A DNA stretch of 35,891 nt from a virus: the IMG/VR virus record IMGVR_UViG_3300042557_000834, positions 1 through 35,891 of that record; one strand, given 5' to 3'. A program made the position numbers and the translations under genes. The notes beneath the pieces were generated by a model that saw nothing but the letters and a program-made list of their open reading frames with translations, had not been told where the DNA came from and did not search any database. Shown in pieces: positions 1-35,891 of this stretch (positions within the stretch are counted from its first letter, which is position 1; every line of letters begins with the position of its first letter).

Positions 1-839
1 CTATCTGGCGCATCTACTCCGTGAACATCTTTCCATGCACTGCGGAGATTGTCTTTGTTAATCGCGTACCATTCGCGACGAGTAAGCATTCCAGCATCGC
101 CACCCTCTTCGCGAATCTTGCGAACATTGCGTGCATACTCGTTGTACTTGCGAAGCACATACGGTCTGAATTCTTCTGTTGGGATAGCGTCTGATGCTTG
201 CTCTGGCGTTAGTACTTGTTCAACGCTTGGCTCCTCTAAGCCAGTGCGTGGGGCGCCTGGCTGTTCAAGTTCGCGTTCCATCCTTCGTTGTTCAGATGGG
301 CGCAAGTTTCCTTGTGGGCGTCGTCGTGGTGCACGGCGTTGACGCGGTTCTGGCTTTGGCTCAACCGCTTCAGGTGCATCAACATTTGTTACACGGCGAG
401 GTTTAACGGTGCGTGGTTTTGGTGGTTCTGGGGTAGGGATTACTTCACCGAGAGACTCTGCAAGCGCCGAATCATTTTCATTCAGGTCAAGGTTTGGCGT
501 GTCAAGTTCTGGGGTCGCTGGAGAAACAACTCGGCGTTTACCACCGCGTCTCGCACGACGACGATCATCGCGATCTTCCAGTGTTTCACCAACATTGCTG
601 ATCATGTTTGCAATGCGTCGCACTAAACCCCAACCGCACTGCCTGCCAAATCGGTCAGTTATCTGACCACCGTAACGAGTTCCCTCTGGACAGCGCCACC
701 CACCTCGTCTATCGGTTCCAGGAATAGACAGCGATGGATCCCAAACAGCGCGTACGCGTTTAACTTCGTACACCATTGTGCTTTTGTTCGCCTCAGTGAC
801 GAATTGTTTTGCACGGAAGGACGCTGAACCACCAAGCAT
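1..839 (-). CDS. Partial C-x17-C module protein, fifth paralogue (3' end outside window)
   Basis: An uninterrupted minus-strand frame runs from ATG at 839 off the left edge (about 279 codons seen). The first 75 residues align with those of the 4441 and 9335 genes: the EVKRVRAVWDPSLSIPGT segment, then CPEG...TDRFGRQC with C50 and C68 (C-x17-C). A Pro/Arg-rich linker follows. It contains a GNLRPSEQRRMERELEQPG segment shared with the 9335 gene and, at the window edge, a YAINKDNLRSAW segment shared with the 4441 gene, so it is a mosaic of its neighbours. The start is supported because the paralogues align right from the first residues, and because it overlaps the upstream stop by one base (TAATG). 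Any C-terminal catalytic domain lies outside the window. Function unknown; by analogy a kinase-like domain may follow (inference). Confidence 0.85.
   Translation of the reverse strand, partial: MLGGSASFRAKQFVTEANKSTMVYEVKRVRAVWDPSLSIPGTDRRGGWRCPEGTRYGGQITDRFGRQCGWGLVRRIANMISNVGETLEDRDDRRRARRGGKRRVVSPATPELDTPNLDLNENDSALAESLGEVIPTPEPPKPRTVKPRRVTNVDAPEAVEPKPEPRQRRAPRRRPQGNLRPSEQRRMERELEQPGAPRTGLEEPSVEQVLTPEQASDAIPTEEFRPYVLRKYNEYARNVRKIREEGGDAGMLTRREWYAINKDNLRSAWKDVHGVDAPD
646..743 (-). repeat. Paralogous C-x17-C coding segment, copy in left-edge gene
   Basis: 98-base stretch that aligns without gaps to 3855-3952 and 9085-9182; encodes the GTDRRGGWRCPEGTRYGGQI part of the shared module. Marks gene duplication within the leftward block. 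Confidence 0.8.
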
Positions 840-1114
840 TAAGGCTTCTTTTTCAGCAATGTTTCACTTAGGTCAAAAATTGCTTTATCCCACTCACTTG
901 TTTTACCCATGAAGTACATTGATGATGTACCAAAATAGTTTGGAAAGTCAAATGATTTGTTATTTTTTTCCCGTTCTTTTACTTTTTCAAACATCCTCTG
1001 AACACTTGCTTTCATCTTTTCGTCCGAAGTGTTGACATATAGTTTTTCACCATCAAAACCAACTGCCATTGGCGAGCCAAAGCCTGCCATACCAATCCAC
1101 ATTGACTTTTTCAT
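839..1114 (-). CDS. Small unknown protein (91 aa) between two large paralogues
   Basis: A 91-residue Lys- and Met-rich protein with no recognised family. It has no signal peptide, membrane segment or cysteine. ATG at 1114 directly follows the stop of the 1108-residue kinase-like gene, with GGGGAG upstream, and its own stop overlaps the next gene's start by one base. It is therefore translated as part of a coupled trio. The regular placement of such small proteins beside the large modular proteins suggests a partner role (chaperone, packaging adaptor or inhibitor), but nothing in the sequence proves it. Confidence 0.75.
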   Translation of the reverse strand: MKKSMWIGMAGFGSPMAVGFDGEKLYVNTSDEKMKASVQRMFEKVKEREKNNKSFDFPNYFGTSSMYFMGKTSEWDKAIFDLSETLLKKKP

Positions 1115-4100
1115 TTATCTCCCCAATCGGTTCGGCGAACCAATAATATCTCCGAGACCCTGATTCTCTAAAATATCAATCAATTTTCTAACGCGAGTTT
1201 TTAAAGTGTTCACATGCGTCCTGATTTGAGCCTCGCTGAACCCCTTGCCACTCCACATCTCGGTAAGTCGCTTCTCTAAATCATCAAAGTCTATTTTCTG
1301 CAAGTTTTCTTTGTACATTTCCCCCAGTTCGTTTACTCTTTGCTTATCTCCATCTGCCCTAAACCCACCTTGAGGGTCAACATCAAATTCAAATCTTGCA
1401 TAAGCACGAACGCCGTCAGCATCCAATTCGTCCCCCCAGTACATGGCTCGCCCAAAGTCAATTGGTACAGGAACTTCTTTGCCATCGGAATCAATATAGT
1501 TGATTTGGTTCATTTCATGCCTGTCGGTCACTCCAAGCAGCATGTTTGTCATCAGTGCGTGGAGACGCATATCATTTTTGTCTGATGCGGAGTATCTGCC
1601 AACTTTTTGTTTTCCATCAATAAAGTTGAGACCGATCGGAAGGACTATAGCGTTCTGTCTAGCGTTAGGATTTATTTTCCCATCAACGCGACCTGCTTCC
1701 TGCGCTGCACCAAATACTTGTGCAATTTCAACACCAAGCACTTCATGTAGATTTGCAAAGTTTTCACCACCTGGATCTGGTGGCTTGACGATAAACCCTT
1801 CTCCGCTCAACTTGTATTTTCCATCAACCTTTGATATCGCAAAGAAAAATCGTGGAGAAGCAGCCGATCCACCTTCCAATTTCATATACCTCGGCAATTG
1901 ACCCTCGGCATCAAAAACACTAAGCATTTGTTGAATATCTTGAGGAAGTTCCAGATCTGCTGAAGCCAATGCTTGGGCAGTGATAAATCCACCATATCCC
2001 CTATCAATAAACACATCAGCATCAAATGGCACATTAACAGTGCCGTTATCAATCAAATCTTGAAGAAAATCTTCCGCAAAGTCATCCATTTCTTCGTTTC
2101 CGTCAAAGGCATTTCCATCTAGTGCGTCAAACATGAAATCATCAGGGATGTCTGCCAGATCGCCACCATTTTTTAGTGCATTTTGTGCATCTTCTATAGT
2201 GTTAATCCCTTTGTTCCCCTTGGCAACAGCAATACCAACATTGATACCCTGCTCGTTGTCTTTACCGAGAGGTGCTTCTTTTCTTCCAGCCTTTTTTCTT
2301 CTAGCAACGCGGTCAAACAGTCCTTTTAGTTTTCCACCTTGATTTGCCTCTGATGCTGGCTTTGGTGCTGATGTTGTATCAACTGACTCTGGCTTATCAG
2401 GAACAGTGAATGGTTCGCGATCGCGTGCGCGTTCTGCATCTGCTTCAGCAAGAATACGAGCGGCTTCTTCGGCTGCTTGTCTTTGGGCGGTGTTTGGTGG
2501 ATTAGCCACCCCAACTCCAGCCCATTTGCCACCCATTGATTCATTATCCCGAAGTTTCTGGTATTGCTCGTCATCAAGAACATAAAACTTATCGGCGCCA
2601 CCGTCATGACCATTCTTGTCGTACCTGACAACATGGAATGTTTTCTCTTCAGCCCTCACTAATTGCCGTGCCTTATCTTGCGCTGAAGCCGCATCCCTAT
2701 AGGCAGTACCGCTATGGTCAAAGTCCTTGGTTGGTGCATTCTTGTCCACTCGCTTTTTAGGCTTTATTGGACTAATCGGTGCAACTTCTGGCTTGTCTTC
2801 TGGTTTTGGTCGGCGTGATGCAGATGCTTCTGCGTTTGCATCGGAAGCATTGCGTCGTCGGTTTCTGTTATTGCGTGGTCGTCGTGGTCGTGGCGCTGGA
2901 GGTTCAAAACTTTCAGGTGCAACTCTTCCGTTTGCGCTACCCCATGCGTCGCGCAGGTTGTCCTTATTGATCGCATACCATTCAGCACGGCGGAGCATTC
3001 CAGCGTTTCCACCGCCTTCACGAATTTCACGAACGCGTTTTGCGTACTCGTTATACTTACGATTTACATAATCAGGAAATTCTTCATTCGCTTTTACATC
3101 GCCTGCTTCTTTGGGGGTTAGTTTTGAACCCTCTGGAGCATCTTTTGGTTTTGGTACGGCGCGTGGACGGCGTGGGGCAACTGGTTTTGGTGTTTCAGAA
3201 TCTTCACCACGCAAGAATTTCTTGCCTTTTTCTGTCACCTCGTATAAGTATTTTGCCCTGCCTGAATCTGGTCTACCGAATGCCGTGTCATTCTTTGTTC
3301 GGCTGAGAAGACCTTTTTCAATCAATCGTTTAATGACGGGTTCATCCGCTTTGGTGATGTCAACCCAATCATCCCATACTGGGTTTTCAATACCATCAGG
3401 GTGTCCCTCAAGAATCTTTTTAAGAAAATCTTTTTCTTCTTTTTCTTCTCGCGAACCACCAGTCGGCTTTGATGTTTCTGGCTTGCGATCCTCAACTGGT
3501 GTTACGACGCGTGGCTTCGGTCGTGGCTTGACAGCAGTTTCTGGTTTTTCTTCACGACGAGGCTTTGGTCGTTTTGCTGACGGAAGTGCTTCTGGAGCAG
3601 GTGTTAGTTCACGAGGACGGCGAGTCGCACCAGTTGGTCGTGATGCTTCTCCTCCTTCTAAGACATCTGCAACTCCGCGTAGTCCACGCTCAAGTCGCCC
3701 ACCTCGTTCGTCGCGACGCAAGCGTTCAATCATTCGGTTGTTTCTACGCTCAACACGGCGTCCACGACGACGGTCATCAATGTTCTCAAGACGGTCACCG
3801 ATGTTTGTAATTGCGTTTGCAATTCTTCGTGCAACACCCCAACCGCAGTTACGACCGAAACGATCTGTAATCTGTCCGCCGTATCGCGTACCGACTGGAC
3901 AACGCCAGCCACCGCGACGGTCAGTTCCTGGGATTGACAATGACGGATCCCACATTGCGCGAACGCGCTTCACCTCATAGTTAAATGTCGTCTTTGTTTG
4001 ATCAGACACAAAGGAAGCGGCTTTGTATTGGATCACATTTCGGTGTTCCATCGTTGAGAATTCAGAGATGGCAACTTCGCTAATTGAAAGAACTGGTAGA

Positions 4101-4441
4101 TGTCTCACAACATGAGCGCTCTTTGCTGTTAGTAGAGTTTCGTTCTTTGGAGGGGATGTTCCCTTTGGGTATGCAGGGAGTTCTGACTCGGAAATCAGGC
4201 GCTCAATCTTCTTTTTGGTTGCAGAATTAAGCGGACTCGGACCTTGAATATCCATATTCGCGTCAATCACCTGAGACAATTCACCCTTAGTGATCGGCTG
4301 TTTCTTGTACTCATCAATCAGGTAGCGAGAAAGGTTCTTTGCGTCGCTAGTTAAAGGCTTGAACTCCGTGCCTTTTGCCCGTGAAATTACAACCATGAAA
4401 GGTTTTTTCACACGATCTGAGATGATGAAAACTGAGTCCAT
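1115..4441 (-). CDS. Large modular protein: C-x17-C module, winged-helix-like segment, C-terminal kinase-like domain
   Basis: 1108 residues. Residues 1-120 are a unique N-terminal segment. Residues 120-245 are the shared module, with C181 and C199 (C-x17-C) followed by an Arg-rich helical stretch. Pro/Arg/Lys-rich linkers follow. Around 335-415 is a compact segment ending VTEKGKKFL that looks like a winged helix. Next comes a YNEYAKRVREIREGG...YAINKDNLRDAW module also found in the partial gene at the left edge. The C-terminal third is kinase-like: a conserved 'GGDLADIPDDFMFDAL' lead-in, VTDRHEMN (D973, N978) as catalytic loop and PIDFG (D995) as metal-binding motif. This resembles the PI3/4-kinase and HipA type more than classical Ser/Thr kinases. 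Start ATG 4441 has GGAAAG upstream. Probably a virion-associated kinase; substrate unknown. Confidence 0.85.
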   Translation of the reverse strand: MDSVFIISDRVKKPFMVVISRAKGTEFKPLTSDAKNLSRYLIDEYKKQPITKGELSQVIDANMDIQGPSPLNSATKKKIERLISESELPAYPKGTSPPKNETLLTAKSAHVVRHLPVLSISEVAISEFSTMEHRNVIQYKAASFVSDQTKTTFNYEVKRVRAMWDPSLSIPGTDRRGGWRCPVGTRYGGQITDRFGRNCGWGVARRIANAITNIGDRLENIDDRRRGRRVERRNNRMIERLRRDERGGRLERGLRGVADVLEGGEASRPTGATRRPRELTPAPEALPSAKRPKPRREEKPETAVKPRPKPRVVTPVEDRKPETSKPTGGSREEKEEKDFLKKILEGHPDGIENPVWDDWVDITKADEPVIKRLIEKGLLSRTKNDTAFGRPDSGRAKYLYEVTEKGKKFLRGEDSETPKPVAPRRPRAVPKPKDAPEGSKLTPKEAGDVKANEEFPDYVNRKYNEYAKRVREIREGGGNAGMLRRAEWYAINKDNLRDAWGSANGRVAPESFEPPAPRPRRPRNNRNRRRNASDANAEASASRRPKPEDKPEVAPISPIKPKKRVDKNAPTKDFDHSGTAYRDAASAQDKARQLVRAEEKTFHVVRYDKNGHDGGADKFYVLDDEQYQKLRDNESMGGKWAGVGVANPPNTAQRQAAEEAARILAEADAERARDREPFTVPDKPESVDTTSAPKPASEANQGGKLKGLFDRVARRKKAGRKEAPLGKDNEQGINVGIAVAKGNKGINTIEDAQNALKNGGDLADIPDDFMFDALDGNAFDGNEEMDDFAEDFLQDLIDNGTVNVPFDADVFIDRGYGGFITAQALASADLELPQDIQQMLSVFDAEGQLPRYMKLEGGSAASPRFFFAISKVDGKYKLSGEGFIVKPPDPGGENFANLHEVLGVEIAQVFGAAQEAGRVDGKINPNARQNAIVLPIGLNFIDGKQKVGRYSASDKNDMRLHALMTNMLLGVTDRHEMNQINYIDSDGKEVPVPIDFGRAMYWGDELDADGVRAYARFEFDVDPQGGFRADGDKQRVNELGEMYKENLQKIDFDDLEKRLTEMWSGKGFSEAQIRTHVNTLKTRVRKLIDILENQGLGDIIGSPNRLGR
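3855..3952 (-). repeat. Paralogous C-x17-C coding segment, copy in 1108-aa gene
   Basis: 98 bases, gap-free counterpart of 646-743 and 9085-9182, within the shared N-terminal module. Confidence 0.8.
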
Positions 4442-4462
4442 TTGTGCTTTCCGTGTATTTGC

Positions 4463-4498
4463 GCGGTCTCCCGCTATCGGCAGTCAGCAAAAGACCGC
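4463..4498. repeat. GC-rich inverted repeat before the 1108-aa gene
   Basis: Perfect 7-base arms GCGGTCT (4463-4469) and AGACCGC (4492-4498) separated by 22 bases. It lies in the roughly 100-base gap between the 106-aa gene and the 1108-aa gene, one of the longer gaps of the leftward block. On the minus strand a CATAAT box (-10-like) lies about 20 bases upstream of it. It could be a leader hairpin or an operator. There is no T-run, so it is not a normal terminator. Confidence 0.35.
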
Positions 4499-4543
4499 TT
4501 CAAAATGGTAGCACTAATTATGACACACAAAATTCTATTAGAT

Positions 4544-4864
4544 TTATTTACCCTTTTCTTTAATGCCTACTTTTTTAACCTCTTCAAGAAGGGGCTTGAT
4601 TTGATCCCATGACGCACCTTCTATGACATTGAGGGTTGGCTTCGGATACGGCGCATCTTTAGGGTGATTCATGTTGAAAAGAAGGTCTGGGGATTTTGTC
4701 TTGATGAGCATTTCCGATGCTTTCCCAGTTCTCTTAATATATGAGTCAGATTGTCCGATATGCGACAGGGTGTATGAATCCTGTTGCTTGTTTGACTTGA
4801 TAACAAACAAAGCCTCTATTTTGCCCATTCTTCTGTGCTCAATAACTAGTGGGAATTTTTTCAT
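4544..4864 (-). CDS. Small unknown basic protein (106 aa)
   Basis: A 106-residue, Lys-rich soluble protein with no cysteines and no membrane segment; I do not recognise a family. ATG at 4864 has AAAGGA about 11 bases upstream and lies 19 bases after the stop of the large 9335-4884 gene. It has the same genomic position relative to a large kinase-like protein as the 91-aa gene at 1114 has to its own neighbour, although the two small proteins are not obviously similar. Partner or packaging role is inference only. Confidence 0.75.
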   Translation of the reverse strand: MKKFPLVIEHRRMGKIEALFVIKSNKQQDSYTLSHIGQSDSYIKRTGKASEMLIKTKSPDLLFNMNHPKDAPYPKPTLNVIEGASWDQIKPLLEEVKKVGIKEKGK

Positions 4865-4883
4865 TTTTTATATGTCCTTTTCA

Positions 4884-7800
4884 TTACTGGTCAAAGAAAG
4901 CAACAAGAGCCTCTGGGTTTTGCTTCAACCAGTCTAATCTGTGCCTCGCTACTCTTTTCAACGCCACTAAATGCGCTCTTTCAAGTTCTGAAAGTTCAAC
5001 ACCGTTTTGTTGGATACGGTCAAAGTCAAACATGCTGTCAAATTCTTGCTCAAGTTTATTAGTTGCATTTCTAACAACAGCCAGAAAACGCGCTCTCTGT
5101 TCAGGGAACCTATCATCGTGCTCATAATAAGTTCTTGCGAAGTAAAGACCGTTGTTGAAAACTGCAAAATTGTCAAAATCATCAAGTCCATTTAATTCAA
5201 AAGCATCAATGGTTTCATCAGCCCAGTCGTTAAGGTCGGCAACCGTAATATCTTCATCCATATCGTCAAAGTTTCCAACACGACCACCGCCGAGCATGCC
5301 GTGGTCTAGTGGTATAAACCTATCCCTACCACGCTCGTCCGTAATGATCTGCCAGTTGCCAGGGTGCCTATCTTGGTTGTGAAGAATCAAGTCAAGTACC
5401 GCCATGCGAGCAACATCTCGTTCTTCAATATCAATTCCACGAACATTCTCAGCGTTTTGTGCTTGCTGACCAATACTTGACGGACTTGTACCTGCGCCAA
5501 TATCCCAATCCTGTGATGATTCTGTGATAATCCATCTAGCAAAACGACCATTCTCGTTCAAATTTTCCATTTGTCGTAGTCTGTCAACTCTCACCTTGTT
5601 GGGGTGATTAGGGAATTCAAGAATTTCTCCAGCCCTTGCTCCAACCATTTCAAGTACTGCTTCATTTCGCGCATAGTATGATTTTTTCATGTAGTACTCT
5701 TTACCACTTACCTTGTCATAAACTTTTAGTACTTGCCATAAACCACCAGTATCTTCTCGTGTTTTATCGGAAATAACTTCAAACCTAAACCTTTGATTTT
5801 CCCATTCACTTGCCTCGCCGAAACCGTCAGCAAGAACAGATTCCATGTCAATAGGATCACCATTATTGTATTTACGCAATTCTCCGTCAACAATTGCGTC
5901 AAAAACTATTTCGTCTGGTATGTCGTCAAGTGAGCCACCATCTTCGTGGATGTGTTTAATTGCTTCATCAATATTGGTTTCATTGTAAAGAAATGGAGAA
6001 TTTGGATCTTCTGGGTTTTGACGAGGGGCAGTTATTCTGTCAACTTTTGCAGGGCGTAATTCTGGCTCAATGATTCCACCGTCGGTTACTTGCGTAACTT
6101 GTTCAGCCTTGTATCTATTGTTTGCTTGACCACGAATTCTATCTATGGCAATTTTTTCACCAACGCGACGGTGTGCCTCTCTATTATTTGACATTATTTG
6201 GAATACATTGTCTCTGTATTCTTGGAGGGTTTGTTCACCTTCGTATCCATTGAAGTCAGCCATATCAAATTCAAGGGTGTCTCCACCTTCCCCGCGTGAT
6301 ATGGCTGCGTCTAGTTGGTCAAGGAGCGGTTGCAGTCTTTCTGCCTCTAGTTCATATTTTTCTGCAAGTCTGAAAAGACCGTCTTCACCACCAAATTGTG
6401 CAACTTGCTCCATTTCACGATCAAGTTCTGCAAGTTTTCTATTTATTGCGTCAAGTTGCATTTCAATTTCTGTATGACCTTTTTCTAGGTTGAGGTCTTT
6501 GGCATTTACTCTCTTTGGATTTTTTACACGGTTTCTAACTCTCTGAATCGTCGGTGATCCATCTTCAATTTCCTGTTTACGGCGCTTCAATTTACTGAGG
6601 CTTTTTCTCCTATTTGCGTACACTGCGTTTCTTTTAATGAGATCTTGGCGTGCAAGTTTTTCCCATGCTGGACGGTCTTCTTCATTTATTTTTTGAATAT
6701 ATCGTTCCACCCATGCAAGGTCTTCTGCCACGAGGTTTTCGTAATTTTCAATTACCTGATTTAATTCTCCAAGATTCCCATAGTTCCAACCCTGCATGTT
6801 TTGATCTAATTCAATGCTCCACTCTGGATTGTTTGGATCATTTTCGTCAACTAATTGTTCAAGTTGTGGATCACCGTTAGCGATTTCCCTTATTTCCGCA
6901 CGGTCAAACGCTCTGCCTGTTGGTAATGCGATATTGCCCTTTGTCATGTTTGGCTTCAACGAAACACGACTATTTCTCCTATTGAATTCATCGGTCAACG
7001 CCGCCACCATGGTCTGATCTGTTTCTGGGTTGGCTACTTCGTTGAGGATTTCATTATCCGAAAGTTTGTTTGGGTCTTTGATCTTTTTGGGCTTTACTGT
7101 TCGCCTTGTTGGGGTTACTGGCTTTGATGGTATGTTTGCTTCACCCTGAGCCGTTGCTGGTGTTCTACGCGTTGCGGTGCGTGCTGCTCCAGCGTCTGAA
7201 GCGCCTCGTGTCCGTGCGCGTGGTGTTTCCCCAGTTCGTGGTGCGCCTGGCTCGCGCAACTCGCGTGCCATTCTGCGTGCTTCTGATTCTCGCAGGTTCC
7301 CCCGACTGCGATAAACCTGTCCTTCCTGCTCTTGTGCACGCTCTTCTCTTTGAAGAAGCCAATCTTCTATGCGAAGATCGCGTTCCCTATTGACACGGTC
7401 GCGCCAAAATTCATCAACAATTTTTTCATTTGGTGTATGAACTCGGTTGTCAGCGTCTGGTTCAGCACCCCGCCTTATTAATTCTTCTCTAGCATCACGC
7501 ACATCCAAGATTGACGAAGCAAATCTTGTAAATGTTTGACCCTGACTTCTTTCCCATTGGTCTGCGTATCCACCATTTTTTATTGAGGTGCCATATTTTT
7601 TACACCATTCTGCAAATTGTTCAAGTTCTTCGCTGGTGAGTTGGCTAATATCACTTTTTCTAAACATTGACCGCATCTGGCTCTTAATCCTGCCCATAGG
7701 TGCTGGATCGCGACCTTTTTTTATTTTGTTTTGAATGCTGTCTATGAACTCGCCAATTGCCGTGTCTGACAAATCTGGTAACTCTTGTGGGAACTTTCCT

Positions 7801-9335
7801 CTACGACGGTTGTTGGCTGGTCTTCTTGGTTCTAGTTCAAAACCTGGGAAGTCAATCAAACCACCTGGTCTACGACCAGGAGTAGGTCGCGGTCGTGGGT
7901 CATACGCTGGAACTTCTGGTGAACGATCTCCATCTGGTCTATCACGACCAAACCCAAGTCTCCACATGTCAAAATCAACTGGTCCGATCCAATATCCGCC
8001 ACCACCACCGTAACCACCAGGAACCCATCTAGCGTCTCGCGCTGCTTCCCTGTGGTATTTAAGGTATCTATTCCATTCAGCGTCGCTGACTCCGTCTGGT
8101 CTTTTTGGTGTGCGATATTTTGGTTTTCTATCTCTACTTGGAGCCAGAAAATCATCAGGATCAAAATCTGGGGTAGGTCGTGGTCGCGGACTGCGACCGC
8201 CAGAAGGAACCCGTGGTCGTGGTGCTGGTCGTGGTTCCGAAGGTGTGAATGGATCAACGAAATCTATGTCTGCTTCATCTAGGTCAATATCATCTATGAA
8301 CAGATCAATGAGATCCTCCATTCTCTCACCAGTAAAAACAGCGTCATCTTTTCCGTATGCGTCAACAAGTTCATCTATATTCGTTGACATTTCTCGGCGT
8401 TCAAGTTCTTCTTTAATTTTCTCCTTTGCATCTGGGTTGATAACCACACCATCACCTTCGGTGTTTACTGCCATCCAAAGTTTTGCAAGTTCATCATCAC
8501 TGAGAGATTCAAAGAACCGTGCATAATCTTCGTCCGTGCGACCATAGCGAGGCTCGCGTGTTTCTGGAACAAACTCTTCTGGCTTTCCTATTCCCCAGTG
8601 CCGTTTAACAGCATCAAAAATTTCCTTCCACTGTTCCTTAGGTGAAAGACCCATTGCACGCTCAATCGCTGCGTCTGTTTCTTCCCGTCGCTTTGCTCTA
8701 CGGTCATTGAAGTCTTTAACAAATCCGTTGAATAACGAACGGAGGAATCCAGACTTTTTATCTTCTGTTTCTGGAAGTTCTTCAAGAGTTGGTGGGTCAA
8801 CTCTTGGTACTGATGGAGCGTCTACTTCTGGGACATCAGCATCTGGCACGCGTGGTGTCGGAGTTGGAGTGGGAACTTCACCGCCGTCAAGAACATCGGC
8901 AACAGCACCTAGACCGCGCTCCAGTCTTCCGCCTTCTTCATCCCTTGCTAAACGACGAACCATCCGAGCATTTCGTTTTGCAACACGCCTTCCGCGTCGC
9001 TCGTCGTCTCTTCCTTCAACCATTTCTCCAACATTGTTCAATGCGTTAGCAATGCGACGGGCAATTCCCCAACCACAGTTGCGTCCGAAACGGTCGGTAA
9101 TTTGTCCGCCGAAACGAACCCCTGGCGGACAACGCCATCCACCCCGTCGTTCTGTTCCTGGAATTGATAAGCCTGGATCCCAGACAGCACGAACACGCTT
9201 TACTTCATAATTAAATGTTGTTTTCGTTTGGTCTGCAAGAAATGCAAAAGCCTTGTACTCAATTACCGATTGGTAATCTTTTTGGTGGAAGTCACTGATG
9301 GCAACATCGGATATGGATTGGGATTTACTTTCCAT
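4884..9335 (-). CDS. Very large modular protein (1483 aa): C-x17-C module, coiled coils, C-terminal kinase-like domain
   Basis: From ATG 9335, one base after the previous stop; a TTG at 9356 is an alternative. Residues 1-130 are the shared module (C69, C87), followed by an Arg-rich helix ending GGRLERGL. The middle is Pro/Arg/Gly-rich disorder with acidic helices, a GNLRESEARRMARELREPG segment shared with the left-edge gene, and two long charged coiled-coil stretches. The C-terminal third is kinase-like: SLDDIPDEIVFDAI lead-in, YYMKK (likely ATP Lys), QDRHPGN (D1322) and PLDHG (D1344). The 22-residue spacing between the two Asp matches its paralogue. This is a PI3/4-kinase- or HipA-type fold by motif (family knowledge). 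Co-oriented with portal and protease, so a packaged or injected enzyme is plausible. Confidence 0.87.
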   Translation of the reverse strand: MESKSQSISDVAISDFHQKDYQSVIEYKAFAFLADQTKTTFNYEVKRVRAVWDPGLSIPGTERRGGWRCPPGVRFGGQITDRFGRNCGWGIARRIANALNNVGEMVEGRDDERRGRRVAKRNARMVRRLARDEEGGRLERGLGAVADVLDGGEVPTPTPTPRVPDADVPEVDAPSVPRVDPPTLEELPETEDKKSGFLRSLFNGFVKDFNDRRAKRREETDAAIERAMGLSPKEQWKEIFDAVKRHWGIGKPEEFVPETREPRYGRTDEDYARFFESLSDDELAKLWMAVNTEGDGVVINPDAKEKIKEELERREMSTNIDELVDAYGKDDAVFTGERMEDLIDLFIDDIDLDEADIDFVDPFTPSEPRPAPRPRVPSGGRSPRPRPTPDFDPDDFLAPSRDRKPKYRTPKRPDGVSDAEWNRYLKYHREAARDARWVPGGYGGGGGYWIGPVDFDMWRLGFGRDRPDGDRSPEVPAYDPRPRPTPGRRPGGLIDFPGFELEPRRPANNRRRGKFPQELPDLSDTAIGEFIDSIQNKIKKGRDPAPMGRIKSQMRSMFRKSDISQLTSEELEQFAEWCKKYGTSIKNGGYADQWERSQGQTFTRFASSILDVRDAREELIRRGAEPDADNRVHTPNEKIVDEFWRDRVNRERDLRIEDWLLQREERAQEQEGQVYRSRGNLRESEARRMARELREPGAPRTGETPRARTRGASDAGAARTATRRTPATAQGEANIPSKPVTPTRRTVKPKKIKDPNKLSDNEILNEVANPETDQTMVAALTDEFNRRNSRVSLKPNMTKGNIALPTGRAFDRAEIREIANGDPQLEQLVDENDPNNPEWSIELDQNMQGWNYGNLGELNQVIENYENLVAEDLAWVERYIQKINEEDRPAWEKLARQDLIKRNAVYANRRKSLSKLKRRKQEIEDGSPTIQRVRNRVKNPKRVNAKDLNLEKGHTEIEMQLDAINRKLAELDREMEQVAQFGGEDGLFRLAEKYELEAERLQPLLDQLDAAISRGEGGDTLEFDMADFNGYEGEQTLQEYRDNVFQIMSNNREAHRRVGEKIAIDRIRGQANNRYKAEQVTQVTDGGIIEPELRPAKVDRITAPRQNPEDPNSPFLYNETNIDEAIKHIHEDGGSLDDIPDEIVFDAIVDGELRKYNNGDPIDMESVLADGFGEASEWENQRFRFEVISDKTREDTGGLWQVLKVYDKVSGKEYYMKKSYYARNEAVLEMVGARAGEILEFPNHPNKVRVDRLRQMENLNENGRFARWIITESSQDWDIGAGTSPSSIGQQAQNAENVRGIDIEERDVARMAVLDLILHNQDRHPGNWQIITDERGRDRFIPLDHGMLGGGRVGNFDDMDEDITVADLNDWADETIDAFELNGLDDFDNFAVFNNGLYFARTYYEHDDRFPEQRARFLAVVRNATNKLEQEFDSMFDFDRIQQNGVELSELERAHLVALKRVARHRLDWLKQNPEALVAFFDQ
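9085..9182 (-). repeat. Paralogous C-x17-C coding segment, copy in 1483-aa gene
   Basis: 98 bases, gap-free counterpart of 646-743 and 3855-3952. The versions in the pseudokinase and kinase-zincin genes are diverged beyond easy DNA alignment but keep the C-x17-C spacing. Confidence 0.8.
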
Positions 9336-9336
9336 C

Positions 9337-11451
9337 CTAGATTCCCAATGTTGCAAGGAACTTCTTCCTTGATTTCCTGAGATTATTCAGACGCGAGTTG
9401 TAAAGCCGTTCAAGCGTGTTCAACCAAGTTTGTTCTTCCTTGGTGAATCGTCCGTCTGCCGAGATCTTTGAAATATATTCGCCCCACTTAAATTTTTGTG
9501 CTCGCTCAATCAGATCATCTGCAATTGATGTTAATTGCCTGCGCTGCTGAGGTGATAAGTTTGCAAAATAGTTAGCGTACGGTTGACCGCCATATTCTTT
9601 TGTCAACCCAGCAACATCCAAACCAAATCGTTTTTGAATATCTTCTTTTGACAAACCAGCCAAAGCAGAGAGTTCGTTGCCTGTCGGGATCAACATCGTT
9701 CCACCCTTTGGGTTTCTCTGAATTGAATCAGCAGAGCGAGATGTCCTATCCGACAGGTAATCAGAGAATGCGATTCGCAAAGCGTCCGCATTGTCTGGTT
9801 TGTTTCCAGTTCCGCGAGGAGTGATGTTACCCACATCTTCAACAAAAGCAGTTCGCTTTCCAGATGTTCCAACAACGCGAACCGTCTGTGCGTCAAGACC
9901 TAATTGCGAAGCAATGTCTGAATAAACACGGCGAGCGATTGCTCCATTCGCACGGGTTTCAGGGATTGCGTAGTAGGACTTGTCGCCCATAGTCCACTTG
10001 GTGGCACCATTTGCTCTTGATGATGTGTATTTAGATTTCTTAAGAGCGGCAAGCAAGTAGTCGGCTTCAATGTCAAATGGATCTGAACCTTTGTCAAGCA
10101 GTTTGACTGCATCAAGTAGCGAAGAAGACTGAACAGCGCCCTCTGTTGTATCTGCGCGAACAGTCTCTGGCGTTTCAACAACTGGCTTTTCGCGGTTCTT
10201 CTTAACGAATGTCTCATAAACCCAACGACGGATCTGACGCTTCTTTCCGTCGCTTCCTGTAATCTCAACAAGATCCAAAGGCTTATTAATTTGTGGGAAT
10301 GATTCGGTGTACTTAAAAGCACCCTCTGAATTGTTAGCGAAATCACGGATATTGTTTCCAACATCGTATTCATCGCTCGTTCCTACAGCCCTATTGAGCA
10401 TGCGACCAAACTTGCGTCGCTCTCCAACGGTTAGCGGTCGTGCGCGTTCAACGGTTAACAGTGTTCCGTTTGGCGCAACAAATGAAATGCGGCTCATTGA
10501 CGGACCAGAAAGAAGCGCTAGGTCATCTGATGAAATATCCTGTGGTCGCTGGATCGCACGGATCATTACTCCGTCTTCCATGTCTGGGTTATCACTGAAT
10601 GAACGCAAAACAGATGATGGAACGATTGGTCGTAGTGTCACACCGTCACGACGAATCATGCGACCCTCACCTGCTGGAGCACCCTTAAGAATCGTGATTG
10701 CCTCATCCATCCCAGCCTTCAAAGCATCTTCACGCAGCGATCCAGTTCGTGGGATTTGTGCCATTCGCTGAATCTGAATAGTACGCGCACCAGTTGGTTG
10801 ACCTTGGACTACTTCGGAAAGATTCTCAACTCGCGCCGTTGGAGTATTCATGCCTGCTCTAATTGCGCGTGCAAGAAGCGCAAGAGGACCAGGTATTTCA
10901 AACAACTGAGCACCGCAGTTTGAGAACTCGTTGTCAGCAAAGCGACCACCAAATTCAAATCCAGCAGGGCATCTTGCTTGTTCGTTGCGTGGCTTTAAAC
11001 GCATACGACCACCGCCAGGAACTAGCGCACCATATAAACCAGAACGAATTGGGCTTGTAATTGAACTTGAGTTTCCTGGAGTCACATAGGATCCAATGCC
11101 TTGCGCAACTCTCCCAAGTCTTCCGCTAGAGCCGACCAAGCCGACCTTTTCATTGATCTCGTTGATTTGGCTGAAAGGATTGATTCGCAGGACAGACTTG
11201 CCCAAGCGCTCTCGTTTTACCCTCAAATAAAGGTGAGCCTTTGCGTTGAGTAGGTTACGGTTTCCATTTAGTGGTTGATTGCGAACCTCAGAAGCACTAA
11301 GAACAATTTTTCGGCTTTTACTGGTTTGAGTTTTTAATGTTATTTCTTTGCCAATTGGAATGATTGTCCGCTTTATGGATTGGTTATTCCGCACCACTGA
11401 TCGCATGTGGCGTAGGAAATAATCAATTGTTGGGTTCTGGTAGTTGCCCAT
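9337..11451 (-). CDS. Modular C-x17-C protein with degenerate kinase-like domain (pseudokinase)
   Basis: 704 residues from ATG 11451; an in-frame TTG at 11481 would add ten. Neither start has a clear ribosome-binding site. The N-terminal 150 residues are basic. Next is the shared motif CPAG...FADNEFSNC (C161, C179; C-x17-C). A middle domain of unknown type follows. The C-terminal part aligns with the kinase-like domains of its neighbours: lead-in 'DPFDIEADYLLAALK', then SYYAIPE where a paralogue has YYMKK, then SDRTSRS (D568) where active copies have DRHxxN, and IPTGN (T590) where they have IDHG. The D568 to T590 spacing of 22 matches two of the three active copies (21 in the third). It has therefore lost Lys, His, Asn and the metal Asp, and is probably a pseudokinase. 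A scaffold or regulator role is inference. Confidence 0.82.
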   Translation of the reverse strand: MGNYQNPTIDYFLRHMRSVVRNNQSIKRTIIPIGKEITLKTQTSKSRKIVLSASEVRNQPLNGNRNLLNAKAHLYLRVKRERLGKSVLRINPFSQINEINEKVGLVGSSGRLGRVAQGIGSYVTPGNSSSITSPIRSGLYGALVPGGGRMRLKPRNEQARCPAGFEFGGRFADNEFSNCGAQLFEIPGPLALLARAIRAGMNTPTARVENLSEVVQGQPTGARTIQIQRMAQIPRTGSLREDALKAGMDEAITILKGAPAGEGRMIRRDGVTLRPIVPSSVLRSFSDNPDMEDGVMIRAIQRPQDISSDDLALLSGPSMSRISFVAPNGTLLTVERARPLTVGERRKFGRMLNRAVGTSDEYDVGNNIRDFANNSEGAFKYTESFPQINKPLDLVEITGSDGKKRQIRRWVYETFVKKNREKPVVETPETVRADTTEGAVQSSSLLDAVKLLDKGSDPFDIEADYLLAALKKSKYTSSRANGATKWTMGDKSYYAIPETRANGAIARRVYSDIASQLGLDAQTVRVVGTSGKRTAFVEDVGNITPRGTGNKPDNADALRIAFSDYLSDRTSRSADSIQRNPKGGTMLIPTGNELSALAGLSKEDIQKRFGLDVAGLTKEYGGQPYANYFANLSPQQRRQLTSIADDLIERAQKFKWGEYISKISADGRFTKEEQTWLNTLERLYNSRLNNLRKSRKKFLATLGI
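9354..9371 (-). other. Small hairpin at the gene junction
   Basis: CAAGGAA and TTCCTTG form a perfect 7-bp stem with a 4-base loop, inside the last codons of the pseudokinase gene and about 20 bases before ATG 9335. It hides an AGGAA ribosome-binding-like sequence. It may tune coupled translation of the following gene, or be chance within coding sequence. Confidence 0.3.
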
Positions 11452-11493
11452 ATCCTGCGCTTTGCGGTCGTTTTGGTTCAACTAGTATTGTAC

Positions 11494-11499
11494 ATTATA
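11494..11499 (-). promoter_or_regulatory. Candidate -10 box (TATAAT) before the pseudokinase gene
   Basis: A perfect TATAAT on the minus strand, with an overlapping TACAAT a few bases downstream (11487-11492), in the only non-coding gap (about 50 bases) between the 90-aa gene and the pseudokinase gene. No good -35 box is seen at 16-18 bases. The expected start of transcription falls within a few bases of the alternative TTG start at 11481, so a leaderless or very short-leader message is possible. Confidence 0.4.
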
Positions 11500-11531
11500 G
11501 ATAAGAGCCACTTTTAAAGGGCTGTCTACTA

Positions 11532-11804
11532 TTACTCTGGAACTTTTTGACCCCAGCGAGCGGCTATCTGCTCTAGTGTCTCAATGTTTTTCTCGGTGAC
11601 ATCGGCAATGGAGACATCCATGTAGGACATTCCACTGGTGGCTTCTTCTAAGTTTTTTGAACCACGGCTAATCAACTCAAGTTTCATTGCGTCCGAGAAT
11701 GCCTTCTCCTCGGCAATGACTTCAAAAGCCCCATCTCCAGTTTCAAAGATGATATGAGGTGTCCCCTTGACCCCGATCATTGGCTTGATAAGCGCATATC
11801 TCAT
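11532..11804 (-). CDS. Small unknown protein (90 aa)
   Basis: A 90-residue protein with the look of a compact alpha/beta fold and no cysteine, signal or membrane segment. I recognise no family. Its ATG overlaps the stop of the upstream 94-aa gene (ATGA), so the pair is translationally coupled. The pair follows the kinase-zincin gene, again putting small soluble proteins immediately after a large modular enzyme. A chaperone, inhibitor or packaging-adaptor role is inference. Confidence 0.75.
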   Translation of the reverse strand: MRYALIKPMIGVKGTPHIIFETGDGAFEVIAEEKAFSDAMKLELISRGSKNLEEATSGMSYMDVSIADVTEKNIETLEQIAARWGQKVPE

Positions 11805-12085
11805 CGCTTGCCCTTTTGCTTGCGCCAGTCAACCAGTGTTGAGTCCATCCGTGGGGACATGCGCCATTCTTCTAAGTTTTCGTCAGTAATCATCATTGGG
11901 GTTTTGATTGGCTTCTCGTCTTGCATCCTCTCGTAGTCATGCGGTTCGGTGTTTTTCGCACTGACGATATACCAAAGTTTGCCGTCACCACCAGATACGG
12001 CTATGCTTCCCAAAAATTCATGCAGTCTTTCAGATTGGATTTCATTACCAATTTTTACTGAAGTGTCAATTTTTTTATTTTTCAT
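11801..12085 (-). CDS. Small unknown protein (94 aa) coupled to the kinase-zincin gene
   Basis: 94 residues, charged and soluble, no known motif; rich in Met and Lys toward the C terminus. Its ATG shares one base with the stop of the 1054-aa kinase-zincin gene (TGATG), and it overlaps the next small gene by 4 bases. Such tight coupling suggests its amount is tied to that of the large protein. Function unknown. Confidence 0.75.
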   Translation of the reverse strand: MKNKKIDTSVKIGNEIQSERLHEFLGSIAVSGGDGKLWYIVSAKNTEPHDYERMQDEKPIKTPMMITDENLEEWRMSPRMDSTLVDWRKQKGKR

Positions 12086-15000
12086 CAGAAAGCCTCGTCA
12101 AAATCCCATTCTGGTTCTGGCAATTTTTCAATTGCTTCGTACAGTTTATCTATTAGTTGCTGTGCTTGTGCTGTTATCTTTTTTGTTGTTCCCTTTTCGG
12201 CGCTTGTTGGGAGAACTTTTTCTAATAAATCTTTAATCTGGTTAATCTTAACCTCATCAATAACCCTTGAGCCGTTAAAATTTTCCAATAGGTAATTCAA
12301 TGTTCCAGCCTCAGCAACACTTTCGTTCAGTATTGCAGAGCCGTAAGTTGATGTTTGACCAAGTACCTCCAAAACTTCACTTGGGTCAACTCCGCCAGTG
12401 CTTCTTGTTGTAAAATCAAAACCAAATTGTGCTGAAACGGCATCTTGTAGTTCTTTGACAAAAGAATCAAAATCTTGACCTAGCGCGTCAGATAGTGCTT
12501 TCTTCACATCGTCAGATGTTTCCATCCCATCTGGTCGCTTGAAGTTGCCACCCCACCTTCCGCTTTGCATTGAAGATAATAAATTCCTAAACAAAGACTG
12601 TTTTTCTCCTACCCCATCAAAATAACTTCCTTCCATGAGGAGGTCTTGCAATACCGATACCGAATCTTCTCTGTTAGTATTCTTTACATGAATTGCCTGA
12701 TAGTTTACGAATGAGGCAAATCTTTCAGGGTAGTCATTGTATTTTTGTCCAGATCGTACTCTTTCCATTTTTTTAAGTTCTTCTATTGGGGTGGCTGGAT
12801 CAATTCCTTCGTTCTTTGCAAAAACTAACCCCAAATAACTATCCCCAATATTAGGACCAGCAGATAGTAATTGGTCAAGCATTGGCGGACTTCCAGCACC
12901 AATTTCAAAACCTAAATTTCTAGCAGTTTGGTCATAATGCACAAGATGTAGTGCCTCGTGAACTGCAATTGTCAATTGGTTTGAGTCTGTTCCCTTTATT
13001 CTTGCAACATTTGGCAACATATCTCCGTCTTCTAAATTCTCTGCGCCAATTGTAGAATCAGCAAATAAAGCAGTAGGTGACATTTCGGTCAACATGTATA
13101 TTCTTCCATCTTGGGTTGTTCTTCTCCCTGCGTATCCACCCCTAGCAATTGCAAATTCTGGTGTTTCAATACCAAGTGAAAATTTCCCCCTAAGCATTGG
13201 ATATTTTTTTTGCATATCATCAATACCCTGTAGTATCTGTGCGTAGTTTTTTATCATGATTTTTCTAAGTTCTTGGGCGCCCTCTGGGGTTTTGAGTTTT
13301 TCTATAACTTCGTCAAATTCGTCTAATCTTTTTTGTATCATTCTGATCTTTAGTGGATCGGTTTCTGCGTCAAGCATTTTCACATAAATATCTCTTTGAC
13401 CATTTTCTTCGTTCAGCATGTAGGCAATCGCGTCGTCAATTTTTTGTGCCGTAGTTTTTTCTGTTGGGACTAGTTCCATTTTTTTCTCAATCGCATCAAT
13501 ATCAGACTCTGTTAAATCTCCAAGTTGACTAGGTCGGTATTCTGCAACAAATGAGTCAAATGCTTCTGCCGCATCAATATTAAATTGTTCAGGATCAAAA
13601 GTGACCGCAACCAGCCCTTCTGCTTCCCTTGCACTAACAAGTGGTGCTCCTTCTGCGTCTAGAGCGAATGGGTTGACACCAGCAGTATCTTCACCAAACT
13701 CGCTGAGTATTTCTCCATCGGCAAGGTCTGGCGTGGGTATGTCTAGATCAAGAGCAAAACTGTCAAGTTGTGATACTGGATCTTGCGGTGTGTAATCTGG
13801 GTTGGGGAACAGGGCATCTGCAACTTCTGTCGCAGATTTACTTTGCAGTTCTTTAATGCGACCAACAAGTGCGTCAATATCTGATTTTGACCTTGTGTCT
13901 TCATAGGTTGGATCCCAACCTGTTGGATTAGCGGGGATTATATTTCCATTAGCCATTGCATCTAATGTGTTTTGTGTTGAATACTTATCATCACTTGGTG
14001 GATACTTGTCGCTCATATCTTGAAGAATCTTTTTAAGTTTTTCCCCAAGCGCATCTGCATCTATTTCGCGAATATCGGCTAATGATTGTTCAAGTGCTTG
14101 AATTAGTTCTTCGCGATCTTTCTTTTTGTCAGGACTGGCATGCCTTTCAAAAAATGAATTAAGTGTTTCAAGGATTAGATTCCCTCTTTGCATACCTGCC
14201 GTATTACTATTGAGTCCTCCGTCTTCATTAAAGATGGGCAAAGTTTTATTATGAATAGAATTCCCGTGGTCAATTGGAGCAATTACTATATTCTCCCCAT
14301 CATCCACCTTTAGGTAGTTGTGACCGTGCCTATCGGTATTCCCCAACACCAGATCAAGAAGGACTGCGTGGGTCATTGAATCAACGGATGCATCTTTTCC
14401 TGCTTCTCTTTTGTCATAATCGTAACCAACAGATATTTCACCTTCATATTTGTTGTGGATCAACTCTGTTACAATTCCGATACGGCCATCCATGTTCCTT
14501 ACTGCACGCATGGAACTTGCTGGGTAACCAAATTCCTCAAGAACAGATGCACTCAAAATTTCTGCACTCAATTCTGTCACTGGTGCAAAACTCATGTACT
14601 TAACACCGATCATCTGACCAGTTTTAGTATCAATGAACCGAGCCATTCCGTGGACACCGCCACCATAGCCAGCCTCTTTAAATCTTCCACCACCATCACC
14701 AGAAATCACATTTTTCAAAATTGCATTCATCAAAAATTCATCTGGTATTTGACTCAAATCTGCACCATCAGCCACGGCACTCACTGCATCGTCAGCATTT
14801 GTTATCCCAAGTGAATCATCAAACGCACCAATAGGAACATTGGATCCATCAGCATCTGGAATACCAAGATTCGCTGGCTTTTGATCAACCTTGTGTTTTG
14901 CAAGACGACCTTTCTTAAACCTAAAACCATCAACAAACCTCTGTACAGCATTTACTGCTTGCGCAGCCAGAGTCTCGGCACTTGGAATCAGACAGTTAGA

Positions 15001-15249
15001 CATTTGCATGTCGGTAAATTGGTTTGCGTTCGGGGTGCCTGGAGGACAACGCAACTTGCCAGCAGAATCAACAATCACTCCAGCGGCGCGAGCAGCACGC
15101 ATCCCAACCGACTGAAGTGCGTCATTGTCTTTTATCGTAGGTCCGAGAAATCCTTTGAATAAAAGGATGTTTTCGTGCACAGCAGAAACAGACTTCCTGT
15201 ATCGCTGCACCCTCTCGTTTGCGTCAAAAGCACGAGACGATTTATACAT
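12085..15249 (-). CDS. Kinase-like plus HExxH zincin fusion protein with C-x17-C module (1054 aa)
   Basis: N-terminal 110 residues hold the shared motif CPPG...FTDMQMSNC (C68, C86; C-x17-C). Residues about 145-415 form a kinase-like domain: lead-in ADLSQIPDEFLMNAI, Gly-rich GYGGGVHG, K217 (GVKYM), E226/E230, TDRHGHN (D306, N311) and PIDHG (D327). An acidic linker follows. Residues about 690-990 form a putative metallopeptidase: AVHEALHLVHYD (H764, E765, H768) with NESVAE (E976/E980) as a possible gluzincin-type third ligand. Start ATG 15249 has a strong AAGGGGAG upstream. It is the most complete kinase of the group and the only one with a peptidase. Zincin and kinase domains are typical of phage polyvalent proteins (family knowledge). 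Delivery with the virion is inferred from its position after capsid genes. Confidence 0.87.
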   Translation of the reverse strand: MYKSSRAFDANERVQRYRKSVSAVHENILLFKGFLGPTIKDNDALQSVGMRAARAAGVIVDSAGKLRCPPGTPNANQFTDMQMSNCLIPSAETLAAQAVNAVQRFVDGFRFKKGRLAKHKVDQKPANLGIPDADGSNVPIGAFDDSLGITNADDAVSAVADGADLSQIPDEFLMNAILKNVISGDGGGRFKEAGYGGGVHGMARFIDTKTGQMIGVKYMSFAPVTELSAEILSASVLEEFGYPASSMRAVRNMDGRIGIVTELIHNKYEGEISVGYDYDKREAGKDASVDSMTHAVLLDLVLGNTDRHGHNYLKVDDGENIVIAPIDHGNSIHNKTLPIFNEDGGLNSNTAGMQRGNLILETLNSFFERHASPDKKKDREELIQALEQSLADIREIDADALGEKLKKILQDMSDKYPPSDDKYSTQNTLDAMANGNIIPANPTGWDPTYEDTRSKSDIDALVGRIKELQSKSATEVADALFPNPDYTPQDPVSQLDSFALDLDIPTPDLADGEILSEFGEDTAGVNPFALDAEGAPLVSAREAEGLVAVTFDPEQFNIDAAEAFDSFVAEYRPSQLGDLTESDIDAIEKKMELVPTEKTTAQKIDDAIAYMLNEENGQRDIYVKMLDAETDPLKIRMIQKRLDEFDEVIEKLKTPEGAQELRKIMIKNYAQILQGIDDMQKKYPMLRGKFSLGIETPEFAIARGGYAGRRTTQDGRIYMLTEMSPTALFADSTIGAENLEDGDMLPNVARIKGTDSNQLTIAVHEALHLVHYDQTARNLGFEIGAGSPPMLDQLLSAGPNIGDSYLGLVFAKNEGIDPATPIEELKKMERVRSGQKYNDYPERFASFVNYQAIHVKNTNREDSVSVLQDLLMEGSYFDGVGEKQSLFRNLLSSMQSGRWGGNFKRPDGMETSDDVKKALSDALGQDFDSFVKELQDAVSAQFGFDFTTRSTGGVDPSEVLEVLGQTSTYGSAILNESVAEAGTLNYLLENFNGSRVIDEVKINQIKDLLEKVLPTSAEKGTTKKITAQAQQLIDKLYEAIEKLPEPEWDFDEAF

Positions 15250-15261
15250 CGTCTCCCCTTA

Positions 15262-15528
15262 CTAGATCAGATCGTTGAGTTTTACGGAGTCTTCTTCTTC
15301 AGCAACATCGTCTTGCTTCTTGCGTACGCGCTTCTTCGGTTCTGAGGCAGTTTCTTCTTCAACAGCAACTTCTGCTACTGGTGTTTCAATTACTTCCTCT
15401 TTTACCTCAGCAACAACTTCAGTGACGACTTCTGCAACAGCCTCGGCTACAACTTCTGTTGCAACTTCTGGCTGTTCAACCTGACGGACGATGAATCCAG
15501 CGGCGTTTGGTTGGTTCTTCTTTTTCAC
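15262..15528 (-). CDS. Small acidic V/A/E-repeat protein (88 aa)
   Basis: Low-complexity protein. A basic start (MKKKNQ) is followed by short VAE/VVTEV-type repeats over about 50 residues, a basic patch (KKRVRKKQ) and an acidic end. It has no cysteine or membrane span; likely extended or helical. GTG start at 15528 overlaps the upstream stop by 4 bases and has a strong GGAGGAA. In a capsid operon it could be a small scaffold, decoration or tail-peptide protein. Family not recognised. Confidence 0.7.
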   Translation of the reverse strand: MKKKNQPNAAGFIVRQVEQPEVATEVVAEAVAEVVTEVVAEVKEEVIETPVAEVAVEEETASEPKKRVRKKQDDVAEEEDSVKLNDLI

Positions 15529-17027
15529 TTTGATTCCTCCGAGTCAATACCAGTTTCAATGGTAAGAAGTTCAAACTCCATGAGATCGCTCAAGAATGAT
15601 TTTGCTTCTTCTCCATCAAGGCTCTTGCCTTCTGATGTCCATTCTTCTGGAATCATGTCTTCTTTTCCGAGAGCCATTGCACGCTTCTTAATGTGTGCCA
15701 TAGCCTTTTCTTTGTCTTTTGCGCGACCATAAGCCATGATTGCGTTCTTGAGATCCGTCTCGTCTGCGATTGGGTATGAACCATCGTCCATTGCCTCACC
15801 GCTCTGTGACATCTTCTCACGCTGATCATCACTGTATGCACGCTTCAAAGCGAGGTCTGCAACTTCTGCATCAATGTCTGATGCTTCTTCTGCGTCATAC
15901 TCGTCGTAGCCAAGAACTTCGCCGTCAATGCCTACGAATACATCGTAAGACTTTCCGTCTTTGCCCTCAATCTCAACTGCGTATGCGTCGTAACCTTCAA
16001 ACATGTCCGCATCAACAGAGACAACTTCACCCTCAATTGACTTGGTGGCAATTGTTGCGGCTTCACCGAACGAGATAACTTTCTCGCCAGGAACCGAAGC
16101 AACTTCACCGATCAACTCTTCATTGAGAAGGTGCCAGCCCATGCACTCGCCACTTGTTCCATCAAAGTAAGCCTCAATTGGCTTTCCATCTTTGCGCTGA
16201 ACATCAACAACAAAAATGTCTGTCTCGTCTGCGTAACCCGAGTCAAGAACTTTTCCTGCGAACATGTCTTCTGCAATTCCTTCAACTTCAAGAAGTGATG
16301 GAAGATCGCCGTGTGGTTCGCAACCGCCTGGGCACTGTGCACAGATGTCTGAACCGCCAGCATAAACCTTGCGCTCAATTGCGCAAACAAAAGCCTGCTC
16401 ATCGTAGTCAAGTGACTTAACGCCCATTGACTCCATGCGCTTTGCGCGTGCCTTCTTGCGACGCTTCATCATGCCTTCAAGTTCGTCCCACATCTTGTCT
16501 TCTTCGGCATCAAGCATTTCTGCATCTGCTGGAAGTTCGTCATCTTCAGGTGACATTGAAGCCATATCTTCTTCTGCTTCTTTTTCTTCGTCGTAGTCAT
16601 CTGGATCGTCTTCGTCATCCATTGCGTCATCAACACCCATGGCAGCCATTGGCATTGGCTTCTTTGGTGCCATTGGCATCATGCCTTTTTCGTCGTCTGC
16701 TGAAACCCAACCGTCTTCTTCGTTGCCGTCGTACTCAGACTTAATAGCCAGTGCAGGTGCTCCACACTTACCGCATGTCTTTGCGCCTGGCTTGTAGCCG
16801 CACTCTGACATCTCTAGACCTTTTGCACATTTGATTGTGCCGTCAGCCATTAGTTCTACTGTTGGTGTCTTAGCCATGTTGTTTGACTCCTTGTAGTGCA
16901 TCGCCTTGACGAGACACCCTGTTGGATTAGGGCAACCAGCACACGGTTTCATGCGTTTTTCGCCCGAAACCATGCACTGATATTTTGCTGATTTTTGTGG
17001 TAAACCTGTATTAGAAGTATAACTCAT
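15525..17027 (-). CDS. Cys-rich acidic capsid-operon protein with PepSY-like repeat region and two possible starts
   Basis: 500 residues from ATG 17027, or 450 from ATG 16877. The upstream ATG has no ribosome-binding site, while 16877 has AAGGAG nine bases before it. The extra 50 residues look genuine because they carry CAGCPNPTGC, which echoes CAQCPGGC further on. Further Cys clusters (CAKG...C...CGKCGAP) suggest zinc ribbons. A long Asp/Glu/Met-rich acidic segment follows. Then come PepSY-like stretches (GEVVSVDADMFEGYDAYAVE) and a C-terminal ADETDLKNAIMAYGRAKDK helix motif I know from actinophage capsid-region proteins. It sits directly after the protease. It may be a scaffold or capsid accessory protein; it does not look like an HK97 major capsid protein. 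Confidence 0.8.
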   Translation of the reverse strand: MSYTSNTGLPQKSAKYQCMVSGEKRMKPCAGCPNPTGCLVKAMHYKESNNMAKTPTVELMADGTIKCAKGLEMSECGYKPGAKTCGKCGAPALAIKSEYDGNEEDGWVSADDEKGMMPMAPKKPMPMAAMGVDDAMDDEDDPDDYDEEKEAEEDMASMSPEDDELPADAEMLDAEEDKMWDELEGMMKRRKKARAKRMESMGVKSLDYDEQAFVCAIERKVYAGGSDICAQCPGGCEPHGDLPSLLEVEGIAEDMFAGKVLDSGYADETDIFVVDVQRKDGKPIEAYFDGTSGECMGWHLLNEELIGEVASVPGEKVISFGEAATIATKSIEGEVVSVDADMFEGYDAYAVEIEGKDGKSYDVFVGIDGEVLGYDEYDAEEASDIDAEVADLALKRAYSDDQREKMSQSGEAMDDGSYPIADETDLKNAIMAYGRAKDKEKAMAHIKKRAMALGKEDMIPEEWTSEGKSLDGEEAKSFLSDLMEFELLTIETGIDSEESK

Positions 17028-17076
17028 ATTAGTGTTTCTGTTCTGCTATCACTGCAACGGTACAACTGTAAATTAT

Positions 17077-20000
17077 TTAAGCATTTTCAATAACATCAAT
17101 AACAGATGTCAATGCCTCAATTGCATCATCGTGGTGGTAACCGAGATCGTAGAGTTCTACTCCATCTTCATTGGCAAGTGCTTCAATGCCGTAGTAGTCA
17201 AGAACAGGGTCAAGAAGCGACTTAATTTCGTAGACCGACATATAGTCAGACTGAACTACGAAAAGACCGTCTTTTTGCTCTTGTTCCATGCCACCAGAGT
17301 TAATGACCTCTTCAAGCATTCTGTATGCATCACGCAATTTGTTCATATTTCGGGTGCTGAGAACTCGTCCAGCCTTAACCTCAATATCTTCATCAAGTTG
17401 CTTCATCATTCCAGAAAGAGCAGAAACGATTGAAGCGATCATTGCATTATGACCTTCACCGCCTCCACCACAACCGCAGTCATCTTTGTCGCCACGGGTG
17501 AATGGCTTTTCAACGACTTCATCGTCATCATCTTCGCCTTCCATGACCCAGTTATCGTCGCCAGTCATGTAAGAGACGAATTCTGGCTCGTCATCCATAA
17601 ACTTACGGAGTGCCATGTAAGCCATTTCATTGGCTTTTTCTTCGTCATCAGTCTCAAAGTCTGGCTCTGATTGGTTCTCTGACTCAAGACGCTCGGCGAA
17701 CTGCTCCATCATCTGCATGTTCTTCTCGTCATCACCAGTGTCTGCAAGCAGATACTTGAGTTCATCAGCCGAAAGGGTCAAGAGTGATTTGCCGTCTCCG
17801 AGTCGTGCAAGACGCTCATTCCACTGCGAATCGCTCCAGACTGAACCGTCTCTAATGCCCTTGAGTTTCTTGCGACAGTTCTTCATGCCTGGGTGGTGGC
17901 AACCTTCGTTCGGCCAGAGACCAGTTGTTTCGTGATGTAGCCAAGCGCAAATATTGCTCAATGGATAAAGTTCTGGATGGTTGGCGAGGATTACTCGGCA
18001 ACGACGGAATCCGCCTGGCTTCTTCATGATTGGACGCCAGTAGCGGAGAAGTTTCTCAAGGTTGCCACGGCGAGGACCGTATCCACGGGTCTGTGCTGTA
18101 ATAATTTCTTGAGGAATAATCCCGCCCAGTGGGTCAGCCTTTTCTGGCGACTTTGGCTTTACGCCGAAAGGAATTTGTGGATCTTCATCCATTCCGTAGC
18201 GATCTTCGTAACGGCGTTCAGCATCAGAACCACTTGGGACATTGTCGTTGTTCATGTTCAAATAAACCGTTTGTGGCTTAACCCTTGTTGGGTCACCAAA
18301 CATGAATTCGCCATTCTCAAAATGATAAGAAACACGCAATGTCATCTGACCCTTTTCACCACGGTGATCAAATACAACGCTATTAGCGTCTGACTCACGA
18401 ACACGGACAGCACCACCAAAGCGCTTTGAAAGAGCGTAAGGGAGATTTGCCTGACGACCCATCTTTGGGTTCCGCGCTTGCACGCCATCATCTTCGCCAT
18501 ATCCTTCGCCTTTTTTCCGTAAAGCGTTAGAGGTCGGTGGTTGGCTTGCTCGTCGGAGTCTTGCAGTATTTTGCGCAAGAATTCGTTCACGGGCTACTTG
18601 ACCCGCTGAACGGTCAACGCTGTCAGGGCGACGACGATCATTTGCACCTGTTCTTGTGTCAGGACCATATGACTGAAGCGTGCCATCACGCTGTTCTCTT
18701 AGGTATTCACTATCCTTTGGCGGTCGTCCAGCGCGATCCTGCAACCGCCCGTCAGCGCCTTCTGTAATGTATCCAGGCTTGTATTCAGTCCGACTAGCCC
18801 TATCAGCCGAATCGGGTTTTCTATTTGGGGCTGAACGGTCTGTTCTGTCAGCACCCCTACGGTCATCTGCACCAGTTGGTCGTGTGTCACGGCGTCCAAC
18901 TCCTGCACGGACTGGTTGATCTCCGCCCGTTGAAGGAATTGGGCGACCAACTTGTCCTACACCTGCGCGTACTGGCTGATCCCCACCAGTTGATTGACGG
19001 TCAGGGCGAGTTCCAACACCTGCGCGTACTGGCTGGTCACCACCTGTTGAGTTACCTACACCACGGTTCGCTTGAACTCGTTGTGCGGAATCGCCCATTC
19101 GGTTCGGTGCCGAACGGTCTGTTCTGTCAGCACCCCTACGGTCATCTGCGCTCGTTGGTCTGCGTGAATCAGTCTGTCCACGGCGAGTAGCAGCGTCTGT
19201 TGCCTGTGGTGTTCCGCGATTAGCAGCGACTCGTTCTGCTGAGTCAATTCGTCGTGCTGGTGGTGAATTGTCAATACGATCTGCTGGCTTGCGATCAGCG
19301 GCAGATGATCGTGCGGCTTGACCAGCAAGACGGTCGGATTGTGCTTGGTTACGGCGTGCGCGTGTTGCATCAGTATTCGCACGACCGATTTCAGCCTGTG
19401 CTTGTGCTCCACGACCAACTGTCTGCTTGTCAAATGCGGCACGGGCACGGGCGCGTGCATTGCGTTCTGCTTCAGAGCGGTCTTCCACTCGGGCGTTTGG
19501 TTTGATTCCTTGTGCGCGAAGTTGACCACGAACAAAGCGACGACGCTCTTGCTCGTATTTTCCGCCAGCAGCACTTTGACGCTTATATGGAACTCGTTGC
19601 TCCTGTGGGGTGCCGTCAAAGATCATTCCGTCACCGTCACTGTCAACGGCGTCCATTGAACCTTGCGCAGTTGCGCCTGGTGCTCCAGTGCGTTGACCAA
19701 CAGTTCCTGCTTGCTGACCAACAGTTGCTTTTGTTCCCATTTCGTCCGCCTTGATTGAAATTGTTCCAGTCAACTGGTTTGCACCATGGAGAACTGGAGA
19801 TACTTCGTAAAGTTCAACTGACTTCAAGATGTTTGCTTGGCGCTGTGGATCAAAGTCGGCATCAAGTGTCTTGTAGCCGATTGACCACTCTTGCTCTTCG
19901 CCAAAGAACGAAACATCAGCGAAAGCCTGACGACCACGCTCTGATTTCAAGTTGAACTGAACGCGTGCATAGACACCGCCAATTCCAGCACGCTTCATCT

Positions 20001-20265
20001 TCATTGGAAGGCGTGGGTCAGATGCTGGGACTTCATAAATCTCAAGAACTTTGCCGATTGGCTCATTCCAGTTGTGACCCCAGACAACGCGTGGCTTGCG
20101 ACGCTTTAGGCTTTCATTAAATGCGCCAGATACGATGATGTCACCAACGGAGTCCTTGTTGCCAATACCTGCAACAAAAGCCTCAACAATTCCAAGCGCT
20201 TCGTCAATGGTTACTTGACCTTGTAGCGCCTTATATTCTTGTGCGTCATCATATTGTGTTGGCAT
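17077..20265 (-). CDS. Prohead protease (HK97/U35-like) fused to long disordered repeats and a scaffold-like C terminus
   Basis: 1062 residues, several times a normal prohead protease. Residues 1-175 are the protease: GHNWNEPIGK (H64), EEQEWSIGY (S128) and LYEVSPVLHGAN (E154), the expected His/Ser/acid arrangement. Residues 208-217 form a DSDGDG calcium-loop-like motif. About 220-590 is Arg/Ala/Asp/Gly-rich disorder with repeats of STGGDQPVRAGVG and DDRRGADRTDRSAPN. A folded region follows with CAWLHHETTGLWPNEGCHHP plus a further Cys (possible metal site), then acidic stretches and DDCGCGGG. The end has a KAGRVLSTRNMNKLRDAYRMLEEV helix typical of scaffold domains of capsid proteases. ATG 20265 has AAGGAG. 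It processes and assembles the prohead, and may trim packaged proteins (inference). Confidence 0.88.
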   Translation of the reverse strand: MPTQYDDAQEYKALQGQVTIDEALGIVEAFVAGIGNKDSVGDIIVSGAFNESLKRRKPRVVWGHNWNEPIGKVLEIYEVPASDPRLPMKMKRAGIGGVYARVQFNLKSERGRQAFADVSFFGEEQEWSIGYKTLDADFDPQRQANILKSVELYEVSPVLHGANQLTGTISIKADEMGTKATVGQQAGTVGQRTGAPGATAQGSMDAVDSDGDGMIFDGTPQEQRVPYKRQSAAGGKYEQERRRFVRGQLRAQGIKPNARVEDRSEAERNARARARAAFDKQTVGRGAQAQAEIGRANTDATRARRNQAQSDRLAGQAARSSAADRKPADRIDNSPPARRIDSAERVAANRGTPQATDAATRRGQTDSRRPTSADDRRGADRTDRSAPNRMGDSAQRVQANRGVGNSTGGDQPVRAGVGTRPDRQSTGGDQPVRAGVGQVGRPIPSTGGDQPVRAGVGRRDTRPTGADDRRGADRTDRSAPNRKPDSADRASRTEYKPGYITEGADGRLQDRAGRPPKDSEYLREQRDGTLQSYGPDTRTGANDRRRPDSVDRSAGQVARERILAQNTARLRRASQPPTSNALRKKGEGYGEDDGVQARNPKMGRQANLPYALSKRFGGAVRVRESDANSVVFDHRGEKGQMTLRVSYHFENGEFMFGDPTRVKPQTVYLNMNNDNVPSGSDAERRYEDRYGMDEDPQIPFGVKPKSPEKADPLGGIIPQEIITAQTRGYGPRRGNLEKLLRYWRPIMKKPGGFRRCRVILANHPELYPLSNICAWLHHETTGLWPNEGCHHPGMKNCRKKLKGIRDGSVWSDSQWNERLARLGDGKSLLTLSADELKYLLADTGDDEKNMQMMEQFAERLESENQSEPDFETDDEEKANEMAYMALRKFMDDEPEFVSYMTGDDNWVMEGEDDDDEVVEKPFTRGDKDDCGCGGGGEGHNAMIASIVSALSGMMKQLDEDIEVKAGRVLSTRNMNKLRDAYRMLEEVINSGGMEQEQKDGLFVVQSDYMSVYEIKSLLDPVLDYYGIEALANEDGVELYDLGYHHDDAIEALTSVIDVIENA
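18833..18870 (-). repeat. 38-bp direct repeat, copy 1
   Basis: Identical to 19112-19149. It encodes the ADDRRGADRTDRSA repeat in the disordered region of the prohead protease gene. Nearby at about 18900-19060 are three less perfect DNA copies of the STGGDQPVRAGVG repeat. Confidence 0.85.
19112..19149 (-). repeat. 38-bp direct repeat, copy 2
   Basis: Exact copy of 18833-18870, 279 bases apart (a multiple of three, so recombination between copies keeps the frame). Both encode the same Arg/Asp-rich repeat in the protease linker. Confidence 0.85.
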
Positions 20266-20284
20266 TTTTGCTCCTTGGGTATAT

Positions 20285-20305
20285 ACAACAATAAACTATT
20301 GTTGT
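20285..20305. promoter_or_regulatory. Inverted repeat upstream of the protease gene
   Basis: Perfect 9-base arms ACAACAATA and TATTGTTGT around a 3-base loop, about 20 bases before the protease start codon and just upstream of its ribosome-binding site. AT-rich, without a T-run. Could be an operator or a leader hairpin; not a convincing terminator. Confidence 0.4.
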
Positions 20306-20322
20306 CTCCAAAAATGCAACAC

Positions 20323-20352
20323 TTTCAGTAAAGTCAATATGTTTTACTGAAA
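20323..20352. promoter_or_regulatory. Inverted repeat just after the portal stop codon
   Basis: Perfect 10-base arms TTTCAGTAAA (20323-20332) and TTTACTGAAA (20343-20352), loop of 10. On the minus strand a TTGACT hexamer lies at its loop and right arm. A T5 run follows after eight bases, so it might be a weak terminator or an operator at an internal promoter. The 88-base gap holding both hairpins is the longest break between the portal and the next genes. Confidence 0.4.
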
Positions 20353-20353
20353 A

Positions 20354-22567
20354 TCAATCAAACCTAAACCTCAGACGACAGCGACAATTAAATGTCAGTG
20401 CTGGTGGCGCGAGTGGGTCGCCAGGAAACCTGAGTGCAATGCCATCAACCATGAATCCGTCGCCAAAATCAACAGTCTTTCCCTCAAGGAATTTGTGCGT
20501 GTTTCGTACTCGCGAGTCTTTTCTGGTCAACCATGTCTTAGTTACTCCAGCGTCAAGGCTCTTGCCTGCCATGAATACTCCTGCGTTGTATGAAGTTTGC
20601 GCTTCATGTTCAGCCATTGCACGGCGTCGTTTGGAAAGAAGGTTTACGAAAATTGCGATCAAAGCAGCCCGTAGAAGGAGTGACTTTTCTTCTTCTTCGC
20701 CAACCGCAAGGGCAACGAGCACAGCGGCAGATATTTCCTCAAGGGTTGATTGGTTTGCTTGTTGCATGCGAGCCAACTGCTCTGCGGCAAACTTCTGCAT
20801 TTCTTCCTCGTCTATTTGGGCAGGAAGACTTGAGCGAGATGAAACATATTCCTTAGCCTCGGTGTAAATGGAGGTAATAATTGGGGTTAGGTCGTCTGCT
20901 AGTTGCTTATCCCAAATCTCTTTATCAAAGATCATTTCGGCGGTAAGTATTCCAGACGAAAGAGCCTTCATCCCTCGTTTGCCAAAAGCCTTCTCTAGAA
21001 CAACTCGTTGCTGTCTCTCAAAGACTCTTTCTAGTGCACGATCCATTATTTCTGTCCACCTATCGGTGTCAGAGTCCGCTTTTGTCTCAACTTCTTCTAA
21101 AAACTTGCGTTGCATTTGATGTTGGATTTCCTCAAATGCTGAAAGTTGCTGGTCTGGAGTCATCGCTCCAGTTTGCGGAGATGTTGCTTCTGGAACTTCA
21201 ATTGGTGTTGGTGGTGCTGGCTGTGGCATTTCGGGAGCGCCAGGAACTGGAGGTAATCCACCAGGAACTGCGTTCGGATCTGCTGGAGCACTTTGATCAA
21301 CACCTGCCATATCAACGGGCATTTGTTCTTCAGGCTTGAATGGCTTTTCGGTGTTAGCGATTGGCGTGAGGTTTGGATTAGAGAGAAGCGAGTCAGCAAG
21401 TTCTGATTCAACTTTCTTTCTTCCAGACGCTGTTCGGTATTCATTCAAACTAATCAGACCCTGTTGGAATTCGTCCATCACATAGCGTTCACGCTCTTGC
21501 TTGGCAAGAATAAGAATTGGAATGTCGTTGGTATCAAAGTCAACATAATACTTATCGTCAAGTTCATCAAAAGCGCGAGCAAGAGTATGTAAGTGAGGAG
21601 CCATTGTCTCCATCCAAAAAACTCTGATCTCTTCGCTTGCGTTACTGAAAGTTCTTCCAGAAGCATTACCAATTACCGACTCTGGAACACCAAACGCTGC
21701 GAATATTTCATTCTTCTGAATCTCTCGCATTTGCACATAAGCGGCATCGCGAGGTGATGCAGATGTATCAACATAATCAACGCCATCGCTTGACGCAATA
21801 ACTGTTGTAGATCCAGCACGCGAAAGATTTCCACGGAACCTGCTCTTTAACTCTTGCTTGTCATCATCTTCCATTTCACCACGGACTACTAGTAATCCGC
21901 CTGGGCGACCATCGTTGAGAAGGTAGTTTCGGTTATAAATCTTTGCAAGGTTTTCTAATTCAATTGCAATTCCTGCTGATTCCATTGGCGTCATTGAAAG
22001 GTATGGATCAAGCGGGTGTGGTCGGCGAATCCAGCAAACATCATCTGGCTTAAGCGTGAACTTTGTTCCGTTACGCATATCTACTTCGTATCCCGAAATA
22101 AATTTCTTCGGATCTGGGATTGGCGCAGTGTGTTGCGGTGGGAGAATTTGAAGAGCGATTATGCTTCCGTCACGACCTCGCACTTTTTCAATAAAGACAC
22201 CACGGGTGCTCATTAAGAGTTGAGCAGAAACCCTGTATCTAAAAGCAAAAGAGTTTTCGCCATCGTTTGATTTAGAGTTAAAAATCTCAAGTAGTGGTTT
22301 ATTTGCCTTGGTTAGTTCTCCACGCTGATCGTTGTCTTTACGGAGAATAACTGGAAGGCGTGCTTGGTTTCCTGCGATTGCATCTATGCAACGGAATACC
22401 CAAGTAACTCTTTGCATTCCCTCGCGGTATGCACGCTCAATGTCCCAGCCATCTTTGTATGGTTTTCCTGCGCGTGCCGCGTCAAAAGCAACTGGGGCGC
22501 CTGGGTTTGACATGGCTTTTTCTGAGCCATTCTGCAAACTTTTATTTGAACCGCTATTCCACGCCAT
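20354..22567 (-). CDS. Portal protein fused to MuF-type head morphogenesis domain
   Basis: 737 residues. Residues about 40-410 match the HK97-type portal pattern (GWDIERAYREGMQRVTWVFR, PPQHTAPIPD, PHPLDPYLSMTPMESA, FGVPESVIGNA, GLISLNEYR). This dodecameric ring at the capsid vertex passes DNA during packaging. A Pro-rich linker (about 415-480) and a helical region follow. The last 65 residues are MuF-like: TWLTRKDSRVRNTHKFLEGKT, PGDP and NCRC at the end. MuF is usually a separate gene product, so this is a fusion. ATG 22567 overlaps the stop of the upstream small membrane protein by one base (TAATG). TerL is divergently transcribed on the other side of that small gene. Confidence 0.92.
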   Translation of the reverse strand: MAWNSGSNKSLQNGSEKAMSNPGAPVAFDAARAGKPYKDGWDIERAYREGMQRVTWVFRCIDAIAGNQARLPVILRKDNDQRGELTKANKPLLEIFNSKSNDGENSFAFRYRVSAQLLMSTRGVFIEKVRGRDGSIIALQILPPQHTAPIPDPKKFISGYEVDMRNGTKFTLKPDDVCWIRRPHPLDPYLSMTPMESAGIAIELENLAKIYNRNYLLNDGRPGGLLVVRGEMEDDDKQELKSRFRGNLSRAGSTTVIASSDGVDYVDTSASPRDAAYVQMREIQKNEIFAAFGVPESVIGNASGRTFSNASEEIRVFWMETMAPHLHTLARAFDELDDKYYVDFDTNDIPILILAKQERERYVMDEFQQGLISLNEYRTASGRKKVESELADSLLSNPNLTPIANTEKPFKPEEQMPVDMAGVDQSAPADPNAVPGGLPPVPGAPEMPQPAPPTPIEVPEATSPQTGAMTPDQQLSAFEEIQHQMQRKFLEEVETKADSDTDRWTEIMDRALERVFERQQRVVLEKAFGKRGMKALSSGILTAEMIFDKEIWDKQLADDLTPIITSIYTEAKEYVSSRSSLPAQIDEEEMQKFAAEQLARMQQANQSTLEEISAAVLVALAVGEEEEKSLLLRAALIAIFVNLLSKRRRAMAEHEAQTSYNAGVFMAGKSLDAGVTKTWLTRKDSRVRNTHKFLEGKTVDFGDGFMVDGIALRFPGDPLAPPALTFNCRCRLRFRFD

Positions 22568-22743
22568 TATTCAGACCCCAACAGGTAACCATAGATACCG
22601 CAAGTAATACCACCGACTATGAATCCTGCTGGGAAAAACATGAGACCAGAGCCGAGAGTTGTACCTACCACGAATAAAACCATCAAACAGTTCGCAAGGT
22701 TGCTTCTTGTCCCAAATTTTTTTATTTTCTGGAAAATATCCAT
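22567..22743 (-). CDS. Small membrane protein (58 aa), first gene of the leftward block
   Basis: A short frame: basic N terminus (MDIFQKIKKFGTRSN), then hydrophobic stretches at about residues 17-33 and 36-56 separated by Gly/Pro, ending GSE. This suggests two membrane helices. AAGGTG lies eight bases before ATG 22743, and its stop shares a base with the portal start, so it is probably real and coupled. It could be a holin-like, superinfection-exclusion or membrane-anchoring protein; size and topology alone do not decide. Confidence 0.65.
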   Translation of the reverse strand: MDIFQKIKKFGTRSNLANCLMVLFVVGTTLGSGLMFFPAGFIVGGITCGIYGYLLGSE

Positions 22744-22783
22744 TCAGACCATCACCTTAGCAAATGAGAGACCTAATAAATAC

Positions 22784-22794
22784 TACATTATGTA
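22784..22794. promoter_or_regulatory. Palindrome in the divergent promoter region
   Basis: TACAT-T-ATGTA, perfect 5-base arms, in the 74 bases between the leftward membrane-protein start (22743) and the rightward TerL start (22818). On the minus strand it contains CATAAT, a -10-like box. Both gene blocks must start near here, so an operator or overlapping divergent promoter is plausible; no convincing -35 box is seen. Confidence 0.35.
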
Positions 22795-22817
22795 TGTACC
22801 TATTTTTGCGGAGACAC

Positions 22818-24122
22818 ATGGCTGACTGGAAACAAATTTATGATTACCTTCAACCGAAGGAACCTTTGTTTTGTCCAGAGGAACCATCCATCACTCAAAA
22901 AGTCTTTTTGAGATCATACGCTATTGAAGGACTCTTCGGTGGAGCAGCGGGTGGAGGAAAATCCTCCGCTTTGCTTATGTCCGCATTGCAGTATGTGGAT
23001 GTACCTAATTACTCAGCAATTCTGTTCCGCCGTACCTACGCTGACTTAGCCCTACCTGGTGCTTTGATGGACCGTTTTCGTAGTTGGATATCTAATTATG
23101 ATGATGTCCACTGGAACGCTAATAGTTATGTGGCTACATTTCCATCTGGCGCTCGTATTTCGTTTGGTTATTTAAATAACACAAATGACTATTTACGATA
23201 TAAAGGTTCTGAATTTCAATTCATTGGGATGGACGAGGTCACAGAAATCAGGGAAAGTGACTACCGATATATGTTCTCCCGTTTGCGCAGACCAGCAAGC
23301 GGACCTTTGTCAAAAGTCCCTTTGAGGATGAGATCAGCATCAAACCCAGCACCCAATTGGGTTCGGCAACGATTTATCGTTGAGGGCAAGCAGGAGAGCC
23401 GAGTTTTCGTACCGTCCTTTTTGACGGATAACCCAGGAATTGATGCAGAATCCTACCGACAGGCTCTTTCCGCGCTTGACCCGATTGAGCGTAGGCGCTT
23501 GGAAATGGGTGACTGGTGGGCAACCACTTTGGGCACATTATTTGACAGAACCGACTTTGTGATCATTGACCCGACCGATGTTCCTCAAATAACCAGTTCA
23601 GCCCGAGCCGTAAGGTTTTGGGACTTAGCGGCGACCGAGCCTCATTCTGGAAACTTGAACCCCGACTGGACGGTTGGGACGCTGATGCTTTTTGATCAGG
23701 GAATTGCCTATGTAATGGATGTCCGAAAGATTAGGGCTAAGTCGGACAAGGTTGAAGCCTTCATTTCCCAAACCGCCATGGAAGACGGCAAGGGTGTGGC
23801 GATACGAATGGAGCAAGAGCCAGGATCGTCGGGTAAGGCATTGATTGACCAGTACGCGAGGTATGTGGTTCCTGGTTGGGACTTGATGGGTATTCGTTCA
23901 ACTGGCGACAAATTAACCCGAGCCAGACCCTTCGCAGCCGCTGTAGCCAATGGCAATGTTCGCCTAGTTCGTGCGTCATGGCTCTCTGACTGGCTTGACG
24001 AATTCTCATCATTTCCTGAAGCGTGTGACCACGACGACCAAGTTGACTCTGCGGTTGGGGCTTTTACATTTTTAACTGGTTTGGGGTTGCCTCAGAGGAG
24101 TAGAGCCACTATCATCGTCTGA
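22818..24122 (+). CDS. terL: Terminase large subunit
   Basis: 434 residues from ATG 22818, chosen over ATG 22764 because GCGGAGA precedes it, the same pattern used by the tail genes here. N-terminal ATPase: Walker A GGAAGGGKSS (41-50) and Walker B FQFIGMDE (D139, E140). C-terminal RNase H-like nuclease: FWDLAATE (D269) and DHDDQVDSAVGAF (D406/D407/D410). It drives DNA packaging through the portal and cuts concatemers. No small subunit is recognised nearby. It heads the rightward block and is divergent from the portal, which is unusual since the two are normally adjacent and co-directional. Confidence 0.95.
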   Translation: MADWKQIYDYLQPKEPLFCPEEPSITQKVFLRSYAIEGLFGGAAGGGKSSALLMSALQYVDVPNYSAILFRRTYADLALPGALMDRFRSWISNYDDVHWNANSYVATFPSGARISFGYLNNTNDYLRYKGSEFQFIGMDEVTEIRESDYRYMFSRLRRPASGPLSKVPLRMRSASNPAPNWVRQRFIVEGKQESRVFVPSFLTDNPGIDAESYRQALSALDPIERRRLEMGDWWATTLGTLFDRTDFVIIDPTDVPQITSSARAVRFWDLAATEPHSGNLNPDWTVGTLMLFDQGIAYVMDVRKIRAKSDKVEAFISQTAMEDGKGVAIRMEQEPGSSGKALIDQYARYVVPGWDLMGIRSTGDKLTRARPFAAAVANGNVRLVRASWLSDWLDEFSSFPEACDHDDQVDSAVGAFTFLTGLGLPQRSRATIIV

Positions 24123-24152
24123 ACATATACCACTATTGCCCGAGGGGGTCAG

Positions 24153-24392
24153 ATGAAAAAGCCAACAAAACTACAACTAAAACAAGCCTCAGAGCGCAGT
24201 CGGATCAAGATTTCTGACTGGGTTTGTGACGAAAGAATTGAAAAAGGACTGAGCCAAGAGGCACTTGCAAACATCGCAGGCGTTGACCGCAAGACAATCA
24301 ACCGAATTGAAAACGGTCACTTTTCGCCAAGCATTGACACGATGGTGCGTATCGCTTTGGCACTCAACGCAGACATTCCTGAGTTGGTGTAA
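24153..24392 (+). CDS. XRE-family helix-turn-helix regulator (79 aa)
   Basis: Single Cro/C1-type HTH: RIEKGLSQEALANIAGVDRK followed by TINRIENGHFSPSIDTMVRIALAL, covering nearly the whole protein, which has a basic N terminus. Start ATG 24153 has GAGGGGG four bases upstream. It follows terL by 30 bases and precedes the recombination genes. Too small to carry a cleavable repressor domain. Probably controls the divergent blocks or the recombination cluster (inference). Confidence 0.88.
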   Translation: MKKPTKLQLKQASERSRIKISDWVCDERIEKGLSQEALANIAGVDRKTINRIENGHFSPSIDTMVRIALALNADIPELV

Positions 24393-24394
24393 TA

Positions 24395-24907
24395 ATGAGT
24401 AATCCAGAATGGGAAAATTCTGAAAGGCTCAAGCCACTACTTGATTTCCGCAAGGCAATCATGGAGATTGACGCATTGTGTCTTGCGAACTTGGAAAGCG
24501 AAAACGAGCAAGACCTGTTTGACACGCTTGTTCTATTGCATTCCATCAAGGCTGACATTGGCGTAATCTTCAGTCAGTATTCAGCACTGTTTGCAGACAA
24601 GATTAAGAAAACAGAAGGCACTGCATCAAACGGTCAGGTCATTGAAAAGAAAGTGGCTTCAGAGCGAAAAGGCTGGAAGCACGAAGATTTGGCAAATGAA
24701 GTTTTGCGCAGACTGAACGAAATGTCTGTTGACATGGATACTGGTGAGGTAGTAATGTCCTCACATGAAATAGCAGTAAAACTTTTGGATTATGTACAAC
24801 CGTCGTATTGGAGAGTAAAAGAACTTTCCAAGTTGGGCATTAATGCAGATCAATACTGCGAAGTCGGAGAACTTAAAACAAGCGTAATCGTAAGAAAGGC
24901 ACAATAA
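24395..24907 (+). CDS. Unknown protein upstream of the Rad52-like gene (170 aa)
   Basis: Soluble, largely helical, charged protein. The N-terminal half is acidic helices, and a Lys/Glu-rich segment at about 75-110 leads to a C-terminal part ending in Val- and Lys-rich residues. No catalytic motif recognised. It starts two bases after the HTH gene stop, and its own stop overlaps the annealing-protein start (TAATG), so it probably belongs to the recombination module. A DNA-binding or annealing-partner role is only inferred from position. Confidence 0.75.
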   Translation: MSNPEWENSERLKPLLDFRKAIMEIDALCLANLESENEQDLFDTLVLLHSIKADIGVIFSQYSALFADKIKKTEGTASNGQVIEKKVASERKGWKHEDLANEVLRRLNEMSVDMDTGEVVMSSHEIAVKLLDYVQPSYWRVKELSKLGINADQYCEVGELKTSVIVRKAQ

Positions 24908-25602
24908 TGTCAGATATTTACCACTCACTTAGTGAACCATTTCCGCAGGAGATGGAAAAGCGTTTGAATAAGGGTGGGGCTAATCTCACCTATATTCCAA
25001 TCAGCGAAGTAATCAACCGCATGAATAAGGTTCTCGGTGTAGAAAACTGGTCATTCAATGTCAAGACTTGGCAACAGGTTGGAACATCAATTGTTGCTCA
25101 TGTCATTGTTCATGCAAAAATCAACGACACAATGGTCTCGCGAGACGGCGTTGGTGGACAAAAGATCAAGATGAGCAAACAGGGCGACCCTGTTGACATT
25201 GGCGATGAAGTCAAGGGTGCTGTTTCTGATGCTTTGAAGAAAGCAGTGCAAACACTTGGTGTTGGTCTTTACCTTGCACGAAGCGAGGAAGCAATTGAAA
25301 TTGAGCAAGTAATGGACTCTTATATTTCCCCAGTACAAACTCAGTCAGTTGCCCCTGTTCAGTCCGAAAAGTACACGCAATTCAAGTCCTTGATTGATGG
25401 TCTCCCAGCAGAGGGGAAACAGCACATCAAGAATTTTTGGAATGAAATCTCTGGTGGTCGCAAGACTCCAAAGCCAACAGAATTCACAGATGGTGAACTT
25501 GATGCGTTGATTACTGAATGCATCGCGTTTAGTTTCAATGGATCTTCGGTTGTTTCTCAAAAAGAAGCAGTTAGCGCTCCAGCCCGCAGAGATCTGGAAT
25601 AA
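24907..25602 (+). CDS. Rad52-like single-strand annealing protein
   Basis: 231 residues. The N-terminal 135 carry the Rad52/Rad22-type signature: a NLTYIPISEVINRMNKVLG motif, ENWSFNV, then DPVDIGDEVKGAVSDALKKA and TLGVGLYL. The C terminus is a less conserved tail, as in phage annealing proteins. It pairs complementary strands in phage recombination and replication-linked repair. It is followed without a gap by a Cas4/RecB-like nuclease, which fits a two-part exonuclease plus annealing system. Confidence 0.83.
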   Translation: MSDIYHSLSEPFPQEMEKRLNKGGANLTYIPISEVINRMNKVLGVENWSFNVKTWQQVGTSIVAHVIVHAKINDTMVSRDGVGGQKIKMSKQGDPVDIGDEVKGAVSDALKKAVQTLGVGLYLARSEEAIEIEQVMDSYISPVQTQSVAPVQSEKYTQFKSLIDGLPAEGKQHIKNFWNEISGGRKTPKPTEFTDGELDALITECIAFSFNGSSVVSQKEAVSAPARRDLE

Positions 25603-26361
25603 ATGCTAAAGGCTCCTGAGTACTTATCACCAAGTTCAATCTCAACATTCCATCAGTGTCCGCTGAAATATAAGTTTTCACGCATTGATGGGATGTCTGA
25701 GCCACCAACGGAACACACACTCTTAGGTAATTTTGTTCACGAAATCCTAGAGAACTTCTATGCTCTTGATCCAAACATGCGCACTATGGGGAATGCCCGT
25801 GGTATCGCTCATGAGGTTTGGGGTAAATATGCGGATGATGTTGCAAAAATACTCAGGTTTGACCAAGAACTTAAGTCTTTCCGCTGGCGTGCATGGTGGT
25901 GTGTTGAGAACTTGTTGAAAATTGAGTTGCCTGAGATGATGCATTTTGACGGTATAGAAACCGCCTTGGATCACGAAGTTGATGGGGTCAGGGTTAGGGG
26001 CTTTATTGACAGGTGGTCATTTAGTAATGACAAGATTGTCATTGGTGACTATAAGACTGGCAAGGTTCCTGCGCTCAAATATAGGGCTGACAAATTTGAT
26101 CAACTCTTGATCTACGGGGTAATCCTGTCGGAAATATACGAAAAAGAGATTCAAACGGTTGAGTTGCTGTATCTCAAAGACGGCATTAAACTGACACTTG
26201 ACCCGACCGCAGAGCAAATACAAAAGGTCAAAGACTTACTAACGGATACACGAAAACAAATAGACATACGATGCGAAAGCGAAGTTTTTGAACCTACTGT
26301 TAGCGCCCTGTGTGGATGGTGCCACTTTAAACCAATATGCCCTGAATGGAGTAAAAAATGA
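25603..26361 (+). CDS. Cas4/RecB-like PD-(D/E)XK nuclease with Fe-S cysteines
   Basis: 252 residues. Nuclease core: H46 (NFVHEILE), E125, D136 (RGFIDRW), and D149 with K151 (IGDYKTGK), then a QLLIYG helix. C19 near the N terminus plus C237, C240 and C246 (LCGWCHFKPIC) give the four-Cys arrangement of AddB/Cas4-type 4Fe-4S clusters. It resects DNA ends; probable partner of the preceding Rad52-like protein. ATG follows the previous stop directly. No cas1/cas2 or repeats nearby, so it is a recombination nuclease, not CRISPR adaptation. Confidence 0.87.
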   Translation: MLKAPEYLSPSSISTFHQCPLKYKFSRIDGMSEPPTEHTLLGNFVHEILENFYALDPNMRTMGNARGIAHEVWGKYADDVAKILRFDQELKSFRWRAWWCVENLLKIELPEMMHFDGIETALDHEVDGVRVRGFIDRWSFSNDKIVIGDYKTGKVPALKYRADKFDQLLIYGVILSEIYEKEIQTVELLYLKDGIKLTLDPTAEQIQKVKDLLTDTRKQIDIRCESEVFEPTVSALCGWCHFKPICPEWSKK

Positions 26362-26879
26362 ACGATGATGCTTTTGCACGACTAGTTGCTGAAGATGTTA
26401 AGAATAAGTCAACGCCACAACAGCAGGCTTATTTAAATTTGCCTGAGAACTGGATTAGGTGGCAGAAGGCTCTTGCCTTGCTGTCGGAGAACCTAGTCAA
26501 ACAGATTGCTGGCATTCATGAGTTTGAGCGCGAGAAACTAAAAGAATACGAGTCGCTTGGCGATGAAGGTGTCCGCTTGATTGCTGAGACATCTGCAAGT
26601 TTTGACGAGCGTAGAGCAAAGATTGAGCGATTCAATTTCTATGTTCAGGAAAAATACGATGCGGTTTCACGGCTGATTGCCGTTGGTAGTTCAAATGTTG
26701 ATGAACGAGTCAAGATGGTTGAATTCTTCAGACGAGCAATTGAGAAGCACAGAGCACTCATTGACGAGTACGAAATGGATCCAACAGCAATTGATTATGC
26801 GCTTTGGGACACCTTGGATGGGAAGTGGAACTTTGACACCATCACCGAGGAAAATGCGTTCGGTTCATTTTCAGACTAA
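26358..26879 (+). CDS. Unknown helical protein (173 aa)
   Basis: Acidic, alpha-helical protein with long charged helices, Arg/Glu-rich in the centre, and no cysteine or membrane segment. It overlaps the nuclease gene by 4 bases (ATGA). I recognise no family. It could be an accessory to the recombination proteins or to the following IbrA-like gene; position is the only clue. Confidence 0.72.
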   Translation: MNDDAFARLVAEDVKNKSTPQQQAYLNLPENWIRWQKALALLSENLVKQIAGIHEFEREKLKEYESLGDEGVRLIAETSASFDERRAKIERFNFYVQEKYDAVSRLIAVGSSNVDERVKMVEFFRRAIEKHRALIDEYEMDPTAIDYALWDTLDGKWNFDTITEENAFGSFSD

Positions 26880-26888
26880 TATCTTGCT

Positions 26889-28022
26889 GTGACAAGACAA
26901 CGGCTATTTCTTGATACATCATGCGTTGACGCGGCGCGTGAGCGCTTGCGCCATGTGTACGACACATTTGACACCGTCTGTATTCAATTTTCGGGTGGCA
27001 AAGACTCAACTGCTGTTCTTTATCTTGCAAAGGAAATCCACGAAGAGCGCGGTCTTGGAAAAGTAAAAGTAATTTTCCGAGATGAAGAAATGGTTAGTCC
27101 AACCGTTGTTGCTTTTGTTGAAAAAGTTCGCAACTATGACTGGGTTGATATGGAGTGGTACTGCCTTCCATCTGGTCAAGAAGTTTGGGTTTTGGGGCGT
27201 CGTGAGTATGTACTCCTTTGGTCTGGTCAGAGAAAAGAAGATGGCAGGCTCGTCAGGGATATGCCAGAGTGGGCTATCCGTGCAGAACATTTTGGATTAG
27301 ACCCAAATAAACCTGCGCCAAAACTTGTGGACTATTACACGATGCAGGGCAAGCAGGGAAGAACCGCTTTTGTTACTGGCGTTAGAGCAAATGAATCAAT
27401 GATCCGTTATCGCTCTTGTGTTCAGAAACTACACGAGAATTACATCGTTACCCCGTTCATGCTTTCAAAGTCAATACCTTTAAAGTTTGCAAAGGTAATT
27501 TATGACTGGACAACCGAAGATGTAATGAAGTTTATTATTGATGAGCACAAAGCAGAGTATTGCGAGTATTACGACTTGGCTGAATTAACAGGTAGCAACA
27601 GTCGCGTTGGAATCCCACTACACTCTGTGGCTATTCGCAGGATTGGTGATGTTGTTGTTACTGAGCCAGAATTCTACGATCAGTTGGTTAGGTGTTTCCC
27701 ACAAATTGATGCACAGCGCAGATACTGGGCTGACTTTGATATTGAGAGTCTGATCTCTGGATATGCATCAGAAGGTTGGGACGGAGTAAAAGATTGTATT
27801 GACGATCACATGCTAACTCCAGGAATGCACCGCGATGCGATGAAGTTTGCATCTGAGTTCAGGAAGAAACGAGCAGTTGACCCGTACGGTTTTCCGATTG
27901 AGTACTTAGTGCGAACACTTCTGCTGAATGAGTTTCACCAATCAACTCCAACGCCAGTAGGACCAAAGACTCGCGCTCACACCATGAGAATGAAGGCAAT
28001 TGAAGCGGGCGAGGATTACTAA
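26889..28022 (+). CDS. IbrA-like PAPS-reductase-family protein
   Basis: 377 residues. PP-loop SGGKDST at 35-41, then VKVIFRDEEM, the signature of the PAPS reductase/adenine nucleotide alpha-hydrolase family. The long C-terminal part resembles IbrA/DUF3440-type proteins rather than assimilatory PAPS reductase. With the ParB-fold gene that follows, it forms an IbrA/IbrB-type pair; in E. coli such a pair activates transcription of prophage-borne genes (established knowledge). Start is GTG 26889, four codons after an in-frame stop; no clear ribosome-binding site, so coupling to the preceding gene is likely. Related enzymes also act in DNA phosphorothioation (DndC), but no dnd partners are seen here. 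Confidence 0.82.
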   Translation: MTRQRLFLDTSCVDAARERLRHVYDTFDTVCIQFSGGKDSTAVLYLAKEIHEERGLGKVKVIFRDEEMVSPTVVAFVEKVRNYDWVDMEWYCLPSGQEVWVLGRREYVLLWSGQRKEDGRLVRDMPEWAIRAEHFGLDPNKPAPKLVDYYTMQGKQGRTAFVTGVRANESMIRYRSCVQKLHENYIVTPFMLSKSIPLKFAKVIYDWTTEDVMKFIIDEHKAEYCEYYDLAELTGSNSRVGIPLHSVAIRRIGDVVVTEPEFYDQLVRCFPQIDAQRRYWADFDIESLISGYASEGWDGVKDCIDDHMLTPGMHRDAMKFASEFRKKRAVDPYGFPIEYLVRTLLLNEFHQSTPTPVGPKTRAHTMRMKAIEAGEDY

Positions 28023-28067
28023 ATGGCTTTCAATACGAACAAACAGGAAGGCGGTTGGTGGGAATGA
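28023..28067 (+). other. 14-codon mini-frame between the IbrA- and IbrB-like genes
   Basis: ATG follows the IbrA-like stop at once (TAAATG) and encodes MAFNTNKQEGGWWE. Its stop overlaps the ATG at 28064 of the IbrB-like gene (ATGA). It could be a leader peptide coupling translation, or merely a spacer. Confidence 0.25.
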
Positions 28068-28612
28068 AAATCACTCAACTGATGGCTAAATCACTAAAGG
28101 CTCCCAAATGGGGCGCAACTAGCATCTTGAAGCCTGACAAGGCTTTGCTCCGTCTATCAATGGTTGAGTCTGGATGGTTGCAACCGCTTGTTGTGAGAAT
28201 GAGCGACCTCACGATTATTGACGGGTATCACAGGTGGATGATTGCCCAAGAAGATGAGAAATTCATCAAACGCCACGGTGACTGGATTCCTGTTGTTTTC
28301 CATGATGTGGACGAAATTGACGCCATGGTTCTACACATTCGGCTCAACCGTTCCCGTGGAAATGTCAATTCGTATGCCTTGAGTAAATTAATCAAGAGAA
28401 TCGTGTCATCGGGGAAATATAACGAAAATGATTTGAAAAATGTCCTTTTGATGCACGACGATGAGATAGACCTGCTTATGTCAAGCGGTCTATTGAAAAT
28501 GAAGAACTGGAAACAGTATGAGTATTCCCGTGCTTGGGTTCCGATTGAGGTTCCAAAAGGCGAGGAAGTTGGAACTTCAATTATTGAGAGACCACCTAAT
28601 AAAGACCGATAA
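28064..28612 (+). CDS. IbrB-like ParB/Srx-fold protein
   Basis: 182 residues from ATG 28064 (TTG 28055 is an alternative; AGGAAGG lies upstream). Contains a ParB-like core: QPLVVR, TIIDGYHRW, then WIPVVFHDVDEIDAMVLHIRLNRSRGNV, the typical 'D-G-x-H-R' and 'NR..G' motifs. It lacks the long centromere-binding C terminus of true ParB. Its place right behind the PAPS-reductase-like gene is the IbrA/IbrB arrangement, so a transcription-regulating or nucleotide-dependent DNA-binding role is likely. Confidence 0.8.
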   Translation: MKITQLMAKSLKAPKWGATSILKPDKALLRLSMVESGWLQPLVVRMSDLTIIDGYHRWMIAQEDEKFIKRHGDWIPVVFHDVDEIDAMVLHIRLNRSRGNVNSYALSKLIKRIVSSGKYNENDLKNVLLMHDDEIDLLMSSGLLKMKNWKQYEYSRAWVPIEVPKGEEVGTSIIERPPNKDR

Positions 28613-28672
28613 CTTATAAAACACATAAAAATGTGGTAATCTCGTTGAAGCCTTTATTTTCAGGGAGCATTG

Positions 28673-29083
28673 ATGCCACGACCTCGTTTTACGGAAGATG
28701 TAGAGTTCCGCACAGGATTGGATTCAAGGGATCGCCTTGTCCGCAACGCACGCTTTGTTAAACGACCACGCGTCATTAATGGTCGTACCGTTCCAGGAAA
28801 CGCCGCCTACTATCGCCGTCGTGAAGCAGAATTGCGTGCAGAGCGTCGTCAACAGCGAGCCGCTCTTGCTGGTGCTCGTTCAGCAGCCCGTCGCACCCGT
28901 GGTGCAGAACGAACAGCGAGCAACGCCGCTCGTACTGGACGAAACGCAGGCAACCCACGGACTGTTACGCCTCGGTCAACTGCTCCAAGTCGTACTCGTC
29001 GTGGTGGAGTTAGGGGTGCGCTTGCCCGTGTTGCTAGAGGCGCTGCTAACGCACTTCAACGACGACGCAACCGCCGTAGTTAA
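28673..29083 (+). CDS. Arg/Ala-rich basic protein (136 aa)
   Basis: ATG 28673 with GGGAG five bases upstream; a TTG at 28670 is less likely. Over a quarter Arg, plus Ala, Thr and Gly, low-complexity and strongly basic throughout (RRREAELRAERRQQRAAL, then SRTRRGG and NALQRRRNRRS). No fold recognised; disordered or helical. It sits directly before the head-tail connector in a structural cluster. Probably binds DNA, perhaps inside the capsid, or acts as a small structural protein. The 60-base gap in front is AT-rich and may carry a promoter. Confidence 0.75.
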   Translation: MPRPRFTEDVEFRTGLDSRDRLVRNARFVKRPRVINGRTVPGNAAYYRRREAELRAERRQQRAALAGARSAARRTRGAERTASNAARTGRNAGNPRTVTPRSTAPSRTRRGGVRGALARVARGAANALQRRRNRRS

Positions 29084-29096
29084 TCGGAGATAAGCC

Positions 29097-29969
29097 ATGT
29101 TGGTTTCTGTTTCAGATCTAGCAACCTATATGGACATCAAGTTTTCTAACAGGCAGGAAGATGCTGCCCAAATGGTTCTTGAAGGTCTACAAAGTGAACT
29201 TGAGGCTTACCTTCGTCGCCCCATAGAAGTTGCCTCATTCACTGAAGAATATGTTCTTGAATCAGATCATATTGGTCTTCCTTTGGGTTCAACAATCTTC
29301 AACGATTTTTATGCAACATCAGATGTTGACCCTGTTGGACTTGTTAGTTACGGAACTCCACCTCCAACTATTTATTTCAACAATTCACCAGTTGTTTCTG
29401 TGCAAAGCGTAACCGTAAGGAATTTGTCCGAGAATCTTCGGGTTCTTGGTGAGGCGATAAAAAGGACAGCCACTATTACTTCGGTAACTGTTGCTGGAAC
29501 CACTGTTACATACACGGCTGCTAATCACGGTTTCACGGTAGGGCAAAACATTACGGTAACTGGTTTAAGTACTGCTTCTTTGAACCTTAAGTCAAATGTC
29601 ATCACATCAGTTGCTACTAACACTTTTGCAGTCACACAGAGCGGTCTCACCGCAGGAACATTCGCTCAAACTGGAACATGCCTTGCGTCGGGTTTTGACT
29701 ATACGGTACGAAAATTTGGAATTGACTTCTATCGCGGTTCTGCAAGCGACATAGTACAAGTTACATATACCGCTGGAATCGCTGGTGCAAATACACCGAT
29801 GTTTAAACTTATGATCCTTCGCGCGGCTTCAAGAGAAGTACAGAATATGCACGACGATGTTGTTGGCATCAAAGATCTGTCTGCTCGTGAAGTAGCAATT
29901 GCTGAAGTTGGATTCTTGGAAAAAGAACTCATGGCTGTGAAACGGTGGCGCAGGAATAGGATTGCGTAA
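29097..29969 (+). CDS. Head-tail connector (gp6-like) with an inserted beta domain
   Basis: 290 residues, long for the HK97 gp6/adaptor family (about 100-200). The N-terminal helices VSDLATYMDIKFSNRQEDAA and LRRPIEVASFTEEYV, and the C-terminal MFKLMILRAASREVQNMHDD part, fit a gp6-like connector ring that attaches to the portal. Between them is an inserted Thr/Val-rich segment at about 120-195 (SVTVAGTTVTYTAANHGFTV) resembling phage beta-sandwich domains. ATG 29097 has GGAGA six bases before it. Confidence 0.75.
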   Translation: MLVSVSDLATYMDIKFSNRQEDAAQMVLEGLQSELEAYLRRPIEVASFTEEYVLESDHIGLPLGSTIFNDFYATSDVDPVGLVSYGTPPPTIYFNNSPVVSVQSVTVRNLSENLRVLGEAIKRTATITSVTVAGTTVTYTAANHGFTVGQNITVTGLSTASLNLKSNVITSVATNTFAVTQSGLTAGTFAQTGTCLASGFDYTVRKFGIDFYRGSASDIVQVTYTAGIAGANTPMFKLMILRAASREVQNMHDDVVGIKDLSAREVAIAEVGFLEKELMAVKRWRRNRIA

Positions 29970-30433
29970 TGGTCAGGATCAAAGTATCCGTTGACGCCAA
30001 GAAAGCAATTGACAGGATGAGCGATATGGAGAAGCGCTCAAGGGATTTCAGGGTCGTTCTTCGTTTTGCAAAAGCAGAATTAGCAAAAGCAAACAAGTTG
30101 AACTTTAACTCTCTTGGTCTTCCAGTTGGTGGTTGGTCTCCATTGCAACCAAGATATGCGTCATGGAAGGCAAGAGAATTCCCAGGCACCCCACCAATGA
30201 TTGTGAGCGGAAAACTGTTTAGGAGTTTGACACAACTTGATGGTCCTGCAAACTCAATAGGTATGACAAAAGCAACTTTCGGAACAGATGTTGAGTACGC
30301 GAAATTCCATCAGTACGGAACGACTAAGATGGCAAAAAGAAAAATTGTTTATGAACCAGTGTTATTTGCTAAGAGTTTGGCAATCATTGCGGCTGGCTAT
30401 GTAACAGATGGACGAGTAAGGATGTTTACATGA
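29969..30433 (+). CDS. Neck / virion morphogenesis protein (gpG/HK97 gp10-like)
   Basis: 154 residues, basic at the N terminus. The pattern PVGGWSPLQPRYASWKAREF, MIVSGKLFRSL and FGTDVEYAKFHQYGTT is that of the phage virion morphogenesis (Mu gpG-like) family that completes the head-tail junction. ATG shares one base with the connector stop and its own stop overlaps the next start (ATGA), so connector, neck and terminator genes are a coupled set. Confidence 0.78.
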   Translation: MVRIKVSVDAKKAIDRMSDMEKRSRDFRVVLRFAKAELAKANKLNFNSLGLPVGGWSPLQPRYASWKAREFPGTPPMIVSGKLFRSLTQLDGPANSIGMTKATFGTDVEYAKFHQYGTTKMAKRKIVYEPVLFAKSLAIIAAGYVTDGRVRMFT

Positions 30434-31041
30434 CAACTCCAGTCACAGACCTAATGCATGGTGCTCAATGGGCTAAGTATTATGTCAACCAATACTTGAC
30501 AAATGACATCCCAAACAGACTGAGCAAATACCGATCTGGCTGGAATCTTGACGACAGGGAACTACCAGACCCAGAGTTGTATCTAACCTACGAACCAATT
30601 GCGCTTGACCACTGGCCGACAATTATTACGGTCTGTATTTCAACTAATTCTTTTTCCCGCTACCTTCAGGGATCACAAGGCGACCCTCTTTATGGGGTGA
30701 CCTACAGCATGCGTACATATGTCTGGACAAAAACAGAAGGTTCAGAGGCTGTAACAATAATGCGAGATAGGTTGACAACCGTTCTTCGCTCGGCAATTCT
30801 TGACAGACCGTGTCTAAATCGCCATGACTCTGTCTACGACACAGATGTAAAGATTGATGAATCCACACTAAGAGAAGAGTTTTCAGATTTAACACTCATT
30901 AAAGGTGACCGTGTATTAGCGGGCGCTTATTTAGGGTATGATTTAGTATTGAACGAAGTAATTTACAGGGATCAAATTGCGGCTCTTTCGCAAATAAACC
31001 TTGAGGATTACAACATACGCGACAATACGGAGACTTACTAA
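30430..31041 (+). CDS. Probable tail terminator / completion protein
   Basis: 203 residues. Placed between the neck protein and sheath, where tail-terminator proteins are found. It has a mixed alpha/beta pattern with no strong motif (FSRYLQGSQGDPLYGVTYSM core, then a domain of charged loops). ATGA overlap with the neck gene and one-base overlap with the next gene. Family assignment rests mainly on position. Confidence 0.6.
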   Translation: MTTPVTDLMHGAQWAKYYVNQYLTNDIPNRLSKYRSGWNLDDRELPDPELYLTYEPIALDHWPTIITVCISTNSFSRYLQGSQGDPLYGVTYSMRTYVWTKTEGSEAVTIMRDRLTTVLRSAILDRPCLNRHDSVYDTDVKIDESTLREEFSDLTLIKGDRVLAGAYLGYDLVLNEVIYRDQIAALSQINLEDYNIRDNTETY

Positions 31042-31415
31042 TGAAACCAATTTTTGACGAAGACTTTGCTGGTGATTCTGGCTTGATTAAGGTTTGGAAC
31101 AACACGCACGGCTATTTGGATGTTTCCGAAGAGGGTCATTTGCTTGAAGGTCAAAAAAGCGCTTGGGTTGAAGAGACCACAAAAATTATTGATTTGCTTG
31201 AAAGTGGCGAACTAATCGGTATCGGTGGCTACCAAAACAAGGATCTTGAGGCTTCAGTGAAGGCTTCTCCTAAAAAAAAATCCAAGACAGTGGAAGAAAA
31301 CGAGATCAGCGAATCAGTTTCAGCCCCAGAAGTTCTTCCTGTTGTCCAAGAAATTGGTGAAGACGACATAAAAAATGACTCATTAGAAACAGATGTTTCT
31401 GTTGAGAGCATTTAA
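31041..31415 (+). CDS. Unknown tail-region protein (124 aa)
   Basis: N-terminal 75 residues form a small acidic/aromatic domain (IKVWNNTHGYLDVSEEG). The rest is a Lys- then Glu/Asp/Ser-rich disordered tail. Starts at an overlap with the previous stop; CGGAGA lies upstream. Commonly a small unnamed protein lies here before the sheath in such phages; role unknown. Confidence 0.65.
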   Translation: MKPIFDEDFAGDSGLIKVWNNTHGYLDVSEEGHLLEGQKSAWVEETTKIIDLLESGELIGIGGYQNKDLEASVKASPKKKSKTVEENEISESVSAPEVLPVVQEIGEDDIKNDSLETDVSVESI

Positions 31416-31421
31416 GTAATG

Positions 31422-31427
31422 TATACT
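31422..31427 (+). promoter_or_regulatory. Candidate -10 box (TATACT) before the sheath gene
   Basis: TATACT lies in the 60-base gap ahead of the sheath gene, the most heavily expressed tail gene. A TTGAGA at 31402-31407 is 14 bases away, too short for a normal spacer, so the promoter call is weak. Confidence 0.25.
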
Positions 31428-31474
31428 CGCTGTAAGGACTTTCGTACCATTATCTGAGACACGGAGGGTGTTTA

Positions 31475-32938
31475 ATGCCCGGAGTAACAATCACAACCGC
31501 AGTGCGAACTGGTGCAGTTAATACTGGCATCGCCCCAGCGGCAACATTCTTCATTGTAGGAACCACTGAGCGTGGTATTGACACTGAGGCAGTACTGGTA
31601 ACATCGCTTGAAGACTTTGAAACCAAATTTGGTGGTCATGTCAGCGGTTCGTACACTTGGTACTCGCTGAAGACCTTCTTTGAAGAAGGCGGAGTTCGTG
31701 CTTATGTTGCACGCGCATCGGCATCTGATGCTGTAGCAGGTTCAAAAGCAATTCTTGTTGGAACTTCTGATCCAGGAATCACGCTGACTGCTGTTGGTAA
31801 GGGTACTTGGGGTAATAGCCTTTCAGTTACTGTTACAAACAACACAACGAGTTTTGATCTAAGCGTAACCTACAGTGGAACAACAGTGTTCTCTGGAACT
31901 GGCTACACAAGTCTCACTGAAGTAATCAGTGCGATCAACTTTGACACCACTGCTCAGTACTACTTCACTGCGGCACTCACCGCATCTGCAAGTGCATCAG
32001 CATTGTTGAAGACAACCGCCGCATCGGCTTTCGCTAGTGGTGCAAACGGAGCAATTGCTAAGAGCGACTACATCGCCGATCTTGAACTCTTCACAGCAGA
32101 TCTTGGTTCTGGATGTGTAGCAGCACCTGGTGTTGCAACTGGAACAAGCGACAGTGCACTTTACGACGCACTTCGCGTCCACGCTCAAGCAAACAACCGT
32201 ATTGCAATTTGCAGTATGGCTGAAGGTGCATCGCTTTCAACTGCACGCTCGGCATCAACTGGCTACACAGGAACTGAATACCACGAATACATGGCGTTCT
32301 ACCATCCTTGGGTAAAGATTCCTAACGGAACCGTAACTGTTAACATCCCACCAGATGCTTATGTTGCAGGTGTTCGCAGTCGCACTCACAACCAGACTGG
32401 TCCTTGGAAGGCATATGCTGGCGTTGTTTCTGAAGCAGAATTTGTTTCGGACACAGTTCTTGCTGTAAGCCGTTCAGAAGGCGACCTCATGGACGCCGCT
32501 TATTTGAACCCAATCCGCGTTATCAACGGTCGCGTACGCATCTATGGTGCACGCTCGCACTCGTCGGTAACTGCCCAGTGGCGTTTCATCACGGCACGCG
32601 ACACCATCAACTACATCGTCACCGAGGCTGAAAAGCGTCTTGAAGACCTTGTGTTCTCAACGATTGATGGTCGTTCAACGCTCTACGCAAACATCATCAA
32701 TGCCGCCCAAGGCGTTCTTGAGCCAATTCGTATCAATGGCGGACTGTATGAGGGTTTCACCGCAGACGGTCGTCGTATTGACTACGGATACACAATCAAG
32801 TGCGACTCAACACTCAACCCACTTTCACAACTTGAAGAGGGAACAGTAAAGGCTCGCATCGGAGTCCGCGTATCAAGCGTGGGCGACAAGATTGATGTTG
32901 ATCTCATCAAGTCAAATCTCACAACTGCTTTGGCATAA
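31475..32938 (+). CDS. Contractile tail sheath protein
   Basis: 487 residues. Begins PGVTITTAVRTGAVNTGIAP, followed by FFIVGTTERG and FETKFGGHVSGSYTWYSLKTF and VRAYVARAS, the standard sheath N terminus. The middle domain is Thr/Ala-rich, and the conserved C-terminal domain has PWVKIPNGTVTVNIPPD and a polymerisation end (VKARIGVRVSSVGDKIDVD). It forms the outer contractile tube, so the phage is myovirus-type. ATG has CGGAGGG upstream. Confidence 0.92.
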   Translation: MPGVTITTAVRTGAVNTGIAPAATFFIVGTTERGIDTEAVLVTSLEDFETKFGGHVSGSYTWYSLKTFFEEGGVRAYVARASASDAVAGSKAILVGTSDPGITLTAVGKGTWGNSLSVTVTNNTTSFDLSVTYSGTTVFSGTGYTSLTEVISAINFDTTAQYYFTAALTASASASALLKTTAASAFASGANGAIAKSDYIADLELFTADLGSGCVAAPGVATGTSDSALYDALRVHAQANNRIAICSMAEGASLSTARSASTGYTGTEYHEYMAFYHPWVKIPNGTVTVNIPPDAYVAGVRSRTHNQTGPWKAYAGVVSEAEFVSDTVLAVSRSEGDLMDAAYLNPIRVINGRVRIYGARSHSSVTAQWRFITARDTINYIVTEAEKRLEDLVFSTIDGRSTLYANIINAAQGVLEPIRINGGLYEGFTADGRRIDYGYTIKCDSTLNPLSQLEEGTVKARIGVRVSSVGDKIDVDLIKSNLTTALA

Positions 32939-32953
32939 CGGAGGAATAATTAA

Positions 32954-33445
32954 ATGGCACGCCCAACACTCTTCAAGAATCTTGCCACACAGCGTCAGAT
33001 TGTTGCAAAGATCACCCCAACCAACACCACCTCAAACATCCCGACCTTCCCTGACTATTTCACGCAGGTAAGTGGCGGAGAAATTACCGCGGCTGTTGAG
33101 AAGGTTTACCATGGTGGCGACCTGTTCCCTGAGACCCTTTGTGCTCCAGCGGAAATCGGCGACATCACGCTGACTGGTTATGTTTCAACCGACGGAGTAT
33201 TCCTTGCAAAACTTCAGGAACTTCGCCAGAAGGTTGGTCGTATCCGTTACAACATTGACATCCATGTCTTTGACTGTGACATCCAAGTTCCTGGCGCAGA
33301 TCGTCAATACACAAGCGCACTGCTTGTTGGTTTGACTGAGCCAGACGGCGATGCAACTTCGGGTACTCCAGCAACTTTCGCGATGACCTTCAGCATCTCA
33401 ACGGTGTCTGTTGGTAACGCACCACAAACCAGCGCATCTGCCTAA
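32954..33445 (+). CDS. Tail tube protein
   Basis: 163 residues, directly after the sheath with CGGAGGAA upstream. The beta-rich pattern GGEITAAVEKVYHGGDLFPE, DITLTGYVSTDGVFLAKLQE and DCDIQVPGADRQYTSALLVG matches myophage tail-tube (gp19/gpFII-like) proteins. Forms the inner tube through which DNA passes. Size fits the family. Confidence 0.85.
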   Translation: MARPTLFKNLATQRQIVAKITPTNTTSNIPTFPDYFTQVSGGEITAAVEKVYHGGDLFPETLCAPAEIGDITLTGYVSTDGVFLAKLQELRQKVGRIRYNIDIHVFDCDIQVPGADRQYTSALLVGLTEPDGDATSGTPATFAMTFSISTVSVGNAPQTSASA

Positions 33446-33493
33446 TTTTTAGGGTTGCAGTTCTGAGTATTTTGTTGTGTTAGTGTTCCCTGC

Positions 33494-34024
33494 ATGACAA
33501 ACTTTACTTTCAACTCTGGTGATGAGCCAGTAAGTTCAGCAAATCCAGCGTCTTCAGGGGTATTTGAAGACACAAATGTACTCAATAATCTTAAAAAGAT
33601 TATTTCTGAGAAGGTAAAACGAACAGACATCTACATCCCTGTTCCAGAGCGTCCAGGCGTGATGATTCGTGTTTCACCTAATATCAATCAGCAACAGATG
33701 AAGAACTGGCGTAAGAGCGCGGGCGAAGATCGCAAAAATGGAATGGACACGATCCGTTTTTCCGCAAACCTAATCGCAGCCACAACAACTGGAATTGTTC
33801 TGAACGATGAAATTGTCACCGACTCCGAAGGTGTTGAGTTGACATTTGCGTCACGAGAAATCATGGAAATGACTGGAACAACGCGTCCACATCCAGATTG
33901 TGTGTTGGCATTCTTTGGTCTTGAGCCACATGTTGAATCAGCCGCTGTCGCAATCATTGAGTCTGCTGGTTATGGAGACAATGTTGATGCAGTGGACCCC
34001 ACGAAGAGGTCTTCCGAGAGTTAG
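33494..34024 (+). CDS. Tail assembly chaperone
   Basis: 176 residues, between tube and tape measure, the fixed position of tail assembly chaperones (lambda G). Contains a folded region with PVPERPGVMIRVSPNINQQQ and a helical C-terminal part. No clear ribosome-binding site before ATG 33494. Near its end, GAC CCC ACG gives a CCCC run (33997-34000) where -1 slippage would lead into the overlapping downstream frame. It binds tape-measure protein during assembly. Confidence 0.78.
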   Translation: MTNFTFNSGDEPVSSANPASSGVFEDTNVLNNLKKIISEKVKRTDIYIPVPERPGVMIRVSPNINQQQMKNWRKSAGEDRKNGMDTIRFSANLIAATTTGIVLNDEIVTDSEGVELTFASREIMEMTGTTRPHPDCVLAFFGLEPHVESAAVAIIESAGYGDNVDAVDPTKRSSES

Positions 34025-34197
34025 TAGGCGATTTCCGCATTCAATTAGCGGCAAGGCTTGGAGACCTCTTTAAAACAGACCCAGTCCAACTACTCAACAG
34101 CACTGAAGAAGAATGGCTCATACGCTTAGCGTGTGCTAAAGTTATACAACAGGATAGAGAAAAACAGGAAGCGGAAGCACGACGACAAAGTCGTTAA
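34000..34197 (+). CDS. -1 frameshift extension of the tail assembly chaperone
   Basis: The -1 frame is open from 33988 to the stop at 34197. It encodes HEEVFRELVGDFRIQLAARL, DPVQLLNSTEEEWLIRLACA and a Lys/Arg/Glu tail. It has no ATG, GTG or ribosome-binding site, so it is read only by slippage, giving a GT-like fusion. The CCC codon at 33998-34000, preceded by C, keeps pairing in the -1 frame, so slip near there is likely. This is the usual layout of tail chaperone pairs. Exact slip site is inferred. Confidence 0.7.
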   Translation, partial: HEEVFRELVGDFRIQLAARLGDLFKTDPVQLLNSTEEEWLIRLACAKVIQQDREKQEAEARRQSR

Positions 34198-34245
34198 TCT
34201 GCTGGAGCGCTCATAATCCCCAACCCTTAATACGGAGACGGAATT

Positions 34246-35891
34246 ATGTCAATGCCAGGTGGCGGCGAACGAGTCGTAATCAATATTGAAGTCAATTCAG
34301 ATATTGCAACGATTGAGGCTACACGCGAGGCATTAGAACGACTTACACGCGCCGAACGAGACTATGGTCGCGCACGAGATTCCCGTCCTGATGGTGGCGA
34401 TGATGACGACGGCGGCGGAAGTAGTGGTAGTGGTCGTAGTCGTGGTGGCAGTAGTCGCGGTGGTCGCGGAGGCGGTGGTCGTAGAACACGACCAGGTCGC
34501 TATGACGGTTTCAGGGGTGAGGTTTTTGACTTCCGTGGCGACATGGGAAAAGGCATTGCTAGTTACGGGAAGATTCTTCAACTCGTAAACAAGATGTCAA
34601 TGATTGAATTGCCTCTACTAGCAGCGGCAATCGGTGGTGTAACTCTTGCTTTCAAGGCTGGTCAGTACTTCATAAAGATGTACAACGCAGCCATGTCAAC
34701 ACTAGCGGGTACAGTTGGCGTTGCGTTTGTAGCACTGACTACATTTTTGGCTGCGCAGAAGCAATTTGCAGCCGTACAGAACTCACCTGCGTACTATCAA
34801 GGCGCTGAAAATACTTCCGATAGGTTCGTAGCCGCTGGTCAAGCAATGAGTATATTCGTTGAGAACTCAAATCTCGCGGTTGTTGGAGCAAAAGGACTCA
34901 CCTCGGCATTTAACAAACTGAGCGCAAATGCCCCAGTCACTGGAGAAACAACAAGGGCATTTGAAACATTAATGAATGTTGTTGTCGGATCTGGTGGAGA
35001 TATTGAAAAAGGAACAGAGAACTTAGCAACTTTCTTTAACGCAATTCAAAAAGGTGGTCTTAGTGGCGGTGCTAGTGCAGCCAAGGAACTCGGTCCTGAC
35101 TTTGAAAAGATCATCAAAGAGGCTGGTGCTTTAGGAATCAAAACAAAAGAAGACTTCATGAAGGCTGCCGTAGAAGGCAACCTCGGTGAAACATTTGAGA
35201 AGAAATACGCTGGAACATTAGATGCATTAAACAACACACTCATGGGTCGTTTCAAGATTGCGATCAGTGACATCAAGGCTCAATTAACCGATCTTGGTGG
35301 TGGTTACTTAAGCGATGCTGGAAACGCTGTTGGTCGCTTGCAGGGAATCATCCAGAAAACAATTGCTCGTCTTGCGTATGTTGTAAACGGATGGGCTAAC
35401 ACTGGAAAACTCAACGATGTCATTGACTTCATTGATAAGGGTTCGGACAAGTTTATTTTCTTGATGCAAAAATACCTTGGCACAGCCCCTGGTATTTTTG
35501 GTTTTTTCAAATCAAGTTTTGATTCAATTGGTAGCGCTTTTGACAAAATGCAAGACTGGCTCCGCACATTTAAAGAGGCTGGAGATGTAATCAACCGAAG
35601 TTTTTTCGGTCCAGTAATTGATGGAATAATTGCAAAATTTGATGCTGGTTTTGGCAATGTTCGTGATTTGATCATAGAGAACGAAGGAGCGATCCGTGGT
35701 TTTGCAGACCAGATCGTCAACATTATTGGTGCTATTGGTAAATACGGAAATGAACTAAGAACGCTAATCATTTCGGCGCTACCGATATTCACTGTTCTTG
35801 GAAAAGTTATTGAGATGTTCTTTAGTGGACTTGCAAAAGTGCTTTCAGGAATAAATGCAATAGTTGGGTTCTTGAAGAAACTTGGACCTAT
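34246..35891 (+). CDS. Tape measure protein, N-terminal part (3' end outside window)
   Basis: Over 548 codons seen, open to the window end. ATG 34246 has GGAGACGGAA upstream. The N terminus has a helix (ATIEATREALERLTRAERDY), then an Asp/Gly and Arg/Gly/Ser-rich low-complexity stretch (about residues 46-86, with RGG-like repeats). Hydrophobic helices follow (ELPLLAAAIGG-type, then VALTTFLAA), and repeated helical segments typical of tape measures. It sets tail length. Place right after the chaperone frameshift confirms it. Confidence 0.85.
   Translation, partial: MSMPGGGERVVINIEVNSDIATIEATREALERLTRAERDYGRARDSRPDGGDDDDGGGSSGSGRSRGGSSRGGRGGGGRRTRPGRYDGFRGEVFDFRGDMGKGIASYGKILQLVNKMSMIELPLLAAAIGGVTLAFKAGQYFIKMYNAAMSTLAGTVGVAFVALTTFLAAQKQFAAVQNSPAYYQGAENTSDRFVAAGQAMSIFVENSNLAVVGAKGLTSAFNKLSANAPVTGETTRAFETLMNVVVGSGGDIEKGTENLATFFNAIQKGGLSGGASAAKELGPDFEKIIKEAGALGIKTKEDFMKAAVEGNLGETFEKKYAGTLDALNNTLMGRFKIAISDIKAQLTDLGGGYLSDAGNAVGRLQGIIQKTIARLAYVVNGWANTGKLNDVIDFIDKGSDKFIFLMQKYLGTAPGIFGFFKSSFDSIGSAFDKMQDWLRTFKEAGDVINRSFFGPVIDGIIAKFDAGFGNVRDLIIENEGAIRGFADQIVNIIGAIGKYGNELRTLIISALPIFTVLGKVIEMFFSGLAKVLSGINAIVGFLKKLGP

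Follow-up and report, generated by a model that had tools for sequence, protein, structure and literature searches.

Several proteins carrying the same kinase-like domain are encoded within one gene cluster of a tailed phage, and one of them lacks the residues expected of an active enzyme. The locus thus raises the question of whether this domain really descends from a kinase, how far its active site has been lost, and what it might be kept for. The window (i.e., the whole stretch of DNA analyzed here, 35,891 bases) is a virus record, IMGVR_UViG_3300042557_000834, of an uncultured tailed phage, with genes for a terminase (22764-24122), a portal-MuF fusion (20354-22567), and an S78 prohead protease fusion (17077-20265, minus strand). 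Immediately beyond the genes for portal-MuF and the prohead protease, and within the same cluster, sits the gene for the protein of interest, which we name P3 (9337-11451, 704 aa), together with those for P1 (1115-4441, 1108 aa), P2 (4884-9356, 1490 aa, with a TTG start that overlaps the end of P3), and P4 (12085-15249, 1054 aa), all four on the minus strand. The open reading frame (ORF) given for P3 in a preliminary description of this DNA, which left out the strand, is real and runs from an ATG at 11451 down to 9337; an upstream TTG at 11481 is an alternative start and would yield 714 aa. An actinobacterial host is plausible for this phage because its nearest isolates by portal sequence are actinobacterial phages (~40% identity). 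In the nearest of these, Streptomyces phage Gilgamesh, the profiles used here detected no kinase domain in residues 1-3,867 of the giant protein that follows the portal. A DxDxD...GTP stretch that resembles a calcium loop by eye occurs in the protease-fusion protein and in a neighbor on a related contig (L001, 11811-13457).

Intact kinase-like domains are found in P1 (1118-2209; K886, D973-R-H, D995-F-G), P2 (4887-5975; K1224, D1329-R-H, D1351), and P4 (13975-14832; K217, E226, D306-R-H-x-x-N311, D327), all on the minus strand, and that of P4 served as the folded comparator. The Pfam PI3_PI4_kinase profile matched P2 (1.7e-5) and P4 (1.8e-4) weakly, falling short of the curated cut-off in each case, and matched neither P1 nor P3; no kinase match to P3 was obtained from Pfam or PHROGs, and tblastn of P3, P2, and P4 against 50,697 phage records returned no match. 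Following its kinase domain, P4 also has a HEALH (HExxH) stretch such as metallopeptidases have, with no Pfam peptidase match.

P3 itself is built of two main parts. Its N-terminal carrier region (residues ~101-419; 10195-11151, minus strand) is kept in approximately 38 related ORFs with or without a kinase-like domain, and includes the motif RCPxG..(F)GGxF(T/A)D....C (residues 160-180; 10912-10974, minus strand) that is common to P1, P2, and P4. In the looser form RCPxG..(x)GGx(F/I)(T/A)D....C, this motif is seen in P1-P4 and also at 3-863 on the minus strand of the window. Across the fetched set the RCPxG...D....C motif occurs in 143 ORFs, 73 of which have a kinase-like domain, and it is possibly a shared virion or cleavage signal. 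The C-terminal part (residues 441-704; 9340-10131, minus strand) is the pseudokinase region, the first ~30 residues of which form a two-helix lead-in that also precedes the kinase domains of P1, P2, and P4.

The kinase-like domains of P1, P2, and P4, be these C-terminal or internal, have a homolog in the last ~260 residues of P3. A profile built only from the C-terminal domains of the P3 family (13 sequences) matches the intact kinases of neighboring proteins (hmmsearch, E 5e-9) over the lead-in, the N-lobe, and the catalytic loop, and hhalign, used to compare the profile of the P3 family (A5) against that of the intact kinases (A7), gave 98.7% and E 2.6e-16. AlphaFold2 modeled residues 445-704, mostly at pLDDT 85-93, in the two-lobed atypical HipA/CotH/PI4KII-like kinase fold, and VIA-align matched this model to CtkA (Z 14.5), CotH (13.2), PI4KII (13.2), and HipA (12.8); the model of the intact P4 domain matched CotH (12.7), PI4KII (11.7), and CtkA (10.8). 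Searching solved structures with the P3-family profile alone gave matches at chance level only, such that the fold comparison was needed. The atypical kinases HipA/HipT, CtkA, CotH, and PI4KII are the best fold matches of both the dead P3 domain and an intact one, although identity is only ~10-15% and they are active enzymes, and no antitoxin or lipid-kinase context was seen here. Taken together, sequence and predicted structure show that the C-terminal ~260 residues of P3 descend from a HipA/CotH/PI4KII-type kinase domain, which is intact in three neighbors.

Defining the loss depends on the alignment register, which was obtained from hhalign, a joint MAFFT alignment, HMM alignments, and an ungapped offset test, all of which agree, and additionally from the helix ends in the AlphaFold2 models. 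In the offset test, residue 571 scored +0.73 for the catalytic Asp column (all other offsets, -0.59 or worse) and residue 591 scored +0.70 for the metal Asp column (next best, 0.04); the distance from the last residue of helix alphaE to the catalytic Asp of P4 is four residues (model positions 163 to 167), as is that to S571 in P3 (567 to 571). In this register the beta3 Lys, present in all intact homologs covering the position, is I496 in P3 (9964-9966), and the alphaC Glu is G503 (9943-9945), a column occupied by Gly in 9 of 12 relatives in A5. The D-R-H-x-x-N catalytic loop is replaced by the degenerate S571-R572-S573-A-D-S576 (9724-9741), in which the catalytic Asp, His, and Asn have become Ser and only the Arg (R572) is kept, and P-x-D-(H/F)-G is replaced by P589-T-G591-N592-E593 (9673-9687, minus strand as for all of these features), with G591 at the metal Asp column and the metal-binding motif lost. 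P3 thus has none of the features that define an active kinase of this family (the beta3 Lys, alphaC Glu, DRH-x-x-N loop, and metal Asp), all of the corresponding residues but the Arg being replaced, and is a pseudokinase in the sense of a kinase fold without at least one catalytic motif. The preliminary description was correct that the ATP-binding Lys, the His, the Asn, and the metal Asp are missing, but it named residues that are out of register. D568, which it took for a retained Asp of DRH, falls where helix alphaE ends, three residues ahead of the true column; T590, which it placed at the metal Asp, is off by one; and the 22-residue spacing that it considered preserved is an accident of that register, the true distance being 20 residues in P3 compared with 21 in P4 and 22 in both P2 and P1.

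The same loss recurs among relatives of P3, which were found in viral contigs and, as one 28%-identical copy (L173), on a contig binned with a Phycisphaerae MAG. This 12,180-base contig encodes a divergent P3 with a degenerate domain, has neighbors resembling those on L001, and may be a phage or prophage fragment. In the joint alignment, the full set of DRH, Asn, and metal Asp is present in 55 of 58 kinase rows (the exceptions being L009 and L020, with E-R-D, and L172, with D-R-N) vs. none of the 13 P3 rows. The Lys and the loop His are absent from all 13, and the Glu column is mostly Gly; the loop Asp persists in seven, and the metal Asp in one (L167, within a DNG motif), so members of the family with either feature may conceivably retain weak activity. 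Replacements at several catalytic columns differ between lineages, and several of the substituted residues are conserved in their own right (S573, N592, E593, and G503, with N592 in 12 of 12 aligned sequences); it is only in this latter respect that the loss can be called "precise," as had been proposed on the basis of the misregistered residues. In a tree built without the catalytic columns, which flags L001 and L172 as long branches, the P3 domains (13 relatives) are set apart by a single branch (SH-aLRT 99). The reading frame is kept in 13 relatives, and purifying selection on the domain is strong where it could be measured, namely in one pair (L124/L130; omega 0.051, dS 0.88, relative to 0.08-0.20 for intact kinase pairs), the pairs L036/L041 and L125/L128 being saturated and too poor in changes (0.227), respectively. 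Conservation at the columns of the altered site exceeds the mean for the domain (0.74 vs. 0.54; permutation p 0.003, with related sequences treated as independent), a result that rests mainly on R572, S573, N592, and E593. The homology, the fold, the grouping in a single clade, the shared absence of the Lys, Glu, and His, and the purifying selection seen in one pair thus strongly support the identification of P3 as a pseudokinase paralog. Because at least a dozen related phages have kept this loss, the domain probably serves a non-enzymatic function and is probably not a decaying relic.

Departures from the canonical site were also observed among the kinases themselves. In L009 (5423-8514) and L020 (9992-13083), two overlapping frames take the place of a single P4-type gene: the first has an insert with a DGHHRW stretch (ParB-like by eye) and is also present in L011 (5463-7796), and the second contains a kinase remnant with G-E-R-D in place of G-D-R-H, possibly a second, independent kinase inactivation. 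An intact-kinase clade (L006, L008, L010, L015, L019, L032, and others) has IDPSLGF in place of IDHG/IDFG and thus lacks the Gly after the metal Asp, though DRH-N-D is kept.

The distribution of the domain bears on what it may do. The tree contains 24 rows with the P3 N-terminal region and no kinase-like domain; with the very divergent L103 and L172 set aside, 22 or more relatives lack it. The pseudokinase is present in the most divergent of the close relatives, a pattern that fits an old domain with later loss, in a tree whose deep forks are weak. Obligate pairing with one active paralog is not supported: kinases persist without the pseudokinase, and five contigs, which may be fragments, carry the pseudokinase but show no DRH kinase in the genes adjoining P3 (L001, L135, L167, L168, and L173). 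On L167 kinase matches occur further away, and on the 93.8-kb L001 neither kinase profile, each of limited sensitivity, matched anything but P3 on what may be a fragment.

Against this background, the rival explanations can be compared. The preliminary description named as its own null a domain unrelated to kinases whose motif spacing matched by chance. The 22-residue spacing was indeed coincidental, but the condition that it set for refutation, an alignment in which the domain proves unrelated, does not hold: the profile matches, the shared predicted fold, and the common lead-in helices refute this null and leave it a negligible probability. Its favored interpretation, an allosteric or structural partner, deserves more weight. 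P3 would here act as an activator, forming a heterodimer with P2, P4, or P1 and switching it on or positioning it in the virion, much as the pseudokinase Fam20A, a dead paralog beside live ones that lacks an essential Glu, activates Fam20C (PMC5413348). The weak sequence matches that the intact P3 paralogs obtained include Fam20-type structures (E 0.001-0.09), intact kinase genes lie on both sides of P3 in the window with the P2 start overlapping the P3 end, and the next gene encodes an intact kinase in seven of the pseudokinase rows listed. However, Fam20 proteins are secreted animal proteins, and Fam20A differs from P3 in having a proven partner and an inverted pose of bound ATP (PMC5413348). 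Moreover, domain-less relatives with visible neighbors are mostly flanked by intact kinases in the same positions, the adjoining kinases in different pseudokinase phages belong to different clades, and on the five contigs noted above, which may be fragments, no intact kinase was found next to P3. A structural or binding role may survive from the original proposal, an obligate partnership is not supported, and we regard the activator explanation as weaker than a non-catalytic binding or structural module and doubtful overall.

Two further explanations concern the pocket itself. The domain could carry out some other ATP-dependent chemistry, whether retained or newly acquired (SelO-type AMPylation being an example), or could serve as a nucleotide-binding switch, in keeping with the conserved pocket replacements (above all N592), the loop Asp in 7 of 13 relatives, and the DNG motif of L167. 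Known pseudokinase-fold catalysts generally rely on metal-binding residues, and the P3 of the window has lost such residues together with the rest of the set (Lys, Glu, loop Asp, Asn, and metal Asp), making this explanation unlikely. Alternatively, the domain might be a decaying relic that persists only through its fusion to a needed N-terminal domain, which would agree with its absence from so many related P3 proteins and with the lineage-specific replacements; the single clade, the maintained reading frame, the low omega of the measurable pair, and the above-average conservation of the altered site speak against such decay and render it very improbable.

The reading that we prefer, with moderate confidence, is that P3 is a pseudokinase-bearing tailed-phage protein in which the former kinase serves as a non-catalytic binding or structural module. 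The domain would be unable to transfer phosphate and would work as a folded module whose rebuilt former active-site cleft (RS...P[ST][GS]NEL) binds another molecule; most likely, it would attach P3 or its cargo either to a different component of the virion or, once delivered, to a protein of the host, without depending on any single active paralog. The absence of the domain from 22 or more relatives is a point against this module, which must be dispensable in some lineages. Gene position and the motif common to its neighbors suggest that P3 is located in the virion, and it is probably a head-associated, polyvalent-like phage protein. Polyvalent proteins are large multidomain proteins of phages and conjugative elements that are encoded with portal/MuF genes and are thought to be packaged in the capsid, and some have kinase domains (Iyer et al., 2017, PMC5512222). 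The setting of P3 in a portal/MuF gene cluster resembles theirs, and an inactive domain with active orthologs has already been noted there, namely the effector-type PBECR domain in MuF of phage Mu (PMC5512222). The likeness concerns the gene setting. In the kinase group of the polyvalent proteins, the C-terminal subdomain is gone and the active site is retained (PMC5512222), whereas P3 is a dead copy of the two-lobed HipA/CotH/PI4KII type.

A search of an open-access library for papers treating pseudokinases, bacteriophages, and virions together yielded none on phage pseudokinases. Pseudokinases are well studied in animals. More tentatively, a virion protein of tailed phages might house a pseudokinase that is dedicated and conserved, with the rebuilt cleft as a new ligand- or partner-binding site that could, for example, hold a host kinase target or a capsid component. 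A phage lineage with one dead and several live copies of one fold per gene cluster, together with natural absences of the dead copy, lends itself to comparative study of the purpose that a pseudokinase serves.
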